A stretch of DNA of 64,000 nt from Anaeromyxobacter paludicola. Its GTDB lineage: Bacteria > Myxococcota > Myxococcia > Myxococcales > Anaeromyxobacteraceae. Below the pieces are notes generated by a model. It was not told where the DNA came from and ran no database searches. It saw only the letters and a list, made by a program, of their open reading frames with translations. The translations under genes and the position numbers were made by a program. The stretch lies in assembly GCF_023169965.1 (NCBI RefSeq), contig NZ_AP025592.1, positions 248,001-312,000 on the forward strand, written 5' to 3'. Positions 1 through 64,000 of the stretch are shown here, one piece after another. The stretch's first letter is position 1; the number at the start of each line of letters is the position of its first letter.

Positions 1-1
1 C

Positions 2-673
2 CGCGCGGTGGCGGCCGGCCTCTTCGCCCGCTTCGAGGCGGAGGGGAGGGTAGGGGACCCGGCGGTCTGGGCGGCTCGGCGGGAGGCGGTGCTGGCGCGG
101 CTCGACCGGGTGGTGGAGGCGGAGGGGCGCGACGCCGGCGGGCTCGTGCCGCGGCTCCTCGAGCACCAGTTCGGCGGGCGCGGCGCCGAGCCGCCGCTCG
201 CGATCGAGGACGGCGCCGAGACGGTGCTGCTCCAGGGGCGCATCGACCGCGTGGACTCGGGCGGCGGCCGGCTCCTCGTGCTCGACTACAAGAACGCCCG
301 CAGCGGCGCCGAGCAGCAGGAGAAGCTCGAGCCCGAGGCGCTCGGGGAGGTCAACTTCCAGGTCCCGGCCTACCTGCTCGCGGCGGCGCGGGCGCTGCCC
401 GGCGCGGAGCGGCTCGAGGCCACCTACCTCCTCCTGCGCTCGGCCGAGCGGGCCGAGCCGTACGCCGCCGCCGCGGGCGACGGCTACTTCGCCCTCGACG
501 CGGCGCGCCGGGCCGAGCTGCGCGCGGCGGGCGCGCCCAACTTCGCCGACCAGGTGGCGGCGGTGGTCCGCCGGATCCGCGCCGGCGAGTTCCCCATCGC
601 CTCGAGGAGCTGCAAGGGCTGCGGGTTCGGCGCGGTCTGCCGGTTCCAGGCGGCGGCGGAGGAGCCGGCGTGA
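2..673 (+). CDS. addB: AddB-like PD-(D/E)XK nuclease subunit, C-terminal part (cut by window edge)
   Basis: The reading frame is open from the left edge, so this is the C-terminal ~220 residues of a larger protein. It shows the RecB-family nuclease core: GRIDRVD, then the LVLDYK motif carrying the metal-binding Asp and catalytic Lys, then FQVPAYLLAA (the Q-x3-Y motif). The end carries C-x2-C-x5-C (codons at 611, 620 and 638), the same spacing as the Fe-S cysteines of AddB. The stop overlaps the start of the next gene as GTGA, so the two subunits are probably translationally coupled. Family knowledge: AddAB/AdnAB resects double-strand breaks for RecA loading. An internal GTG at position 8 should not be taken as the start. 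Confidence 0.8.
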   Translation, partial: RAVAAGLFARFEAEGRVGDPAVWAARREAVLARLDRVVEAEGRDAGGLVPRLLEHQFGGRGAEPPLAIEDGAETVLLQGRIDRVDSGGGRLLVLDYKNARSGAEQQEKLEPEALGEVNFQVPAYLLAAARALPGAERLEATYLLLRSAERAEPYAAAAGDGYFALDAARRAELRAAGAPNFADQVAAVVRRIRAGEFPIASRSCKGCGFGAVCRFQAAAEEPA

Positions 674-3600
674 GCAAGGTCCTCGTCTGGAGCGGCGCGG
701 CGCAGGCGCTCTTCCGGCTCGACGCCGACACGGCGGTGTCGGCCGGCGCCGGCTCGGGCAAGACCACCTGCCTCGTCGAGCTCTGCCTGCGGCTCCTCTC
801 CGGCGAGGCGACCGGCGAGCCCTGCGAGCCCGCCGCGCTCGCGGCCATCACCTTCACCGAGAAGGCCGCCGAGGAGCTCTCGGAGCGGCTGCGCGCCGCG
901 GTGGGAGAGCGGGCGCGGGCGGCCGGGCCGGGATCGGACGAGGCGCGGGCCTGGCTCGCCCGGCTGCACGGCCTCGACCGGATGCAGGTCGGCACCATCC
1001 ACGGCTTCGCCTCGCGCCTGCTGCGGGAGCACGCGCTCGAGGCGGGGCTCGACCCGGACTTCGCCGTCGCCGAGGAGGAGCGGTCGTCGGAGTGGCGGCG
1101 CGAGGCGGCCCGGGCGGCGGTGGTCGAGGCGGTGGACGCCGGGCGCGCGGAGGCGCTGCGGCTCTGCGCCGGGCACGGCGCCGGTGGGCGCCGGCAGGGG
1201 CTCGCCGACGTGGTGGCGGAGCTCCTGCGCGAGCGCGCCACCCTGGGCGCGACCGGCCCGCTGCTGCCGGCCCCGGACCGGACCGAGGAGGCGCGGGCCG
1301 CGCGGGCGGCGCTGCTCCGGGCCTGCGACGGCCTCCTCGCGGCGGCCGCCGACGTCGCCACCCAGAGCGGGCGCAAGGCGATGGCCGCGCTGGCCGAGCG
1401 GGCGGCGGCGCTCCCCGAGGAGGACCGCGCGGGCCCGCTCACGGTGGGCGGCATCGGCCGGCTCACCGGGCTCGCCCAGGCGGTGAAGGGCTGGCGGGTC
1501 GGCAAGTCGGACGGCGAGCGCTCCCGATCGCTCCGGGCCGAGCTCGCCGACGCGGCCGAGGCGTTCGCGCCGCTCGCCGCGGAGGCGCTGGCCGGTCCGC
1601 AGAAGGCGGAGCTGTGCCGGCTCGCGGCGAGGGCGGAGGAGCTGTACGCCCGTCGCAAGCGGGCCGAGCACGCGCTCGACTTCGACGACCTCCTGCTCGG
1701 CGCGCGCGACCTGCTCCGCGCCGACGCGCCGCTCCGGGCCGAGCTGCGGGGGCGCTTCCGCGCGCTCCTCGTGGACGAGTACCAGGACGTGAACCGGCTG
1801 CAGCAGGAGCTCTTCGAGCTGCTCGCGTCCCCGGGCGCGGGCGAGGGCCCCCGCGCCGTCCGCGTCGGCGTGGGCGACCTGAAGCAGTCGATCTACCGGT
1901 TCCGCGGAGCCGACGTGGCGGTCTTCCGCCGGTTCATGGACGAGCTCGCGGGCGGCGGCGGGCGCGTGCTCCACCTCTCGCAGAACCACCGGTCCTCGCC
2001 GGCGGTGCTCGAGCTCGTAAACGAGACCTTCGCCCGCTGCATGCAGCCCGCCGGCGCGGACGCCCGTCCCTACGAGCTCGCCTTCGGCGGCGACGACCGG
2101 CTGCTGCCGGTGCGCGGCGAGGGCGGGCGGCCCGCCTGCGAGCTGCTCTGCGACGGCGAGGGCGGTCGCGCGGCCGAGCGGCGCGAGCGCGAGGCGGCGG
2201 CGGTCGCGGCGCGGGTGAAGGCCCTCGTCGGCGGGGCGGCCGGGCTCACCGTGCCGGCCCGCGGCCCGGACGGCGTGGAGCGGCCGCGCGCCCCCCGCTA
2301 CGGCGACGTCGCCATCCTCTTCCGCCGGCTCACGCAGATCGGCGAGTACGAGCGGGCGCTGCGCGCCGCCGGCATCCCCTACCGGCTCGCGCGCGGCGGC
2401 GGCTTCTACCAGGCGCCCGAGGTGCGGGACCTCGGCGAGCTCCTGGCGAGCCTCTTCGACCCGGAGGACGCGCTCTCCTGGGCCGCGCTGCTCCGCTCGC
2501 CCTTCTGCGGCGTGAGCGACGGCGCGCTCTTCCTGCTGGGGCGGGCCGGCTTCCCGCGCCTGGCGCGGCTCTCGCCCGACGATGCCGCCGCGGCCCTGGC
2601 GCCGCTCTCTGGCGAGCCGCTGGCGGAGGCGCGCCCGGAGCCCTCCCTCCCCGCCGCGCGGGGAGGGCCGGGGAGGGGCGGCCAGGACGGGCCCGCGGCC
2701 TCGGACGACGCTCCTCGCCTGGCGCGCTTCCTCACCGTCTGGCAGTCGCTCCAGCCGCTGCGGGATCGCCTCCCCGTCCCCGATCTGCTCGACCGGGCCG
2801 TCGCCGCGCTCGACGTCGAGGCGGCCCTCCTCGCCGCGCCCGACGGCGAGCGGCGGCTCGTCAACCTGCGGAAGGCCATCGGGCTGGCGCGGCGCTTCTC
2901 CGCCCAGGGCGGCACCGCCCGCGCCTTCGCCGAGCGGCTGCGGGTGATGGCCGAGCGGCCGCCCCGCGAGCCCGAGGCGGAGCTCGAGGCCGCCGACGCC
3001 GTCGCGGTGCTCTCGGTCCACCAGGCGAAGGGGCTCGAGTGGCCGGTGGTCTTCGTCCCCGACCTCGGGGCGGCGCAGCGGAACGACGGCCGCCGCGCGC
3101 TCCTCGACGCCGGCGACCGGCTCTGCGCGCAGCTCTACGACCCGGCCGCGGAGCGGTTCCTCCCGACGGCCGCGGTCGAGGCCGCGCGCGAGGAGGCGAA
3201 GCGCGCGCAGGCCGCCGAGTCGCGGCGGCTCCTCTACGTGGCCCTCACCCGCGCCCGCGACCACCTGGTCCTCTCCGGCGAGAGCGCCCGCGGCGCGTCC
3301 GAGAGTTGGCGCGCCTTCGTCGAGGTCGCCGCGGCCGCCAGGCCCGACCTCGTCCGGACCGTCCCGAGCGCCGAGGCGGCGAGCGCGCTCGCGGGCCCCG
3401 CGCCGCTCCCGGCTGCCCCCGCCGCCCCGGCGCCCCTCCCGCGCCTCGGCGCCCCGCGGCTCGCCGCCCCGCCGCGCCTGGCCGCGGTCCGGCTCGCCGT
3501 CACCGAGCTTGCCGAGCACGCCCGCTGCCCGCGGCGCCACTTCTTCGCGCGCCACCTCGGGCTGCCCGAGCGGAGTCACGTCTCCGGCCAGCCGGTGCAG

Positions 3601-4272
3601 GACGACCCGGAGCGCGCCACCGCGCGCGGCACGCTCGCGCACGCCATGCTGGCCGAGACCGATCTCGCCGCGCCGCCGCTCGAGCGTCGCGCGCAGCTCT
3701 CGGCCGCCGCCGCGCGCCGCGGCTACGACCCGGGGAGCCAGGGGGTGCGCCGGATCCTGGGCGACGTGTCGCGCTTCCTCGACGCCGCCGAGGGCCGCGC
3801 GCTCGCGGAGGCGGCGCGCAAGGGCCGGGTCCGGCGCGAGCTGCCGTTCCTGCTGCGCCTCGCCGGCGACGGCGTGCCGGACTGCTACCTCACCGGCGCC
3901 ATCGACGCGCTGGTCGAGGCCGGTCGCGAGGCGGTGGTCATCGACTTCAAGTACGCCCACCCCCGGCGCGAGGCGGCCGAGCGCTACCGGATGCAGCTGC
4001 TCGCGTACGCGCTCGCGGCGCAGCGGGCGCTCCCGGGATCGAGCATCCGCGCCCGGCTCCAGTTCCTGCGCGGGAGCTGCGCCGCCCTCGACCTCACGCC
4101 CACCGACTCCGAGCTGTCGCGCTTCGCCCGCGAGGCCCCCTTCGCCGCCGCGTCCGCCTGCGCCGGCACCGCCGCCCAGCGGACCCCCGCCGCCCTCGGC
4201 CGCGACCGCGCCCGCTGCGAGGCCGAAGGCTGCGGCTACCTGCTCCGCTGCTACCCGAGCGGCGGCGCGTAG
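670..4272 (+). CDS. addA: AddA-like UvrD/Rep helicase with C-terminal nuclease
   Basis: A 1200-residue superfamily 1A helicase-nuclease. Motifs seen: Walker A AGAGSGKTT (~25-33), Walker B LLVDEYQDVN (~366-375), GDLKQSIYRFRG (~400), VHQAKGLEWPVVF (~783), LYVALTRARDHLVL (~855). The C-terminal RecB-type nuclease has AIDALVEA, VVIDFKYA (~1090) and QLLAYALA. Cys953 in ARCPRRHFF and Cys1183/1188/1194 near the C terminus look like an Fe-S nuclease set, which is usual for AddB but not for Bacillus AddA. The GTG start overlaps the stop of the upstream subunit. A 23-bp palindrome of a dispersed family is read in frame at residues ~659-667, in an Arg/Gly/Pro-rich stretch. Substrate and role are inferred from the family: processive unwinding and cutting at DNA ends. 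Confidence 0.85.
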   Translation: MSKVLVWSGAAQALFRLDADTAVSAGAGSGKTTCLVELCLRLLSGEATGEPCEPAALAAITFTEKAAEELSERLRAAVGERARAAGPGSDEARAWLARLHGLDRMQVGTIHGFASRLLREHALEAGLDPDFAVAEEERSSEWRREAARAAVVEAVDAGRAEALRLCAGHGAGGRRQGLADVVAELLRERATLGATGPLLPAPDRTEEARAARAALLRACDGLLAAAADVATQSGRKAMAALAERAAALPEEDRAGPLTVGGIGRLTGLAQAVKGWRVGKSDGERSRSLRAELADAAEAFAPLAAEALAGPQKAELCRLAARAEELYARRKRAEHALDFDDLLLGARDLLRADAPLRAELRGRFRALLVDEYQDVNRLQQELFELLASPGAGEGPRAVRVGVGDLKQSIYRFRGADVAVFRRFMDELAGGGGRVLHLSQNHRSSPAVLELVNETFARCMQPAGADARPYELAFGGDDRLLPVRGEGGRPACELLCDGEGGRAAERREREAAAVAARVKALVGGAAGLTVPARGPDGVERPRAPRYGDVAILFRRLTQIGEYERALRAAGIPYRLARGGGFYQAPEVRDLGELLASLFDPEDALSWAALLRSPFCGVSDGALFLLGRAGFPRLARLSPDDAAAALAPLSGEPLAEARPEPSLPAARGGPGRGGQDGPAASDDAPRLARFLTVWQSLQPLRDRLPVPDLLDRAVAALDVEAALLAAPDGERRLVNLRKAIGLARRFSAQGGTARAFAERLRVMAERPPREPEAELEAADAVAVLSVHQAKGLEWPVVFVPDLGAAQRNDGRRALLDAGDRLCAQLYDPAAERFLPTAAVEAAREEAKRAQAAESRRLLYVALTRARDHLVLSGESARGASESWRAFVEVAAAARPDLVRTVPSAEAASALAGPAPLPAAPAAPAPLPRLGAPRLAAPPRLAAVRLAVTELAEHARCPRRHFFARHLGLPERSHVSGQPVQDDPERATARGTLAHAMLAETDLAAPPLERRAQLSAAAARRGYDPGSQGVRRILGDVSRFLDAAEGRALAEAARKGRVRRELPFLLRLAGDGVPDCYLTGAIDALVEAGREAVVIDFKYAHPRREAAERYRMQLLAYALAAQRALPGSSIRARLQFLRGSCAALDLTPTDSELSRFAREAPFAAASACAGTAAQRTPAALGRDRARCEAEGCGYLLRCYPSGGA
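2645..2667. repeat. REP-like palindrome inside addA
   Basis: CCCTCCCCGC, loop CGC, GCGGGGAGGG: a perfect 10-bp stem with a 3-nt loop, followed by a GGGGAGGGGCG tract. The same arrangement occurs intergenically at 25998-26020 with a TGC loop. Here it is translated in frame as part of a Pro/Gly/Arg-rich segment of the helicase. Confidence 0.6.
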
Positions 4273-4340
4273 CCCGGGCCCGAATCAAGACCGGGAGGCC
4301 GCCGGGGACGGGCGGCCGGAAGGAGGGGCCGCCGGGGGAG

Positions 4341-4820
4341 GGGTCCCAGCGCAGCTGGGGAGGGGCGCAGCCCCTCCAAGCCGGGCGAGCCTCCGCGACC
4401 CGCGAAGGCGGGCGCGGAGGCGCAAGGGCCCCGGCGAGCAGGGGTGGGGCCCCGACGGCTCTGCCGGCGGGGCGGGGCAGCATGCCCCGTGTAAAAGCCG
4501 GGGTCCCAGCGCAGCTGGGGAGGGGCGCAGCCCCTCCAAGCCGGGCGAGCCTCCGCGACCCGCGAAGGCGGGCGCGGAGGCGCAAGGGCCCCGGCGAGCA
4601 GGGGTGGGGCCCCGACGGCTCTGCCGGCGGGGCGGGGCAGCATGCCCCGTGTAAAAGCCGGGGTCCCAGCGCAGCTGGGGAGGGGCGCAGCCCCTCCAAG
4701 CCGGGCGAGCCTCCGCGACCCGCGAAGGCGGGCGCGGAGGCGCAAGGGCCCCGGCGAGCAAGGGTGGGGCCCCGACGGCTCCGCCGGCGGGGCGGGGCAG
4801 CATGCCCCGTGTAACAACCG
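4341..4820. repeat. three tandem copies of a 160-bp multi-hairpin repeat
   Basis: Copies start at 4341, 4501 and 4661, each 160 bp. Copies 1 and 2 look identical; copy 3 differs at a few bases near its end. Each unit folds into successive perfect hairpins. In copy 1: CCCAGC-GCA-GCTGGG (4345-4359), GGAGGGGC-GCA-GCCCCTCC (4359-4377), a long stem 4389-4421 with GAAG loop and one bulged A, and CGGGGCA-GCA-TGCCCCG (4473-4489). Three of the four loops are GCA. A partial trace of the unit end follows copy 3 and runs up to the stop codon of the next, opposite-strand gene at 4837. The unit has no spacers, so it is not a CRISPR. The 564 bp between addA and that gene hold nothing else I can identify. 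Confidence 0.9.
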
Positions 4821-4836
4821 GGCAGCATGCCCCGTT

Positions 4837-5136
4837 CTACGGATGCCGGGTAGGCGCCGCCCCCGTCTCGACCGCCTCCTTGCCCAGGTTCCCGCGGTGG
4901 CGCACGTCGCGCCCGAACATCCCGAATCGGGCACCGGCCTCCCCGAACTCGCGCTGGACCTCGTCGGGGCTCTGGTAGATCCGGTCCGGCAGGCTCCGGA
5001 GGAAGTTGATCGCGTCCGCCGGCGCGCCCGCCTCGGCGGCGGCGGTGGCGAGGTCGTCCCGCGAGATGGGGTACTCCACCTCGGAGAGGATCGCCGAAGG
5101 GCTCTGCTCGGGTGGCTCGCCGATTCCCATGGCCAT
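4837..5136 (-). CDS. DUF2795 domain protein
   Basis: A 99-residue protein. Residues ~20-65 (VEYPISRDDLATAAAEAGAP, then INFLRSLPDRIYQSPDEV) match the DUF2795 pattern of a YP-x-S/T-K-x-x-L motif followed by LPDR-x-Y-x-S-P-x-x-V. Members are small soluble proteins of unknown function; I assign none. The ATG at 5136 was chosen because GGGAGAG lies about 7 nt upstream, whereas the longer open frame up to 5295 has an Arg/Gly-rich, unconserved N terminus. The gene ends directly against the 160-bp repeat array and is divergent from the aldolase gene, sharing its 185-bp upstream region. Confidence 0.7.
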   Translation of the reverse strand: MAMGIGEPPEQSPSAILSEVEYPISRDDLATAAAEAGAPADAINFLRSLPDRIYQSPDEVQREFGEAGARFGMFGRDVRHRGNLGKEAVETGAAPTRHP

Positions 5137-5238
5137 GCGCTTTCTCTCCCGGTCGAGGGGTCTGGCGGAACCATGCGCAGCCCCGTCCCGGTGCGCCACC
5201 TCGCCGCGATCGCCGCCGCCCGCAGGGGCCGATTCCCC

Positions 5239-5268
5239 TTGATTGATCGCTCGGGGAGTCCCTAAATA
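5239..5268 (+). promoter_or_regulatory. sigma70-like promoter of the aldolase gene
   Basis: TTGATT (5239-5244), 18-nt spacer, TAAATA (5263-5268). A start near 5275 would give a leader of about 47 nt, which includes GGGGAGA just before the ATG at 5322. The -10 is one of the few AT-rich hexamers in this region. Confidence 0.6.
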
Positions 5269-5321
5269 CGGGGCGCCGCGCAGCAGCCGGACCACACCAG
5301 AACTTCACGGGGAGAACGTCG

Positions 5322-6248
5322 ATGCCTCAGCACACGGAGCGGGTGAAGGAGATCCTGTCCTGGTACTCGTCTGACAACGCCGGGACGCTCACCAACCTCT
5401 CGCGCCTGCTCAACCACGGCCGGCTGGCGGGCACGGGCAAGCTCGTCATCCTGCCGGTGGACCAGGGCTTCGAGCACGGCCCGGCGCGCTCCTTCGCGCC
5501 GAACCCGGCCGGCTACGACCCCGACTACCACTTCCAGCTCGCCATCGAGGCCGGCTGCAACGCCTACGCGGCGCCGCTCGGCTTCATCGAGGCCGGCGCG
5601 GCCAGGTTCGCCGGCCAGATCCCGCTCATCCTCAAGGTGAACAACTCCGACTCGCTCTCCAAGCTCGGCGGGGCGCCCTGCTCGGCGGTCACCGCCGGCG
5701 TGAAGGACGCGATCCGGCTCGGCTGCGTGGCCATCGGCTACACCATCTACCCCGGGTCCGACGCCCGCAACACGCAGCTCGAGGAGCTGCGCGACCTCAC
5801 CGCCGAGGCGAAGGCCAACGGCCTCGCGGTGGTGGTCTGGAGCTACCCGCGCGGCGGCGGCGTCTCCAAGGACGGCGAGACCGCCATCGACGTCGCCGCG
5901 TACGCGGCGCAGATCGCGGCGCAGATGGGCGCGCACATCATCAAGGTGAAGCCGCCCACCGAGTTCCTCGAGCAGGGCGAGGCGAAGAAGGTCTACGAGA
6001 AGCAGAACATCCCCATCAAGACGCTCTCCGAGCGCGTGCGCCACGTGGTGCAGAGCGCCTTCAACGGCAAGCGGATCGTCATCTTCTCCGGCGGCCCGGC
6101 CAAGGGCACCGAGGAGGTGCTCGCCGAGATCAAGGGGATCAAGGAGGGCGGCGCGTTCGGCTCGATCATGGGCCGCAACGCCTTCCAGCGGCCGAAGGCC
6201 GAGGCGCTGAAGCTCCTCGACCAGGTGATGAAGATCTACGAGAGCTAG
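5322..6248 (+). CDS. fbaB: class I fructose-bisphosphate aldolase (DhnA/FbaB type)
   Basis: A 308-residue cytosolic enzyme of the archaeal-type class I aldolase family, which reversibly cleaves fructose 1,6-bisphosphate into dihydroxyacetone phosphate and glyceraldehyde 3-phosphate by Schiff-base chemistry. Seen: LVILPVDQGFEHGP near the N terminus, FIEAGAARFAGQIPLILKVN, the HIIKVKPP segment (~204-211) that holds the Schiff-base Lys in this family, and a C-terminal phosphate-binding FSGGPAKG plus GSIMGRN. RBS GGGGAGA precedes the ATG. It has its own promoter (5239) and a strong intrinsic terminator (6288), so it is probably monocistronic. Confidence 0.92.
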   Translation: MPQHTERVKEILSWYSSDNAGTLTNLSRLLNHGRLAGTGKLVILPVDQGFEHGPARSFAPNPAGYDPDYHFQLAIEAGCNAYAAPLGFIEAGAARFAGQIPLILKVNNSDSLSKLGGAPCSAVTAGVKDAIRLGCVAIGYTIYPGSDARNTQLEELRDLTAEAKANGLAVVVWSYPRGGGVSKDGETAIDVAAYAAQIAAQMGAHIIKVKPPTEFLEQGEAKKVYEKQNIPIKTLSERVRHVVQSAFNGKRIVIFSGGPAKGTEEVLAEIKGIKEGGAFGSIMGRNAFQRPKAEALKLLDQVMKIYES

Positions 6249-6287
6249 GCGTCGAATCGCGCGGCGGCGCCGGTCGCCGTCCCGGAT

Positions 6288-6322
6288 ACGGCCACCCCCT
6301 TCAGGGTGGCCGTTTTCGTTTT
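6288..6322 (+). terminator. intrinsic terminator after the aldolase gene
   Basis: ACGGCCACCC (6288-6297), 6-nt loop CCTTCA, GGGTGGCCGT (6304-6313), then TTTCGTTTTT. A perfect 10-bp stem with a T-rich tail; the clearest Rho-independent terminator in the window. Confidence 0.9.
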
Positions 6323-6347
6323 TCCGAGCGCGCAGGTTTCTTCCGCC

Positions 6348-6833
6348 ATGCTCGACGCACTCTCGCTGCAGCGCGCCGCCCACTACCTCCACGTGCGCGG
6401 GGTGCCGCTCGTGCCGCGCGTCCTCAAGCGGGCCATCCTCCACCTGTACGGGAGCGTGCTCGACCCGGAGACGGAGTTCGGCGAGGGGACGGTGCTGGGG
6501 TACGGCGGCCTCAACATGGTCATCCACCCGGAGGCGCGGCTCGGCCGGCGGGTGCTCATCTCGCACGGCGTGACCATCGGCGGGCGGGCCGGCATGCCGG
6601 GACTGCCCGTGATCGAGGACGACGTGAAGATCGGGGCCGGGGCGAAGATCCTGGGTCCGGTCCGCATCGGCCGCGGCGCGCTCATCGGCGCCAACGCGGT
6701 GGTGGTCCACGACGTCCGGCCGAACGCGGTGGCGGTCGGGATCCCGGCGCGCGAGGTGCCGTCCCGAGGCCGCGTGGTGGAGGCGGCCGACGACCCGGAA
6801 GTGGCGTCGGTCACAAATGAATTTCGGCACTGA
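6348..6833 (+). CDS. serine O-acetyltransferase-like hexapeptide-repeat protein
   Basis: A 161-residue left-handed beta-helix acetyltransferase. After a short helical N terminus (LQRAAHYLHVRGVPLVPRVL) come hexapeptide turns: TVLGYGGLNMVIHPEARLGR, ISHGVTIGGR, PVIEDDVKIGAGAKILGPV, RIGRGALIGANAVVVHDV and AVGIPAREV, as in CysE. It lacks the long N-terminal domain of classical CysE, so the acceptor may be serine or a sugar. A start at 6306 would lie inside the aldolase terminator, so I chose the ATG at 6348; the RBS is weak. It is followed at once by the DUF507 gene, which has its own promoter. Confidence 0.75.
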   Translation: MLDALSLQRAAHYLHVRGVPLVPRVLKRAILHLYGSVLDPETEFGEGTVLGYGGLNMVIHPEARLGRRVLISHGVTIGGRAGMPGLPVIEDDVKIGAGAKILGPVRIGRGALIGANAVVVHDVRPNAVAVGIPAREVPSRGRVVEAADDPEVASVTNEFRH

Positions 6834-6850
6834 GCCAGCGGCTTTTTTCC

Positions 6851-6880
6851 TTGCCACTCGCGGCGAGCGAGGTTTATTAC
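6851..6880 (+). promoter_or_regulatory. sigma70-like promoter of the DUF507 gene
   Basis: TTGCCA (6851-6856), 18-nt spacer, TATTAC (6875-6880); leader of about 75 nt to the ATG at 6961. Just upstream, AGCC-AGC-GGCT followed by six T is a weak terminator-like signal for the preceding gene. Confidence 0.5.
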
Positions 6881-6960
6881 GGGGTTCACTCACTGATTCG
6901 CGGTCACAGCACGCGGCTGCATCGCGGCTTCCGGCCGCGATGTCGAGCCGAGGACGGTCC

Positions 6961-7479
6961 ATGCGCCTTTACCCGAAGGTCATTCCCACCATCGCCCGCG
7001 AGGTCGTCCAGACCTTGATGCAGGAAGGCGACATCGAGGTGGAGACCATGCGCATCGCGGACGCCGAGATGGACATGGCGGCGATCATGAAGGAGTACCT
7101 CGCCGCGGAGGAGCGGGTGAACGCGGCGACCCGCGAGGCGCTCGACCGGCGCGGGTACGATCACTCCCGGTTCAACCAGGTGAAGCGCGAGATGGCCGAC
7201 GTCCGCGGCTTCAAGATGGGCGACGAGGGGATCGAGTACGTCATCGGCCAGATGATCGAGTTCCTGCTCATCTCGCGGAACGTCGAGGAGGTCTACTCCG
7301 ACGACCCGCCGCTCCGTAAGAAGGTCTTCGGGATCTTCAAGAAGCACCTCGACGTGGACGACGAGATCGACCGGGAGGCCCGGGCCCGCCTGAAGCACCT
7401 GCAGGAGGGGACCCAGGCGTTCGAGATCGAGTACCAGAAGACGATCGAGCTTCTCCGCCGCTCCCGCGGCCTGATCTAG
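6961..7479 (+). CDS. DUF507 family protein
   Basis: A 172-residue protein starting MRLYPKVIPTIAREVVQTL, which with GDIEVE, EMDMAAIMKEYL and VYSDDPPLRKKVFGIFKKHL is typical of DUF507, a family largely confined to delta-proteobacteria and relatives and without known function. No signal peptide or membrane segment; mainly helical and charged, with a basic C terminus (LLRRSRGLI). An upstream in-frame ATG at 6817 overlaps the preceding gene and runs through the promoter, so it was rejected. Likely monocistronic; followed by a palindromic intergenic element at 7.5 kb. Confidence 0.8.
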   Translation: MRLYPKVIPTIAREVVQTLMQEGDIEVETMRIADAEMDMAAIMKEYLAAEERVNAATREALDRRGYDHSRFNQVKREMADVRGFKMGDEGIEYVIGQMIEFLLISRNVEEVYSDDPPLRKKVFGIFKKHLDVDDEIDREARARLKHLQEGTQAFEIEYQKTIELLRRSRGLI

Positions 7480-7520
7480 CTCGGCGCGGGATCCCGGGCT
7501 GCGTCGGACGGGCTCGTCGA

Positions 7521-7563
7521 CTGCGCTGCTCGGCGTACGAAATCGGTACGCCTGCGCTGCTCG
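7521..7563. repeat. palindrome flanked by 12-bp direct repeats
   Basis: CTGCGCTGCTCG occurs at 7521-7532 and again at 7552-7563. Between them GGCGTAC (7532-7538) and GTACGCC (7546-7552) form a 7-bp stem around a 7-nt loop. The surrounding gap (7480-7687) is otherwise non-coding. Layout (central short palindrome with GC-rich flanks) resembles the middle of the MITE at 35981-36141. Confidence 0.55.
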
Positions 7564-7687
7564 CTCCTCTCGCGCCCGCCTCGCTCCGGGCTTTCGCGCC
7601 TCGTGAGCCGTCGCTGTAGGTCCGTTCGGCAGTTTTCTTGACCCCCGATATCGCCGGATTACTCTCGCCGCGGGCGAGGAGGTCCGG

Positions 7688-8491
7688 GTGGCGCGGGGAG
7701 AGAGCTATTACGTCGGCATTCGCGGGAGCGCGGCCATCGCCACCGCTCCCCTCGACGACGAGGCCGCGGTCGCCCGCGCCGAGCACCTCGGGCCGGGCGA
7801 GATGCGCCGGGTCCCCTACGCCGGCGAGCTGCTCGGGGCCGCGCGGATCCGGGCCGGCTTCGTGCCCGTCCCCTTCGACGCCTTCGACCGCGCCTCGCAG
7901 GCGCTCGGCGCCGAGGAGCAGGCCGCCTACCTCCAGCTCCTGCGGCTCTCCTGGGGAGAGGGGCGGAACTTCTGCCGGGCCGCGAAGCGCGAGCTGATGG
8001 CGCGGCTGGCGCTCTCGGAGCGCCGCCTCAACCACGTCCTCGACGGCGTCGTCGAGAAGGGCTTCGCCCGCCCCCTGCACCGCGACAACCGCGGCACGCT
8101 CTACCGCGTCTACCTCCCGGCCGAGGCGTTCGGCGAGCCGCTCGGGGACGAGGTGCTCTGCGGCCGCGCCCAGCCGCCCCCGGGCGCCGCCGACCCGCAG
8201 CCGCCCTCGCCGCCCCGCCTCCGGCTCGCCGCCTCCCGCCCGGACGCCGCCGCGCCGGCGCACCCCGCGCGCCGGGGCCTCGGACAGGGCCCGGGCGGCG
8301 AGCTGCTCGCCCTGGCGCGGCGGCTCGCGCGCGCCCGCACCGGCGGCGAGTCCGAGGGGGCGGTCGAGGCCGCCGTCCACGAGGTGAAGGATCTCTTCTC
8401 CGAGGGCCACAGCCCCGCCCAGGTGGAGGCCTGCATCCGCGCCGTGGCCCGGCGCGCCGGGCGCGACCAGGAACAAGGAGCCGCATCGTGA
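7688..8491 (+). CDS. unknown protein with winged-helix-like N-terminal half
   Basis: A 267-residue protein. Residues ~55-140 (FVPVPFDAFDRASQALGAEE, LQLLRLSWGEGRNFCRAAKR, LALSERRLNHVLDGVVEKGF) read like a winged helix-turn-helix module of the type found in replication or plasmid-partition proteins; this is a pattern judgement, not a firm family match. The second half is Pro/Ala-rich and probably disordered, followed by a helical C terminus. The GTG start has GAGGAGG about 9 nt upstream. It overlaps the following small gene by GTGA, so the pair is coupled. Function unknown. Confidence 0.6.
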   Translation: MARGESYYVGIRGSAAIATAPLDDEAAVARAEHLGPGEMRRVPYAGELLGAARIRAGFVPVPFDAFDRASQALGAEEQAAYLQLLRLSWGEGRNFCRAAKRELMARLALSERRLNHVLDGVVEKGFARPLHRDNRGTLYRVYLPAEAFGEPLGDEVLCGRAQPPPGAADPQPPSPPRLRLAASRPDAAAPAHPARRGLGQGPGGELLALARRLARARTGGESEGAVEAAVHEVKDLFSEGHSPAQVEACIRAVARRAGRDQEQGAAS

Positions 8492-8826
8492 CCAAGACCG
8501 CCGTCGCCTTCGCCCGCGAGGCCGAGACCCTCGCTCCCGCTCCGGTCACCGAGCTGCGGCCGCTGCGGCGCCGCCTCCTCCTGGCCGGAGCCGACCCGGT
8601 GATGCTCGACTTCGCCGAGGACGACCTCGCGGTGGCCCGCGGCGCCATCTCCGCGATCGCGGATCGGCTCAACACCGTCGAGGGGGCGCTCCGGAGCTCC
8701 CAGACCCGCGGCCCCGACCTGATGGCGCTGGCGCTCGCCGACGGCGAGGAGGACCTCGCCAGCCTCGAGGCGTCGCTCGGCAACCTGCGCCGGCGCCTCG
8801 CGCAGCTCGCCGGCCGCGTGCGCTGA
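8488..8826 (+). CDS. small helical protein of unknown function
   Basis: A 112-residue soluble protein, strongly helical and acidic in the middle (PVMLDFAEDDLAVARGAISA, EEDLASLEASLGNLRRRLAQ), with heptad-like spacing in the C-terminal half suggesting a coiled coil. I do not recognise the family. The GTG start overlaps the stop of the upstream winged-helix-like gene (GTGA), so the two probably act together; GGAG lies ~9 nt before the start. Confidence 0.6.
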   Translation: MTKTAVAFAREAETLAPAPVTELRPLRRRLLLAGADPVMLDFAEDDLAVARGAISAIADRLNTVEGALRSSQTRGPDLMALALADGEEDLASLEASLGNLRRRLAQLAGRVR

Positions 8827-8883
8827 GCGACGCGGATCCCGGCGCCTCCCGGAGCGCGAGCGGTCGCCGGGACGGCGCCGCGA

Positions 8884-9654
8884 CTACTCCCCCGCCTGCA
8901 GCGGCGTCGCCACGGCGTGGAGCATCGCCCGCACCGGCCCGAGGTCGATCTCGCTCACCGCCGCGACCGGCAGCCGCCGCGCGTCGGTGCTGTACCAGAG
9001 GTGGAACGGGCGCCGGGCGCCGATCTTGTCCGCCCGCTCGGCCACCGCGTCGAGCCGCACCGTCTGGAACGACCCGGCCTCGGTGTCGACCTTCTCGGTG
9101 CCCGGCGCGAGCGTGGCCTTCACGTGCCAGTAGCGCCGGTTCGCGACCAGGTCGAAGCAGTAGGTGGTGCCCGGCCGCGGGTCGGCGGCCCGCAGGTAGT
9201 AGACCAGCGTGACGAGGTCGAGCGCCTCGGCCTGCCGCTCGAAGCGGGTCACGCCCTTCTTGTCCCCGAACTGCCACGAGAGGCTCGGCTGGGCGGGCTG
9301 ACCGGCCAGCCTCACCTCGGTGGACTTGCGCACGCCGTCCTCGTCCACGTCGTCGCGGTAGCGGTCGGGCCGCAGCGTGCGCGCGTCGAACCAGCTCATC
9401 GCCTGCCCCTTCACCCGCCGGACCTTGGCGAACACCGAGGTGTTCTGGAGCCGGGCGCGGACCGGGATCACCGCCCCGCCGGAGGTGGCGGGCTCGACGG
9501 TGGCGCGCAGCGTGCCGGCCTTCACCACGCCCATCACGTCGAGGTCGAAGGAGAGCCGCTCCCCCTCGCGGAAGGGGAGCGCGCCCGGGCGCAGGGGCGG
9601 GAGGCCGCAGGCGGGGGGAGCCGAGAGGAGCAGGGCGGCGAGGAGGGCGGTCAT
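8884..9654 (-). CDS. DUF3108 envelope protein
   Basis: A 256-residue protein with an N-terminal export signal (MTALLAALLLSAPPACG) and a DUF3108 core: LPFREGERLSFDLDVMGVVK, the FAKVRRVKGQAMSWFDARTL stretch, LVTLVYYLRAADPRPG and FHLWYSTDARRLPVA near the end. DUF3108 proteins are predicted periplasmic beta-rich proteins of unknown function. Last gene of a three-gene minus-strand operon with a DUF4091 protein and another DUF3108 protein; 61 bp separate it from the DUF4091 gene. Confidence 0.75.
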   Translation of the reverse strand: MTALLAALLLSAPPACGLPPLRPGALPFREGERLSFDLDVMGVVKAGTLRATVEPATSGGAVIPVRARLQNTSVFAKVRRVKGQAMSWFDARTLRPDRYRDDVDEDGVRKSTEVRLAGQPAQPSLSWQFGDKKGVTRFERQAEALDLVTLVYYLRAADPRPGTTYCFDLVANRRYWHVKATLAPGTEKVDTEAGSFQTVRLDAVAERADKIGARRPFHLWYSTDARRLPVAAVSEIDLGPVRAMLHAVATPLQAGE

Positions 9655-9715
9655 CGGGCGCGCGGGCGAGGCGCCGGTCCGGCGGCGACGCGGGGCGCCG
9701 CTCCGGCGGCGGCGG

Positions 9716-11455
9716 TCAGCGCCGGGCCAGCCCCCGGGCCACCGCGGCGGCGAGCTGCCGGCGCGCCGCCAGGTACCGCGCCGGGTCGCGCTCCCAGCGC
9801 CGGGGGTCGGGCGCCAGGGCCGAGGCGAGCCGCTCGGCGAGCTCGCGCTGGCCGGCCGCGGCGGCGAGGCGCAGCAGCTCCAGATCCTCGAGCCCGTCCC
9901 GGATCTGCGTCAGGCGGATCGACTCGACCGGGAACGGGTGCGTCCCGCCGAGCCGCTCCGGCCTGCCGGGGTAGAGCAGCGTCCCGTCGCCGTTCCCGGC
10001 GAAGTCTCGCGCGTCCGTCCATGGGTCGCGGCCCCATGACTGGAGCATATCGTAGTAGAGCTCGCCGGCCACGCCGGCGCGGAACGCGAGCCAGCCCATG
10101 GCGCGGGCGGCGGCGCCGGGTCGGTCGATCTCGTAGCCGGGCCAGCCCGAGTAGGCCCGCAGCATCGCCTCGCGGTCGCGCCCGCCCTCCGGCAGCTCGC
10201 CGCAGCCGTGGCTGGTACAGGAGGCGTACCACCACGGGAGCGCGCCCTCCGGGCGGCCCGGCCGCGGCGCCCCCCGGAGCCCGCGCGCGCGCAGGTCGAG
10301 GAAGGCCGGGAGGTTCGGGGCCCAGACGTCCACCAGCCCCTCGAGCTCGCGCCTCGGCGTGGTGGTCGCGAAGACCGGCACCCCGGCCGCCCGGGCCGCG
10401 CGGGCGCGCCGGGCGAGCTCCGGGAGCTGCGCCGGCGAAGGCTCATCGAGCGTGTAGAGGAAGAGCCGCCCCGCCCACCCGCGCGCCTCGAAGTGCTGGC
10501 GCCAGGCGCGGAGCGTCGCCAGGAGCGCCGACTCCGGCCCCTGCCAGACCGCCGCCGGGATCCGCACCTCGGCGAAGCCGCCCCGCACGCCGGGCACCAG
10601 CGTGCCGTCGAGGATGGGGCCGACCTCGGCGTCGTAGGCGCGCCAGTCGAGCGCGCAGGCGCGCTCGTCGCAGCGCCCCCCCGGCGGATCGGCCGAGAGC
10701 CCGTGCGGCGTGAGCCGGTGGCGCAGCGCCGCGGCCGCGAGCGCCCGCGCCAGCGCGGGATCGCCCGGCCGGCCCAGGGCGGCGGTGCCGGTCCGGGTGG
10801 AGAGGCCGAAGGTGGCCGGGAAGGTGGGCGTGGCGGGGAGGGCGAAGGGCCAGACCTCGAGCGCGACGGGCACGCGCCCGAGGAACCGGGCGCCGTCCCC
10901 GAGCCGCACCTCGCCGCGGTACGCGCCGGCGGCGGCGCCGGGGGGCACGCAGACCTCCACCCAGATCGCCTGGAGCCGCCCGGGCGGCACCGCGACCGGG
11001 AAGGCGCGGCGGGGCTCGTGGAAGTAGGCGTCCTCCACCGGCACGAGCGGATCGGGCCACTCGCCGGCCGCGCCGTCCGGGCCGGAGCCGCGCCGGAAGG
11101 AGAGGGTGGCCACGCGGTAGAGCTGCACCGGGATCGCGCCGCCGGGTCCGGCGAGCGGAGCGGCGCGGGCCGTCAGCGCGGCGAGGCCCGCCGGCGCGCG
11201 CACCGCCACCTGCGCCGACTCGCACTCGCCCCGCGCGGCGGCGAGCGCGATGGCTTGCTCCGGCGGCACGGGGTCGGCGAGGCGGAGCTTGTCGAGGCTG
11301 GTGGCGACGCCGAGCGCCACCGGCGCCGCGGCGACCGGCGCCGGCGGGGGCTCGGGCCGCTGCGGGCGCGGCTCACGGGCGGCGTCCCCCGCCGAAGCCA
11401 AGGCGAGGGGCAGCGCGAGGGCGAGCGCGGCGAGCGGTGGGCGGGAGCGGATCAC
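9716..11455 (-). CDS. DUF4091 / glycoside-hydrolase-like exported protein
   Basis: A 579-residue protein with a signal peptide (LAALALALPLALASAGDA), a beta-rich N-terminal domain and a C-terminal DUF4091 module. Characteristic stretches: WAGRLFLYTLDEPSPAQLPE (the DEP acid pair expected in the TIM-barrel active site), VDVWAPNLPAF, PWWYASCTSHGCGELPE, AGVAGELYYDM and the closing SIRLTQIRDGLEDLELLRL. These proteins resemble GH123-type glycosidases. The start is a GTG without a convincing RBS, so the exact N terminus is uncertain. Flanked on both sides by DUF3108 genes, suggesting a periplasmic or surface-glycan role. Confidence 0.75.
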   Translation of the reverse strand: MIRSRPPLAALALALPLALASAGDAAREPRPQRPEPPPAPVAAAPVALGVATSLDKLRLADPVPPEQAIALAAARGECESAQVAVRAPAGLAALTARAAPLAGPGGAIPVQLYRVATLSFRRGSGPDGAAGEWPDPLVPVEDAYFHEPRRAFPVAVPPGRLQAIWVEVCVPPGAAAGAYRGEVRLGDGARFLGRVPVALEVWPFALPATPTFPATFGLSTRTGTAALGRPGDPALARALAAAALRHRLTPHGLSADPPGGRCDERACALDWRAYDAEVGPILDGTLVPGVRGGFAEVRIPAAVWQGPESALLATLRAWRQHFEARGWAGRLFLYTLDEPSPAQLPELARRARAARAAGVPVFATTTPRRELEGLVDVWAPNLPAFLDLRARGLRGAPRPGRPEGALPWWYASCTSHGCGELPEGGRDREAMLRAYSGWPGYEIDRPGAAARAMGWLAFRAGVAGELYYDMLQSWGRDPWTDARDFAGNGDGTLLYPGRPERLGGTHPFPVESIRLTQIRDGLEDLELLRLAAAAGQRELAERLASALAPDPRRWERDPARYLAARRQLAAAVARGLARR

Positions 11456-11497
11456 GGCGGGTGGGGGGCGGCCGGCAGGGCAGGGCAGGATGGCCGC

Positions 11498-12244
11498 TCA
11501 GCGGCGGGCGACCTCGCCCCCGGCCTTGTAGCCCCGGAGCGTGGCGACGACGCTCCCCACCGCGAAGTCGGCGCTGATCTTCACCGGCACGTGCCGGGGA
11601 TCGTCGGAGAGCCAGAGCCAGGTCTCTCGGCTGTGGAAGCTCCCCTTCATCTCCGAGCGCACGCGCACCTTGACGGCGTCCCACGCCCCGGCGGGCGTCT
11701 CGACGCGCTCCCGGCCGACGACCTCCGCCACGAGCGGGAAGCTCTGCGCGTTCACGAAGACCGGGAACTCGTAGCGGGCGCCGGGGGCGAGCGGCTGCAG
11801 CCGCAGGTACATGAGGGCGCCGGCCATGTCCTGCACCGCCGGCGGCACGTCGAAGGTCCGCTCCAGCAGCTTCCCCGGGCGGTGGGTCTGGACGTACAGC
11901 TTCCCGGCCTCCCGGTCGAAGCGGGAGCGATCGGAGTGGCGGTCGCCGATCTCGATGGAGTTGCTGTCCGAGCCCCGCGGCAGCCGGGCCTCCGAGTCCC
12001 AGTAGCTGACGAGGTGCTCGCGGATGTCGAGCATCCCCGAGATCCCCTCCGTCCGGCCCTGCAGGACGATGGGCCAGATGCTCCCCTCCGCCTTGCCGAC
12101 GCTGATGCGAGCCTGGCCGGCGTGCACGTGGAGGTACTCGACGGCGAGGTCGATCTGCTCGCCGGGCGTGATCGGCTCCTGTCCGGGCGCCGCCAGGGCG
12201 GTCGTCGTGAAGACGGCAAGGGCGGCGATCAGGCGGACGATCAT
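11498..12244 (-). CDS. DUF3108 envelope protein (second paralogue)
   Basis: A 248-residue exported protein (signal MIVRLIAALAVFTTTALA). DUF3108-type features: TPGEQIDLAVEYLHVHAGQA, MLDIREHLVSYWDSEARLPR, AGALMYLRLQPLAPGARYEF, and the ETWLWLSDDPRHVPVKISAD segment with the same final hydrophobic strand as the paralogue at 8884-9654. GGAGG sits 8 nt before the ATG. It is the first gene of the operon, 42 bp ahead of the DUF4091 gene. Sequence identity to its paralogue is low by eye, so this is an old duplication or independent recruitment. Function unknown. Confidence 0.75.
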   Translation of the reverse strand: MIVRLIAALAVFTTTALAAPGQEPITPGEQIDLAVEYLHVHAGQARISVGKAEGSIWPIVLQGRTEGISGMLDIREHLVSYWDSEARLPRGSDSNSIEIGDRHSDRSRFDREAGKLYVQTHRPGKLLERTFDVPPAVQDMAGALMYLRLQPLAPGARYEFPVFVNAQSFPLVAEVVGRERVETPAGAWDAVKVRVRSEMKGSFHSRETWLWLSDDPRHVPVKISADFAVGSVVATLRGYKAGGEVARR

Positions 12245-12369
12245 TCGGGCGACCTCCAGAGAGCAACCCGAATGTCGATCCCGCCCCTCCCCGGCGCCAG
12301 CGCCCGATCGGCGGCCCCCGCTGGCGGCCGGGCGAGCGGCTGGCGTACCATCGGCGGACTGGAGCGCGC

Positions 12370-12591
12370 ATGGCCTTCGACCCGCACGAGATGGACGACG
12401 ACGACCCCGGCAGCAAGGACGGCGCGGGGCCGCAGCGGAAGTACACCGAGTTCGACTGCCCGGAGTGCAACGCCAACAACCCGGTGGACGACCCGATCGC
12501 CGACGGGGCGGAGCTTCGCTGCAACTACTGCGGCGAGGAGTTCAGGGCCCACTTGACCGACGAGGGCCGCCTCAAGCTGCGGCTGCTCTGA
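12370..12591 (+). CDS. small zinc-ribbon protein
   Basis: A 73-residue protein with an acidic N terminus (HEMDDDDPGS) and two CxxC pairs: CPEC (Cys30/33) and CNYC (Cys51/54), spaced as in a zinc ribbon, followed by the short LKLRLL tail. Probably a soluble metal-binding or nucleic-acid/protein-binding ribbon; no specific role can be assigned. It is monocistronic, divergent from the DUF3108 operon and convergent with yggS, with a hairpin after its stop. Confidence 0.7.
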   Translation: MAFDPHEMDDDDPGSKDGAGPQRKYTEFDCPECNANNPVDDPIADGAELRCNYCGEEFRAHLTDEGRLKLRLL

Positions 12592-12605
12592 CGTCTCCGC
12601 CGGGG

Positions 12606-12622
12606 CCCCAGCGCCCCTGGGG
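12606..12622. terminator. hairpin between convergent genes
   Basis: CCCCAG (12606-12611), 5-nt loop, CTGGGG (12617-12622). It sits between the zinc-ribbon gene and yggS, where a bidirectional terminator is expected, but there is no T tract on either strand. Confidence 0.35.
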
Positions 12623-12637
12623 GAATCCTCGCGAGCT

Positions 12638-13282
12638 CTAGCCGGCCCTGGGCGCCCGCGCCCCGAAGATGGCCGTCCCGACCCGCACCAGCGTCGCCCC
12701 CTCCGCGACGGCCGCGAGGTAGTCCCCGCTCATCCCCATCGAGAGGTCGGGCAGCCCGAGCGCCTCGTTCATCCGGCGCAGCGCCGCGAAGTGGGGGCGG
12801 GGATCGCCCTCGGCCGGCGGGATGCACATGAGCCCGCGCAGCTCGAGCGCCGGCAGGCCCCGCACCGCGTCGGCGAGCGCCCCGACCTCGGCCGGCGCGC
12901 AGCCCGCCTTGGCGGCCTCGCCGGCCACGTTCACCTCGAGGAGCACGCGCACGGAGGCGCCGCGCGCCGCGAAGCGCCTCGAGAGCTCGCGGGCGAGCTC
13001 GAGCCGGTCCAGCGTGTGCACGTAGCCCACCCGGCCGGCGAGGTACTTCACCTTGTTGGTCTGGAGCCCGCCGATGAAGTGCCAGACGAGCTCGGGGAGA
13101 TCGGCGAGCGCGTCGGCCTTGGCGCGCCACTCCTGCGCGTAGTTCTCGCCGAAGTGGCGCTGCCCGGCGGCGTAGGCCTCGCGCACCGCCTCGGGCGGCT
13201 GCGTCTTCGAGACCGCGACCAGCGTGACCCGCTCCGGGAGGCCGGCGCGGATCGCGCCCAGCCGCTCGGCGATCCCGCTCAC
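12638..13282 (-). CDS. yggS: YggS/PLPBP family pyridoxal-phosphate homeostasis protein
   Basis: A 214-residue PLP-binding TIM-barrel protein without known catalytic activity, involved in vitamin B6 and amino-acid homeostasis in the family. Seen: [20 protein letters not shown] with the PLP-binding Lys near residue 26, [50 protein letters not shown] and the closing [29 protein letters not shown]. The GTG start overlaps the stop of maf (GTGA), so translation is coupled in the order maf-yggS. Confidence 0.92.
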
Positions 13283-13854
13283 GGCCCGCTCCAGGGGAGG
13301 GGATGGCCCACCTCGGCGAGCAGCGCCAGCGTCTCCGCGACCGGCAGCCCCACGATGTTCGTGACGCTGCCCTCCACCTCGCGCACGAAGGCGCCGCCGA
13401 GCCCCTGCACCGCGTAGGCGCCGGCCTTGTCGAGCGGCTCGCCGGTGGCGACGTACCAGTCGATCTGCGCGACCGAGAGGCGGGCGAACCTCACCGCGCT
13501 CGAGACCACCAGGCCGCGCTCGGGCCCGCCGCGCACGCGCAGGCAGACGCCGGTCAGCACCTCGTGGTCCCGCCCCGAGAGCGTCCGCAGCATGCGGCGG
13601 GCGTCCTCGGGCGAGGTGGGCTTGCCGAGGACCGCGCCGTCCACCACCACCGCGGTGTCGGCGGCGAGGACCAGCGCGCCGTCCACGGCGCGGGCCTTCT
13701 CGGCGGCGACCCGGGCCACGTAGGCGCGGGCCGCCTCGCCGGGGAGCTGCCGCTCGTCGGCGTGCGCCGGGCGGACCTCCAGCGCGAGCCCGAGCGACTC
13801 GAGCAGCTCCCGCCGGCGCGGGCTCGCCGAGGCGAGCGTGAGGATGCCGGGCAC
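13279..13854 (-). CDS. maf: Maf-family nucleotide pyrophosphatase
   Basis: A 191-residue protein of the Maf/Ham1-related fold that hydrolyses nucleoside triphosphates, including modified ones. Seen: [74 protein letters not shown] and [21 protein letters not shown] chose the GTG at 13854 because AGGAGG lies 6 nt upstream and the product then starts just before the conserved SASPRR; the longer frame reaching 13965 overlaps ppiD and is Arg-rich. It lies 17 bp after ppiD and overlaps yggS by 4 bases. Confidence 0.92.
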
Positions 13855-13871
13855 GGAGCCTCCTGCGGCCG

Positions 13872-15443
13872 CTAGTCGAGCTCGACGTTCGGGGCGGGCA
13901 CGTTCCCGCGCGTGAACGCGTCGTTGACCTTCACCTTGGCCTGGGCGCGGAGCGCCTTCACCCACGCCTGCTCGGCCTGCGACTCCTTGCGGTCGCGCAG
14001 CCGCGCGGCGAGGTCCTGCTTCTGGGCCTCGAACTGGGCCGGGTCGGGCCGCTGGCGGTCCTTCACCTGGGCGACGACCGTGCCCTGCGGCGTCTCGTAC
14101 ACCCTGGGCAGCAGCTGGCCGGCGGAGGCCTTGAAGGCGTCCGCCTCGAGCTCGGGGGACGGCCCGACGCGCGGCACCGCCGCGGCCGTGGCGCCGAACA
14201 GGCCGGTCGACTCGGCGGCCACCTGCTCGAGCGGGCTCTTCGCCTCCTTGGCGGCCGGGAAGAGCTCGGCGAGCGGCTTGCCGGTCTTCTTCGCGGTGGC
14301 GAGCGCCTCGGCGGCGCGGGCCTCCGCCGCCTTGCGGGCGAGGTCGCCCTGCAGCAGCTCGCGGGCGATGTCGGCGCGCGCCTGCTCGAGCGGGATCACC
14401 TTCGGCTCCTGGACCTCCTCCACCTGGAGCACGTGCCAGCCGAAGCGGGTGCGGGTGGGGCCGACCACCGCGCCGGGCTTGGCGCCGAAGGCCGCGTCCT
14501 CGAACGGCTTAGCCATCACGCCCTGGCCGAAGAACCCGAGCTCGCCGCCCCTGTCCTTGGAGCCCGGGTCGTCGGACGTCTCCTGGGCGACCTTGGCGAA
14601 GTCCTCGCCCTTCTCGATGCGGGCCTTGATGGCGTCGGCCTTCTTCTTCGCGTCCTCGTCCACGGCCTTGCCGGCCGCCTCGTCGGCCTTCACGAGGATG
14701 TGGCGGGCGCGGACGCGCTTCTTGAGGTCGTAGCGGGCGGTGTTGTCCTTGTAGAACTTCTCGATGCGGGGCCCGTTCGCGGCCATGAAGGCCTGCGCCT
14801 GCGCGTCGGTCGGCTTCTGCTCGGTCTTGAGCGCGGCGTAGGGGAAGCGGACGAACTCGAGGTTCACCCGATCGCTCTCCGACAGCCACGCCTCCTTGAC
14901 CTCGTCGTCCGACACCTTCGAGGTCTCGCGCAGCAGGGCGAGCATCTTGCCGTAGGCGAGGTCGCGGCGGAGCCGCTCCTCGTACTTGGCCGGCGAGCCG
15001 AAGTAGTTGGTGACCGCGCGCTTGTAGAGGTCGTAGTCGAAGCGGCCGTCGGTCTGGAAGGCGGGGTTCTCCTTCACCGCCCGCGAGAGCTCGTCGTCGC
15101 TCACCGCCACGCCGTGCGCGTCGGCCTGCTGCAGCACCAGCTCGCGCTCGACGAGCTGGTCCATCGCCACCTTGCGCAGGCCGAGCTGATCGGCGAGCTC
15201 GCGCGAGAAGGCCTGGCCGGCGCGGGCCTGGTAGAGCCGGAAGAGCTGGGCGTAGTGCTGGTCGAAGTCGGCCGCGGTGATGGTCGTGCCGTTCACCTTG
15301 GCCGCCCACGCCGGCGCCGACGCGCTCCCGCCCGAGCAGCCCCGGGACCCGGGGCCGAAGCTCACCACGAAGACGACGATGATGATGCCGAACAGGACGT
15401 AGGTGAGGACGCTGCGGGCATTCGCCCTCAGGATGTCGAGCAT
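13872..15443 (-). CDS. ppiD: PpiD/SurA-like membrane-anchored peptidyl-prolyl isomerase
   Basis: A 523-residue envelope chaperone. One N-terminal membrane segment ([20 protein letters not shown], ~13-32) anchors a large periplasmic part. A SurA-N-type helical domain ([20 protein letters not shown] to ~200) is followed by a parvulin PPIC domain at ~243-345 ([35 protein letters not shown]) and a helical C-terminal region. The family aids folding of secreted and outer-membrane proteins. A good promoter lies 60-95 nt upstream (15510-15537); maf and yggS follow in the same direction. Confidence 0.88.
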
Positions 15444-15509
15444 GGAACGCGCGCTCCGGTTGTTGAACTGGGCGGCGCGTGGTTCCCGGGCCGCCTGGAA
15501 AGGTGGAAC

Positions 15510-15537
15510 ACCCTAGCGAACATGCGCTAAAATGCAA
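15510..15537 (-). promoter_or_regulatory. promoter of ppiD
   Basis: On the minus strand TTGCAT (15537-15532), 16-nt spacer, TAGGGT (15515-15510). Lies between divergent ppiD and mreC; predicted ppiD leader is about 60 nt. Confidence 0.45.
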
Positions 15538-15629
15538 GGGAATTTCGAGATGGCGACAACGGGTTCGGCCTGGGTGTATGAGGTGGTCCCTCGACCCGGA
15601 GGGCTGCCCTTCCTCGCGCCGGAGATCGC

Positions 15630-16874
15630 GTGTTCGGATTGTTGAAGCGGTACCGTGAGCTGCTCCTCATAGCGGTGCTGCTCCTGCTCCCGCTGGTGGT
15701 GTACTTCGCCCATGCCAGGCGTCAGGCCGAGCAGCTGTCCAGGTTCGACCGGACCCTGCTCTGGCTGACGAGCCCCGTGGAGAAGGGCATCCACTGGGCC
15801 GTGTCGGGCGTCCAGCGCGGCTGGTACGGGTACGTCGCGCTCCGGCACGCGCACCAGAAGGCCGACGCGCTCCAGCGCCGGCTCGACCTCTACGAGCTCG
15901 AGCGCCAGCAGCTCCTGCAGGAGCGGTCCGAGAACGGTCGCCTGCACGCGCTCCTCGGCATGGCCGAGACCTCCCCCGAGCGCCGGTACCAGGGCGCCCG
16001 GGTGGTCGGTGTCCGGCTCGATCCCAAGGGGCTGCAGCTCGTCACCATCGACCGCGGCGCCGACGACGGCATCGCGCGCATGATGCCGGTGGTGGTGGCG
16101 AAGGGGGTGGTGGGGCGGGTGCACGCCGTCACCGCCTCCAGCGCCGACGTCCTCGTGCTCTCCGACCGGAACAGCTCGATCGCCTCGCGCGTGGAGCGCT
16201 CGCGGGCCCGGGCCAACGTCCGCGGGACCGGCGAGCCCTGGAGCTGCCGGCTCGACTACGCCCTGCGCGCCGAGGACATGGTGGAGGGCGACCTGCTCGT
16301 CACCTCCGGCACCGACGGCGTCTACCCGCGCGGCCTGCCGGTGGGCCGGGTCACGCACCTGAAGCGCACCGGCTACGGGCTCTACCAGTACGCGGAGGTG
16401 GTCCCGGCGGTGGAGCTCACCAAGCTCGAGGAGGTGCTCGTCATCACCTCGCCCATCGATCGCGCCGAGGAGAGCGCCGAGCCGCCGCCGCAGCCGGTCG
16501 CCGCCGGCGCGCCCGGGAGCCCCATCCCCGGCGCCCCCCCGACCCCCGGCGCCACCCCCGCGCCGGGCGCCACGCCGGCGCCGGGCGCAGCGGCGCAGCC
16601 GCCCGCCAGCGCCACGGCCGCCGCGGCCGGGCCCGCCGGCGCGGCCAGCCCCACCGCCACCGCGCCCGGGCCCGCGGGCGCCGCGGGCCCCACCCCCGCG
16701 CCGGCCTCGCCGGGCGCGGTCGCCCCCGCGCCGCGGGCCAGCCCCACGCCGGCCGCCGGCCTCGCGCCGGCCCGCGCCCCCGCGCCGGTCCGCGTCCCGG
16801 CTGCCGGCGCGGCCTCCCCGGCCCCGCCGGGCGTCGCCGCCCAGACGCCGCGCCCCGCCGGAGCCCGTCCGTGA
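15630..16874 (+). CDS. mreC: rod-shape protein MreC with long Ala/Pro-rich tail
   Basis: A 414-residue bitopic elongasome scaffold. One membrane segment (LLLIAVLLLLPLVVYFAHA, ~11-29), a coiled-coil (~70-105, ELERQQLLQERSENGRLHAL), then the periplasmic MreC beta domain (GVRLDPKGLQLVTIDRGADD, VVAKGVVGRVHAVTASSADV, VTSGTDGVYPRGLPVGRVTH) ending near residue 280. Residues ~281-414 are almost only Ala, Pro, Gly, Thr and Ser; most MreC proteins stop near 280-330. GTG start with GGAG 6 nt upstream. Overlaps mreD by GTGA. In the family MreC connects MreB, MreD, PBP2 and RodA. Confidence 0.93.
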   Translation: MFGLLKRYRELLLIAVLLLLPLVVYFAHARRQAEQLSRFDRTLLWLTSPVEKGIHWAVSGVQRGWYGYVALRHAHQKADALQRRLDLYELERQQLLQERSENGRLHALLGMAETSPERRYQGARVVGVRLDPKGLQLVTIDRGADDGIARMMPVVVAKGVVGRVHAVTASSADVLVLSDRNSSIASRVERSRARANVRGTGEPWSCRLDYALRAEDMVEGDLLVTSGTDGVYPRGLPVGRVTHLKRTGYGLYQYAEVVPAVELTKLEEVLVITSPIDRAEESAEPPPQPVAAGAPGSPIPGAPPTPGATPAPGATPAPGAAAQPPASATAAAAGPAGAASPTATAPGPAGAAGPTPAPASPGAVAPAPRASPTPAAGLAPARAPAPVRVPAAGAASPAPPGVAAQTPRPAGARP

Positions 16875-17380
16875 GGCCGCTCATCACCTTCCTCTTCGCG
16901 CTCCTCCTGGCGTCGCTGCAGGCCGGGCTCCTGCGCTACCTCGGGGGCGGGGCGGTCTCGATCTCCCTCGTCCTGCCCTGCGTCGTGTACCTCGGCCTGT
17001 TCGCCGGGAACGTGGAGGGGGCCATCGGCGCCGCCGCGGTCGGCTACCTGCTCGACCTGCTCGCCGGGACGCCCAAGGGGCTCATGACCTTCCTGGCGGT
17101 CGGCTGCTTCCTCGTCTGCCGGCTGGTGGCCGGGGCGGTGGAGGTGCGGAGCCGCACCGCGTTCGCGGTGCTCTCCGGGCTCACCGCCTTCCTGGCGGGG
17201 CTCGGCGCCCTCTTCCTGACGCGGCTCGTGGTGCCGGCGGAGGCGGCCCCCGGCGGGCGGCTGGTCTGGCGCCTCCTGGTCGAGGCGCTGCTCACGGCCT
17301 CGGTCTCGCCGCTCATCCGGGCGGCCATGCGCTGGCTCGACGGGCTGTTCACCAGGGAGGAGGCCGGGCTGCTCCGCTGA
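16871..17380 (+). CDS. mreD: rod-shape protein MreD
   Basis: A 169-residue integral membrane protein with about five or six hydrophobic segments (ITFLFALLLASLQAGLLRYL, ISLVLPCVVYLGLFAGNVEG, AAVGYLLDLLAGTPKGLMTF, AVGCFLVCRLVAGAVEV and a C-terminal pair). The G-x-x-x-DLL-x-G-x-P-x-G motif after the third segment is the MreD signature. GTG start coupled to the mreC stop. Works with MreC and the PBP2/RodA synthase in lateral wall growth. 64 bp separate it from mrdA. Confidence 0.9.
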   Translation: MRPLITFLFALLLASLQAGLLRYLGGGAVSISLVLPCVVYLGLFAGNVEGAIGAAAVGYLLDLLAGTPKGLMTFLAVGCFLVCRLVAGAVEVRSRTAFAVLSGLTAFLAGLGALFLTRLVVPAEAAPGGRLVWRLLVEALLTASVSPLIRAAMRWLDGLFTREEAGLLR

Positions 17381-17444
17381 CGCTCCTCTTTCGGCCGTCG
17401 AGGCCGAATGCGGGGCGCCCGCCTGCTGTTCCGACACTCGAACG

Positions 17445-19739
17445 ATGCCCGTCGTCCCTCCCACCGCGCCCGGAACGGCGCAGCGCGCCCTCAGGCCCCG
17501 CACCTACTGGATGGGGGCCTTCGCCACGCTCGCCTTCCTCGTCCTCCTCGGGCGGCTCTACCACCTCCAGATCCTGCACGGGGACGAGTACAAGGAGCGG
17601 GCCGACGAGAACTTCGTGAAGGAGCTGCGCGTCCCGGCGGACCGCGGGCTCGTCGTGGACCGCAACCACACCGTGCTGGTGGACTCGCGGCCGAGCTACG
17701 ACGTCACGCTCACGCCCTACTTCTGCGCCAGGCGCTGCCCGGAGGTGGTGAACCAGCTCGGGCAGATGCTGTCCTTCGAGCCGGACGAGCTCGAGCGCGC
17801 GCAGGGGCGGCTGGCGGCGTCGCGCGGCCTCGCCCGCTTCAAGCCGTTCACGGTGAAGGTGGACATCACGCGCGAGGAGCTCGACCTCTTCGAGGCGCAC
17901 AAGCTCGACCTGCCGGGCGTGGACGTGCAGCCCACCCCGCACCGCAACTACCGCTACGGCGCGCTCGGCGGGCACCTCGTCGGCTACATGAACGAGATCG
18001 GCTCCGACGAGATGGAGCGGCTCAACGAGGAGATGAAGGACGCCGGCGCCTCCGCGCTCCCGTACCAGCTCGGAGACTACATCGGCCGCCGCGGCCTCGA
18101 GCGCCGCTTCGAGGCGGAGCTCCGCGGCGTGGACGGCAAGAAGCGCGTGGTGGTGGACGCTCGCGGCAACGCCAAGCCCGAGTCGGACCTCATCCCCGAG
18201 GACCAGCGCTTCGAGCCCTCCAAGCCGGGGCTCAACGCGGTGCTCTCGCTCGACTGGCGGCTGCAGGAGTTCGCCGAGAAGACCTTCCCGGCGACCGCCG
18301 GCGTGGTGGTCGCGATGGACCCGCGCACCGGCTACATCCTCGCGCTGGTGGACCGGCCGGCGCCGGACCCGAACAAGCTCTCCGGGCGCATCACGCGCAA
18401 GGAGCTCGAGGCCATCCACAAGGACCCGCTCCAGCCCGAGCTCTTCCGCGCCATCCAGCAGCACTACCACCCGGGCTCCACGTTCAAGGTGGTCACCGGC
18501 ATCGCCGCCCTCGAGGAGGGCGTCTTCAAGCCGGGCGGCACCGTCTACTGTCCGGGCTACTTCTTCCTCGGCGGCCACCGCTGGCGCTGCGACAAGGAGA
18601 AGGGGCACGGCACCATCGACCTCGAGCACGCGCTCGGGGCCTCCTGCGACGTCTTCTTCTACGACCTCGGCAACCGGCTCGGCGCCGACCGCATCGCCAA
18701 GTGGGGCAACCTGCTCGGCCTCGGCCACCCGACCGGCTTCGACCTCGCCGGCGAGATCTCGGGCGTCATGCCCGACGCCGCCTGGCACCAGAAGCACATC
18801 CCCGGCGGCTACGCCCACGGCATGAGCGTGAACCTGGCCATCGGCCAGGGCGACGTGAACGTCACGCCCATGCAGCAGGTGGTGATGTACGGCGCCCTCG
18901 CCTCCGGCGTGGTCTGGAAGCCGCAGGCGGTGCTCCGGCTCGAGGACGCCAAGGGCGAGACGGTGAAGGACTTCCCGCCCTCCGAGCGCGGCCGGCTGAA
19001 CCTCAAGCCGGGGACGCGCGAGGAGGTGCTGAAGGGGCTCGAGGCGGCCGTGAACGAGCCGTTCGGGACGGCCTACGCGCAGCGGCTCAAGGACGTGAAG
19101 ATGGCCGGCAAGACCGGCACCGCCCAGGTGGTGGCGCTCGGCGCGCACCGGCTCAAGGCCTGGCAGATGGGGTACTTCGAGCGCGACCACGCCTGGTTCG
19201 CCGCCTTCGCGCCCATGGAGGCGCCGGAGATCGTGGTGGTGGTCCTGAACGAGCACGCCGGCTTCGGCGCCAGCAACGCCGCCCCGACCGCGAGCGCCCT
19301 CGTGAAGTACTACTTCGAGCTCAAGAAGCAGGACGAGGCGGCGAAGCTCCTCGCCGCGCAGCAGGCGGCGAGCGGCGGCCCGCCGCTCGCAGCGACGCCG
19401 TCCGCCACGCCGGCCGGCTCCGGCGCGGCGCCCCTCGCCCCGGCGGTGGCCGCGGCGAGCGGCCCGGTCGCGCCCGCCCCCGGACAGCCCGCCGGGGCGA
19501 TCCCGGGCGCCGCGCCGCAGCCCGCTCCGGCCACCGGCCCGGCCGCCCTCGCGCCGGTCCCGGTCGCGCCGGCCCAGCCGGGCGGGGCGGTGGTCCCGGC
19601 CTCCGCCCCGGCGCTCCCGGCCACGCCGCCCGCGCCGCTGCCGGCCGCCGAGCTGCCGGCCCCGAAGCCCGCCCCGGACCGGCGCGCCCCCGCGCGCCCG
19701 GCCTCCCCGACCTCCGAAGGAGCGAAGCGTGGCGCTTGA
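17445..19739 (+). CDS. mrdA: penicillin-binding protein 2 (peptidoglycan transpeptidase)
   Basis: A 764-residue class B PBP. An N-terminal membrane anchor (GAFATLAFLVLLGRLYHLQI) precedes the dimerisation domain (RVPADRGLVVDRNHTVLVDS) and the transpeptidase domain with STFK (Ser345/Lys348), SCD (SxN equivalent) and KTGT (Lys556). Active on nascent glycan with RodA. Residues ~640-764 form an Ala/Pro/Gly-rich tail like that of MreC, absent from usual PBP2. The last 11 bases overlap rodA. No strong RBS is visible before the ATG; the gene is probably read from the mre promoter. Confidence 0.93.
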   Translation: MPVVPPTAPGTAQRALRPRTYWMGAFATLAFLVLLGRLYHLQILHGDEYKERADENFVKELRVPADRGLVVDRNHTVLVDSRPSYDVTLTPYFCARRCPEVVNQLGQMLSFEPDELERAQGRLAASRGLARFKPFTVKVDITREELDLFEAHKLDLPGVDVQPTPHRNYRYGALGGHLVGYMNEIGSDEMERLNEEMKDAGASALPYQLGDYIGRRGLERRFEAELRGVDGKKRVVVDARGNAKPESDLIPEDQRFEPSKPGLNAVLSLDWRLQEFAEKTFPATAGVVVAMDPRTGYILALVDRPAPDPNKLSGRITRKELEAIHKDPLQPELFRAIQQHYHPGSTFKVVTGIAALEEGVFKPGGTVYCPGYFFLGGHRWRCDKEKGHGTIDLEHALGASCDVFFYDLGNRLGADRIAKWGNLLGLGHPTGFDLAGEISGVMPDAAWHQKHIPGGYAHGMSVNLAIGQGDVNVTPMQQVVMYGALASGVVWKPQAVLRLEDAKGETVKDFPPSERGRLNLKPGTREEVLKGLEAAVNEPFGTAYAQRLKDVKMAGKTGTAQVVALGAHRLKAWQMGYFERDHAWFAAFAPMEAPEIVVVVLNEHAGFGASNAAPTASALVKYYFELKKQDEAAKLLAAQQAASGGPPLAATPSATPAGSGAAPLAPAVAAASGPVAPAPGQPAGAIPGAAPQPAPATGPAALAPVPVAPAQPGGAVVPASAPALPATPPAPLPAAELPAPKPAPDRRAPARPASPTSEGAKRGA

Positions 19740-20862
19740 CGTGCCCCTCGGCCGGCTGCCCTCGGCCTCGTCCTCGGGGCGCGCCTTCGCGCGCTTCCCG
19801 TGGCACATCGCCTTCCTGGTGCTCGCCATCTCGGCGACCGGCATCTGGAACCTCGCCTCGGCCTCGCGCAGCGCCCACGCGCCGGTCTGGATCTCGCAGA
19901 TGTGGTGGATGGCCGGGGGCGCCACCCTGGCGCTCGCCATCGCGCTGCTCGACTACCGGACCTTCCTGCGCGTCGGCTACGTCTTCTACGCGGGGGTGGT
20001 GCTCCTGCTGCTCGCCGTGCTGGTGAAGGGGCGGCTCGTGATGGGCGCCCGGCGCTGGCTCACGGTCGGCCCCATCAACTTCCAGCCCTCGGAGCTCGCC
20101 AAGATCGCGGTGCTCCTCGCGCTGGCGCGCTACTTCCACTATGACCTCGACAAGCGGCGCGACGGCTACGGGCTCTTCACGCTCGCCATCCCCATGGCCA
20201 TCACGCTGGTCCCGGCGGTGCTCATCCTCAAGGAGCCCGACCTCGGCACGGCGCTCATCGTGGTGGCGGTGGGGGCGACGATGATCCTCTTCGCCAAGGT
20301 GAAGTGGCGCACGCTCGCGCTCGTGGGCTGCGTCGGCCTCGCCGGCTCGGTCTTCGCCTGGCCGCACCTCAAGCCGTACCAGCGCAAGCGGGTGGAGACC
20401 TTCCTCAACCCGGAGGGCGACTCGCTCGGCGCCGGCTACCACGCCACGCAGTCGATGATCGCGGTCGGCTCGGGGCAGGCGCTCGGGAAGGGCTGGGGGC
20501 AGGGGACCCAGACGCTGCTCTCGTTCCTCCCCGAGCAGCACACCGACTTCATCTTCTCGGTCTGGGCGGAGGAGCACGGCTTCGCCGGCTGCGCGCTCCT
20601 GCTCCTGCTCTACTACGCGCTCGTGACCGCGGCGCTCACCGTGGCCGGGAACGCGCGCGAGCGCTTCGGCCACTTCGTGGCGGTGGGGGTCACCGCCATG
20701 CTCTTCTGGCACGCCTTCATCAACATGGGGATGGTGACGGGCGTGCTGCCGGTGGTGGGGGTGACCCTGCCGCTCATGAGCTACGGCGGGTCGTCGGTCA
20801 TCGCCGTCTACTTCGGCGTGGGGCTGCTCGCGAACGTCGGGATGCGGCGGTTCGTGAACTGA
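19729..20862 (+). CDS. rodA: SEDS peptidoglycan glycosyltransferase RodA
   Basis: A 377-residue polytopic SEDS protein with about ten membrane segments. Signatures: GARRWLTVGPINFQPSELAK, LKEPDLGTALIVVAVGATMI, AGYHATQSMIAVGSGQALGK, FLPEQHTDFIFSVWAEEHGF and the closing GVTLPLMSYGGSSVIAVYFG. Polymerises lipid II during elongation with PBP2. GTG start overlapping the end of mrdA, with GAAGGAG 6-7 nt upstream, in keeping with coupled expression of the synthase pair. Last gene of the mre/rod operon. Confidence 0.95.
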   Translation: MALDVPLGRLPSASSSGRAFARFPWHIAFLVLAISATGIWNLASASRSAHAPVWISQMWWMAGGATLALAIALLDYRTFLRVGYVFYAGVVLLLLAVLVKGRLVMGARRWLTVGPINFQPSELAKIAVLLALARYFHYDLDKRRDGYGLFTLAIPMAITLVPAVLILKEPDLGTALIVVAVGATMILFAKVKWRTLALVGCVGLAGSVFAWPHLKPYQRKRVETFLNPEGDSLGAGYHATQSMIAVGSGQALGKGWGQGTQTLLSFLPEQHTDFIFSVWAEEHGFAGCALLLLLYYALVTAALTVAGNARERFGHFVAVGVTAMLFWHAFINMGMVTGVLPVVGVTLPLMSYGGSSVIAVYFGVGLLANVGMRRFVN

Positions 20863-20869
20863 GGTCGAA

Positions 20870-20886
20870 CCGCCGCGACCCGGCGG
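20870..20886. terminator. hairpin between convergent rodA and thioredoxin genes
   Basis: CCGCCG (20870-20875), loop CGACC, CGGCGG (20881-20886). A 6-bp perfect stem in the 26-bp convergent gap, without a T tract; possibly a bidirectional terminator. Confidence 0.35.
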
Positions 20887-20888
20887 CG

Positions 20889-21218
20889 CTAGACCACCTT
20901 CTGGAGGGCGGAGACGATCTTGGCCTTGGGAACCGAGCCGACGATGGTGTCCACCACCCGCCCGCCCTTGAAGACGAGGAGCGTGGGGATGGAGCGGATG
21001 CCGAACTGCTGGGGCACGCCCTGGTGGTCGTCGATGTTCATCTTCGCCACCTTCACCTTGCCCTTGAACTCGGACGCGACCTCGTCCACGGCCGGCGCGA
21101 TCGCCTTGCAGGGGCCGCACCAGACGGCCCAGAAGTCCACCAGCACGGGGACCTCGCTCTTCAGCACCTCCGCCTCGAAGGTGGAGTCCTGCAGGGTGAC
21201 GACGTCGTTCGATGCCAT
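20889..21218 (-). CDS. trxA: thioredoxin
   Basis: A 109-residue cytosolic thioredoxin. VPVLVDFWAVWCGPCKAIAP carries the WCGPC redox centre (Cys34/Cys37); the cis-Pro motif follows in FGIRSIPTLLVFKGGRVVDT. Reduces protein disulfides using thioredoxin reductase. ATG start with GGAG 7 nt upstream. Single gene, convergent with rodA, divergent from the haem operon (203-bp shared upstream region). Confidence 0.95.
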   Translation of the reverse strand: MASNDVVTLQDSTFEAEVLKSEVPVLVDFWAVWCGPCKAIAPAVDEVASEFKGKVKVAKMNIDDHQGVPQQFGIRSIPTLLVFKGGRVVDTIVGSVPKAKIVSALQKVV

Positions 21219-21421
21219 GTCGCTGCTCCTCGATGGGTTCGCACGTGGAAGGAAACGTTCTGGACGCGCGATCCCTAACTCACGCCCGGGGGGGAGGCAA
21301 GCCGCTCCTGACCCGCGCCGGCGACTTCACGCGGCGGCCCTTTTCCGGCCGTTCCGTTTCCTGCTAGGAATGCGCTCCGGGCGGGACTTCGCCCAAGACC
21401 TCGGGGGATAATCCACAGTCC

Positions 21422-22291
21422 ATGAGCCTCGTCATCCTCAGGATCGCCGCGCTCCTCTACGCCGGGGCCGCCACCGGGTTCATCGCGTTCTTCGCGAAGC
21501 CCCGCTGGGTGCGCGCCGCCGCCGCCGCGGACTCACTGCTCCTCGCCGCCTTCGTGGTCCACGCCGTCGCCATCGGCTTCGGCTGCCGCGAGTTCGGCGG
21601 GATGGAGTTCCTCACCCTGCGCGGCGGCTTCCTCATGCTCGCCTGGCTGGTGTCGGGCGCCTTCCTCCTCGTGCAGCGCATCTACCCGGTCCCGAGCGTC
21701 GGCGCCTTCGCCACGCCGCTCGTGCTGGTCACGCTGCTGCCGACCCTCTTCGGCCCGCCCAACGCGCCGCCGCGCCCGCCCGAGGGGCTGAAGCACGGGC
21801 TCCTCACCGGGCACATCTTCATCGCGGTGCTGGGCGTCGCCATCTTCGCCCTCGCCTTCGGCGTGGCGCTCATGTACCTGCTGCAGGAGCGCGAGGTGAA
21901 GGGGAAGCGCTTCGGCGCGCTCTTCTCGCGCCTGCCCTCGCTGACGCAACTCGACACCCTCGAGCAGCGGCTCGTCCGCATCGGCTTCGTGGTCTTCACG
22001 GTGGCGCTCGTGCTCGGGTCCGTGCTCGCCAACGAGGCCTGGGGCCACTTCTGGCAGTGGGATCCCAAGCAGGTGTTCTCGCTCGTGTCCTGGCTGCTCT
22101 ACGGCGCCCTGGTGCAGGCGCGCCGCTCGGGCTTCCACGGCCGCCGCTACGCCCTGCTCTCGATGGTGGGCTTCGCCATCATCCTGACGTCCTTCGTCGG
22201 CCTGGGGCTCGTCCCGGTGAGCAAGCACGGGCGCGACTACGGCCTGAACCCGCCGGCGCAGGCCTCGGAGGCCGGGAGGAGCGCGCAGTGA
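21422..22291 (+). CDS. CcsA/HemX-type cytochrome assembly membrane protein
   Basis: A 289-residue polytopic protein with about eight hydrophobic segments and the tryptophan-rich haem-handling motif [20 protein letters not shown] near residues 202-221, typical of CcsA/CcmC/HemX. Directly upstream of hemA, the usual HemX position, where the family influences glutamyl-tRNA reductase levels in some bacteria; a role in cytochrome c haem delivery is the alternative. GATAAT lies 10 nt before the ATG and no Shine-Dalgarno is evident, so the mRNA may be nearly leaderless. Overlaps hemA by GTGA. Confidence 0.82.
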
Positions 22292-23613
22292 GCACCAGGG
22301 AGCTGTACCTCGTCGGCCTGTCGCACAAGAGCGCGCCCATCGCGGTGCGCGAGAAGGTGTCCCTCTCGGGCGACGACCTCAAGGACGCGCTGGCCGGCCT
22401 CAAGGCCCGCTCGGGCGTCTCCGAGGTGATGGTGGTCTCCACCTGCAACCGGATGGAGGTCTACGTCCTCGGCGACTCCGTCGAGCCGGCGCGCCGGCTC
22501 TTCCTCGACCGCTCCGCGGGCGCCGCGGACCACCTGTACGAGGCGGCCGGCCCGGCCGCGGTCCGCCACCTCTTCCGGGTCTCGGCGAGCCTCGACTCGA
22601 TGGTGCTCGGCGAGCAGCAGATCCTGGGGCAGGTGAAGGAGGCCTACGGCGTCGCCTCGAGCGTGCAGGCCGCCGGCGGCTTCATCTCCCGCCTCTGCAA
22701 CCGCGCCTTCGCCACCGCCAAGCGGGTCCGCACCGAGACCGACATCGGCCGCGGCGCCTCGAGCGTCTCGCAGGTGGCGGTGGAGCTGGTCGAGAAGATC
22801 TTCGGCGACCTCAAGGGGCGCGGCATCCTGCTCGTCGGCGCCGGCAAGATGGGCGCCCTCAGCGCCAAGGCGCTCGCCTCGCTCGGCGCCGACCGGATCC
22901 TGGTCACGAACCGCTCGCCGGAGCGGGCGCTCTCCCTCGCCGAGCAGGTGGGCGGCTCGGCCCGCCCCTGGGCGGAGCTGCCCCAGCTCCTCGTGCAGGC
23001 CGACGTGGTGATCGTCTCCACCGGCGCGCCCACCTACGTGGTCGGCCCGGCGCTGGTGCAGCCGGCCATGAAGGCCCGCAAGAACCGGTCGCTCTGCTTC
23101 ATCGACCTCGCGGTGCCGCGCAACGTGGACCCGGCGCTCTCCGAGCTCACCGACGTCTACGCCTACGACATGGACGACCTGCAGAAGGTCGTCCACCAGA
23201 CGAAGAGCGCGCGGGCCGAGGAGGCGATCCGGGCCGAGGCCATCGTCGAGGCCGAGGTGATGGCCTTCTCGGCGGAGCGCGAGACCCGCGCCGCCCTGCC
23301 GGTGCTCTCGCAGCTCCGGCGGCAGGCCGAGGAGATCGCCCGCGCCGAGGCCGAGCGCACGCTCGCCGCCATCGGCGACCGGCTCGACGAGCGCGGCCGC
23401 CGGAGCGTCGAGGCGATGGCGCGCGCCATCGTGAACAAGCTGCTGCACGTCCCCACCGCGCGCCTGAAGCAGGCCGCCTCGACCGGCGACACCACGCTGC
23501 CGGGCGCGGCCGCCGAGCTCTTCGGCGTCGACGGCCCGAACGACCCCGCGTCCAACGACCTCCCGCGCCCGGCCAACGCCGGCCAGGTGGTCTCCATCTC
23601 GGAGAGGCAATGA
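22288..23613 (+). CDS. hemA: glutamyl-tRNA reductase
   Basis: A 441-residue NADPH-dependent enzyme that reduces Glu-tRNA(Glu) to glutamate-1-semialdehyde, the first committed step of C5 tetrapyrrole synthesis. Seen: [17 protein letters not shown], the catalytic [10 protein letters not shown] (Cys53), [40 protein letters not shown], the Rossmann [20 protein letters not shown] and a helical C-terminal dimerisation domain. The GTG at 22288 was chosen for its GTGA overlap with the preceding stop and the GGAGG ~7-8 nt upstream. ATGA overlap with hemC downstream. Confidence 0.95.
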
Positions 23614-24551
23614 TCCGCATCGCGACCCGCAAGAGCGCCCTGGCCAAGTGGCAGGCGAACCACGTGGCCGGCCTGCTCCGGCAGAACGAGCCCGGCCTCG
23701 AGGTGGTGCTGCACGAGCTCAGCACCCGCGGCGACCGCATCCTGGAGGTCCCGCTCGCGCAGGTCGGCGGCAAGGGGCTCTTCGTGAAGGAGATCGAGGA
23801 CGCGCTGCTCCAGGGCGACGCCCAGGTGGCGGTCCACTCGATGAAGGACCTCCCGGCGGTGCTCGCCGACGGGCTCGTGCTCGCGGCCGTGCCGGTGCGC
23901 GAGGACCCGCGCGACGCGCTCTGCTCGCCCAAGGCGCGGCGGCTCGAGGACCTGCCGCAGGGCGCCCGGGTCGGCACCGCCAGCCTGCGGCGCGCCGCCC
24001 AGCTCAAGGCGCTCCGCCCCGACCTCCGGATCGAGACCGTGCGCGGCAACGTCGAGACCCGGCTCCGCAAGTCGGAGGGGGAGCTCGACGCCGTGGTGCT
24101 GGCGTACGCCGGCCTGAAGCGGCTCGGCCTCGCCGACCGGGTCTCCTACGTCTTCCCGGTCGAGGAGATGCTCCCGGCCGTGGCGCAGGGCGCGCTCGCC
24201 ATCGAGGCGCGCGCCGGCGACGACGCCACCCTCGCCCGGCTCGCGCCGCTCGACCACGCCGAGACGCGCCACCAGGTGCTCGCCGAGCGCGGCCTCCTGC
24301 GCCGGCTCGAGGGCGGCTGCCAGGTGCCCATCGCCGCCCACGCCCAGGTCTCCGGCGGGACCGTGTCGCTGCGGGCCCTGGTGGCCTCGGTGGACGGCAC
24401 GCAGGTGGTCCGCGGCGAGCGCAGCGGCCCGGTCGCCGCGGCCGAGGCGCTCGGCGAGGCGCTCGGCGAGGAGCTCCTCGGGAAGGGCGCCGCCGAGATC
24501 CTGAAGGCCTGCGAGGGGCTCGGGCAGGCCCTTTCCGCGCCCCGGCGGTGA
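23610..24551 (+). CDS. hemC: porphobilinogen deaminase (hydroxymethylbilane synthase)
   Basis: A 313-residue enzyme that joins four porphobilinogens into hydroxymethylbilane. Seen: [60 protein letters not shown] with the substrate-binding Asp region, [20 protein letters not shown], and [15 protein letters not shown], whose Cys (~237) holds the dipyrromethane cofactor. Start ATG overlaps the hemA stop; the gene end overlaps hemD as GTGA. Confidence 0.96.
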
Positions 24552-25345
24552 TCGCCGTGGCCGGCCTCCCGCTCGCCGGCCGCACCGTCGCGGTCACCCG
24601 CGGCAAGCAGGGCGAGGACGCCCTCGCGGCGCGCCTGCGCGCGCTCGGGGCCCGCGTGCTCGAGGCCCCGGCGGTGGTCACCGCCCCGCCGGCCACCTAC
24701 GCGCCGCTCGACGCGGCGCTGCGCGACGCGGGCCGCTTCCGCTTCGCCGTCTTCGCGAGCGGCAACGCCGTCGCCGCGGTGCGGTCCCGGCTCGACGCGC
24801 TCGGGCTCGGCGTGGCGGTCCTCGCGCCGGTGCGCCTCGCCGCCGTCGGGGGCGCCACCGCCGGGAAGCTCGCCCAGGCCCTCCGCCCCGCCGACCTCGT
24901 CCCGCCGGAGCAGAGCGCCCGCGGCCTCGTGGCGCTCCTGGCGCCGCTCGTCGCCGGCTGCCCGGTGCTCGTGCCCCGCGCCGCCGAGGGGCGCCCGGAG
25001 CTCGTGGAGGGGCTCCTCGCCGCCGGGGCCGAGGTGGTCGCCCCCGAGGCCTACCGGACGGTCCCGGCCGGCCCCGAGGCGCTCGCGCCGCTCGCCGAGG
25101 CGCTCGCCCTGGGCCAGGTGGACGCGGTCGCCTTCGCCTCCCCATCGGCGGTGAGGGCCGTGGTGGCCGCGCTGGGGGAGCGGCGGGCGCTGCTCCGGGA
25201 GGCCCGGGTCGCGGTCATCGGGCCCACGACGGCCGAGGCGGCCCGCGCCGCCGGGCTCGCGGTGGCCATCCAGCCGGCCGCTCCGGACGGGGCGGGGCTG
25301 GCCGACGCGATCGCCGAAGCCCTCGACGGGCGGGCGTCCCGCTAG
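24548..25345 (+). CDS. hemD: uroporphyrinogen-III synthase
   Basis: A 265-residue two-lobed protein. [20 protein letters not shown] starts the family core; [54 protein letters not shown] and [19 protein letters not shown] follow, as in HemD. It closes hydroxymethylbilane into uroporphyrinogen III with inversion of ring D. HemD families diverge strongly, but the position after hemC and these motifs make the call firm. GTG start coupled to the hemC stop. Confidence 0.92.
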
Positions 25346-25416
25346 GCGTCCGGCCGCCCGAGCCCCAGCGGGGCCTATCGCGCGCCTCGCCGGGCTGTCA
25401 CCTTCTCCTGGTTGCC

Positions 25417-25908
25417 ATGAAGAGGCGCTCCCCTACGGCTGGCGAAGAGTCGCAAGAGGTGGAGGTCCGGATCGCGGCGCCCGTCGAAGGGGGCGCCGGC
25501 GAGGGGGACCCCGAGACGGAGTGGATCGAGGCCGAGGCCCTCGGCTCCGACCGGTACCGGCTGCTGCGCCCGCCCTTCCTCGCCTACGGCCTCTCCCGCG
25601 ACGACGTGGTGCACGCCGAGTCGCCGGGCGGCGACCTCCCGATCCGGATCGAGGAGGTGGAGCGCAAGAGCGGCCACCGGACGATCCGCGCCGCGCTCGA
25701 CCCCGGGGTGGCCCTCGGCGGCGAGGAGCTCGCGCCGCACCTCGAGCGGCTCCGGGCCCTGGGCTGCGAGCTCGCGGCGCTGCCGCCGAGCATCCTCGCG
25801 GTGGACGCGCCCGAGGAGGTGGACCTCGGGGCGGTGGTGGAGCGGCTCTCCGAGGCGGCCCGGGAGAACCTGCTGGTCTTCGAGTGGGTGGACCCCAGGA
25901 GGAGTTGA
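25417..25908 (+). CDS. DUF4265-like protein
   Basis: A 163-residue soluble acidic protein. The core ETEWIEAEALGSDRYRLLRP, FLAYGLSRDDVVHAE, RKSGHRTIRAALDP and the later LGCELAALPPSILAVDAPEE fit the DUF4265 pattern (small alpha/beta domain often encoded alone and of unknown function). No signal peptide. The RBS is poor. It stands alone between hemD and a pair of small palindromes preceding the end of truD. No function is proposed. Confidence 0.6.
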   Translation: MKRRSPTAGEESQEVEVRIAAPVEGGAGEGDPETEWIEAEALGSDRYRLLRPPFLAYGLSRDDVVHAESPGGDLPIRIEEVERKSGHRTIRAALDPGVALGGEELAPHLERLRALGCELAALPPSILAVDAPEEVDLGAVVERLSEAARENLLVFEWVDPRRS

Positions 25909-25997
25909 CCGCTCCCCCTCCCTGTCCCTCCCCCGCTTCGCGGGAGAGGGGAAGAGGAGCGCAGGGTGGGCTGGTATCGCGCGCGCTTCGCGGCACT

Positions 25998-26020
25998 CCC
26001 TCCCCACTGCGTGGGGAGGG
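25998..26020. repeat. REP-like palindrome, intergenic copy
   Basis: CCCTCCCCAC, loop TGC, GTGGGGAGGG: a perfect 10-bp stem, followed by a GGGGGAGGGGCG tract; sister of the copy inside addA (2645-2667). A second, weaker stem around CCCGC-TTC-GCGGG lies ~60 bp to the left. Both sit in the 144-bp gap between convergent DUF4265-like and truD genes and could also act as terminator or mRNA stabiliser. Confidence 0.6.
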
Positions 26021-26052
26021 CGGGGGAGGGGCGATCCGCGGCTCCCGGCCCG

Positions 26053-27387
26053 CTACGCCTTCCGCCCCGCCGTCGCCTTCTTGTGCGCCGCCTTGGCGGC
26101 CTTCTTCTCGCGCTGCTTCGCGAGGAAGCCGGTCTTCTTCCGCTCCTCGTGCCGCTCCGCGGGCGTCGGCTTCGGCGGGACCGCGGCGGCGGCGCGGGCG
26201 CGCTGCAGGGCGGGCGGCGCGAGCGTCCAGTGGAAGAGCCGCTTCACGGTGAGCGTCGCGTAGGCGCCCGGCGGCAGGGTGAAGGCCACGTTCACCCGCA
26301 GCTTCCCCTTGTTGAGCTCGTCGCGCGAGGGCTCGCTCACCACCAGCTTGCCCGGGGTGATGAAGAGCGGCCGCTCCTCGGGGTCGAAGTGGATCTGCGG
26401 CGCGCCCGGGACCTTGAGGCTCTCGAGCGTCATCTCCTCGCGCCCGAGCACCGACAGCGCCGCCTTCTTCACGCGGGCGTCGTCGATGCGCGACTCCGGC
26501 GCGAGCAGCGGGAAGGTGGCGTGGCGGAAGGTGCGCGCCTGCGCGGCGTCGAGGCTCTGCGGGAAGAGCAGGGTGCCGGCCTGGTAGCGCACCGGGACGA
26601 GGCGGGTCATGCCCACCACGTCCTTGAGGTACTGCTTCACGCCCTCGTTCCAGAGCCAGCTCTGGTAGGCGAAGACCTGCATGGCCCGCCAGCGCGGCTC
26701 GGTGCGGAGCATGGCCCCGAGGAAGTCGTCGGGGTGGAGCCGGATCCAGCGGATCACCGCCGCGTACTTCTCCGCGCCGGGGTAGGGGTTCTTGAGCTGC
26801 CACTCCCCCCAGTGCTCCTTCCAGAACTGCTTCACGCGCGCGTCGTCGCTCTGATCGAGCGGCGAGGGATGGGCGAGGACGTTCTTGAGCGCGAGCTCGA
26901 AGTCGCCGCGCATCAGGTCCTTGATGATGAAGCCCTGGCCGTGCTTGAGCGAGCCGAAGCGCTGGGAGTCGAAGTAGTTCACCACCCCCACGCTCTGCAC
27001 CTCGGCCACCGACGCCGGCAGCCGCGCCACGTCCTCCTCGGACAGGTCGCGCACCGTCACCGCGAAGCGGTTGGAGGTGGTGTTCTCGGCGGAGAGGGGG
27101 ACGGCGCTGCGCCCGAGCGGCTTGAGCCGCAGGTCGGGGTCCTGCACGCTCACCTGTTTGCGGCGGACCGCCAGGAGCTGCGTGGTGCGCCCCTGCTTGT
27201 CCTTCAGGCCGCAGTAGCTCACGTCGGCCGGCTGGACCCCCTGGGTCTTGCAGATGCGGTCCACCGCGTCGAAGGTGGAGAGCTTCTGCTTGTCCATCAG
27301 GTAGACGAACCACTCGCCGCGCGGGTCGTCGTCGAACCGCCAGGACTCGGTGACCGAGAAGTCCTCGGGACGCTGCTTGAGCTTCAT
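26053..27387 (-). CDS. truD: tRNA pseudouridine synthase D
   Basis: A 444-residue TruD-family enzyme that makes pseudouridine 13 in tRNA. Seen: the N-terminal KLKQRPEDFSVTE, the catalytic VSYCGLKDKQGRTTQL (Asp63), SAENTTSNRFAVTVRDLS, VNYFDSQRFGSLKHGQGFII and the inserted TRUD domain up to ~345. The C terminus (~395-444) is a Lys/Arg-rich tail (ERHEERKKTGFLAKQREKKA) beyond the usual family length, possibly an RNA-binding extension. The bases upstream of the ATG are pyrimidine-rich and give no Shine-Dalgarno. Confidence 0.92.
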   Translation of the reverse strand: MKLKQRPEDFSVTESWRFDDDPRGEWFVYLMDKQKLSTFDAVDRICKTQGVQPADVSYCGLKDKQGRTTQLLAVRRKQVSVQDPDLRLKPLGRSAVPLSAENTTSNRFAVTVRDLSEEDVARLPASVAEVQSVGVVNYFDSQRFGSLKHGQGFIIKDLMRGDFELALKNVLAHPSPLDQSDDARVKQFWKEHWGEWQLKNPYPGAEKYAAVIRWIRLHPDDFLGAMLRTEPRWRAMQVFAYQSWLWNEGVKQYLKDVVGMTRLVPVRYQAGTLLFPQSLDAAQARTFRHATFPLLAPESRIDDARVKKAALSVLGREEMTLESLKVPGAPQIHFDPEERPLFITPGKLVVSEPSRDELNKGKLRVNVAFTLPPGAYATLTVKRLFHWTLAPPALQRARAAAAVPPKPTPAERHEERKKTGFLAKQREKKAAKAAHKKATAGRKA

Positions 27388-27469
27388 GCGGGGGAGGTAT
27401 CACGCCCGGCGAGGGCGTGCCCGTGAATCTTCCGCCCGCGCGGCGCTGGGCGCGGTCGCGCCCGCGCGG

Positions 27470-27664
27470 CTAGGCTCGGGGCGCGCGCCGGTAGAACAGG
27501 ATGATGGTGAGGCAGTGGAACTCGTTGTCGCTCGACTGGCGCACGTCGCGGTCGAGCACCTCGACGTCCGGGTTGGACTGGAGCCAGCGCGTGATGACCT
27601 CGCCCAGATCCTCGCGCTCCTTCGCCTTGGTGGCTGAGAAGACCTTCACGCCCGTGAATTGCAT
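27470..27664 (-). CDS. 64-residue protein of unknown function
   Basis: A compact alpha/beta protein: MQFTGVKVFSATKAKEREDL, EVITRWLQSNPDVEVLDRDV, NEFHCLTIILFYRRA. No signal peptide, no Cys pair. The pattern of a short strand, a helix and two strands suggests a small conserved domain; similar stand-alone proteins occur in delta-proteobacteria as far as I recall, but I know of no function. ATG start with GAGGGA ~7 nt upstream. It is preceded by the best sigma70 consensus promoter in the window, with a perfect palindrome at the predicted transcription start, which implies strong and probably regulated expression. Confidence 0.65.
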   Translation of the reverse strand: MQFTGVKVFSATKAKEREDLGEVITRWLQSNPDVEVLDRDVRQSSDNEFHCLTIILFYRRAPRA

Positions 27665-27711
27665 CCATTCCCTCCTCGCCGGACCCGGACCCGCGTGTCA
27701 CTCTTGGGCGA

Positions 27712-27721
27712 TTTCGCGAAA
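27712..27721. promoter_or_regulatory. TTTCGCGAAA palindrome at the start site of the 64-aa gene
   Basis: A perfect 10-bp palindrome lying just downstream of the minus-strand -10 box (27722-27727), covering the predicted transcription start. This is where a repressor operator would sit. Confidence 0.4.
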
Positions 27722-27750
27722 AGTATGCACAGGCATTTTCTGCATGTCAA
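27722..27750 (-). promoter_or_regulatory. near-consensus sigma70 promoter of the 64-aa gene
   Basis: On the minus strand TTGACA (27750-27745), 17-nt spacer, CATACT (27727-27722). The -35 is a perfect consensus match, unusual in this GC-rich window. Predicted leader about 50 nt to the ATG at 27664. Confidence 0.7.
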
Positions 27751-27892
27751 ACAAACGGGGCAGGTCAAGTTGTCGATATCGCCAGGAAATTCGGAACCGT
27801 CGCCGGGTCGGGTCGGCCGCTGCCGTCGCGTGTGCCCCTCACTAGATTGGAGCGGCGAGGGCGGCGCGGGCGCGCGCCGGTCGGAGGGAGAG

Positions 27893-28144
27893 ATGTCCGC
27901 CAAGAAGGGCTTCGCGGTCGACTTCATCAACCAGATCCGCACCATGGACCCGGCCAGGCTCAACGCGATGATCACGCGCGAGGCCGGAGAGGATCTCGCC
28001 AGGTTCTTCCTGTCCTACTCCTCGAGCCTCATCTCCAAGGACCCGGAGCGGGTGCTCGAGAACACCTCCAGCCTCATGCTGATGGGCTATCTCATCCGGG
28101 CCGCCGAGGACCGCCAGCAGCGCCAGCCGGCCGCCCTCGCCTGA
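27893..28144 (+). CDS. 83-residue protein of unknown function
   Basis: A small helical soluble protein: MSAKKGFAVDFINQIRTMDP, RLNAMITREAGEDLARFFLS, DPERVLENTSSLMLMGYLIR, ending in a Gln/Arg/Ala tail. It resembles no family I can name. The ATG was chosen for GGAGGGAGAG just upstream; the frame stays open further left but runs through the divergent promoter region. It is divergent from the 64-aa gene (228-bp shared region) and followed 114 bp later by the PHP gene. Confidence 0.65.
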   Translation: MSAKKGFAVDFINQIRTMDPARLNAMITREAGEDLARFFLSYSSSLISKDPERVLENTSSLMLMGYLIRAAEDRQQRQPAALA

Positions 28145-28258
28145 GAGGCGGCCCAATCGCGCGGCGCGCCGCCCGGGCGGAGCGGTGGCGGGGCCGCGCG
28201 CTTCCAAAGCCCGCGGCGCGCGTGTTATCTGGACGCGCCCTCCTCCTCCGGGACCCCC

Positions 28259-28981
28259 ATGCTCATCGACCTGCACGTCCACTCCCGCCACACCCAGGGC
28301 TGCGCGCTCGAGGTGCGCGACGTGCTGCGCCGCGCCCGGGAGGAGGGGCTCGACGGCGTGGTCTTCACCGACCTGAACGGCCTCGAGGCGCTCCCGGAGG
28401 CGCGGGCGGCGGCGAAGGAGGAGGGGGTGCTCGGCCTCGTCGGCGCCGAGCTCGTGACCGACCACGGCCACTACCTCTGCTACTTCCCCGAGCCGGAGAA
28501 GGTGCCCGCGCCGGCGCAGCTCTTCGGGACGCCGCCCTGGCCGGTGCGCGAGGTGCTCGCGCGCGTGACGGCGCTCGGCGGCGCGGTGGTGGCGGCCCAC
28601 CCCTACGACAAGACCATCGACCGCCCGTGCGGCGACTTCATCTTCACGCTCGACGGGCTCGCCGCGGTGGAGGGGCTGCACGCGCGCAAGCGCGGTCCCG
28701 CCAACGACCTCGCCATCGAGGCGGCCGACCACCTGAACCTGCCCTGCGTGGCCGGCTCGGGCGCGCTCGGCTCGCTCGACGAGCTCGGGAAGGCGGCCAC
28801 CCTGTTCCGCCGGCCGGTCGCGAGCGAGGCCGACCTCGTGGCGCAGCTCAAGGCGGGCACGGTCCACTGCGTCGCCATCGGGGTGACCCCCCAGCCGGCG
28901 GAGGCCGCGCGGCGGGGCCCCCGTCGCGACGAGCGGGGCGGACGCGGCGATCGTCGCGGCGGCCGGCGCGAGCGCCGCTAG
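28259..28981 (+). CDS. PHP-domain metal-dependent phosphoesterase
   Basis: A 240-residue PHP-fold hydrolase. MLIDLHVHSRHTQGCALEV carries the first metal-binding HxH, followed by DGVVFTDLNGLEALPEA, GLVGAELVTDHGHYLCYF, VVAAHPYDKTIDRPCGDFI and LPCVAGSGALGSLDELGKA. Family members hydrolyse phosphoester bonds (nucleoside phosphates, 3',5'-bisphosphates), but the substrate cannot be told. The last ~25 residues are an Arg/Gly-rich basic tail (RGPRRDERGGRGDRRGGRRE), unusual for the family and possibly nucleic-acid binding. TTATCT lies 28 nt before the ATG. Ends 4 bases into the convergent lipoprotein gene. Confidence 0.8.
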   Translation: MLIDLHVHSRHTQGCALEVRDVLRRAREEGLDGVVFTDLNGLEALPEARAAAKEEGVLGLVGAELVTDHGHYLCYFPEPEKVPAPAQLFGTPPWPVREVLARVTALGGAVVAAHPYDKTIDRPCGDFIFTLDGLAAVEGLHARKRGPANDLAIEAADHLNLPCVAGSGALGSLDELGKAATLFRRPVASEADLVAQLKAGTVHCVAIGVTPQPAEAARRGPRRDERGGRGDRRGGRRERR

Positions 28982-29694
28982 GGCTTCGCCGGCGCCTTCG
29001 GCGCCTTCGCCTCCTCGAACTTCACGAGCCGGTCCTCCTTGAACGAGGCGCGCCGGCGGCCCGAGGCCCAGCTCCACTCCTCGGAGCGGGCCGGCCGGTC
29101 GATGTGGCGCTTCTCCGGCAGGCCCCAGGCCAGCTCGACCGCCGCCTGCCCCATCCCCTCGACGAGCCTCTTCTCGAGCACGGCCTGGCGCTGCTCGGCC
29201 GGCAGCGCCGCGAGCCGGGGCGCGGGATCGTCGGACGCGAGCAGGCGATCGAGCTCCCCGAGCGCCTCCTCGCGCGAGGCGAGATCCTGCGGCAGCACCA
29301 CCATGGCCGGGAGCTCCTCGCCCTTCACCGACAGCTCCACCCACGGGTGGTAGCGCGGCGTCATCGCGATCCGCTGCGCGACGGTCCAGCCGGTGGGGAA
29401 CTCGACCCGCTGGATGCGCACCGGCGTGCCGGGCGGGAGGATCGCGTCCGGGCCGGGCGGCGGGATCACCGTGCCGTCCGGCTCCTCGAGGAGGTCGAGC
29501 TCGCCGAAGGGCTGGTCGGAGAGCAGGAGCCGGCCGCGGTCGCCGAAGAACCCGCCGACGTAGAGGGCCACGCGCGTGAACCGGCGGCGGCCCTCGAGCT
29601 CGCCGACGAGCTTCTGGCGATCTCCCTCCCCGAGCTTCAGCGAGGGGGCGCAGGCGGCGGCGAGGAGGAGGGCGCAGAGGAGGAGGCGGCGCAT
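28978..29694 (-). CDS. predicted lipoprotein of unknown function
   Basis: A 238-residue protein with a lipoprotein signal (MRRLLLCALLLAAACAPSLK; lipobox LAAAC, Cys15). The mature part (RFTRVALYVGGFFGDRGRLL, PGTPVRIQRVEFPTGWTVAQ, TPRYHPWVELSVKGEELPAM) is beta-rich in the first half and charged and helical in the second; family unknown. Probably outer- or inner-membrane anchored in the periplasm. Its 3' end overlaps that of the PHP gene by four bases. Confidence 0.65.
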   Translation of the reverse strand: MRRLLLCALLLAAACAPSLKLGEGDRQKLVGELEGRRRFTRVALYVGGFFGDRGRLLLSDQPFGELDLLEEPDGTVIPPPGPDAILPPGTPVRIQRVEFPTGWTVAQRIAMTPRYHPWVELSVKGEELPAMVVLPQDLASREEALGELDRLLASDDPAPRLAALPAEQRQAVLEKRLVEGMGQAAVELAWGLPEKRHIDRPARSEEWSWASGRRRASFKEDRLVKFEEAKAPKAPAKP

Positions 29695-29746
29695 GGCCGC
29701 CTTTTTACACCCGGGCGCCGCGCGGGCAAGCCGGCGGCGCCGCGGA

Positions 29747-29935
29747 TCACTTCCGCTCGACCTGGTGCTTGGCCTCCTCGATCAGCTCCCGGACCCGCTG
29801 CCCGCCCTTGTGGCCCAGCTCCGAGTACCCCTGCGGACCGAGCTGCTCCTTGCGCGCCTCGCCCCCGAGCCGGCCCGCCTCGCGCACCGTCATGTTCCCG
29901 CCGCGCCCGCTCGCCTTGCGCTCCCTGTCCGGCAT
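29747..29935 (-). CDS. short KGG-repeat (LEA-like) stress protein
   Basis: A 62-residue very hydrophilic protein with two GG modules: [20 protein letters not shown], then [20 protein letters not shown]. The G-x-x-G-G-[EQ] pattern is the KGG/con-10/GsiB-type stress repeat (PF10685-like), associated with general or desiccation stress. GGAGG lies 5-6 nt before the ATG. Its C-terminal module is nearly the same as that of the larger KGG protein encoded 25 bp upstream on the same strand, so the two are tandem paralogues and probably an operon. Confidence 0.8.
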
Positions 29936-29960
29936 CTACGCCTCCTGCGTCGTCGTGGGA

Positions 29961-30338
29961 CTACTCGCGCCCGTGCTCGGGCTCGTCCGACTCGGCCTGC
30001 TTGCCCTCGCGGATCAGCTCGCGGACCCGCTGGCCGCCCTTGTGCCCGAGCTCCGCGTAGCCGCCGGGGCCGAGCTGCTCCTTGCGCGCCTCGCCGCCCA
30101 TGCGGCCCAGGGCCGAGTAGCCGCCCGGCCCGAGCTGACCCTTGCGCGCCTCGCCGCCCTTGTGACCGATGGCGCTGAAGAACTCGGCGCCGCGCTCCCG
30201 GGCCACCCGCTCGCCGCCCTTCTTGCCGAGCTGCGAGTACCCCTCCGCCCCGAGCTGACCCTTGCGCGCCTCGCCGCCCATCCGGCCGGCGTCACGCACG
30301 CTCATGTCGCCGCCGCGGCCCTTCTTGCCCGAAGCCAT
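29961..30338 (-). CDS. KGG-repeat (LEA-like) stress protein, five-module
   Basis: A 125-residue, almost purely hydrophilic protein built of ~20-residue repeats: [100 protein letters not shown]. Belongs to the KGG/GsiB-type general stress repeat family, expected to be disordered and protective. The ATG at 30338 was preferred (GGGGAG ~9 nt upstream) over a longer frame with a Pro/Gly-rich start at 30401. First gene of a likely two-gene unit with the shorter paralogue. Confidence 0.82.
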
Positions 30339-30416
30339 CGTGCCGCTCCCCGCGGGTCCAACCCGCCCGAGAAAGCTGGGGACTCCGGGACGACTGGGCA
30401 ATCGGGGCCGCGCGGA

Positions 30417-31250
30417 TCAGTCCTCGGACGCCAGGAATTTCTGGCCGAGCTCGCGGGCGCGGTGCGTGGCCGCCTCGACCGCGTCCATGAGCGTGGTCCG
30501 GAGCCCGCCCGCCTCGAGGGTGTGCAGGCCGGCGATGGCGGTGCCGCCGGGGCTCGTCACCTGGTCCTTGAGGCGGCCCGGGTGCTCGCCGGTCTCGATG
30601 AGGAGCTGCGCCGAGCCGAGCACGGTCTGGGCCGCCAGGGCCTGCGCGGTGTAGCGCGGCAGCCCCACCTTCACGCCCGCGTCGCTGAGCGCCTCGATGA
30701 TCAGGAAGACGTAGGCGGGGCCCGAGCCGGAGAGCCCGGTGCAGGCGTCGAGGAGCGGCTCCTCCACCACCACCGTGAGCCCGACCGCGGCGAAGAGGGC
30801 CCGGGCGGCCTCGAGGTCGGCGTCGGTGGCGTGCTCGCCGCGCGCGAGCGCGGTGGCCCCCGCGCCGACCAGCGCCGGCGTGTTGGGCATGGTCCGGACG
30901 ATGCGCACGCCGCGGGAGAGCTTGCGCTCCATCAGCGCGATGGGGACGCCGGCGGCGATCGAGATGACGAGCTTGGCCGGATCGACCGCCGGCGCGATCT
31001 CGTCGAGGAGCCGCCCCATCACCTGCGGCTTCACCGAGAGCACGAGCACGTCGGCCAGGGCGGCGGCCTCGCGGTTGTCGGTGAGGGTGCGGACGCCGTA
31101 GCGCTTGCGGAGCTCGTCGGCCCGCGCCGGCCGGCGCACCGTGCAGACGATCTCCTCCGGGCTGGCGGTGCCGGCCCGCAGGAGCCCCTTCACCAGGGCC
31201 TCGGCCATGTTGCCGGCGCCGAGGAACGCGATCGTCTTTCCGAGTGCCAT
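30417..31250 (-). CDS. proC: pyrroline-5-carboxylate reductase
   Basis: A 277-residue NAD(P)H enzyme that reduces 1-pyrroline-5-carboxylate to L-proline. Seen: KTIAFLGAGNMAEALVKGLL (Rossmann), EIVCTVRRPARADELRKRYG, VLVLSVKPQVMGRLLDEIAP, GVRIVRTMPNTPALVGAGAT, and the signature LDACTGLSGSGPAYVFLIIE through QVTSPGGTAIAGLHTLEAGG. GGGAC precedes the ATG. Thirty-seven bases downstream of a BFD/FAD dehydrogenase pair on the same strand, which may share its transcript. Confidence 0.95.
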   Translation of the reverse strand: MALGKTIAFLGAGNMAEALVKGLLRAGTASPEEIVCTVRRPARADELRKRYGVRTLTDNREAAALADVLVLSVKPQVMGRLLDEIAPAVDPAKLVISIAAGVPIALMERKLSRGVRIVRTMPNTPALVGAGATALARGEHATDADLEAARALFAAVGLTVVVEEPLLDACTGLSGSGPAYVFLIIEALSDAGVKVGLPRYTAQALAAQTVLGSAQLLIETGEHPGRLKDQVTSPGGTAIAGLHTLEAGGLRTTLMDAVEAATHRARELGQKFLASED

Positions 31251-31287
31251 TGCCCCGTCCCTTCCGTGTCGTCGTGAGGAGGCGAGC

Positions 31288-32763
31288 TTACCCGATGATG
31301 AAGTCCTCGCGCGCGGTCTCGCCGCGCTCGAAGCGGGCCAGGGTGAAGCGCCGGAAGATCTCGTCCTCCTCGCCGCCCGTCATCCAGGCGGCCATCGCCT
31401 CGGTGACCGCCGGGGCCATCATGAACCCGTGGCCCACGAAGCCGGAGAGCTGGAGGAAGTTGTCGAACCCGGCGGCGCCCAGCACCGGGTTGTTGTCCGG
31501 CGTGACGTCGTAGCAGCCGGCCCACTGCCGGACCACCTTCACGCCCGCGAGCCGGGGCACGCACTCCAGCGCCGCCCGGGCGAAGCGGGAGAGGAAGCGG
31601 AGGGTCGAGCCGCTCACCACGCCCTCCGGCTCGTCCGGGTCGCCCATCCCGCCCACGAGCTCGCCGCGCTGCGACTGCGAGAAGTAGAGCCCGTTCCCGA
31701 GCACCGACACGAGCGGGCCGAGCCAGGGCTTGAGCGGCTCGGTCACCAGGATCTCGTGGCGGGTGGGCCGGTTCGGGAGCGGCACGCCCGCGAGCGCGGC
31801 CACCTCCTTGCTCCACGCCCCGGCCGCGTTCACCACCACCTCGCAGGTCACCCGCCCGGCGTCGGTCCGCACCGCGGTGAGCCGGCGCCCCTCGCGCTCG
31901 AAGCCGGTGACGCGGGTGAAGGTGCGGATCCGGGCCCCGAGCGCCGCCGCCCGGCTGGCGTAGCCCCAGAGGAAGGGCCAGGGGAACACCACCCCGTCGT
32001 CGGGGTTCCAGGAGGCGGCCAGGAAGCGGCGCCGGTCGAGCTCGGGCACGATCCGCGCCGCCTCCTCCGGGTCGATGACGCGCGTGGCGAGCCCGTGGGC
32101 CCGGTGGAGGGCCGCGTTCCGCTCGAGCCGCGCCACCTGCTCGGCGGTAGGGGCGAGGAACAGGTACCCGCCCGGCCGGAACCAGACGTTCACGCCCATG
32201 TCGGCGGCGAACGAGCGGCAGAGCGCGAGGGAGCGGCGCGCCAGCCGGATCATCGTGGGGGTGGACCACTGCGCGCGCACCCCGCCGCCGTTCCGCCCGG
32301 ACGCGCCGGCGTTGAGGTAGCCCGCCTCGAGCACGAGGACGTCCCGCTCCCCGCGCCGGCAGAGCTGGTAGGCGAGGCCGAGCCCCATGATGCCGCCGCC
32401 CACGATCACCACCCGGGCGCGCTCGGGCAGGGGGCCGCCCTGGGGACGGGGGCGAGGGCCGGCGGCGGGCGGCGGGACGCCGGGGTCGAGCGGAAGCGCG
32501 CCCGGGTCGGCGGTGGCGAGGAGCGCGAGCGGCGTGGGCTGGAGCGGCGGGCGCGCGGTGAACGGCGCGATCTCGGCCGGGGTGGCGCCGAGCCGGAGGA
32601 GCTCGCCCGCGACCGCCGCGAGGCAGCTCTTCCCCTGGCACGGCCCGGTCCCGAAGCCGGTGTACCGCTTCACCGACTCGAGGTCCCGGTGCCCCTCGGC
32701 GAAGGCGCGGCGCACCTCCTCGAGGGTGACGTCCTCGCAGGCGCAGAGCACGGTCCTAGCCAC
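31288..32763 (-). CDS. FAD-dependent amine/amino-acid dehydrogenase with N-terminal BFD-like [2Fe-2S] domain
   Basis: A 491-residue fusion. Residues 1-50 form a BFD-type cluster domain: CACEDVT (Cys7, Cys9) and GTGPCQGKSC (Cys42, Cys47). From ~115 a DAO-family FAD oxidoreductase begins (RVVIVGGGIMGLGLAYQLCR) and continues with YLNAGASGRNGGGVRAQWST, VVNAAGAWSKEVAALAGVPL and YDVTPDNNPVLGAAGFDNFL. It resembles the beta subunit of heterotetrameric sarcosine oxidase, HcnC and dye-linked proline or hydroxyproline dehydrogenases. In those systems the BFD domain normally sits on the other FAD subunit. Overlaps its partner gene by 8 bases. Substrate unknown; the proC neighbour suggests proline or a related imino acid. 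Confidence 0.8.
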   Translation of the reverse strand: MARTVLCACEDVTLEEVRRAFAEGHRDLESVKRYTGFGTGPCQGKSCLAAVAGELLRLGATPAEIAPFTARPPLQPTPLALLATADPGALPLDPGVPPPAAGPRPRPQGGPLPERARVVIVGGGIMGLGLAYQLCRRGERDVLVLEAGYLNAGASGRNGGGVRAQWSTPTMIRLARRSLALCRSFAADMGVNVWFRPGGYLFLAPTAEQVARLERNAALHRAHGLATRVIDPEEAARIVPELDRRRFLAASWNPDDGVVFPWPFLWGYASRAAALGARIRTFTRVTGFEREGRRLTAVRTDAGRVTCEVVVNAAGAWSKEVAALAGVPLPNRPTRHEILVTEPLKPWLGPLVSVLGNGLYFSQSQRGELVGGMGDPDEPEGVVSGSTLRFLSRFARAALECVPRLAGVKVVRQWAGCYDVTPDNNPVLGAAGFDNFLQLSGFVGHGFMMAPAVTEAMAAWMTGGEEDEIFRRFTLARFERGETAREDFIIG

Positions 32764-34045
32764 GGAGGGCCGCCTCCCCGGCGCGGCGGCCGGCGGCGGC
32801 CGCGGCCGCGCCGTCCAGGGGCCCGGTGACCTCGCCCGCGGCGAACAGCCCCGGCACCCCGGTGCGCCCCTCGGCGTCCACCGCGACGGCGAAGGCGGAG
32901 AGCGCGGGGAGGAGCTCCAGCCGGGCGCCGAGCTCGCGCGCGAGCTCCGCCGCCGGCGCGGGCGGCGTCACCCAGGCCACGGCGTCGCAGCGGAGCCGCT
33001 CGCCCGCGAGCTCGACGGCGCGCACCCGGGCGCGGCCGCGGGCGAGGAGGGCCGGCCCCGGGCGCGCCACCACCTCGAGCCCGCCGCCGGCGAGCCGCGC
33101 CGCCACCGCGGCCGCCTCCTCCCCCTCGCCGAGGACGAGGCAGCGCGCGCCGGGGAGGAGCCCGTGCTCGGCGCGCGCCACCGCGAGCGCCCGGCCCGCG
33201 AAGATCCCGGGGACGTCGTTGCCGGGGAAGACGGGCGGGACGGCGGTGCCGCCGGTCGCGAGGACCAGGACGCTCGCGCGGACCAGCCGCAGCCGCGGGG
33301 GCGCCTCCGCGGCGAGGGCCGCGATCGGGCTCCCGCCGTCGCGCCACAGCCCGAGCGCGGCGGTCGCGAGCGCGAGCTCGCCGCCCGCGCGGCCGACCGC
33401 GCCCTCCACCTCCGCCGCCCACGCGAGGGGCGGCTCGCCTCGCAGGGGCAGCCCGGCCCGGAGCCGGCCGCCGGCGCGCGGCGCCTGCTCCGCGACCAGC
33501 ACCCTCCGGCCCGCCGCCGCGAGCGCCTCGGCGGCGCCCAGCCCGGCCGGTCCGGCCCCCACCACCAGCGCGTCGAAGGTCTCGAGCGTCGCCGCCGGAA
33601 AGGGCCCCGGGGCGCGGTCGGGGAGCCGGCCGAGCCCGGCGAGCCGGCGCGAGACCTCCACCACCACGCGGTTGAGCGCGACCGGGGAGGTGAGGAGGTG
33701 GTGGTGGTCGAGGCCGTGCGGCGTCGCGCGGTCCACGACGGCGAGGAGGTCGTGGCGGGCGCTCGGGAAGGCGTTCTGCGTCTCCACCCGCAGCCCGTCC
33801 CGGCAGGCCACGCGGCAGGTGCGCAGGCTCGGCTGCCCGTCCACGCGCGCGAGGCAGCTGCCGCAGCTCCCGGCGAGGCAGAAGGGGCCGCGCGGGCGGT
33901 GGTACTTGTAGCTCCGCGACACGAGCGGCCGCCCCGCGGCCACCAGCGCCACCGCGACGCTCTCTCCCGCCCGCGCCGGGACCTCGACGCCGTCCACCAG
34001 GATGGCGCAGTCGGGCACGAAGCGCGGCTCGGGGAGGCGTGGCAT
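32756..34045 (-). CDS. [2Fe-2S]-FAD dehydrogenase partner subunit (SoxA/HcnAB-like)
   Basis: A 429-residue fusion. Residues ~10-95 form a fer2_4 ferredoxin-like domain with RPRGPFCLAGSCGSC and RTC (Cys56, 61, 64, 77), followed by an NAD(P)/FAD-binding oxidoreductase domain (DALVVGAGPAGLGAAEALAA at ~156, VLVLATGGTAVPPVFPGNDV, and GVPGLFAAGEVTGPLDGAAA). This corresponds to the N-terminal half of sarcosine oxidase alpha without its GcvT-like half, or to HcnA+HcnB fused. RBS AGAGGAGAG ~8 nt before the ATG. First gene of the unit, divergent from the AlkP-type gene with only 37 bp between the starts. Confidence 0.8.
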   Translation of the reverse strand: MPRLPEPRFVPDCAILVDGVEVPARAGESVAVALVAAGRPLVSRSYKYHRPRGPFCLAGSCGSCLARVDGQPSLRTCRVACRDGLRVETQNAFPSARHDLLAVVDRATPHGLDHHHLLTSPVALNRVVVEVSRRLAGLGRLPDRAPGPFPAATLETFDALVVGAGPAGLGAAEALAAAGRRVLVAEQAPRAGGRLRAGLPLRGEPPLAWAAEVEGAVGRAGGELALATAALGLWRDGGSPIAALAAEAPPRLRLVRASVLVLATGGTAVPPVFPGNDVPGIFAGRALAVARAEHGLLPGARCLVLGEGEEAAAVAARLAGGGLEVVARPGPALLARGRARVRAVELAGERLRCDAVAWVTPPAPAAELARELGARLELLPALSAFAVAVDAEGRTGVPGLFAAGEVTGPLDGAAAAAAGRRAGEAALRG

Positions 34046-34082
34046 GCGGGCGCTCTCCTCTGCTAGTTAATCGGGGCACGGC

Positions 34083-34997
34083 ATGGGCGTCCTCTTCGTC
34101 TTCGTGGACGGTGTGGGTGCCGGGGCTCCCGACCCGGCGGTGAACCCGCTCGCCCGCGCGCCGTTCCTCCTGTCCCGCTTCGCCGACGGGAGCGGGGCGC
34201 CGCTGCCCCGCGGAGGCCGCGCCCGGCTCGCCGACGCCCGGCTGGGGGTCCCGGGACGGCCGCAGTCGGCCACCGGCCAGGCGACCCTCCTCACCGGAGA
34301 GAACGCCGCGGCCGCCATGGGGCGGCACCTGCTCGGCTTCCCCACGCCGGCGCTGCGGGCCTTCATCGAGGCGCGCTCGCTGTTCGCCACGCTGGCCTCG
34401 CGGGGGAAGCGGGCCGCGTTCGCGAACGCCTACCCCGTCGCCTACCTGCGGGCGCTCGGCTTCCCCTGCGACGGCGAGCCGGAGTGGGAGCTCCCGGCAC
34501 GCCGCAAGCTTCGCGCCTCCGCGACCACCGTCGCCTTCTCGGCCGCGCCCGGCGCGCGGCTCGCGACCTGGGAGGACGCGCGCCAGGGGCGGGCGCTCAC
34601 CCCGGATCTGACCGGGGTCCGGGCCAACCGGCTCGGGGCCGGCCTGCCGCCGCGCTCGCCGGAGCAGGCGGCCGGGATCGCGACCGCGCTCCTGCGCGCC
34701 CACGACCTCGTCCTCCTCGAGTTCTTCGAGACCGACGAGGCGGGGCACGCGCGATCGAGCGAGCAGGCGCTCGACTGCCTGGGCCGGCTCGACCGGTTCC
34801 TGCGGGCGGTGGTGGCGGCGCTCGGGCCGGACGACTCGCTCCTCGTCACGAGCGATCACGGGAACCTCGAGGATCTCTCCTCCCGCGGCCACACGCTCGC
34901 CGAGGTGCCGGTGCTCGGCTTCGGGCCGGCGGCCGGGCGGATTGACGCTGTGTCCGATCTGACCCGGGTGGCGCCGCTGCTGCTCGAGCTGGCCTGA
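34083..34997 (+). CDS. alkaline-phosphatase-superfamily metalloenzyme (phosphoglycerate-mutase-like)
   Basis: A 304-residue soluble protein. N-terminal GVLFVFVDGVGAG carries the first metal Asp; PQSATGQATLLTGENAAAAM holds the nucleophile Ser/Thr; EFFETDEAGHARSSEQALDC and LLVTSDHGNLEDLS carry the remaining metal ligands. This is the AlkP/iPGM fold, close to phosphopentomutase or ApgM-like proteins, but the substrate cannot be told. No signal peptide. TAGTTA lies ~13 nt before the ATG and there is no Shine-Dalgarno, in line with a very short leader. Confidence 0.75.
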   Translation: MGVLFVFVDGVGAGAPDPAVNPLARAPFLLSRFADGSGAPLPRGGRARLADARLGVPGRPQSATGQATLLTGENAAAAMGRHLLGFPTPALRAFIEARSLFATLASRGKRAAFANAYPVAYLRALGFPCDGEPEWELPARRKLRASATTVAFSAAPGARLATWEDARQGRALTPDLTGVRANRLGAGLPPRSPEQAAGIATALLRAHDLVLLEFFETDEAGHARSSEQALDCLGRLDRFLRAVVAALGPDDSLLVTSDHGNLEDLSSRGHTLAEVPVLGFGPAAGRIDAVSDLTRVAPLLLELA

Positions 34998-35047
34998 CCC
35001 ACCGCGGGCGAGGGGCGGCGGCGGCCGGGACGGGCGTCCGGGCGGGC

Positions 35048-35077
35048 TTGCGTTCGGCTCGCCGCGGGGGCTAAAAC
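35048..35077 (+). promoter_or_regulatory. promoter of the zincin lipoprotein gene
   Basis: TTGCGT (35048-35053), 18-nt spacer, TAAAAC (35072-35077). The ATG follows at 35087, so the predicted start leaves almost no leader. Confidence 0.5.
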
Positions 35078-35086
35078 GTCCCCCGG

Positions 35087-35956
35087 ATGCGCACCGCCCT
35101 CGCCTGCCTCTGCCTGCTCGCGGCCGCGTGCGCTCCCCGCTACCGCGGCAAGGAGTCGCTGCGCAGCCAGACCGTCACCGAGGGCGGGCAGACGGTGCGG
35201 GTCCAGTTCTGGCCCGAGGACGCCGGCGCCGCCGATCAGGTGGTCCAGGCGCTGCCGGGGGCGCTCGAGCGGCTCCGGCCCTGGGGCGCCCTGGGCGCGC
35301 CGGTCACCATCACGCTCTACCCGTCGCACGAGGCGTTCGAGGCGGCCATCTACCGCGAGGGCTACGGCTGGCTCCGGGCCTGGGCGCGCTACGACACCAT
35401 CGACCTGCAGTCGCCGCGGAGCTGGTCGCTCCTCGTCGGGCCGAGCCAGAAGGACGTCGAGGAGCTCGTCACCCACGAGCTCACCCACTGCGTCATGTAC
35501 CAGCTCGCCGGCAGCGAGTGGTCCTGGCCGTACAAGGGCATCCCGCTCTGGTTCCGCGAGGGGATGGCGAGCGTGGCGGCCGACCAGGGGCACCGGCGCA
35601 AGGACCCCGAGTTCATCTACCGGTTCTACGTGTCGTCGAGCCCGCTCTCCGGGAGCGGCGACGGCGCCGGCGGCGAGGTCGCGGCGCCGACCGCGGTCCG
35701 GCCCAACGGCGACCCGGTGAGCGACCCGGAGCCCCTCTACCAGTCGGACCAGGAGGTGGTGTACGCCTCCGCCCACTGGGCCTTCCAGTTCCTGCTCGAC
35801 CGCTACGGCATGGATCGGGTGAAGCACCTCCTCGACGAGATGAACCGCGGCAAGCTCTTCAACGCCGCCTTCCAGAGCGCCATCGGCATCGCGCCGGACG
35901 AGTTCGAGTCGGACTTCCGCAAGTACATCGTCTGGCACGGCTGGAAGGAGCGCTAG
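35087..35956 (+). CDS. zinc metallopeptidase-like lipoprotein (peptidase MA type)
   Basis: A 289-residue protein with a lipoprotein signal (ALACLCLLAAACAPRYRGKE; lipobox LAAAC). The gluzincin motif HELTH (His130-His134) is followed about 19 residues later by WFREGMASVAADQGHRR, the expected third ligand Glu, as in the peptidase MA family. The C-terminal YASAHWAFQFLLDRYGMDRV and FQSAIGIAPDEFESDFRKYI complete the typical pattern. Predicted membrane-anchored protease of unknown substrate. Followed 24 bp later by a MITE-like element. Confidence 0.78.
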   Translation: MRTALACLCLLAAACAPRYRGKESLRSQTVTEGGQTVRVQFWPEDAGAADQVVQALPGALERLRPWGALGAPVTITLYPSHEAFEAAIYREGYGWLRAWARYDTIDLQSPRSWSLLVGPSQKDVEELVTHELTHCVMYQLAGSEWSWPYKGIPLWFREGMASVAADQGHRRKDPEFIYRFYVSSSPLSGSGDGAGGEVAAPTAVRPNGDPVSDPEPLYQSDQEVVYASAHWAFQFLLDRYGMDRVKHLLDEMNRGKLFNAAFQSAIGIAPDEFESDFRKYIVWHGWKER

Positions 35957-35980
35957 GCCCCCCGCCGCGCCGGCGGCTCA

Positions 35981-36141
35981 GAGCCTGTGAGGGAATCCTC
36001 GGACCGAGCCAGGCGAGCGAGACGCGAGCAGCGCAAGGCGCGACGACCGAGCATACCGGAAGGTATGTGAGGGAGGAGCAACGCGGCGATGCGACGCGGA
36101 TCGTTCGCCGTGGCGACGGGAGGGGATTTCTTCACAGGCTC
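35981..36141. mobile_element. 161-bp MITE-like element with 20-bp terminal inverted repeats
   Basis: Ends GAGCCTGTGAGGGAATCCTC (35981-36000) and, on the other strand, GAGCCTGTGAAGAAATCCCC (36141-36122): 17 of 20 positions match. The trinucleotide TCA flanks both sides (35978-35980, 36142-36144), consistent with a 3-bp target duplication; the right-hand TCA is also the stop codon of the tldD-like gene. An internal palindrome CATACC-GGAA-GGTATG lies at 36052-36067. No coding capacity. The element occupies the whole convergent gap. Confidence 0.75.
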
Positions 36142-37830
36142 TCAGCGCGGCGCCGCCCACGGGCTCGGCAGGATGGGGCTGCGCTCGAAGGCCTGCGCCA
36201 CCCGCTGCAGCTCGATCTCCCCGACCAGCACCGCCGGCGCCACCGTCGAGACCGGGACGTAGCCGCTCTCCGCGCCGCAGAAGCCGTTGAAGGCCTGCGG
36301 CCGGTCGGAGGTGGCGAGCACCTTGTTCACGCTCGTGAGCGGGGTCCCGACCATCTCCACCCCGCGCACCAGCTCCTCCCGGCCGGTCGCCACGTCCACC
36401 CGGTAGAGGAGCCGCGGCGTCCCCTTGAACGCCTGGTAGCCGAAGGACGCGGTGTTGGTGTTCCCGCCCGAGATGTCCTTCACGATGAGCCCGTAGGGCT
36501 TCCCCTGGCGCCGCGCCTCCTCGAGGAGCCGGCGCTTCAGCTCGGCCCACGGCACGGTGCGCGCGGAGAGGACGAGCAGGTTCGACATCCGCGCCACCGG
36601 CGGCCGGCCCGCCTGGCTGCGGCCGTGCCCGTTGCTGTGGGTGAACGGCTTCACCGGCTTGCGCGAGAGGAGGTAGGCCTCGAGCCGGCCGTCCTTCACC
36701 AGCACCGTCCGCTGCGCCGGGACCCCCTGGTCGTCGTAGTCGTAGAAGCCGTTCAGCGCGGTGCCCCCGGCGGCGGCGAGCGTCGGGTCGTCCACCACCG
36801 TCAGGAAGGAGGGGAGGATGTCCCGGCCGATCTGCCCCTTGAAGGTCTGCCCGCCCTTGTCGTCGTCCTGCCGCTCGCCCTCGAGCCGGTGCCCCACCGC
36901 CTCGTGGAAGAGCACCCCGGCCGCCTCGGGCGCCAGGATGGCGGGGCCGGTGTACGGGTCCACCACCGGCGCCGTGCGCAGCGCCTCGAGCTCGGCGACG
37001 AGGGCGCGGGTCTCGGTGCGCAGCGCCTCCGGGGAGGGGAGCCCGCCCTCGGTGCGCGCGTAGAAGTCGCGGCTGTCCTCGAGGAGCTGGCCGTCCACGG
37101 CGCGCGCGTTGGCCTGCACGTGGACGGCGTAGAGCACCTCCTCGGTGAGGAGCGCCGTGCCCTCGCTGGTGGCGATCCAGCGCGCGTGCTTGTCGGCGGT
37201 GACCTTCACGCTCGAGTCGAAGACGGCCGGGTGCTCCCGGAACAGCGCCGAGAGGGCGCGCACCTCGCCGCGCCAGCGGGCCCGGTCGAAGGGGAACGCC
37301 AGCGGCGGGTCCACGTGCGCCTGCGGCGCCTCGCGGGTGAGGCTGGCGGCGCGGTCGGCCTCGTCGGCGCGGTAGACGGCGCGCGACTTCTTCTTGAACC
37401 AGGTGCTGAGCGCCTCCTTGTACTTCTCGTCGGTGACGAGCCAGAGGGCGCTGCGGAGCGCGAGCGGGTCGTCGTCCACCGGCGCCTCGCGCGGCGCGTA
37501 CCAGGTCTGCTGCTCGGGGCCGATGAAGATGGACAGGTCGTCCTGCGCGCCGGAGGAGTCGAGCGCGTAGTCGCCCACCCGGACGTCGGCGCCCAGCCGC
37601 CGCTCGTGCCGCGACTGGTCGTCGAAGACCGCGCCGAAGCGCCCGGTCACCTCCTCGGCCCGGTGGTCGCGGACCTGGTAGGCGATGAAGTAGGGGGCGT
37701 CGAAGCCCGAGAGGCGCAGCCGCTCCATGGAGCGGCCGAGCTCCGCCTTCATGGCGTCGAGGACGGCGAGGCGGGCGTCCGGGGCGGGCGCGGCGAGGAG
37801 GGCGGCGGAGAGGATCGCGGTGGCGAGCAC
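36142..37830 (-). CDS. exported TldD/PmbA-type metalloprotease
   Basis: A 562-residue protein with an N-terminal export signal (MLATAILSAALLAAPAPDAR). The TldD core is clear: GPAILAPEAAGVLFHEAVGH gives the HExxxH metal site at ~308-313; TFKGQIGRDILPSFLTVVDD, GVPAQRTVLVKDGRLEAYLL, ISGGNTNTASFGYQAFKGTP and GVEMVGTPLTSVNKVLATSD follow. Cytosolic TldD normally pairs with TldE; no partner is present here and the signal peptide implies a periplasmic enzyme. Its TGA stop coincides with the target-site triplet of the adjacent MITE, so the insertion left the coding region intact. Confidence 0.8.
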   Translation of the reverse strand: MLATAILSAALLAAPAPDARLAVLDAMKAELGRSMERLRLSGFDAPYFIAYQVRDHRAEEVTGRFGAVFDDQSRHERRLGADVRVGDYALDSSGAQDDLSIFIGPEQQTWYAPREAPVDDDPLALRSALWLVTDEKYKEALSTWFKKKSRAVYRADEADRAASLTREAPQAHVDPPLAFPFDRARWRGEVRALSALFREHPAVFDSSVKVTADKHARWIATSEGTALLTEEVLYAVHVQANARAVDGQLLEDSRDFYARTEGGLPSPEALRTETRALVAELEALRTAPVVDPYTGPAILAPEAAGVLFHEAVGHRLEGERQDDDKGGQTFKGQIGRDILPSFLTVVDDPTLAAAGGTALNGFYDYDDQGVPAQRTVLVKDGRLEAYLLSRKPVKPFTHSNGHGRSQAGRPPVARMSNLLVLSARTVPWAELKRRLLEEARRQGKPYGLIVKDISGGNTNTASFGYQAFKGTPRLLYRVDVATGREELVRGVEMVGTPLTSVNKVLATSDRPQAFNGFCGAESGYVPVSTVAPAVLVGEIELQRVAQAFERSPILPSPWAAPR

Positions 37831-37905
37831 GCCCCTAGTCTAGCGCGGCGCCGGCCCGCGCCCCCCGCCGGCCGTCGGCCGCGCCTCCGCCGGGGCGCAC
37901 GCCTG

Positions 37906-37980
37906 GGCTACGCCACGGCTGCGCCGCGGCTCACGCCACGGCTGCGCCGGGGCTCACGCCACGGCTGCGCCGGGGCTCAC
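37906..37980. repeat. 23-bp tandem repeat running into the 3' end of the sugar dehydrogenase gene
   Basis: Units of GGCTCACGCCACGGCTGCGC plus three bases start at 37928 and 37951; a shorter unit lacking one C starts at 37906, and a fourth, partial unit starts at 37974. That last unit contains the TCA that is the stop codon of the minus-strand dehydrogenase gene. The rest of the 146-bp gap is GC-rich without recognisable signals. Confidence 0.7.
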
Positions 37981-39332
37981 GCCTTGACGATCTTTTCGCG
38001 GCCGGCCTTGACGCCCCGGCAGGCGTTGCGCGTGTCCACCACGAGCGCGCTCCGCTCCACCACCCGGGCGTAGTCCACCTCGGAGTGGTCGGTGGCGATG
38101 AGGACGGCGTCCGAGCCGGCGAGGGCCTCGTCGGTGAGGGGCACGCTCACCATGTCGAGCGAGTGGTGGCGCATCCGCGGGACCCGGGGCACGAAGGGGT
38201 CGTGGTAGACCACCTGCGCGCCGCGCGCCTGCAGCAGCTCGATGAGCCGGATGGCCGGGCTCTCGCGCATGTCGTCCACGTCCCGCTTGTAGGCGATGCC
38301 GAGGACCAGGATCCTCGCCCCCTTGAGCGCCAGCCCGCGGTCGTTGAGCGCCTCCATCGTCCGCTGCACCACGTAGTGGGGCATGGCGGTGTTGATCTCG
38401 CCGGCGAGCTCGATGAAGCGGGTCTGGAACTCGAACTGGCGCGCCTTCCAGGTGAGGTAGAAGGGGTCGATGGGGATGCAGTGGCCGCCGAGGCCCGGCC
38501 CCGGCTGGAAGGGCATGAAGCCGAAGGGCTTGGTGCTGGCCGCCTCGATCACCTCCCAGACGTCCATGCCCATCCGGTCGCAGAGCATCTTGAGCTCGTT
38601 CACCAGCGCGATGTTCACCGACCGGAAGATGTTCTCGAGGAGCTTCGTGGTCTCGGCGACGCGGGTCGAGCTCACCGGCACGACCCGCTCGAACGCGGCG
38701 CCGTAGAGCGCGAGCGCCGCCTCCAGGCAGCGGGGCGTCAGCCCGCCGACCACCTTCGGGATGGTGTGCGTCTGGACGCCGGAGCCCGGGTTCTCGCGCT
38801 CGGGCGAGAAGGCCAGGAAGAAGTCGCGCCCGGCCTCGAGGCCGCTGCCGCGCTCCAGGATGGGCCGGAGCACCTCGTCGGTGGTGCCGGGCCAGGTGGT
38901 GGACTCGAGGACCACGAGCTGCCCGGCGCGCAGGTGCGGGGCGATCGCCTCGCCGGTCCGGGTGACGAACGAGAGGTCCGGCTCGCGCTCCGGCGTGAGC
39001 GGCGTCGGCACGCAGATCACCACCGCGTCGCAGCCGCGCAGCGCGGCGAAGTCGCTGGTCGCCGAGAGGCGCCCCGCCCGCACCGCGCCGGCGATCGCGT
39101 CGGCCGGGACGTGCTTGATGTAGCTCTTGCCGGCCGCGAGGGCGCGCGGCTTCTCCGGGTCCACGTCCACGCCCAGCGCCGCGAGCCCCTTGCCCGCGAA
39201 GGTGAGCGCCAGCGGCAGCCCCACGTAGCCGAGCCCCACCACGCCCACCACGGCCTCCCGCGCCGCCACGCGGCCGTGCAGCCCGGCGTCCACCCCACCC
39301 ACCGTCTCCATGTCGTCCCCCTGCTGCTCCAT
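37977..39332 (-). CDS. UDP-sugar 6-dehydrogenase (UDP-GlcNAc/UDP-Glc dehydrogenase family)
   Basis: A ~451-residue NAD enzyme that oxidises C6 of a UDP-hexose to the uronate. Seen: VVGVVGLGYVGLPLALTFAG (Rossmann), DAVVICVPTPLTPEREPDLS, GQLVVLESTTWPGTTDEVLR, FSPERENPG, ETTKLLENIFRSVNIALVNE, PGPGLGGHCIPIDPFYLTWK with the catalytic Cys, and a C-terminal UDP-binding domain with ILVLGIAYKRDVDDMRESPA. The STKPFGFMPFQPGPG stretch favours the WbpA/TuaD-like UDP-N-acetylhexosamine subgroup. Start uncertain: ATG 39332 (GAGG close upstream) or ATG 39311 (AGGGGGA upstream). Directly follows the heparinase-like gene. Confidence 0.88.
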   Translation of the reverse strand: MEQQGDDMETVGGVDAGLHGRVAAREAVVGVVGLGYVGLPLALTFAGKGLAALGVDVDPEKPRALAAGKSYIKHVPADAIAGAVRAGRLSATSDFAALRGCDAVVICVPTPLTPEREPDLSFVTRTGEAIAPHLRAGQLVVLESTTWPGTTDEVLRPILERGSGLEAGRDFFLAFSPERENPGSGVQTHTIPKVVGGLTPRCLEAALALYGAAFERVVPVSSTRVAETTKLLENIFRSVNIALVNELKMLCDRMGMDVWEVIEAASTKPFGFMPFQPGPGLGGHCIPIDPFYLTWKARQFEFQTRFIELAGEINTAMPHYVVQRTMEALNDRGLALKGARILVLGIAYKRDVDDMRESPAIRLIELLQARGAQVVYHDPFVPRVPRMRHHSLDMVSVPLTDEALAGSDAVLIATDHSEVDYARVVERSALVVDTRNACRGVKAGREKIVKA

Positions 39333-39337
39333 GGTCC

Positions 39338-41407
39338 TCACAGCGGCAGCACCGCCGCGCGCAGCCGGCCGGGGCAGGCGAGCTGCCCCGCCCAGACCAC
39401 CGTGCAGGCCTCCACCGCCTCCCCGTACCCCGGGGAGTAGGTGGACGGCGCGAGCGACAGCGTGAAGCTCTCCTGGCGATCGAGCACCAGCAGCGCGCGG
39501 GCCGCGCCCTCCGGGCCGATCTCGACCGCGAGCGCCTTCTCGAGCGCCTCCGGCGCCGGGTGGCCCAGCCGCGCGAGCCGCTCGCGCTCGGCGGGGGTCG
39601 GCGTCCGGACCCGGGCCTCGCGGTGCGGCAGCGGGAAGCGCGCCTCGACCCGGTGCCAGCCATCCCCCTCGAGCTCGTCCACGAGGAGCAGCAGCTCCTC
39701 CCCCAGGAGCAGCTCGCGCCGGTGCACCACCCCGAGCCGCGCGTAGCCGCGGTGCTCGCCGCTGAACCGCTCGAAGCGGCCGTTCGAGTCGAGCCCGAGG
39801 CTGCGGGCCTGCGCCTCGTCGGGCAGGGCGAAGAGCCGCCCCGGGGGCAGCGGGTTCTGCTCGGCGCCGTCGAGCGTGAGCGTGGCGTGCGCCCGCGTGG
39901 AGCGGAAGGCGTTCCGCACCTCGGGGTCGGCCGTGTAGCTGAGGCTGCCCGGGTCGCAGATGAGGAGCTCCCCCGCGTGGCGCAGCTCGAAGGCGAGCTT
40001 GTCGTTGTGCGAGTGGCCGCCCACGCCGCGCTGGCCGTTCGGGCCGCACGAGACGGCCGCCTCCAGCCGGCCGCGGCGGAGGAGGTGGAACCCGCCCTGC
40101 GGGAAGGTGACGCTCCCCGCGGGCGGTCCCGCGGGCGCCGCGGCGAGCCCCTTGAGGGCGGCGGGGCCGAAGAGCCAGAGCACCTCCTCGGAGAACGCGG
40201 CGCCGTCCTTCAGCCGGAGGGCCGGGTCGCGCAGCAGGGCCGCCCCGATGGGCAGGAGGTAGCCGCCCTCGAGCCCGCCGCGCTCGTGGAAGGCGAAGAT
40301 GCGGCCCGAGTCGTTGTCGCCGAGCTGCGGCAGCTCGCCGTTCTCGCAGAGCAGGCCCCGCAGGGCGCGGAACATCGCCCCGAGCCGCCGCCAGTACCCG
40401 GCCCCGAGCGCCAGGTGGCTGGCGCGGCAGAGCAGCCCGGCGGCGGTGAAGAGCTCGAGCGCGAGCCGGTGGTAGGTGGCCGATCCCTCGAAGGAGAGGC
40501 CGTCGTCGTGGGTCTGCGCGCGCAGCTCGCGCCGGAGCCCGACCACCGCCGCCTCGCGCCAGCGCTCCGCCTCCGGCCACTCGGGCAGGAACAGCCCGCA
40601 GACCAGGAGGCCGAGCCAGTCGGCCGCGAGGTGGTTGTTGGGGACGGCCGTCGAGTCCTCGAGCCGATCGGCGATGTAGCGCCCGGTCGCGACCGCGAGC
40701 CGCGCCAGGTCGAGCGCGTAGCCCGGGTCCTCGAGCGCGCGCGCGCCGCGCAGGAGGACGTGCGCCTGCGCCACGTTGAGCATCCGCAGCCCGGCCTCCA
40801 TCGGGCAGGCCCACTGCACGCCGCGCCCGACCGGGTTCTGGGCGGCGAAGTCGCGCACGCCGGCCACGAACGCGGCGGCGAACCGGCTCGCCTCGCGCGG
40901 CTCGGCCACCGCGCCGCAGGCGAGCGCCACCCACTGATCGCCCCGGCCGACCGCCCACGGGTTCTTGATGTCGCAGCCCGGCGCCGGCGGCAGCGCCTCG
41001 GACGGCGCCCAGGCCGCGTAGTGGCCGCCGCGGACCGGGTCGCGCTGCCAGTCGGTCCCGCCGCCCGTCCGGGCCACCCCCGTCCGGCGCCCGAACACCA
41101 GCACCTCTCCGCGGGCCGCCGCCTCGGCGCGGGCGACCGCCCGCTCGCGCTCGCCGGGGAAGAACCGCTCCAGCGCCTCCGGGACCCCGCCGCGGTCGCG
41201 TGCCAGGGCCATGGGCGGGCGGATGGCGAGGCGGCGCGCCAGCTCCTGCGGGCCGGCGCAGCCGAAGGTGTCGAGGAGCTCGTCCCGCGCCGGGGCGTAC
41301 GGCCGCACCACGAGCCGGTTCCTCGCGGCGCGGTAGGCCTTGAGCGCGGCCGTGGTGAGGAGGCGCTGCGGAGGGACGTGCGTCGCGAGGAAGCCGTAGT
41401 AGGTCAT
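39338..41407 (-). CDS. heparinase II/III-like protein
   Basis: A 689-residue protein with the heparinase II/III layout: an (alpha/alpha) toroid half (AWAPSEALPPAPGCDIKNPW, CPMEAGLRMLNVAQAHVLL, STAVPNNHLAADWLGLLVCG, GLSFEGSATYHRLALELFTA) and a beta-sandwich half (FPQGGFHLLRRGRLEAAVSC, GVGGHSHNDKLAFELRHAGE, LLICDPGSLSYTADPEVRNA). NNH, Y-H-R and HSHND are the usual catalytic motifs. In polysaccharide clusters such proteins cleave or trim uronic-acid glycans, often in capsule loci. No signal peptide is evident. Co-directional with the UDP-sugar dehydrogenase (5-bp spacing), which would supply uronates. Confidence 0.85.
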   Translation of the reverse strand: MTYYGFLATHVPPQRLLTTAALKAYRAARNRLVVRPYAPARDELLDTFGCAGPQELARRLAIRPPMALARDRGGVPEALERFFPGERERAVARAEAAARGEVLVFGRRTGVARTGGGTDWQRDPVRGGHYAAWAPSEALPPAPGCDIKNPWAVGRGDQWVALACGAVAEPREASRFAAAFVAGVRDFAAQNPVGRGVQWACPMEAGLRMLNVAQAHVLLRGARALEDPGYALDLARLAVATGRYIADRLEDSTAVPNNHLAADWLGLLVCGLFLPEWPEAERWREAAVVGLRRELRAQTHDDGLSFEGSATYHRLALELFTAAGLLCRASHLALGAGYWRRLGAMFRALRGLLCENGELPQLGDNDSGRIFAFHERGGLEGGYLLPIGAALLRDPALRLKDGAAFSEEVLWLFGPAALKGLAAAPAGPPAGSVTFPQGGFHLLRRGRLEAAVSCGPNGQRGVGGHSHNDKLAFELRHAGELLICDPGSLSYTADPEVRNAFRSTRAHATLTLDGAEQNPLPPGRLFALPDEAQARSLGLDSNGRFERFSGEHRGYARLGVVHRRELLLGEELLLLVDELEGDGWHRVEARFPLPHREARVRTPTPAERERLARLGHPAPEALEKALAVEIGPEGAARALLVLDRQESFTLSLAPSTYSPGYGEAVEACTVVWAGQLACPGRLRAAVLPL

Positions 41408-41740
41408 CGGTGCGCCTGGGCAGGAGCAAGCGGCTTGCCACCTCCCGCGCCCGCCCGGGCGGCGTGCGGTCTCGCGGCGAAACGGCCGCCGGCGCGCTTT
41501 CCCGGCGCCCCGCGGGGGCGGAAGCGAGCGGCCGGGCGTCGCGGGGGAGGGCGTGGCTCCGGGCGCTGCCAGGGCGAACGCCTTCGCCGGATGGGAAAAG
41601 GTCTTCCCCTCCGGTCCGCGCCGCGGGACGTCGCCCCGGCGCGCGGGGGCCGCGCCGGGCGCCGGGCGCCGTGGCAGGCGCCTTGCTAGGTCAGGGGGAA
41701 CGGGCGCGGCGCCGCGGCGCGCGACCCGGCCGGAGGCAAC
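41408..41740. other. 333-bp non-coding gap with a strong hairpin
   Basis: Divergent intergenic region. At 41587-41614 CCGGA-T-GGGAA, loop AAGGTC, TTCCC-C-TCCGG forms an 11-position stem with one mismatch. The gap must hold the promoters of the heparinase-like gene (minus) and the RsbRD-N-like gene (plus). I see no convincing -35/-10 pair and no known riboswitch consensus. Confidence 0.4.
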
Positions 41741-42301
41741 GTGACTTCAGCGGGGCTGGGACTCTCCATCGACGAACGGCGGGCCGAGGTCCAGGCCGCC
41801 TGGCGGCGGGCCGTGACCTCGGAGCTCGGGCCGTCCGAGCCGGCGCTCGGCTTCGCCGTCGGCCCGCTCCTGCGCGAGCTCGCGCTCTCGCTGCGCGGCG
41901 ACCTGCCGGGGCTCGCCGAGGGGAGTCCCGGCGAGGCGATCGCGCGCTGCGCGGTGCTGGTCCGCTCGGGCGCGAGCCCGGTGCGGCTCGCCCGCGAGGT
42001 GAAGCACCTGCGGCGCGCGCTCTGGGACGCGCTCCGGCCGCACGGGCACCCGGCCGCCCCCGAGGAGCGGCGCGCGGTGGACGAGTGGCTCGACGACGCG
42101 CTGGCCGGCGCGCTCGAGCGGGTGGAGCGGGCGCGGGCGCGGACGCAGGCCCGGCTCGCGGCGCCGGTCATCGTCCCGCCGCGGGCGGCGCCCGCGGTGC
42201 CGCCGGCCGCCGAGGAGGACCTGCCGTTCGCCGACGCGGAGCTGGTCGAGGACGCGCCCGGCGCGGCCGGCCTCGCGGCCGGGACGGCGGGGGCGCGGTA
42301 G
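41741..42301 (+). CDS. RsbRD N-terminal-like regulatory protein
   Basis: A 186-residue protein. The helical part (ERRAEVQAAWRRAVTSELGP, LGFAVGPLLRELALSLRGDL, VKHLRRALWDALRPHG, VDEWLDDALAGALERVERAR) resembles the RsbRD-N/four-helix sensory module (initial W-R, then helices with an internal LVRSGASPVRLAREVKHLRR). The C-terminal ~45 residues are Pro/Ala-rich and acidic. There is no STAS or kinase domain, so it would be a stand-alone sensor or adaptor. GTG start. It is followed 126 bp later by a Ser/Thr kinase gene, a plausible partner. Confidence 0.5.
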   Translation: MTSAGLGLSIDERRAEVQAAWRRAVTSELGPSEPALGFAVGPLLRELALSLRGDLPGLAEGSPGEAIARCAVLVRSGASPVRLAREVKHLRRALWDALRPHGHPAAPEERRAVDEWLDDALAGALERVERARARTQARLAAPVIVPPRAAPAVPPAAEEDLPFADAELVEDAPGAAGLAAGTAGAR

Positions 42302-42427
42302 CCGGCCGGCGCGGGCGGGCCGTCCCGTCCCTCGCGCCGCGCGGGAGCGCCAGGCCCGCTCGCGGGGTGACGGTGGGTGAAGCCGGTTTCTCGCCGCCCC
42401 GGGGACCCTTGGCTACACTCGCCGGCC

Positions 42428-44068
42428 GTGCCCGGCACCTTCGGCAAGTACCGCGTCGTGGCGCCCCTCGCGTCGGGGGGCATGGCCGACGTGTACCGGG
42501 CCGAGCTGCCGGGCCCCGGCGGCTTCGTGAAGGAGGTCGCGCTCAAGGTGGTGCGCGGGGGCGGCGACGCCGCCGCGGTCGCGATGTTCGTCCAGGAGGC
42601 GCGGCTCGCCTCCCGGCTCGGCCACGCCAACATCGTCCAGGTCCTCGACTTCGGGCGCGAGGGCGATCGCTGGTTCATCGCCATGGAGCTGGTGCGCGGC
42701 CACAGCCTGCGGCAGGTGGTGGAGCGCTGCCGGGCGGAGGGGGTGCGCTTCGGGCTGCCGCGAGCGGTCCAGGTGGGCATCGAGGTGGCGCGGGCGCTCG
42801 CCTACGCCCACCGGCTCCGCGAGGAGGGGCGGCCGGCGGGGCTCGTGCACCGCGACGTCTCGCCGCAGAACGTGCTGGTCTCGTTCGAGGGAGAGGTGAA
42901 GCTCGCCGACTTCGGGATCGCGCGGGCGGTGAGCGCGGGCGAGCTCACGGCGCCGGGCACGCTCAAGGGGAAGCTCGCGTACATGGCCCCCGAGCAGGCG
43001 CGCGCCGAGCCGGTGGACGGCCGCGCCGACGTCTTCGCCCTCGGGGTGGTGCTCTGGGAGCTGTGCGCCGGGCGGCGGCTCTTCGCCCGCGACGGCGACG
43101 CCGCCACGCTCGCCGCGGTCACCTCCGGCGAGCCGATCTCGCGCCCGTCCGAGTGGAACGAGCTCGTCCCGCCGGCGCTCGACGAGGCGATCGCGTCGGC
43201 GCTGGCGCGCGACCCGGCGCGCCGGACCGGCTCGGCGGAGGCGCTCGAGCGGGAGCTGGCCGAGGTGCGCCACGCCCAGGGGTGGCGGCCGGAGGACGTG
43301 GACCTGCGTCCGCTGATGCGGCGGCTGTTCCCGGACGGCGCCGCCGGGCCGACCCTGCCGCGGGCGCGGCGCGCCGAGGCCGAGCCCGAGGCGCCGGGAG
43401 GGCGCGAGCGGACGGCGGTGATGCCGGCGGCGCGGCGCGGGGGAGGGGAGCCCGCCGCGGCGGCGCCGGCGGAGCCGACCGAAGCGCCCACCCTCACCCT
43501 GGCCGACCGGCGGCGGCCCCGTGCCGCGCTGCTCGCGGCGGGCGCGCTGGTCGCCCTCGGCGCGGCCGGGCTCGGGTGGCGCGCGCTCGCGCCGGGCCGG
43601 AGGCGGGCGGACCTGCCGAGGCCGGCCGGATCGGCGGCGGTGGCGAGCCCGCCCTCGGCAGAGCCGACGCGCCCCGAGCCCACCCCGGCGGCCGCGGCCA
43701 CTGCCGTGACCGGCGCGAGCCCGGAGCCCACCGCGGTGGCCGCGCCGGGCCCGGATGCCGCCGCCGCCGTGGCCGCGCCGCGCCCGTCGAGCGCCCCGGC
43801 GACGAGCCCGGCCGCCCCGCCCGCCCTCGTCCCCGCGTCGCCTCCCGCCGCGACGGACCGGGATCCCGCGACGCTGACCGTGAACGCCTGGCCCTGGGCC
43901 ACGGTGCACGTGGACGGCGAGGTGGTCGGCGAGACGCCCCGGCAGCTCCGCCTCGCCCCCGGCCGGCACCGGATCGAGCTGACGCACCCCAGGCTCCCGA
44001 GCGTCGTCCGGGAGCTGGAGCTCGCCCCGGGCGCGCGCCGCACCTGGTCGGCCACGCTGAAGCGCTGA
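42428..44068 (+). CDS. Ser/Thr protein kinase with membrane segment and PEGA domain
   Basis: A 546-residue Hanks-type kinase. GKYRVVAPLASGGMADVYRA (Gly loop), EVALKVV (Lys), GLVHRDVSPQNVLVSF (catalytic loop, myxobacterial S-P-Q-N variant), KLADFGIARAV, YMAPEQAR and the following lobe to ~290. A membrane segment (ALLAAGALVALGAAGLGWRA, ~365-385) separates it from a Pro/Ala-rich extracytoplasmic linker and a C-terminal PEGA domain (ATLTVNAWPWATVHVDGEVV, GETPRQLRLAPGRHRIELTH). GTG start at 42428; TACACT ends 8 nt before it, so the leader may be minimal. Alternative upstream GTG at 42377. Confidence 0.9.
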   Translation: MPGTFGKYRVVAPLASGGMADVYRAELPGPGGFVKEVALKVVRGGGDAAAVAMFVQEARLASRLGHANIVQVLDFGREGDRWFIAMELVRGHSLRQVVERCRAEGVRFGLPRAVQVGIEVARALAYAHRLREEGRPAGLVHRDVSPQNVLVSFEGEVKLADFGIARAVSAGELTAPGTLKGKLAYMAPEQARAEPVDGRADVFALGVVLWELCAGRRLFARDGDAATLAAVTSGEPISRPSEWNELVPPALDEAIASALARDPARRTGSAEALERELAEVRHAQGWRPEDVDLRPLMRRLFPDGAAGPTLPRARRAEAEPEAPGGRERTAVMPAARRGGGEPAAAAPAEPTEAPTLTLADRRRPRAALLAAGALVALGAAGLGWRALAPGRRRADLPRPAGSAAVASPPSAEPTRPEPTPAAAATAVTGASPEPTAVAAPGPDAAAAVAAPRPSSAPATSPAAPPALVPASPPAATDRDPATLTVNAWPWATVHVDGEVVGETPRQLRLAPGRHRIELTHPRLPSVVRELELAPGARRTWSATLKR

Positions 44069-44233
44069 GCCGCGGCGCCCCTCGCTGCCCTCCGCCGCTG
44101 GCGCGGGAGAGGGGAGGAGGCCGCGCCGAGCCGCGGCGCCGCTGCGCCCCCTCCCTGACCGTCGGGACCCGGCCGCCGGGGGCGCGGGCCCCCCCCTCCC
44201 GCCCCCATCGCCCCGCCCCAGGGCGCTTCCCCG

Positions 44234-44262
44234 TTGACGCGATCACTTGAGTGTATTAGTTT
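44234..44262 (+). promoter_or_regulatory. promoter of the MerR-like gene
   Basis: TTGACG (44234-44239), 17-nt spacer, TAGTTT (44257-44262); leader about 57 nt. The 44230-44330 stretch is markedly AT-richer than its surroundings. Confidence 0.5.
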
Positions 44263-44267
44263 CGCAG

Positions 44268-44300
44268 TCAACTTTTCAGTGGCTGATTTTGAATAGTTGA
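44268..44300. promoter_or_regulatory. inverted repeat downstream of the MerR-like promoter
   Basis: TCAACT (44268-44273) and AGTTGA (44295-44300), separated by 21 nt, lie at the predicted start site and within the leader of the MerR-like gene; possible autoregulatory operator. Confidence 0.35.
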
Positions 44301-44325
44301 TCTCGACGCGACGACACCAACCGAA

Positions 44326-44838
44326 ATGGGCTTCCTCCTTCCACCGGCCGAGATCGAGCGCATCGAGCGCGAGCGCGCCGCCGGCATCACCAGCCGGGAG
44401 GTGGTCGAGCTGTTCGGGGCGCGCGGGGCGCGGCTCTCCGAGGCCACCTTCCGCAAGTACGTCCAGGCGGGGCTCCTGCCGCGGAGCCGCCGGGTGGGGC
44501 GGAAGGGGAAGCACACCGGCTCGACCGGGCTCTACCCGGTCTCGGTGGTGCGCCGGATCGACCTCATCAAGCGGATGCTGGCCGAGGGGCTCACGCTCGA
44601 GGACGTGCGCGGCTCCTTCGTCGCGCTCCGGATGCGCATGGACGAGGTGGAGTCGGGCCTCTCCGGCCTGGTGGGCGAGCTGGAGCGGAAGGCGCGGGCG
44701 CACCCGCGGCGCCGCGAGGTGGAGCAGGAGCTGGCGCGCGCGGTGCGCGAGGTGAGGACCGCGCTGCGGCGGATCGAGAAGGTGGGCGGGAGGGTCGCGG
44801 TGGTTCCGGCGTCGCCGGACGCCAGCCGCGCGAGCTAG
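44326..44838 (+). CDS. MerR-like DNA-binding regulator
   Basis: A 170-residue protein. After an N-terminal helix ([20 protein letters not shown]) a winged-helix MerR-type region follows: [60 protein letters not shown]. The Y-V-x-x-G-L-L-P and L-x-x-G-x-T-L-x-x-V patterns are those of MerR-family regulators. The C terminus is a basic amphipathic helix, probably a dimerising coiled coil; no metal- or ligand-binding Cys set is seen. No Shine-Dalgarno precedes the ATG. Promoter and inverted repeat upstream suggest autoregulation. In several myxobacteria such genes precede a sigma-like gene, as here. Confidence 0.65.
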
Positions 44839-44918
44839 GGCCGGTGCGCGGGGCGCGCCGGTCGAGGTGCAAGGACGGCCCGCGGCAGCGGGCGGGTGAG
44901 TGGGAAGGGAGGCTCGGG

Positions 44919-45470
44919 ATGAGCGAGGCGAGGCGGAACGACGGGGACGAGCAGTTGCCGGTGGGGCCGGAGGTCGCGGGCGAGGAGCTCGAGGAGGGCC
45001 GCCGCGGACGGCGCCGCTCCAAGACGATGTCGCGCAAGGAGATCGCGCGCGAGCTGCGCAAGCAGCGGGCGCTCGGGATCGTGGACTCCGAGCTCCAGGA
45101 CGTGATCCAGGAGATCGCGTCGGTCCGGCCGCGCTCGCGCGCCGAGTGCGCCAACGGGCCGCGGCCGTGCATGTTCGTCTCCTGCAAGCACCACCTGTAC
45201 CTGGACGTGAACCCGGCCACGGGCTCCATCAAGCTCAACTTCCCGGACAAGGAGATCTGGGAGATGGCCGAGACCTGCGCGCTCGACGTCGCCGACCGCG
45301 GCGGGATCACGCTCGAGGAGGTGGGCGGGATCATGAACCTCACCCGCGAGCGGATCCGCCAGGTGGAGACCCGCGGCCTCATGAAGCTGCGGGCCGTCAC
45401 CGAGGAGGAGCCGCAGGTGAAGGGCCCGTACGAGCGGCTGCCGTACGACGACGCCGAGGATCTCGACTAG
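44919..45470 (+). CDS. sigma-region-4-like DNA-binding protein with cysteine motif
   Basis: A 183-residue protein. The C-terminal part ([33 protein letters not shown]; ~130-162) is a sigma70 region 4 helix-turn-helix. No region 2 is present, so it is not a complete sigma factor. The middle holds [20 protein letters not shown] with Cys77, Cys84, Cys89 and two His, a likely metal or redox site. The N terminus is acidic then Arg-rich ([20 protein letters not shown]). ATG at 44919 chosen for GGGAGG upstream. Probably a transcription regulator that binds -35-like DNA; co-directional with the MerR-like gene 80 bp upstream. Confidence 0.7.
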
Positions 45471-45555
45471 CTTCGGCGGGGTCCCTCCCTCCGCAGCCGG
45501 AGGTCGAGGGGCCCTCCGCGCGCGGGGCCGGCCGGCGGCGGCGCGCCGGCCGTTC

Positions 45556-45584
45556 TTGAAACGCGCCGCCGCGGCGGGTAAGAG
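45556..45584 (+). promoter_or_regulatory. promoter of purH
   Basis: TTGAAA (45556-45561), 17-nt spacer, TAAGAG (45579-45584). Leader about 24 nt with GGAGG 7 nt before the ATG. No purine-riboswitch-like structure in the short leader. Confidence 0.6.
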
Positions 45585-45614
45585 TGGCACCCCCAATCCC
45601 CTGGAGGTGCTCAC

Positions 45615-47189
45615 ATGGTCCGCCGCGCCCTGCTCTCGGTCTCGGACAAGACCGGGCTCGTGGAGTTCGCCCGCCGCCTCGCCGCCCTCGGCGTCGAGAT
45701 CCTCTCGACCGGCGGCACCGAGCGCGCCCTCTCCCAGGCCGGCGTCCCGGTGATCTCGGTCGGCGCCTACACGCAGGCCCCGGAGATCCTGGGCGGCCGC
45801 GTGAAGACGCTCCACCCCCGCGTGCACGGCGGCATCCTCTACCGCCGCGGCCTCGACACCGACGAGGCCGACGTCGCCACGCGCGACATCCCGCCCATCG
45901 ACCTCGTGGTGGTGAACCTCTACCCGTTCCGCCAGGCGGTCGCGGCCGGCAAGCCCTTCGCCGAGTGCGTGGAGGAGATCGACATCGGCGGCCCCACCAT
46001 GGTCCGCAGCGCCGCCAAGAACGCGGCCCACGTGGGCGTGGTGGTGGACCCGGCCGACTACGGCCGCGTCGCCGACGAGCTGGAGGCCGCGAAGGCGCTC
46101 TCCGACGGCACCCGCTTCTACCTGATGAAGAAGGCGTTCGCGCACACCGCCGCCTACGACGCCGCCATCTCCGAGTACCTGACCGCCCGCGAGGCGCCGG
46201 CGGCGGAGCCGGCCCACTTCCCCGGCACGCTCGCCGCGGTCTACGAGAAGGTGCAGGACCTCCGCTACGGCGAGAACCCGCACCAGGCCGGCGCGTTCTA
46301 CCGCGCGGGGCAGGAGCCGGAGGAGCCGACGGTGGCCTTCGCCCGCGTGCTGCAGGGCAAGGAGCTCAGCTACAACAACCTCGTCGATCTCGAGTCGGCC
46401 CTCGCCTGCGTGAAGGAGTTCGACGAGGTCGCTGCCGTGGTCATCAAGCACAACACCCCGTGCGGCGTGTCGCTCGGCCAGAGCCCGGCCGACGCCTTCG
46501 CCCGCGCCCGCGCCTGCGACCCGGTCTCGGCCTTCGGCGGGATCGTGGCCCTCAACCGCGCGGTGGACGCCGCCGCGGCCAAGGAGCTGACCGACCTCTT
46601 CCTCGAGTGCGTCATCGCGCCGGGGTACGACGACGAGGCGCGCGCGCTGCTCGCGGCGAAGAAGAACCTGCGCCTGCTCGCGGCCCCGCGGCTCGCCGAG
46701 CCGCGCCAGGGCTGGAAGCGGCGGCCCGAGGAGGCCCGCGAGCTGCGCTCCATCCCGGGCGGCCTGCTGGTCATGGACCGCGACCTCGGGGCGGTGCGGC
46801 GCGAGGAGTGCCGGGTGATGACGAAGCGCGCCCCCACCGAGCAGGAGTGGAGGGACCTCCTCTTCGCCTGGAAGGTGGTGAAGCACGTGAAGTCGAACGC
46901 CATCGTCTTCGCGCAGGGCGACCGGACCACCGCCATCGGCGGCGGGCAGACGAGCCGGGTCGAGTCGGTGAAGACCGCCGTGATGAAGGCGCAGCTGCCG
47001 GTGAAGGGCTCCTCGGTCGGCTCCGACGCCTTCTTCCCGTTCGCCGACGGCGTCGAGGCGATCATCGCGGCGGGGGCGACCGCCATCATCCAGCCGGGCG
47101 GCTCGATGCGCGACGCCGAGGTGATCGCCGCCGCCGACGCGGCCGGGATCGCCATGGTGGCGACCGGGATGCGCCACTTCCGCCACTAG
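45615..47189 (+). CDS. purH: bifunctional AICAR transformylase / IMP cyclohydrolase
   Basis: A 524-residue enzyme for the last two steps of IMP synthesis. The N-terminal IMP cyclohydrolase domain shows LLSVSDKTGLVEFARRLAAL, STGGTERALSQAGVPVISV, GGRVKTLHPRVHGGILYRRG and DIGGPTMVRSAAKNAAHVGV. The C-terminal transformylase (~200-524) shows LRYGENPHQAGAFYRAGQEP, KELSYNNLVDLESALACVKE, AVVIKHNTPCGVSLGQSPAD with the catalytic Lys-His, and SDAFFPFADGVEAIIAAGAT. Monocistronic from its own promoter, facing a CheY-like gene; purD and purE follow 0.5 kb later. Confidence 0.97.
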   Translation: MVRRALLSVSDKTGLVEFARRLAALGVEILSTGGTERALSQAGVPVISVGAYTQAPEILGGRVKTLHPRVHGGILYRRGLDTDEADVATRDIPPIDLVVVNLYPFRQAVAAGKPFAECVEEIDIGGPTMVRSAAKNAAHVGVVVDPADYGRVADELEAAKALSDGTRFYLMKKAFAHTAAYDAAISEYLTAREAPAAEPAHFPGTLAAVYEKVQDLRYGENPHQAGAFYRAGQEPEEPTVAFARVLQGKELSYNNLVDLESALACVKEFDEVAAVVIKHNTPCGVSLGQSPADAFARARACDPVSAFGGIVALNRAVDAAAAKELTDLFLECVIAPGYDDEARALLAAKKNLRLLAAPRLAEPRQGWKRRPEEARELRSIPGGLLVMDRDLGAVRREECRVMTKRAPTEQEWRDLLFAWKVVKHVKSNAIVFAQGDRTTAIGGGQTSRVESVKTAVMKAQLPVKGSSVGSDAFFPFADGVEAIIAAGATAIIQPGGSMRDAEVIAAADAAGIAMVATGMRHFRH

Positions 47190-47228
47190 GGGGCGGCGGC
47201 GGGCGGGGCGGCGGCCGGTCCCCGGCCG

Positions 47229-47627
47229 TCAGCCCTGCGCCGGCGGGGAGGGCGGCCCTCCCAGCAGGCCGTCCACCGCCTGCTGCAGCCTGGGCCCGGT
47301 GATCGGCTTCAGCACCAGGGCGTCGGCGCCGACCTCCTGCGTGCGCTGCGCCCCCTCCTCCTCGGTGAGCTGCCCCGTGAGGAGCACGACCGGCAGGTCG
47401 CGGACCCGGGGATCCGCCGAGGCGCGGAGCTCGCGGACGAAGGTGAGCCCGTCCTTTCGCGGCATCACCACGTCCACGATGACGAGGTCCATCCGCTCGC
47501 GGTGGACCAGGTGCAGCGCCTGCTCGCCGTCGGCCGCCTCCGCGAACTCCCGGTCCGGCCCGGCGAGGTACAGCTTCACGATGGCGCGGATGGTCGGGTT
47601 GTCGTCGACGATGAGGATCGCGGCCAT
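47229..47627 (-). CDS. single-domain response regulator (CheY-like)
   Basis: A 132-residue receiver domain: ILIVDDNPTIRAIVKLYLAG with the acidic pair, LVIVDVVMPRKDGLTFVREL with the phospho-acceptor Asp52, VVLLTGQLTEEEGAQR with the Thr switch, and ADALVLKPITGPRLQQAVDG with the conserved Lys. No output domain; a short Pro-rich tail (GGPPSPPAQG) ends it. The orphan context, between purH and purD on the opposite strand, gives no hint of its kinase or target. Confidence 0.9.
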   Translation of the reverse strand: MAAILIVDDNPTIRAIVKLYLAGPDREFAEAADGEQALHLVHRERMDLVIVDVVMPRKDGLTFVRELRASADPRVRDLPVVLLTGQLTEEEGAQRTQEVGADALVLKPITGPRLQQAVDGLLGGPPSPPAQG

Positions 47628-47714
47628 CGCGCCACCTTCCCTGGGGCGGCGATCCTAGCCCCGAAAGAGAAGGGCATGGAAAAAATCCGCGCGGTGAGAT
47701 AACCGGGACTCATC

Positions 47715-48974
47715 ATGCGCATCCTGGTGGTCGGCTCCGGCGCGCGAGAGCACGCGCTGGCCTGGAAGATCTCGCAGAGCCCCCTCGCGACGGCCGTCCT
47801 CTGCGCGCCCGGCAACCCCGGCATCGCCCAGGTGGCGAAGCTCGTGGCCATCGCCGCCGACGACGTGGAGGGGCTCGCGCGGTACGCCCGCGGCGACGCC
47901 ATCGACCTCGTGGTGGTCGGGCCGGAGGTGCCGCTCGTGAAGGGGCTCGCCGACCGGCTCCGCCAGGAGGGCATCCCGGTCTTCGGCCCCGACGCCGCCG
48001 CGGCCGAGATCGAGGGCTCCAAGGCGTTCGCCAAGGAGGTGATGGCGGCGGCCGGCATCCCCACCGCCGCGTACGCGGCCTTCACCGAGCTCGCCCCCGC
48101 GCTCGAGTTCGCCCGGGCGCGCGGCGGCCAGGTGGTGGTCAAGGCCGACGGCCTCGCGGCCGGCAAGGGCGTGGTGGTCTGCGGCTCGGTCGCCGAGGCC
48201 GAGGCGGCGCTGCGCGACATGCTGGTCGGCCAGGTTCACGGCGCCGCCGGCGCGCGGGTGGTGGTGGAGGAGCGGCTCGAGGGGCCCGAGGCGAGCTGCA
48301 TCGCCCTCGTGGACGGCGAGCGGGCCGTGATGCTGCCGGCCGCCCAGGACCACAAGCGGGTGGGCGACGGCGACGCGGGCCCGAACACCGGCGGCATGGG
48401 CGCCTTCTCGCCCACCCCGCAGGTGGGGCCGGAGCTCCTCGAGGAGGTGCGCCGGACCGTCATCCTGCCCGCCCTGCGCGAGCTCGCCCGCCGCGGCCGG
48501 CCGTTCCGCGGCGCGCTCTACGCCGGCCTCATGCTCACGCCCGAGGGGCCGCGGGTGCTGGAGTTCAACGCCCGGCTCGGCGACCCGGAGACGCAGCCGC
48601 TCCTGATGCGGGTGGCCGGCGACCTCGTGCCGGTGCTCCTCTCGGCCGCCAACGGCGATCTCGAGGGCGTGGAGCTCGCCCTCGATCCCCGGCCGGCGGT
48701 CGGGGTGGTGCTGGCCGCGGAGGGCTATCCGGCCAGGGTGACGCTCGGCGACGGCATCACCGGGACCGAGGGGCCCTTCGGCGAGGGGGTGCAGGTCTTC
48801 CACGCCGGCACCTCCCGCACCACCGACGGGCAGCTCGTGACGTCCGGCGGCCGCGTGCTCACCGTGTGCGCCGTGGGGCGCGACATGGGCGACGCCCGCG
48901 CCCGCGCCTACGAAGCCGCCGCCCGCATCCAGTTCCGCGGGCGGCATCACCGGAAGGACATCGGCCTCAAATGA
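47715..48974 (+). CDS. purD: phosphoribosylamine-glycine ligase
   Basis: A 419-residue ATP-grasp enzyme (GARS) that joins glycine to phosphoribosylamine. Seen: MRILVVGSGAREHALAWKIS, NPGIAQVAKLVAIAADD, LVVVGPEVPLVKGLADRLRQ, FGPDAAAAEIEGSKAFAKEV, VVVKADGLAAGKGVVVCGSV, AAQDHKRVGDGDAGPNTGGM and LEFNARLGDPETQPLLMR. GATAAC lies 11 nt before the ATG and the RBS is poor, as for other short-leader genes here. Overlaps purE as ATGA. Confidence 0.96.
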   Translation: MRILVVGSGAREHALAWKISQSPLATAVLCAPGNPGIAQVAKLVAIAADDVEGLARYARGDAIDLVVVGPEVPLVKGLADRLRQEGIPVFGPDAAAAEIEGSKAFAKEVMAAAGIPTAAYAAFTELAPALEFARARGGQVVVKADGLAAGKGVVVCGSVAEAEAALRDMLVGQVHGAAGARVVVEERLEGPEASCIALVDGERAVMLPAAQDHKRVGDGDAGPNTGGMGAFSPTPQVGPELLEEVRRTVILPALRELARRGRPFRGALYAGLMLTPEGPRVLEFNARLGDPETQPLLMRVAGDLVPVLLSAANGDLEGVELALDPRPAVGVVLAAEGYPARVTLGDGITGTEGPFGEGVQVFHAGTSRTTDGQLVTSGGRVLTVCAVGRDMGDARARAYEAAARIQFRGRHHRKDIGLK

Positions 48975-49480
48975 ACCCCAAGGTCCTCATCCTCATGGGC
49001 TCCGACTCCGACTTCGAGGTGATGTCGGAGGCCAGGAAGGCGCTCGACGAGCTCGGCGTCCCGAGCGAGCTGCACGTCTCCTCCGCCCACCGCACGCCCG
49101 AGCGGACCGCGCGGTACGCCCGCGAGGCGGCCGGGCGCGGCATCGAGGTCGTCATCTGCGGGGCCGGCGCCGCCGCCCACCTCGCCGGCGTGGTCGCCGC
49201 CGAGACGGAGCTCCCGGTGCTCGGGGTGCCGCTCGCCGCGAGCGACCTCTCCGGCCTCGACGCCCTGCTCGCCACCGCCATGATGCCGGGCGGCGTGCCG
49301 GTGGGGACGCTCGGCATCGGCAAGGCGGGGGCCAAGAACGCCGGCCTCTTCGCCGCCCGTATCATCGCCCGCGCCGACGCCGCCGTGGGCGAGCGGGTCC
49401 GCGCCCAGCGGGAGAAGATGGCCCGCGAGGTCGAGGCCAAGGACGCCGCGCTGCAGGAGCGGCTCGCCGGGAAGAAGTAG
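48971..49480 (+). CDS. purE: N5-carboxyaminoimidazole ribonucleotide mutase
   Basis: A 169-residue class I PurE that interconverts N5-CAIR and CAIR. Seen: KVLILMGSDSDFEVMSEARK, ELHVSSAHRTPERTARYARE, VVICGAGAAAHLAGVVAAET and the following GVPVGTLGIGKAGAKNAGLF. The SSAHRTP and GxGAAAHL motifs shape the active site. The start ATG overlaps the purD stop. PurK, the usual partner, is not in the window. Confidence 0.95.
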   Translation: MNPKVLILMGSDSDFEVMSEARKALDELGVPSELHVSSAHRTPERTARYAREAAGRGIEVVICGAGAAAHLAGVVAAETELPVLGVPLAASDLSGLDALLATAMMPGGVPVGTLGIGKAGAKNAGLFAARIIARADAAVGERVRAQREKMAREVEAKDAALQERLAGKK

Positions 49481-49488
49481 CGCCGCGC

Positions 49489-50607
49489 TTGTCAGCGCTC
49501 GACCGATACCTCGCCCGCGAGATCCTGCTCCCCTTCGGCGCGGGGCTGCTCTTCCTCACCCAGCTCCTGCTCGCGACCCAGCTCCTGTCGCAGGGCGACG
49601 TGCTCCTCGGGGCGGGCGCCTCCTTCCGCGATCTGGGGCTCGTCTGCCTCGACCTGCTGCCGCACCTCATGGGCTACGTGCTGCCCGTCGCCTTCCTGCT
49701 CGGGGCGGTGGTCGGGGTGGGGCGGCTCGCCGAGGACCGCGAGCTGGTGGCCCTCTCAGCGGCCGGGCTCGCCCCCTCGCGCCTGGTGCGCGTCCCGCTC
49801 GCGCTCGGCGCGCTCGCCTCGGCCGCGGCGCTGGTCCTCTCGCTGCAGGCGGAGCCGGCGGGCCTCCGGGCCGCCCGGGCCCGCCTCGACGACCTCATCA
49901 AGCGCAACGTCACGAGCGAGGTCCGCTCCGGCACCTTCTTCGAGGAGATCCCGGACGTCACCCTCTACGCCGAGAAGGTGCAGCGGGACGGCTGGCGCCA
50001 CGTCCTCGTGAGCGACCGGAGCGATCCGGCCGCGCCGCTGCTGGCGCTCGCCGAGGGAGGGAAGCTCCGGCCGGCCGAGGGCGGCACGCTCGAGCTCGTG
50101 CTCACGCGCGGCGAGGCCCACCGCGAGGAGCTGGCGCAGGGCGAGTACGTCACCGCCCGGTTCCGCCAGGGCGTGATCGACGTCGGCGTCGGCCAGACGC
50201 TCGAGGAGCGGAACCGGCTGGTGGGCTCGCCCTTCGAGCTCACGCCGGGCGAGATCGTCCGGCTGGCCCGCCGCGCCGACGCCGCCACCCCTCCCAACCC
50301 CGAGGAGGCCCGCCGCTGGCGCACCTTCCTCCACCGGCGCATCGCCGGCCCCCTCGCGCTGCTCGCCTTCGCGCTCCTCGCCGTCCCCATCGCGGCGTCG
50401 CGCCGCGGCGGGCGGGCCTTCGGCTACGTGGCGACGCTCCTCGCGGTGGTGGGCTACTACGCCGTGCTGCGGGTGGGGGAGGGGCTCTCGCAGCGCGGCG
50501 CGCTCCCGTACTGGCTCGGGCCGGAGCTCGCCAACCTCGCTTGCGCGGCGGCCGGCCTCGCCGCCATCGCGCTCACCAACCGGCGCGGCGCGGGGGCGGT
50601 CCGGTGA
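49489..50607 (+). CDS. lptF: LPS export permease LptF
   Basis: A 372-residue YjgP/YjgQ-family membrane protein of the LptB2FG exporter, which extracts LPS from the inner membrane. Membrane segments at the N terminus (LPFGAGLLFLTQLLLATQLL, LLPHLMGYVLPVAFLLGAVV, LVRVPLALGALASAAALVLS) flank a periplasmic beta-jellyroll (~120-270), followed by RIAGPLALLAFALLAVPIAA and two more segments. RYLAREILLPF is the family N-terminal signature. The start appears to be TTG at 49489, eight bases after the purE stop. Overlaps lptG as GTGA. Confidence 0.9.
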   Translation: MSALDRYLAREILLPFGAGLLFLTQLLLATQLLSQGDVLLGAGASFRDLGLVCLDLLPHLMGYVLPVAFLLGAVVGVGRLAEDRELVALSAAGLAPSRLVRVPLALGALASAAALVLSLQAEPAGLRAARARLDDLIKRNVTSEVRSGTFFEEIPDVTLYAEKVQRDGWRHVLVSDRSDPAAPLLALAEGGKLRPAEGGTLELVLTRGEAHREELAQGEYVTARFRQGVIDVGVGQTLEERNRLVGSPFELTPGEIVRLARRADAATPPNPEEARRWRTFLHRRIAGPLALLAFALLAVPIAASRRGGRAFGYVATLLAVVGYYAVLRVGEGLSQRGALPYWLGPELANLACAAAGLAAIALTNRRGAGAVR

Positions 50608-51677
50608 GGCTCTTCCTGCACCTCGCGCGCCGCGCCGCGGTCGCCTTCCTGGCGGCGCTCGCCGCGGTGGTGGCGCTCTTCCTGGTGGTGGACTTCGCCG
50701 AGAACGCGAGCGCCTTCCGCGGCCCGGGCTGGATCCCGGCGGTGCTCGCGCTGTACGCCAACCGCTCCGGCGTGGTGGCCTGGCAGGTGGCGCCGGCGGC
50801 CATGGTCCTCGCCGCGGCGGTGACTGCGAGCGGCCTGCGGCGCACCCGGGAGTGGACGGCGATGCGGGCGCTCGGGCTCGGCCCCTGGCGGCTCGCCCTC
50901 CCGGTGCTGGCGGTCGCGCTCGCCGCCGCCGGGGTCTTCGTGGCCTTCGGCGACGCGCTCGTCACCCGGGCCGGGCAGCGCGCCGACGCCATCATGGCGG
51001 AGCGGTTCCACCGCGGCGGCTTCGGCCGCTCGCAGGAGCCGCGCCGCTGGTTCCGGGGGAAGGGCGGGCGGCGCATCTACCACCTTCGCGCCGGCGCCGG
51101 CACCGCCTTCGAGCGGGTCACCATCCTCGAGGTCACGCCCGACTTCCGGCTCTCGCGCCGCATCGACGCCGGCCGCATGGAGCCGGGCGCGGCCGAGGGC
51201 GAGTGGCTCCTGTCCGACGTCGCCGAGCGGACCTTCACGAAGCCCGGCGCGATGCTGCTCACGACCTTCCCCTCGCGGACCTACCGCTTCGACGAGGAGC
51301 CGGGCGCGTTCGCGGTCCGACCGGGCCGCCCCTCGCAGCTCACGCGCGCCGTCCTCGGGCAGCAGATCGCCCTGCGCCGGCGCCTGGGGCTGCCGTTCGC
51401 CGACTTCGCCCTCGAGTGGCAGGACCGGCTCGCCCACCCCTTCGCCGCGGTGGCGGCCGGGCTCGTGGCGCTGGCGCTGGCGCTCCGGCGCGAGCGGAAG
51501 GGGCACCTCACCACCGCGGTGGTGGAGGCGGTGGCCGTGTCGCTCGCCTTCTGGGCGGTGGCCGGCGTGGGCTGGTCGCTCGGCGTCGCCTCGCGCGTCC
51601 CGGCCCCCGTCGCCGCCTGGGCGGCGCCGCTCCTCTTCCTCGCCGCAGGCGCCGCGCTGCTGCGGCGGAACGCCTGA
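50604..51677 (+). CDS. lptG: LPS export permease LptG
   Basis: A 357-residue partner of LptF with the same architecture: two-plus N-terminal membrane segments (AVAFLAALAAVVALFLVVDF, GVVAWQVAPAAMVLAAAVTA, LALPVLAVALAAAGVFVAFG), a periplasmic beta-jellyroll (~120-260) and C-terminal segments (LAHPFAAVAAGLVALALALR onward). GTG start coupled to the lptF stop. The lptFG pair directly precedes O-antigen/polysaccharide genes on the same strand, suggesting co-expression with glycan synthesis. Confidence 0.9.
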   Translation: MRLFLHLARRAAVAFLAALAAVVALFLVVDFAENASAFRGPGWIPAVLALYANRSGVVAWQVAPAAMVLAAAVTASGLRRTREWTAMRALGLGPWRLALPVLAVALAAAGVFVAFGDALVTRAGQRADAIMAERFHRGGFGRSQEPRRWFRGKGGRRIYHLRAGAGTAFERVTILEVTPDFRLSRRIDAGRMEPGAAEGEWLLSDVAERTFTKPGAMLLTTFPSRTYRFDEEPGAFAVRPGRPSQLTRAVLGQQIALRRRLGLPFADFALEWQDRLAHPFAAVAAGLVALALALRRERKGHLTTAVVEAVAVSLAFWAVAGVGWSLGVASRVPAPVAAWAAPLLFLAAGAALLRRNA

Positions 51678-51743
51678 GCTCCCGTGCCGGGCGCGCCCGA
51701 AGGTTCGTGGGGGCCGCCGGGGCCATGGTACGGTGCCCCGCCG

Positions 51744-53069
51744 ATGCCCGCCTCGATCGCCACGGCCCGCCGCCTGCTCGCCCAGGCCGCCGCCCTGGGG
51801 CTCCTCGTCCACGCCCTGTTCCTGCCCATCTCCATCGCCGGGATGCAGATCGGGCTCGCGGTGTCGCTCTCGGCCCTGGTGCTCCTGCGGCTCTCCGGGG
51901 CCCGCGGTCTCTGGAGCCGGTCGGCGCTCGACCTGCCCATCCTCCTCTTCTGCGGGGCGGCGGTGCTGGCCACCGCGGTCGCGGCCGCGGCGGGGCTGCC
52001 GCCCGTGGACTGGGCCTCGACGCTCGGGTGGCGCTCCGCGCTCTCGCCGCTCCTGGTGGTCTCGGTGGCGGCGGTGCCGTACGCGGTCCCCGACGCCTTC
52101 GGCGGCACCCCGCGGGAGGCCTCCCGGCGCCTCGCCCTCGGCGCCCTCGGGCTCTGGGCGGCGGCCGCGCTGCTCCCGAGCGTCATCGCCTTCGCGCAGT
52201 ACCGGACCGGGCTCGACCCCTGGTTCGCGATCGGGATGCGGCCGAGGCCGATCGTGGCGCCGGCGCCGAAGTACCCGGGCCACTTCGCCGCCATGGGCTT
52301 CTTCACCTGGTACCAGCGGCTCGCCCACAACCTGACCCCGCCGGCGCTCCTCGCGGCGGCGCTCGCGCTCCACCCCGGGCTCCCGGTCCGCTGGCGCCGC
52401 TTCCTCGGCCTCGCGGCGGCGCTCGCCTGCGCCGCGGTGCTGCTCACCCTGTCGCGCGCCGCCTGGTTCGCGCTCTTCGCCGGGCTCGCGCTCTTGGCCG
52501 TCGCCCGCGGCGGCCGGGCCGCGCGGATCGGGGTCCCGGCGGCGCTCGCCGGGGCGCTCCTGCTCGGGCTCGCCCAGCCCGCCCTGCGCGCGCGCCTGCT
52601 GCACCTGGGCGACGCCGAGTCCACCGGCGACCGGAAGCTCATCTGGTCGGTCTGCGCCGCCGTGGTGGAGGATCACCCGCTCACCGGCGTCGGCTTCGGC
52701 AGCCTGCCGCGCCGGGCCATCCCGTACTGGGACCGGATCTCCCCCGGCTGGACGCTGCGGGCCTGGTGCCACGACAGCTTCTTCAGCGCCTGGGCCGAGG
52801 GCGGGCCGCTGCTGTTCCTGGCGGTGCTGCTCTACTGGCTCCTGCTCCTGCGCGCCTTCGCGCGCTGGGGCCGCGCCGGCGGGCCGGTCTCCCGCGCCGC
52901 CGCGGCGGGCGGGCTCGCGGCCGCGGGCGCCATGCTCCTCAACTCGCTCGGGCACGACCTCTTCTACGCGAGCGAGTCGATGTACGGCCTCGGCTTCGCC
53001 CTCGGGATCGCGGCCGCGCTGGCCCGCCCCGAGGTCTCGGGCGACGCGCCGGGCGGGGAGGGGGCGTGA
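51744..53069 (+). CDS. O-antigen ligase/polymerase-like membrane protein (Wzy/WaaL type)
   Basis: A 441-residue polytopic protein with about ten to twelve hydrophobic segments. The large loop with RKLIWSVCAAVVEDHPLTGV, GFGSLPRRAIPYWD and WCHDSFFSAWAEGGPLLFLA is typical of the O-antigen ligase/polymerase superfamily (Wzy_C: H-x-x-F-x-x-x-x-x-E-x-G). LTLSRAAWFALFAGLALLAV is a common transmembrane signature. ATG at 51744 chosen: TACGGT ends 9 nt upstream, no Shine-Dalgarno. Ends GTGA-coupled with the WecG/TagA-type gene. Ligase and polymerase cannot be separated by sequence alone. Confidence 0.82.
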   Translation: MPASIATARRLLAQAAALGLLVHALFLPISIAGMQIGLAVSLSALVLLRLSGARGLWSRSALDLPILLFCGAAVLATAVAAAAGLPPVDWASTLGWRSALSPLLVVSVAAVPYAVPDAFGGTPREASRRLALGALGLWAAAALLPSVIAFAQYRTGLDPWFAIGMRPRPIVAPAPKYPGHFAAMGFFTWYQRLAHNLTPPALLAAALALHPGLPVRWRRFLGLAAALACAAVLLTLSRAAWFALFAGLALLAVARGGRAARIGVPAALAGALLLGLAQPALRARLLHLGDAESTGDRKLIWSVCAAVVEDHPLTGVGFGSLPRRAIPYWDRISPGWTLRAWCHDSFFSAWAEGGPLLFLAVLLYWLLLLRAFARWGRAGGPVSRAAAAGGLAAAGAMLLNSLGHDLFYASESMYGLGFALGIAAALARPEVSGDAPGGEGA

Positions 53070-53848
53070 GCAAGGTCGGGATCTGCGGGCTCGGCATCGA
53101 CGCGCTCACCGCCGAGGGCGCGCTCGACGCCGTGAGCGGCGCGGTGCGGGCCCGCCGCGCCGGGGACCTCCGGCCCCCGCTCGCCGTCTTCCCGGTCAAC
53201 GTGGACCTCGTGGTGAAGGCCGCGCGCGACCCGGCCTTCGCCCGCGACCTCGCCGCGGCCGACCTGCTCCTCGCCGACGGCGTGCCGGTGCTCTGGATGG
53301 CGCGCGGCCTGGGCGCGGCGCTGCCGGAGCGGGTGGCCGGCTCCGACCTCGTGCCGCTCCTCGCGGGGCGTGCGGCGGCGGAGGGCTTCTCGCTCTTCTT
53401 CCTGGGCGGCGCGCCAGGGGTGGCGGAGGCGGCGGTGGCGCGGCTCCGGGGCGAGCACCCGCGCCTGCGGGTCGCCGGCACGCTCTCGCCCCCGCCCGGG
53501 TTCGACGCCGATCCGGCGGCGCTCGAGGCGGCGGTCGCGGCGGTGGCCGCCGCCCGGCCGGACGTGGTGCTGGTGGCGCTCGGGGCGCCGCGCCAGGAGC
53601 GCTTCGCCATCGCCTGTGGCGCGCGGCTCGGCTGCGCGGCGGTGCTCGCGGTGGGCGGCACCTTCGACTTCCTGGCCGGCCGCCGCCGCCGGGCCCCCCG
53701 CCTCCTCCAGCGCGCCGGGCTGGAGTGGGCCTGGCGGCTCTCCCAGGAGCCGCTGCGGCTGGGTCGCCGCTACCTCGTGGACGACGCCGCCATCGTGCCG
53801 CTCTACGCCCGCGCGCTCTGGCGGCGGTGGGCCGGCGGGGTAGACTAG
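53066..53848 (+). CDS. WecG/TagA/CpsF family glycosyltransferase
   Basis: A 260-residue GT26 enzyme. Seen: VGICGLGIDALTAEGALDAV, AVFPVNVDLVVKAARDPAFA, ADLLLADGVPVLWMARGLG, VAGSDLVPLLAGRAAAEGFS, LFFLGGAPGVAEAAVARLRG and PDVVLVALGAPRQERFAIAC. Family members add N-acetylmannosaminuronate or ManNAc/Glc to lipid-linked intermediates at the membrane. GTG start overlapping the polymerase stop. The C terminus (EWAWRLSQEPLRLGRRYLVD) is the usual membrane-associating part. Sugar specificity is not known. Confidence 0.9.
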   Translation: MSKVGICGLGIDALTAEGALDAVSGAVRARRAGDLRPPLAVFPVNVDLVVKAARDPAFARDLAAADLLLADGVPVLWMARGLGAALPERVAGSDLVPLLAGRAAAEGFSLFFLGGAPGVAEAAVARLRGEHPRLRVAGTLSPPPGFDADPAALEAAVAAVAAARPDVVLVALGAPRQERFAIACGARLGCAAVLAVGGTFDFLAGRRRRAPRLLQRAGLEWAWRLSQEPLRLGRRYLVDDAAIVPLYARALWRRWAGGVD

Positions 53849-53853
53849 GCGCG

Positions 53854-54594
53854 ATGCGCGTCCTCGCCATCGTCCCGGCGTACAACGAGGCCCGGAACCT
53901 CCCGGGCGCGCTCGCCGCGCTGCGCGACGCCGCCCCCGGGTGCGACGTCTGCGTGGTGGACGACGGCTCGACCGACGACACCGCGGCGGTGGCGGCCCGG
54001 CTCGGCGCGGTGGTGCTCCGGGAGCCCGTGAACCTCGGCATCGGCGGCGCGGTGCAGACCGGCTACCGGTGGGCGGCCGCGCGCGGCTACGACGTCGCGG
54101 TGCAGGTGGACGGCGACGGCCAGCACGACCCGGGCCAGCTCGCGGCGCTCCTCCAGCCCATCCTCCGCGGCGAGGGCGACCTCGTGATCGGCTCCCGCTT
54201 CCTCGCCGGCGCGGGCGGCGGGTTCCGCTCGACGGCGCTCCGGCGAGCCGGGATCCGCTACCTCTCGCTCTTCCTCCGGCTCCGCTGCGGCGTCCTGGCC
54301 ACCGATCCCACCTCCGGGTTCCGCGCCGCCGGGCGGCGCGCCATCGAGCTCTTCGCCCGCCGCTACCCGTCCGACTACCCGGAGCCGGAGGCGATCGCCG
54401 TGGCGGCGCGGGCCGGGCTGCGCGTCCGCGAGGTGCCGGTGACCATGGCCGAGCGGCGCCACGGCCGGAGCAGCATCGACGCCTGGCGGACCCTCTACTA
54501 CCTCCTCAAGGTGTCGCTGGCGCTCCTGCTCCTGCCGGTGCGCGAGGCGGCGCCGCTGCCGGCGGGCGAGCCGCGCCCGGAGGGACCCGCGTGA
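53854..54594 (+). CDS. family 2 glycosyltransferase (DPM1-like)
   Basis: A 246-residue GT-A enzyme: RVLAIVPAYNEARNLPGALA, CDVCVVDDGSTDDTAAVAAR, LREPVNLGIGGAVQTGYRWA, AVQVDGDGQHDPGQLAALLQ (DxD and QHDP), VIGSRFLAGAGG and TSGFRAAGRRAIELFARRYP. Closest to dolichol/polyprenyl-phosphate hexose synthases, which charge a lipid carrier with a sugar from a nucleotide donor. ATG 53854 lies 5 bp after the previous stop. Overlaps a DUF2304 gene (GTGA), a frequent partner of this subfamily. Confidence 0.88.
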   Translation: MRVLAIVPAYNEARNLPGALAALRDAAPGCDVCVVDDGSTDDTAAVAARLGAVVLREPVNLGIGGAVQTGYRWAAARGYDVAVQVDGDGQHDPGQLAALLQPILRGEGDLVIGSRFLAGAGGGFRSTALRRAGIRYLSLFLRLRCGVLATDPTSGFRAAGRRAIELFARRYPSDYPEPEAIAVAARAGLRVREVPVTMAERRHGRSSIDAWRTLYYLLKVSLALLLLPVREAAPLPAGEPRPEGPA

Positions 54595-54962
54595 GCCCCG
54601 AGCCCATCCTCGCCCCGCGGCTGCAGGTCTTCGCGGTCGCCGTCCTGCTGGTGCTCCTCGGCGCGGTGGCGCGGCTGGTCCGCCGCCACCAGCTCAGCCT
54701 GCGCGACAGCCTCCTCTGGCTGCTCTCGACCTTCGCCGGCCTGGTGGTGGCCCTCTTCCCCGAGCTGCTCACGCGCTTCTCGGCGCTGCTCGGCATCCGG
54801 GTGCCGAGCAACGCGCTCTTCGCGCTCGCCTTCGTCTACCTGCTCGGGAACCTGCTCGCCGCCAACATCGCCATCTCGGCGAGCGCCACCCGCGTCCGGC
54901 GGCTCGCGCAGGAGTGCGCGCTCCTGCGGGCGGAGCTCGACGAGCTCAGGCGCCGGGGGTAG
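54591..54962 (+). CDS. DUF2304 small membrane protein
   Basis: A 123-residue protein with three hydrophobic segments (LQVFAVAVLLVLLGAVARLV, SLRDSLLWLLSTFAGLVVAL, NALFALAFVYLLGNLLAANI) and a C-terminal coiled-coil (RVRRLAQECALLRAELDELR). The RRHQLSLRDSLLWLL motif is characteristic of DUF2304, almost always encoded beside a DPM1-like GT2. Probably a membrane partner or anchor of that enzyme. GTG start coupled to the GT stop. Last intact gene before the inverted-repeat scar. Confidence 0.85.
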   Translation: MSPEPILAPRLQVFAVAVLLVLLGAVARLVRRHQLSLRDSLLWLLSTFAGLVVALFPELLTRFSALLGIRVPSNALFALAFVYLLGNLLAANIAISASATRVRRLAQECALLRAELDELRRRG

Positions 54963-54974
54963 CCGAGAGGCCGG

Positions 54975-56049
54975 TCACTTAGTGTCTTCCGCTGTAGCTC
55001 CCTGTCAGGGGATGCGGCGTCGGCGCGCGCGCCGATCCGTCCGCCGGCGTGAGTCTGTTTCGACCAACGGCCCCCTCCAGCGAGCGGGTATTGGGCAAAG
55101 ACTACGACGGAAGGGACACGCGCGACCGTTGGCGCCGAGCTCGGCGGCGGCGCCGCCGCCTCGCCGGACGGATGCTGCGCGCGCGAGCGCAGGGGCGCGC
55201 GCGACGAGGCCGCGCCCGCGAGATGGAGAACACTCGCCGGGAGCTCGCCACGTTGATGCGCTTGTAGGCGGCCTCGTCAGAGAGGTGGAGCACGCTCACG
55301 CAATAGGAGTGCATCGAGGGGCAGGCGTGGTTGAGGTAGAGCCCTGCGGGCATCGACCTCGGCGAGGTGCGCGACGAGCTCGGCGGTGGCCTCGCGCTCG
55401 CGCCGGACGAGTGAGACGAGGGCTTCGAGCAGCGCGTGGTCGGACAGTGCTGCCAGGTCGGAGGAGAGCAGAGCGTTCATACGCTCCGTTCTACCAGCGG
55501 TTTTCGAGCCCTCCGGGGAGGGGGCTGGGCGGGGCGTGGCCGGGCTTTCCCGGAGCAGCCTCCGCTCTCCCCCGGAGACGGTGCGCAGGGCGCGCAGGAC
55601 GAGCCAGGCACGCTGAGAGGGGAATCCTCAGCGCGCGGGACCGTCGCGCGTCGTGAGGACCTGAATCCTGGTCAAGCGAAGAATGGATCCAAACCGGGTG
55701 CATGGGTGAAAAGCCGGACCGGCAAACATGGAGCGCACTCACCGTGAACGCCCTGACACGAGCCGTCCCCGGGGACAGCTCGTGCCCGGCCCGTCCGCGC
55801 GGGCGCGGCCTCGTTTCACGCGCCCCTGCGTTCGTGCGTGCGGACACGTCCGGCGAGGCGGCGGCGCCGCCGCCGAGCGCGGCGCGAACGCCCGCGCGTG
55901 TCCCTTGCCTCCTGGTCTCGGCCCAAAGGCCGCTCGCTGGGGGCGGGGCCGTTGGTCGAAGCAGACCGACCCCGGCGGACTGGCCGAAGCCCGGGCTGCA
56001 GGCCGCCCCGCGCCCCCTGACGGGAGCTACGGCGGAAATCGTCAAGTGA
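54975..56049. repeat. long diverged inverted repeat (~250-bp arms) around a broken HNH gene
   Basis: The left arm (~54975-55235) and right arm (~55790-56049) align in opposite orientation. Exact shared blocks: 32 bp (55139-55170 with 55847-55878), 16 bp (55059-55074 with 55945-55960) and 14 bp (55111-55124 with 55893-55906). The outer ends read CACTTAGTGTCTTCCGC and, on the other strand, CACTTGACGATTTCCGC. The centre (55240-55790) holds an HNH-endonuclease relic and sequence I cannot identify. There is no intact gene in the whole 1.1-kb gap between the DUF2304 gene and gmd. Confidence 0.75.
55240..55480 (-). pseudogene. HNH-endonuclease (DUF222-type) gene remnant, frameshifted and truncated
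   Basis: Starting at the ATG at 55480 the frame reads MNALLSSDLAALSDHALLEA, VSLVRREREATAELVAHLAE, VDAR; the sense then continues in another frame as GLYLNHACPSMHSYCVSVLH, LSDEAAYKRINVAS. Together these match the N-terminal ~75 residues of the multicopy myxobacterial HNH proteins (recognised from memory of that family). The break is explained by one extra C/G in the 55342-55344 triplet on the plus strand. After ~55240 the sequence merges into the left arm of the inverted repeat, so the DUF222 core and the HNH domain are missing. Confidence 0.75.
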
Positions 56050-56061
56050 GCGGCGCCGCGG

Positions 56062-58869
<2,808 letters not shown>

Positions 58870-58897
<28 letters not shown>

Positions 58898-59982
58898 ACC
58901 GCCAGCGTCTTCTCGGCGCAGGCCCGCCAGGTGAAGCCGCGGGCCCGCTCCCGCCCCAGCGCCGCCCGGGCGCGGGCCGCGTCCCGATCGTCGAGCACCC
59001 GCGCGATCGCCCCGGCGAAGGAGGCCGGGTCGCGCGGGTCGGCGTACAGGGCGGCGTCGCCGCCCACCTCGCGCAGGGCCGGGATGGCGCTCGCCACCGC
59101 CGGGGTCCCCGCCGCCATCGCCTCCACGAGCGGCAGCCCGAACCCCTCGTAGAGCGAGGGCAGCACAAGGCAGGCCGCGCCGGCGTAGAGCGCGGGGAGC
59201 TCGGCGTCGGGCAGGGTGCCGGTCAGCCGGACGTGCGGGGCGAGGTCGCCGAGCGGCAGCGACTGGGCCCACCCCTGGCGGCCCACCAGCACCAGCTCGA
59301 GGTCGCGCCCCTGGCGGCGCAGGAGGCGGAAGGCGTCGAGCAGCGCCGGGAGGTTCTTGCGCGGCTCGAGGGTGGCGACCGAGAGGAGGTACGGCGCGCG
59401 CGGCCCCTCCGGCGCGCGGGCCTCGAAGAAGCGCTCGTCCACGCCGTTCGGGGTCACGTGCACCCGCTCGGCCGGCAGCCCGGCGGCGCGCACCAGGTCC
59501 ACCCGCGAGGCCTCGCTGACGGTGAAGACCGCCGAGGCGCGCGCCAGCGCCTGCGGGAAGAGCGGCCCGTAGTAGACCCGCATGCCGGCCGAGACCGAGT
59601 CGGGGTGGAGCCAGAAGGTCGCGTCGTGGACCGTGATGGCGGCCCGCCCCCGCCAGAGCAGGGGGGTGGGGAAGGCGAGGGTGTGGAGCAGGGTGACCCG
59701 CGCCCGCGCCGCCGCCCAGGGGAGCCAGGCCTGGTCCACCGGGACCCGCACCTTCCACGGAGCGGGGTGCTGCTCCACCGGGAGCCGGGTGAGGGCGGGC
59801 GGCGCCTCCGGGTGCGTGAAGAGGACCAGCTCCTCCGGGGCGAGAGCGGCGAGCTCGGTCACGAGCGACAGGGCGTACCGCTCGACGCCCGTCAGCCGGT
59901 CGGGCCGAATCAGGGTGCAGTCGATGCCGACGCGCCGCAGCGGGCGCGGCAGGCCGCGCCGGGAGGGGAGGGGGGAGGGCAT
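58870..59982 (-). CDS. family 1/GT4 glycosyltransferase
   Basis: A 370-residue GT-B enzyme. N-terminal RVGIDCTLIRPDRLTGVERY (donor loop G-x-x-R), AITVHDATFWLHPDSVSAGM, ASAVFTVSEASRVDLVRAAG, VHVTPNGVDERFFEARAPEG, LLSVATLEPRKNLPALLDAF, then the nucleotide-sugar site with YAGAACLVLPSLYEGFGLPL, VEAMAAGTPAVASAIPALRE (E-x7-E type). Resembles mannosyl- and glucosyltransferases of O-antigen loci. Single gene, convergent with the GT2 and divergent from rfbF. Confidence 0.9.
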
Positions 59983-60151
59983 GACGCCGAAGGAGTCCTA
60001 TCACCCCTCGCGGCCCGGGGGGGAAGCGACTTGGGCGGCCCGCCCGGCCGCGCCCGGCGCGGTCCCGCCGCTCGTGCCCTCGCCGGGTTGCCCAGGGCCG
60101 GGACCTCGGCTAACCTGCGCGCCGTCCAACCGATTTCACGGGGGAGCGCCG

Positions 60152-60943
60152 ATGAAGGCCGTCATTCTGTGCGGTGGTCAGGGGACCCGCATCCGCGAGG
60201 CGAGCGAGGTGCTCCCGAAGCCGCTGCTGCCCATCGGCGGCAAGCCCATCGTCTGGCACATCATGAAGACCTACGCCGCCTTCGGCGTGAAGGACTTCGT
60301 GCTCTGCCTCGGCTACAAGGGCTGGCTCATCAAGGAGTTCTTCCTCAACTACCGCGCCATGACGAGCGACCTCACGGTCCACCTCGGGCGCGACGCCTCG
60401 GTGGACATCCACGGCGGGAACGGCGTCGAGGACTGGCGGGTCACGCTGGCCGAGACCGGCGAGGCCACGCAGACCGGCGGCCGGGTCGCGGCCATCCGGC
60501 GCTACGTCGAGGGGGACGAGCTCTTCGCCCTCACCTACGGCGACGGCGTGGCCGACATCGACATCGACGCCCTGGTGGCGCTCCACAGGCAGCACGGGCG
60601 GGTGGCCACGGTCACCGCCGTGCGCCCCCCGAGCCGCTTCGGCGAGATGCAGATCGACGGCTCCTCGGTCCGCGAGTTCAACGAGAAGCCGCAGGCGACG
60701 GGCGGGTTCATCAGCGGCGGCTTCTTCATCCTCGACGCCAAGCGCATCTGGGACTACCTGAGCGACGACCCGAAGTGCGTCTTCGAGGCCGAGCCGCTGC
60801 GCCGGCTGGTGGCCGACGGCCAGCTGCAGGCCTACGAGCACACCGGCTTCTGGCAGCCGATGGACACCGCCCGCGAGTTCACGCTCCTGAACGACCTCTG
60901 GGCCAAGGGCCAGGCGCCCTGGAAGCCCCGCTCCGACCGCTGA
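60152..60943 (+). CDS. rfbF: glucose-1-phosphate cytidylyltransferase
   Basis: A 263-residue nucleotidyltransferase making CDP-glucose from CTP and glucose 1-phosphate. MKAVILCGGQGTRIREASEV with LPKPLLPIGGKPIVWHIMKT, CLGYKGWLIKEFFLNYRAMT, YGDGVADIDIDALVALHRQH, RFGEMQIDGSSVREFNEKPQ, GGFISGGFFILDAKRIWDYL and the closing YEHTGFWQPMDTAREFTLLN are the RfbF/DdhA pattern. CDP-glucose is the entry to CDP-3,6-dideoxysugars. GGGGGAG sits ~7 nt before the ATG. An SDR gene follows after 5 bp. Confidence 0.93.
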   Translation: MKAVILCGGQGTRIREASEVLPKPLLPIGGKPIVWHIMKTYAAFGVKDFVLCLGYKGWLIKEFFLNYRAMTSDLTVHLGRDASVDIHGGNGVEDWRVTLAETGEATQTGGRVAAIRRYVEGDELFALTYGDGVADIDIDALVALHRQHGRVATVTAVRPPSRFGEMQIDGSSVREFNEKPQATGGFISGGFFILDAKRIWDYLSDDPKCVFEAEPLRRLVADGQLQAYEHTGFWQPMDTAREFTLLNDLWAKGQAPWKPRSDR

Positions 60944-60948
60944 CCGCC

Positions 60949-61992
60949 ATGGAGAACCCGCTCGCCCGGGACCTCGACGGCGTCCTCTCCGAGGCCCGCG
61001 AGGCCTTCGAGGCGCTCCGCGGGGCCCGGCTCTTCGTGACCGGCGGCACCGGCTTCTTCGGCGGCTGGCTGCTCGAGTCCCTCGCCTGGGCCGACGCCCG
61101 GCTCGACCTCGGCGTCGAGGCGGTGGTGCTCACCCGCGACCCGGGCGCCTTCCGGGCCCGCCGGCCGCACCTCGCCGGCGCGCGCGGCGTGTCGCTCCTG
61201 CGGGGCGACGTCGCCAGCTTCGCCTTCCCCGAGGGGCGCTTCACCCACGTGGTGCACGCCGCCACCCCGGCGAGCGCCCAGCTCAACCTCGAGCAGCCGC
61301 TCGTCATGCTCGACACCATCCTCGCGGGGACGCGGCGGGTGCTCGACTTCACCGCCGCGAGCGGGGCCGGGCGGCTCCTCTTCACCAGCTCGGGCGCGGT
61401 CTACGGGCGGCAGCCGCCGGAGCTCGAGCGGGTCCCGGAGGACAGCCGGCTCTCGCCCGACCCCAACGCCCCCGCCTCCGCCTACGGCGAGGGGAAGCGC
61501 GCGGCCGAGCTGCTCTGCGCCATCTACGCCGCCCGCCACGGGTTCACCGCGGTGGACGCGCGCTGCTGGGCCTTCGCGGGCCCCTACCTCCCGCTCGACG
61601 GCACCTACGCCATCGGGAACTTCGTCCGGGACGCCCTCCGCGGCGGCCCCATCCGCGTGGGCGGGGACGGGACGCCCTGGCGGTCGTACCTCTACGGCGC
61701 CGACCTCGCCGCCTGGCTCTGGACGCTGCTCGCGAAGGGGCAGGGGGGGCGCGCGTACCACGTCGGCGCCGAGGAGGCGATCACCATCGCCGGCCTGGCG
61801 CGGCTCGTGGCCGAGGTGCTCGGGGTGGAGGCGGGCGTCGAGCTCGCGCGCGCCCCCGAGCCCGGGCGGCCGGCGGAGCGCTACGTCCCGTCCACCCGCC
61901 GCACCCGCGAGGAGCTCGGGGTCCGGGCCACGGTGGGGCTCGAGGAGGCCATCCGCCGGACCGCGGCCTGGGCGTCCCGGCCGCCGCGCTGA
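60949..61992 (+). CDS. NAD-dependent epimerase/dehydratase (extended SDR)
   Basis: A 347-residue SDR: GARLFVTGGTGFFGGWLLES (Rossmann), FTHVVHAATPASAQLNLEQP, LLFTSSGAVYGRQPPELERV, SAYGEGKRAAELLCAIYAAR (YxxxK), GTYAIGNFVRDALRGGPIRV, GDGTPWRSYLYGADLAAWLW and YVPSTRRTREELGVRATVGL. The E-G-K-R-A-A-E variant is typical of NDP-sugar epimerases in O-antigen clusters. It may act as a CDP-hexose dehydratase, epimerase or reductase; which is not decidable here. ATG 5 bp after rfbF stop, so probably the same transcript. Confidence 0.85.
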   Translation: MENPLARDLDGVLSEAREAFEALRGARLFVTGGTGFFGGWLLESLAWADARLDLGVEAVVLTRDPGAFRARRPHLAGARGVSLLRGDVASFAFPEGRFTHVVHAATPASAQLNLEQPLVMLDTILAGTRRVLDFTAASGAGRLLFTSSGAVYGRQPPELERVPEDSRLSPDPNAPASAYGEGKRAAELLCAIYAARHGFTAVDARCWAFAGPYLPLDGTYAIGNFVRDALRGGPIRVGGDGTPWRSYLYGADLAAWLWTLLAKGQGGRAYHVGAEEAITIAGLARLVAEVLGVEAGVELARAPEPGRPAERYVPSTRRTREELGVRATVGLEEAIRRTAAWASRPPR

Positions 61993-62015
61993 AAGGGCCC
62001 CGGGGAGCCCCGAGC

Positions 62016-62045
62016 TTGAACCGGCGCGGCCGGAGCACGTACAGT
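62016..62045 (+). promoter_or_regulatory. promoter of the TPP-enzyme gene
   Basis: TTGAAC (62016-62021), 18-nt spacer, TACAGT (62040-62045); leader about 20 nt with AAAAAGGAG before the ATG at 62073. Suggests its own transcript in addition to read-through from rfbF. Confidence 0.55.
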
Positions 62046-62072
62046 GCCGCACCAGAAAAAGGAGCCTGGCAC

Positions 62073-63860
62073 ATGAAGATGCGAGTCGCCGACTACCTCA
62101 CCGACCAGCTCTATCGCGCGGGCGGCGAGCGGGTGTTCCTGATCACCGGCGGCATGATCATGCACCTCACCGACGCGCTGCTGAAGCACGAGCGGCAGCA
62201 GTACGTCGCCTGCCACCACGAGGCGGCGGCGGTGATGGCGGCCGACGCCTACGGGCGGTTCACCGGGAAGCTCGGCGTGGCCTACGTGACCGCCGGGCCG
62301 GGGGCGCTCAACACCCTCACCGGCGTGGTCGGCGCGTGGGTGGACACCGCGCCCTGCATCATCGTGGCCGGGCAGTCGAAGGTGTCGCAGGCCAAGGTGA
62401 CCGGGCCGCGCCAGTTCGCGCTCCAGGGCTTCAACACGCTGCCGATCTTCAGCCAGGTCACCAAGTACGCGGTGATGCTCGACGACGTCCGGACGGTGCG
62501 CTACCAGGTGGAGCGGGCGATCCACGAGGCCACCACGGCGCGGGTCGGCCCGGTCTGGATCGAGGTCCCGGTGGACATCCAGGGAGCCACCTTCGATCCC
62601 GACGAGCACCCCGGCTTCACGCCGCCCGCCCCGGAGCTCCTCTCCGGCGCCGCGCTCGACGAGAAGGTGCGCGAGGCGGCCGAGCTCCTGCGGAGCGCCC
62701 GCCGCCCCGTGATCCTGGCCGGCGCCGGCGTCCGGCTCGCCAACGCGGTGCAGCCGCTGCTCGACTTCGCCCGCCGGACCAACGTCCCCGTCCTGACCTC
62801 CCGCCTCGGGATGGACCTCATCGGCGACGACGACCGGCTCTTCGCGGGGCGGCCGGGCACCTACGGCGACCGGCCCGGCAACTTCGCCGTCCAGAACGCC
62901 GACGTGCTGCTCACCATCGGCTGCCGCCTCGGCATCGGCCTCGTCGGCTACGACTACCAGGGCTTCGCGCGCCGGGCGAAGAAGATCATGGTGGACGTCG
63001 ATCCGCGCGAGCTCGACAAGCCGGCGGTGGTCCCGGACCTCCCGATCCGGGCCGACGCGGCGGCCTTCCTGGAGCGGATCTCCCCGCTCGTGGACCGGCC
63101 GGTGGGGAACCCGGCCTGGCTGGAGCAGATCCAGACCTGGCGCCGGCGTTACCCGGTGGACGAGCCTTCCTACGCGGCGGAGACGAAGGGGATCAACTCC
63201 TACCACTTCACCCGGCTGCTCTCGGAGCGCATGCCGGCCGACGCCGTCTTCGTCCTCGACACCGGCTCCTGCTTCCACGTCCACGCCCAGGCCTTCCAGG
63301 TGAAGGCCGGCCAGCGTCACATCATCACCGGCGGCCTCTCGACCATGGGGTACGTGCCGGCAGTGGTGGGCGTGGCGGCGGCGCACGAGGGGCGGGACGT
63401 CTACTGCGTCACCGGCGACGGCTCGCTGCAGATGCACCTGCAGGAGCTGCAGACCATCAAGCACCACGCCTACCCGGTGAAGCTGATGGTCTTCAACAAC
63501 GACGGCTACCTGCTCATCCGGCACACCCAGAAGAACTTCATGGAGGGCCGCTACATCGGGGAGAGCCCGCGCACCGGCGTGAGCTTCCCGGACCTCCGCA
63601 AGCTCGCCGACCTCTACGGCATGCACTACGTCCGGATCGGGAGCGAGGCCGAGGTGGACGGCGGCCTCGCCGAGGTGATGGCGCACCACGGGCCGGTGCT
63701 CTGCGAGGTGATCACCCCGGCCGAGCAGCTGCTCGCGCCGCGCGTGGCGTCGAAGAAGCTCGACGACGGGTCGATGATCTCGATGCCGTACGACGACATG
63801 TTCCCGTTCCTCCCGCGCGAGGAGTACGCCGAGAACCAGGTCTGGGACCGGATCACCTGA
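62073..63860 (+). CDS. thiamine-pyrophosphate-dependent enzyme of the acetolactate-synthase family (YerE-like candidate)
   Basis: A 595-residue protein with the three TPP-enzyme domains. PYR domain: MRVADYLTDQLYRAGGERVF and ACHHEAAAVMAADAYGRFTG (catalytic Glu ~54), VTAGPGALNTLTGVVGAWVD. Central domain: RRPVILAGAGVRLANAVQPL. PP domain: HIITGGLSTMGYVPAVVGVA, then GDGSLQMHLQELQTIKHHAY through FNNDGY (~448-480), the GDG-(x)n-NN Mg/TPP motif. The family decarboxylates pyruvate or 2-oxoacids and transfers the C2 unit. Its place after a CDP-glucose synthase and SDR, with no small IlvH-type subunit nearby, favours a sugar-modifying role such as YerE in yersiniose synthesis rather than branched-chain amino acids. 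Confidence 0.8.
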   Translation: MKMRVADYLTDQLYRAGGERVFLITGGMIMHLTDALLKHERQQYVACHHEAAAVMAADAYGRFTGKLGVAYVTAGPGALNTLTGVVGAWVDTAPCIIVAGQSKVSQAKVTGPRQFALQGFNTLPIFSQVTKYAVMLDDVRTVRYQVERAIHEATTARVGPVWIEVPVDIQGATFDPDEHPGFTPPAPELLSGAALDEKVREAAELLRSARRPVILAGAGVRLANAVQPLLDFARRTNVPVLTSRLGMDLIGDDDRLFAGRPGTYGDRPGNFAVQNADVLLTIGCRLGIGLVGYDYQGFARRAKKIMVDVDPRELDKPAVVPDLPIRADAAAFLERISPLVDRPVGNPAWLEQIQTWRRRYPVDEPSYAAETKGINSYHFTRLLSERMPADAVFVLDTGSCFHVHAQAFQVKAGQRHIITGGLSTMGYVPAVVGVAAAHEGRDVYCVTGDGSLQMHLQELQTIKHHAYPVKLMVFNNDGYLLIRHTQKNFMEGRYIGESPRTGVSFPDLRKLADLYGMHYVRIGSEAEVDGGLAEVMAHHGPVLCEVITPAEQLLAPRVASKKLDDGSMISMPYDDMFPFLPREEYAENQVWDRIT

Positions 63861-63890
63861 GGCGGGCCGGCCGGACGGCGCCGGGCGCCG

Positions 63891-64000
63891 CTACCGCACC
63901 CGGTGCCACGCCACCGTGCGCTGGATGGCCGAGGCGAGGTCGATGCGGGCCTCGAGCCCGAGCTCGCGGCGGGCGCGGCCGAGGTCGGGCACGAGCCGGG
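63891..64000 (-). CDS. C-terminal end of an NAD-dependent epimerase/dehydratase (cut by window edge)
   Basis: The last 35 codons read RLVPDLGRARRELGLEARID, then LASAIQRTVAWHRVR and stop (TAG at 63893-63891). This is the usual C terminus of extended SDR NDP-sugar enzymes and matches the end of the SDR at 60949-61992 (VPSTRRTREELG, EEAIRRTAAW). Convergent with the TPP gene across a 30-bp gap. The rest lies outside the window. Confidence 0.75.
   Translation of the reverse strand, partial: RLVPDLGRARRELGLEARIDLASAIQRTVAWHRVR

Follow-up and report, generated by a model that had tools for sequence, protein, structure and literature searches.

A dispersed five-hairpin repeat next to stop codons in the Anaeromyxobacteraceae, probably a REP-like single-strand-DNA element moved in trans

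The window analysed here, a 64,000-nt stretch of the Anaeromyxobacter paludicola genome, carries a tandem array between two convergent genes, one encoding an AddA/UvrD-like helicase-nuclease and the other a DUF2795 protein (Table 1). Head-to-tail repeats at 4340-4822 have a period of 160, 3.0 copies and 98% matches (Tandem Repeats Finder); the first two units are identical and the third shows 99% identity, in agreement with the exact 160-bp period and near identity of copies reported in a first-pass annotation made from the letters alone. Each 160-bp unit folds into five hairpins (P1-P5) rather than the four stems counted there, and the three GCA loops that it recorded are those capping P1, P2 and P5. 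P3 is long, variable and bulged; the loop of P4 is made of pyrimidines, and its stem contains an A.G mismatch. Both neighbouring stop codons flank the array, as had been seen, but its end lies at 4834 rather than 4820, extended by a fourth-unit remnant that consists of the terminal P5 hairpin alone. A single unit folds more stably than its shuffles on both strands (z -4.3 on plus, -3.6 on minus). No intrinsic terminator (GC hairpin plus T-run) was found in 4200-5300, T-rich tails are rare among element copies (2/156 on plus, 1/156 on minus), and no Rfam 15 covariance model matched the window at the gathering threshold. A separate tandem repeat at 37888-37983 (period 23, 3.7 copies) showed no relation to the hairpin element.

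Table 1 Features of the array and its neighbours, in window coordinates.
Feature	Position	Strand	Remarks
AddA/UvrD-like helicase-nuclease gene, 5' neighbour	670..4272	+	stop 63 nt before copy 1
Element copy 1	4336..4490	+	model boundaries GGGA to CCCCGT; R1 covariance model 132.8 bits; repeat unit 4340-4499
P1 of copy 1	4345..4359	+	CCCAGC-GCA-GCTGGG; helix 1
P2 of copy 1	4360..4376	+	GAGGGGC-GCA-GCCCCTC; helix 2
P3 of copy 1	4380..4435	+	GCCGGG/CCCGGC outer stem, variable inner hairpin, 3' bulge GCAAGGG; helices 3-6
P4 of copy 1	4449..4473	+	GCCCCGACGGC-TCT-GCCGGCGGGGC; conserved A.G mismatch; helices 7-8
P5 of copy 1, terminal hairpin	4473..4489	+	CGGGGCA-GCA-TGCCCCG; helix 9
Element copy 2	4496..4650	+	R1 126.7 bits
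Element copy 3	4656..4810	+	R1 123.3 bits
Fourth-unit remnant, P5 hairpin only	4817..4834	+	ends 2 nt before opposing stop codon
TAG stop codon of DUF2795 gene, array anchor	4837..4839	-	
DUF2795 protein gene, convergent 3' neighbour	4837..5133	-	Pfam PF11387, 57 bits; conserved part given, start not established

The unit belongs to a dispersed family. A BLAST search, the kind of check proposed for estimating its copy number, gave at least 29 matches in the A. paludicola genome, and at least 25 were found there with a covariance model for which 26 copies served as input. Across the Anaeromyxobacteraceae, model matches occur in 17 of 24 genomes and five of six genera, with at least 64 in the richest genome; these copy numbers are lower bounds because scoring took the best candidates per genome. 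One genus (g3) has 14-64 matches, again as lower bounds, in eight of nine genomes and at least 3 in the ninth, incomplete genome, and among the best candidates per genome the model matched none in genus g6. Outside the family, copies turned up in a single genome, G027 (at least four weak matches), out of about 120 from the order; in this genome, from another family of the order, weak relatives of mainly the P4-P5 half were seen at L040:1499-1610. A pattern scan of contigs was too specific, returning four loci, all from Anaeromyxobacter. Draft contigs end inside or within ~100 nt of copies in G013 (C8, C11, C35, C42, C56, C67 and C69) and in G020 (C46, C64 and C102), which indicates that the element interrupts short-read assemblies and is under-counted in them. 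No Anaeromyxobacter repeat of such a kind was found in the literature searched, an absence that is weak evidence, and the element seems not to have been described before.

The stems of the family covary. In 88 model-aligned copies, 95.4% of cells are paired, and both partners have changed in 40 of 47 pairs; double-change cells number 497, compared with 135 in shuffles and 31-93 with partners slid. Compensatory changes support the stems, which the first-pass annotation had proposed checking by covariance modelling. Counts from these 88 copies lean towards structure because the alignment was fitted to it; a MAFFT alignment too displays compensatory changes. All six pairs of P1 covary family-wide and helix 1 is paired in 99.4%, and pairs in P1, P2 and P5 are 98% Watson-Crick. 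A separate scan of 4395 stem pairs, with scoring that penalised both mismatches equally, gave 24 G.T and 12 A.C, and two-sided changes far outnumber G.U intermediates. A transcribed RNA is expected to tolerate G.U on one strand. The perfect triloop hairpins within copies have a GNA loop on the plus strand in 332 of 411 cases, 291 of these 332 being closed by C-G, and background hairpins of the window outside the array have GNA on either strand in 5 of 72. Among the scored P5 hairpins 141 have a GCA loop, which may reflect common descent and not selection. The single-stranded linkers and the P4 A.G mismatch are conserved. According to PMC4686876, citing Yoshizawa 1997, DNA mini-hairpins with a GNA or GNNA loop and a closing G-C pair are extraordinarily stable. 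A structured RNA read from either side, one of the possibilities first raised for the array, is not favoured, since there are hardly any G.U pairs on either strand and the loops belong to this DNA mini-hairpin type.

One end of the element is fixed relative to genes. Gene ends and orientations, taken from a codon-usage gene caller rather than from annotation, place 145 copies between convergent (78), tandem (62) or divergent (5) genes. The opposing gene's stop codon lies at -1 to +9 from the P5 end in 69 of 116 distinct copies, and a further 19 of the 116, largely copies with the composite end described below, have it at 58-72 nt. No such rule holds for the 5' end, which is within 10 nt of a stop codon in 4 of 59 cases; the 5' flank is weakly conserved, and it is at the 3' flank that a regular motif, the stop codon, is found. 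The element is polar: its last hairpin, not the other end, is anchored at the opposing stop codon. The GATCA tail had hinted that the element might supply its neighbour's stop codon, an explanation rejected because five comparisons (L144, L312, L164, L137 and L131) find the stop as a native codon in the sister sequence that has no element. These comparisons show, as judged from aligned genomes, that the opposing gene's stop codon predates the insertion. The DUF2795 gene has orthologues in 12 of 24 family genomes, and in five species the element starts 2-3 nt after the TAG. A single copy is found there in G008, G016 and G020, a decayed single copy in the sister species G001, and none in G022, G004 or G021. 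Given the single decayed copy in G001, the triplication is specific to the lineage of A. paludicola among the genomes compared.

Occupied and empty orthologous sites show, at the level of genome comparison, that the element has moved. In G003 and G019, syntenic species of one genus, the G003 copy L144 is missing from G019 (L156), where the flanks join as AGCAGC|GGTCAG, and the G019 copy L312 is missing from G003 (L299) with a small local difference of ~8 nt. No sizeable target duplication was seen at these two cleanest empty sites, that is, no repeat longer than ~3 bp. Four further sites lack the element in G019 (L131, L134, L137 and L145), but their spacers have diverged. In another genome, G021, a near-identical subfamily lies at separate loci within a larger composite of ~240 bp and has spread recently.

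Seven loci have direct repeats of 36-85+ bp of the gene 3' end around the element. These were considered as long target-site duplications and rejected: remnants of a second element follow the second repeat (L067, L141 and L123) and clean empty sites have no target-site duplication, which together indicate tandem duplication of gene end plus element. At the orthologous loci L141 and L161 (G003 and G019), repeat copies match within each genome and differ between genomes, indicating homogenization. Because duplicated family copies are homogenized within genomes, the low divergence of the three units, first taken to mean recent amplification or strong conservation, is not in itself proof of recent amplification. 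The smpB 3' end, a gene named by eye from sequence, carries the element in two genera within a 70-85 bp direct repeat of the C-terminus (L067:1432-1764 at ~4.006 Mb in A. paludicola and L119:1420-1740 in G021). Copies short at the 5' end exist, but several start with a different P2-like hairpin, and retroelement-like 5' truncation is not claimed.

Orientation also follows replication. The origin was placed at dnaA, by dnaA-dnaN-recF order at the contig start in G003, G008 and G019, at 3.235 Mb in A. paludicola and at 2.916 Mb in G022. Of 74 copies from four genomes, 51 have the plus strand, which carries the C(GNA)G hairpins, on the lagging-strand template (P = 0.0015); adding G019 gives 62 of 90, with the same direction in all five genomes. 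The bias is 14:3 where flanking genes oppose the element and 8:1 where they run with it, and convergent sites taken alone give 17:10, which is not significant (P = 0.25).

The copies of the family are dispersed and covary, occupy some orthologous sites and are missing from others, and are polar, stop-adjacent and lagging-strand-biased. We favour, with a probability of roughly 0.6, the reading that the array is a local triplication of one ~150-nt non-autonomous mobile element of single-strand-DNA type, joined beside stop codons by a trans-acting enzyme. The plus strand, when single-stranded at the fork, would fold P1-P5 as DNA hairpins with C(GNA)G caps, to be recognized by a trans-acting single-strand transposase, for which the HUH/Y1 class is the best guess. 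This transposase would join the 3' end of the element next to an AT-containing motif, which in a GC-rich genome would mostly be an antisense stop codon (CTA, TCA or TTA). The stable hairpins could then provoke slippage or unequal exchange, producing head-to-tail arrays and duplications of gene 3' end plus element, and gene conversion would keep the duplicates alike. Several observations count against this reading. No mobilizing enzyme was found, and 31 Y1_Tnp loci have no nearby copy. IS608-type enzymes recognize a motif at the left end, but here the biased strand has its regular motif at the right end. The bias is weak at convergent sites, the gene calls come from our own caller, and the P5 GCA possibly reflects descent. 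A more specific version, which we hold tentatively, makes the stop codon itself the landing rule: a single-strand-DNA element would enter the lagging-strand template behind the stops of head-on genes, with C(GNA)G mini-hairpins as the recognition code of a putative enzyme. Such an element would spread without breaking genes because it enters immediately behind their stop codons.

The main rival is a functional 3' untranslated-region element, given a report that ribosomes stall at E. coli REPs lying no more than 15 nt from a stop codon (PMC12306157). Minus-strand hairpins 0-9 nt past the stop would delay termination, make ribosomes stall or shield the end of the mRNA, and their position would be kept by selection rather than targeting, by analogy with those REPs. 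We consider this a credible minority explanation. The tight spacing to the opposing stop codon and the avoidance of divergent gene pairs (5/145) speak for it. Against it, G.U pairs are nearly absent from either strand, and the minus-strand loops of P1, P2 and P5 (TGC, TTC and others) include no known stable RNA loop. Occupancy of the same gene is also patchy between close species, and the fork bias tracks replication rather than transcription.

A conventional MITE, the remnant of a DDE transposon with terminal inverted repeats, appears improbable; here the unit that transposes would be the G021 composite bounded by CTAAACG and CGTTTAG, with the hairpin chain carried as cargo. Ten composite copies examined in G021 do have ~240 bp in common at separate loci, nearly all with CTAAACG/CGTTTAG ends. 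Their composite end, the 60-nt hairpin CTAAACGAGGG...CCCTCGTTTAG, makes up another dispersed family, with 45 matches in G021, 26 in G020, 16 in G013 and 8 in G008. Nevertheless, this end has no match in the A. paludicola genome despite at least 25 core copies, the core has no terminal inverted repeats, and neither of the two cleanest empty sites shows a sizeable target duplication. The second palindrome can be seen in composite with the hairpin element at L112:1465-1708 of G021, and in several composite copies (L110, L112 and L118) the neighbouring convergent gene has its TAA stop within the TTTAG end.

Still less probable is an oriented, fork-polar protein-binding site that organizes the chromosome and whose positions are set by selection. 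Fork-biased orientation, conserved single-stranded linkers and the conserved P4 A.G mismatch would suit such a site, but the ~20-60 copies occupy different loci in sister species, are often decayed and vary greatly in P3. An incidental local tandem duplication without wider meaning, the reading that the first-pass annotation tied to a unit occurring only here with freely varying stems, draws on the lineage-specific triplication among the genomes compared. It is clearly refuted, since 17 genomes of the family hold dozens of covarying copies at scattered sites.

Bacteria commonly carry small palindromic repeats, whose site choice and strand of movement are rarely visible. This family gives three independent readouts, namely empty sites between sister species, stop-codon spacing and fork-orientation bias, which make a safe-landing rule for mobile DNA testable. 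It turns over near-identical tandem units and gene-end duplications and so offers a natural setting in which to study gene conversion and duplication driven by hairpins; the element is also a strain marker for Anaeromyxobacter.

The suggestion of a compound REP/BIME-like element holds in part. Like REP, BIME and REPIN sequences, which are RAYT-mobilized in E. coli, Pseudomonas and Stenotrophomonas, the element is a dispersed, multi-copy intergenic repeat with compensatory palindromes and GC-rich perfect stems near gene 3' ends, and REPINs too form tandem clusters of near-identical units that include flanking DNA (PMC3116915). It is not a strict REP, because it has no GTAG/CGTC tag and no flanked RAYT, is 150 nt rather than 20-40 nt long and is polar and head-to-tail; REPs are defined as 20-40 nt with GTAG/CGTC tags and a flanked RAYT (PMC2817692, PMC3733652), with a GTAG/GTGG tetranucleotide 0-2 nt 5' of the hairpin (PMC6006769). 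GTAG/GTGG was found near P5 in 7 of 156 copies (minus) and at the 5' end in 22 of 156 (plus), and an unpaired CGTC at a hairpin end in 1 of 156. Rather than an inverted REP doublet, the ~150-nt unit has five different hairpins in fixed order, repeated head-to-tail, with one end stop-anchored. A RAYT-flanked REP was rejected because no copy lies beside any of the 31 Y1_Tnp loci (best 15.5 bits, E 0.15). Most of these genomes encode RAYT-like proteins, among them three Y1 proteins in A. paludicola (L021:1258-2124, L022:1114-2292 and L023:1396-2283) that score 49-58 bits with NF047646, under its NCBIfam cut-off of 80; RAYT-like proteins are candidates only, since such genes also occur in genus g6, which is without the element.

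MITEs and other small interspersed repeats such as Correia, ERIC and RUP are short, non-coding, dispersed and intergenic, as is the element. Its core differs from these in being a chain of separate hairpins without terminal inverted repeats or target duplication, CTAAACG/CGTTTAG ends being found on the G021 composite. CGTC-tagged repeats (dRS3, RPE) share with it palindromic structure, the lack of a dedicated transposase nearby, convergent and unidirectional sites and a position that is often near ORF ends (PMC3733652), but the element has no CGTC tag, is compound and has loops of 3 (GNA) rather than 4-5. With IS200/IS605 and their non-autonomous derivatives it has in common terminal hairpins, the absence of a sizeable target duplication (two empty sites) and lagging-strand-template bias (51:23; convergent alone 17:10) (PMC6006769, PMC2817692), and it differs in having no tnpA inside or beside it and a regular flanking motif at the 3' side of the biased strand. 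Set against these systems, the element is probably a new REP-like, non-autonomous single-strand-DNA element, moved in trans by a putative enzyme.

Follow-up and report, generated by a model that had tools for sequence, protein, structure and literature searches.

A multi-copy HNH-endonuclease unit with inverted arms between convergent genes of Anaeromyxobacter paludicola

The HNH relic and its arms

The stretch analysed here, referred to as the window, comprises 64,000 nucleotides of the Anaeromyxobacter paludicola genome (contig NZ_AP025592.1, positions 248,001 to 312,000). At window positions 54960-56064, two inverted arms enclose a frameshifted and internally deleted HNH gene, and the neighbouring genes, one for a small membrane protein (54591-54962, plus strand) and gmd (ending at 56062, minus strand), converge on this unit. 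The earlier note on this DNA had described inverted arms of about 250 bp with exact blocks of up to 32 bp, and the alignment of 54970-55220 with 55798-56054 agrees, giving 79.2% identity over 260 columns (210 bits) and a longest exact block of 32 bp (copies at 55139-55170 and 55847-55878). The same pair was also recovered in a DNA search (E=1.8e-57), and the best of 97 random 270-bp window segments aligned with the right arm as a control scored 35.6 bits, compared with 210 bits for the arms themselves. As a symmetric structure the unit reaches as far as the stop codons of its neighbours, TAG at 54960-54962 and TAG at 56062-56064 (minus strand), each located 12 nt from a TCAC motif. The HNH relic lies on the minus strand, starts with the ATG at 55480 and ends after about codon 76, and the join of the deletion (about 55232-55250) falls just inside the left arm. 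Comparison with an intact copy, relative to which about 1.1 kb is missing, bears out the earlier description of a gene frameshifted by one base and truncated at the left arm. The parts of the unit are as follows.

54960-54962, plus strand: TAG, the outermost symmetric triplet on this side, with which the small membrane-protein gene to the left terminates (gene call; TAG-TCAC spacing of 12 nt)
54963-55231, no strand: left arm, of beta type and on the 3' side of the HNH gene (inverted match 54970-55220)
54975-54978, plus strand: TCAC end motif of the left arm (sequence, alignment)
55139-55170, plus strand: 32-bp exact block, left copy, containing the 30-bp core (arm alignment, genome-wide block search)
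55204-55220, plus strand: second conserved arm block, 17 bp, left copy (identical across the nine arms compared)
55232-55250, no strand: point at which the sequence is rejoined after loss of about 1.1 kb, from about HNH codon 77 to the 3' region (comparison with the intact copy)
55251-55480, minus strand: HNH relic, N-terminal 76 codons or so, with a one-base frameshift near 55344 (comparison with the intact copy)
55481-55797, minus strand: conserved HNH leader with a possible promoter and ribosome site, by eye (alignment of five copies)
55798-56061, no strand: right arm, likewise of beta type, on the 5' side of the HNH gene (inverted match 55798-56054)
55798-55814, minus strand: second conserved arm block, right copy (block comparison across arms)
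55847-55878, minus strand: 32-bp exact block, right copy (arm alignment, genome-wide block search)
56046-56049, minus strand: TCAC end motif of the right arm (sequence, alignment)
56062-56064, minus strand: TAG, the outermost symmetric triplet on this side and the codon at which gmd stops (gene call, TAG-TCAC spacing)

Seven copies and two types of end

The unit is present in seven copies at separate loci of the A. paludicola genome (4,590,331 bases), that of the window included. A DNA search, not counting eight short hits of 43-46 bits at other places, revealed five further loci whose boundaries were set at the neighbouring stop codons (2687258-2689311, 3430347-3432525, 3993056-3995071, 3691897-3692662 and a partial one at 3882712-3883205). 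The seventh copy, L239, was found by a pattern search with the end motif and consists of ends only, an alpha end being joined to a beta end within 172 bp. The copy at 3430347-3432525 (L032) is intact and has an open HNH gene (426 aa, L032 2461-3738) between its arms, the entire unit of about 2.18 kb being made up of an alpha arm, a leader, one HNH gene and a beta arm. In L031 and L033 the HNH gene is broken within its proline-rich middle, L034 and the window copy have suffered large internal deletions, and L035 retains one end. HNH sequence is kept in 5/7 copies, with no HNH match in L035 and L239. At the other HNH loci of this genome (L116, L240 and L241) a search for an arm-like pair found none.

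The arms had been suggested to be the ends of a unit that carried the endonuclease, and the flanks of the intact HNH gene, which had been proposed as the place to look, indeed bear arms of the same family. The 30-bp core of the exact block, CTCGGCGGCGGCGCCGCCGCCTCGCCGGAC, occurs 10 times in the genome (nine exact, one with a single mismatch), each time inside one of the six larger units, and gave no hit in five other genomes scanned. Since the exact block is confined to these units and the intact copy has arms of the same family, the arms are neither particular to the window site nor foreign to intact HNH genes. The window feature is almost certainly a dead copy of a mobile, multi-copy HNH unit.

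The block (28 of its 30 bp) and the second block of 17 bp are identical in all nine arms compared, a set that leaves out L035 and the truncated L034_5. Beyond these conserved blocks the outer arms have diverged widely and fall into two types, alpha and beta, with identities of 69-82% among the four alpha arms of L031-L033, 48-85% among six beta arms and 31-46% between the types. The end of L035 leans towards alpha (52-66% to alpha, 39-49% to beta) and one end of L239 (L239_5) is alpha (60-78% to L031-L033); the beta type of the other (L239_3) is a BLAST assignment, the cut-out used for the identity table having held flanking sequence and scored lower against beta than against alpha. The intact unit and L031 are of the form alpha-HNH-beta and their own arms are alike only over the inner 135 bp or so, L033 is alpha/alpha, and L034 and the window copy are beta/beta. 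The apparent length of the arms in the window copy is due to both of its ends being of beta type. Over 465 bp L033 and L034 share 97.6% identity, and at the exact block they then switch arm type, the signature of an exchange of ends at this point. Exchange between inverted ends is described for IS elements (PMC3004938). The proposal that the window feature represents two collapsed copies thus survives in part, as its like ends (beta/beta) do indicate end exchange between copies, but with a single HNH relic and a single leader it is one internally deleted unit rather than two full units collapsed together.

Relatives, empty sites and the insertion context

With the intact protein as query, 22 of the 24 family genomes searched yielded matches, 1 to 39 per genome, these figures being match counts in which broken genes are counted more than once. 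A scan of GTDB genomes with two short peptide patterns returned 94 relatives, from which 80 loci were kept, nearly all from Anaeromyxobacter or other Myxococcota and a few from other bacteria. In genome G006, copies are often 88-95% alike over 1.9-2.3 kb, well past the gene, and a short end motif close to ATTCRTCACAWSTC is, by eye, common to the units of G006, G009 and G010. Long inverted arms are not general among HNH loci: among 40 others (39 in other genomes plus L116), an inverted pair of at least 85 bp near the unit ends is found only in L088 and L091, all four arms of which contain an identical inner stretch, and a pair of 37 bp is found in L111.

Sites without the unit exist in relatives. 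G012, which is 80% complete, is the one further Anaeromyxobacter genome that the family search included. At the window site its flanks are 92% and 86% alike and the stop codons are 121 bp apart; the gap holds two palindromic repeats and nothing that matches the unit. The earlier note had considered that the scar might mark a joint at which a cassette was exchanged. However, the same facing gmd and membrane-protein genes adjoin in G012 as well, with no unit between them, which means that the unit is not the mark of a cassette exchange. Two more sites lack the unit in G012, with 10 bp (L033) and 242 bp (L031) between the stops. In this set of comparisons a few GC-rich matches to the unit of 31-38 bp, in L231 and L237, were disregarded. 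Among units of G001, no copy is present at the L101 site in G002 (50 bp between stops; flanks 95-98% alike) or G003 (3 bp), at the L098 site in G007 (29 bp; 94-96% for the flanks), at the L103 site in G008 or G003, or at the L100 site in G009, G003 or G006. What appear by eye to be partly deleted remnants are present in G002 (L098 site) and in G007 (L099 site). In the closest pairs (L101 with G002, L098 with G007) the entire short gap between the stops differs by eye, as if replaced, and simple insertion with a short duplication is therefore not what is seen. A clean target-site duplication, sought at the A. paludicola copies and in the G001 empty-site comparisons, was not found.

All seven A. 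paludicola copies (7/7) lie between convergent genes. Convergent pairs make up 10/60 of the neighbouring gene pairs in the window, a rate at which seven out of seven has a probability of about 4e-6, a figure that is inflated by selection against damaging insertions; such selection may explain part of the bias, units avoiding genes anyway. Elsewhere, convergent placement holds for 6/7 units in G001, 3/4 in G009, 3/7 in G010 and (fully) 8/20 in G006. The stop codons that border the six larger units are TAG in 11/12 cases, compared with 26/61 in the window (binomial 6e-4). By eye, 11/13 ends have a TAG placed 11-13 nt outward from the TCA(C/G) motif, usually the stop codon of the neighbour; at the other two the triplet is CAG (L033, right end) or TGA (L239, alpha end). 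At the right-hand side of L032 the TAG is distinct from the neighbour's stop, a TGA further out, and the TAG thus seems to belong to the unit end or to the target. At gmd and at the genes on either side of L031, the TAG of A. paludicola corresponds to a TGA in G012. The gene to the right of the window unit also terminates several codons sooner in A. paludicola than in G012. Among seven genomes examined at gmd that lack the unit there, the gene ends in TAG in four (G002, G007, G018, G021) and in TGA in three (G003, G010, G012). CTAG flanks L031 and L034 on both sides, but not L032 or L033.

Two repeat types were considered as general insertion targets, and neither is put forward as one here. 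Arrays of GGTCGN hexamers also lie far from HNH copies in G006 (among the matches listed). In G010, 4/22 of the CTCTCCC palindromes found, nearly of one form, lie at a distance of some 480-540 bases from an HNH gene, and these may be part of the unit instead of the target.

Several side observations concern such repeats and the gaps between convergent genes. The (GGTCGN)n arrays, in one orientation, flank many HNH units of G006 on both sides (L077-L096), with 773 forward and 616 reverse overlapping pattern hits across that genome; they also occur in G009 and G010, and none is present in G001. Within the window, the 144-bp convergent gap at 25909-26052 contains two palindromic, REP-like repeats resembling CCCTCCC..GGGAGGG, of the same kind as the sequence at the unit-free window site of G012. 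A further convergent gap (35957-36141) contains a repeat-like stretch, GAGCATACCGGAAGGTATGTGAGGGA, of which one more copy with two mismatches lies at position 871074 of the genome, and convergent gene ends overlap by 4 bp (CTAG) at 28978-28981 and by 28 bp at 58870-58897.

The HNH protein and possible routes of spread

The intact A. paludicola protein itself matched no Pfam family at E<=1, but it aligns through the invariant H332, N347 and H355 columns. All 26 relatives (26/26) match PF01844 (HNH) at E<=0.01. DUF222 (PF02720) is matched by 6/26 relatives at E<=0.01 and, in a set of seven relatives, by one (L097, 27.3 bits, cut-off 24.4). No transposase family was recognised in the HNH protein of the intact unit with Pfam or NCBIfam, and nine further open frames in or across L032 1964-4512, a scan that set aside three frames running far outside the unit or containing the HNH gene, matched no Pfam family at E<=0.01. 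A structure model of a relative from A. soli (400 aa, mean pLDDT 72.9, pTM 0.38) starts with a helical N-terminal domain that is predicted with confidence, followed by a disordered linker, a pair of helices and an HNH domain. Residues 3-134 of this model (m5e68586c56a6) align with Spo0J (4umk_D) at Z 11.1 (rmsd 3.1, 117 aligned), and 11 more ParB/Spo0J/Noc entries appear at Z 8.4-9.9 among the first 13 rows; the match is that of an all-helical domain at Z 8-11, a range that also holds chance matches, with the unrelated Raf1 reaching 9.3. The best Foldseek match is McrA (E 0.062), and the HNH part of the model compares with McrA-like and CBASS Cap5 HNH domains at Z of about 5-6. The model is suggestive of a ParB/Noc-like DNA-binding domain combined with an HNH nuclease. 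Median dN/dS values of 0.21-0.52 in five paralogue sets, picked for intact genes, are as would be expected if a working protein were needed for spread.

We favour the scenario, to which we assign a probability of roughly 0.6, that this is a mobile HNH unit whose own protein acts on the arm block to bring the ends together and cut, with copies becoming fixed between convergent stops. The mobility of the unit is well supported by the seven loci, the intact gene, the ends-only derivative, the empty sister sites, the conserved sites in the arms and the convergent context. The mechanism is what we infer, and that the HNH protein drives movement by recognising the arm blocks, although the best supported of the mechanisms, has in our judgement slightly less than an even chance of being correct. 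The protein, predicted to consist of a helical ParB/Noc-like N-terminal domain for DNA binding, a proline-rich linker, a helical pair and the HNH nuclease, would bind the conserved block of each arm, pair the ends and cut. Cutting would start insertion, and repair would then fix copies in the short gap between convergent stop codons without harm to any gene. Recombination at the exact block would swap arm types and give rise to alpha/alpha and beta/beta copies such as that of the window. A further step, for which our confidence is low, is to propose an autonomous class of element whose sole protein joins a ParB/Noc-like domain to HNH, pairs two inverted and nearly invariant arm sites and cuts with HNH instead of a DDE, HUH, serine or tyrosine site, its new copies filling the gap between convergent stops and giving both neighbours a fresh TAG.

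It is possible, though unlikely, that an unrelated transposase acting in trans moves ends with the GCAATGCCAGTCAC motif by cut-and-paste into TA or CTAG-like targets, in which case the HNH gene would be a passenger and the 172-bp ends-only copy an ordinary MITE. The existence of that copy speaks for this reading, and a short target duplication would be consistent with the TAG beside 11/13 ends and with the CTAG that borders both L031 and L034 on either side. However, direct duplicates fail for L032 and L033, and the intact unit holds no recognised transposase. Moreover, the HNH family recurs in 22/24 genomes while the arm block is absent from the five others scanned, and dN/dS is below 1 in intact paralogues. 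Still less probable is a free-standing intergenic homing endonuclease that cuts the unit-free allele in another cell, whereupon recombination copies the unit along with the whole intergenic gap. Intronless homing in phages offers a precedent, and such a process would account for orthologous sites being occupied or empty between close species and for the difference of the whole gap between stops, but homing alone does not place copies that are 80-95% alike at unrelated loci of one genome, nor does it explain paired inverted sites. That the arms are bidirectional terminators or REP-like intergenic repeats spread by gene conversion, colonised once and by chance by an HNH gene, would suit the position of all seven copies at convergent gene ends, the palindromic REP-like repeats of G012 at the window site and the two copies (L035, L239) without HNH match. 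Yet the arm block is confined to these units and HNH sequence has been retained in 5/7 copies, which makes this explanation highly improbable.

The mobile unit that we favour can be set beside several known systems. Sequence exchange between copies is reported for REP13E12 of mycobacteria (PMC13061034, PMC10589994), and a repeat of this type is given as a putative prophage attachment site (PMC13061034). REP13E12/DUF222-HNH repeats are, like the Anaeromyxobacter unit, multi-copy, with exchange between copies and with a gene encoding an HNH part and, as in some relatives of the A. paludicola protein, a DUF222-like part. Features that may set the Anaeromyxobacter unit apart from REP13E12 are its block-bearing inverted arms, its ends-only derivative and its placement between convergent stops, and the A. 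paludicola protein itself lacks any Pfam match. Inverted ends with shared motifs and derivatives with internal deletions or ends only are reminiscent of IS elements and MITEs, whereas the intact unit has no recognised transposase, two types of end and no target duplication that could be found. Free-standing HNH homing endonucleases are likewise single HNH nuclease genes in intergenic DNA that are present or absent at orthologous sites; the Anaeromyxobacter unit, by contrast, occurs in many copies at unrelated loci and has paired inverted sites. An HNH domain of similar type is found in IscB/OMEGA systems, but the NCBIfam match is weak and confined to the HNH stretch (NF040563, 13.7 bits against a cut-off of 175; 15.4-28.9 bits for seven relatives), and we rejected this assignment. 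A structured guide RNA in the leader found no support, the L032 leader (one sequence) folding no better than its shuffles (z +0.99) and having no Rfam match, and we rejected an HNH-bearing intron, as L032, L036, L082 and L104 gave no Rfam match at gathering score.

No description of such a unit in Anaeromyxobacter was found in the open-licence literature, judged by titles and the starts of abstracts. Units of this kind seem to be spreading within this soil-bacterial family, in A. paludicola always between the tail ends of facing genes. Their full anatomy is visible, from the two ends and the conserved inner sites to an intact gene, derivatives with deletions, a form reduced to its ends, and empty sites, and whether the HNH protein moves the repeat, and how convergent placement arises, can be tested directly with one protein and two short DNA sites.

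Two minor observations concern HNH loci of other genomes. The HNH subfamilies L104-L105 and L106-L110 of G010 differ in their N-terminal halves and share the C-terminal HNH part and the right flank at 77-81%, which looks like an exchange of domains or ends. In G006, L086 has an 82% inverted pair (1177-1337 and 1648-1815) wholly upstream of its HNH gene, possibly a nested or inverted partial unit.
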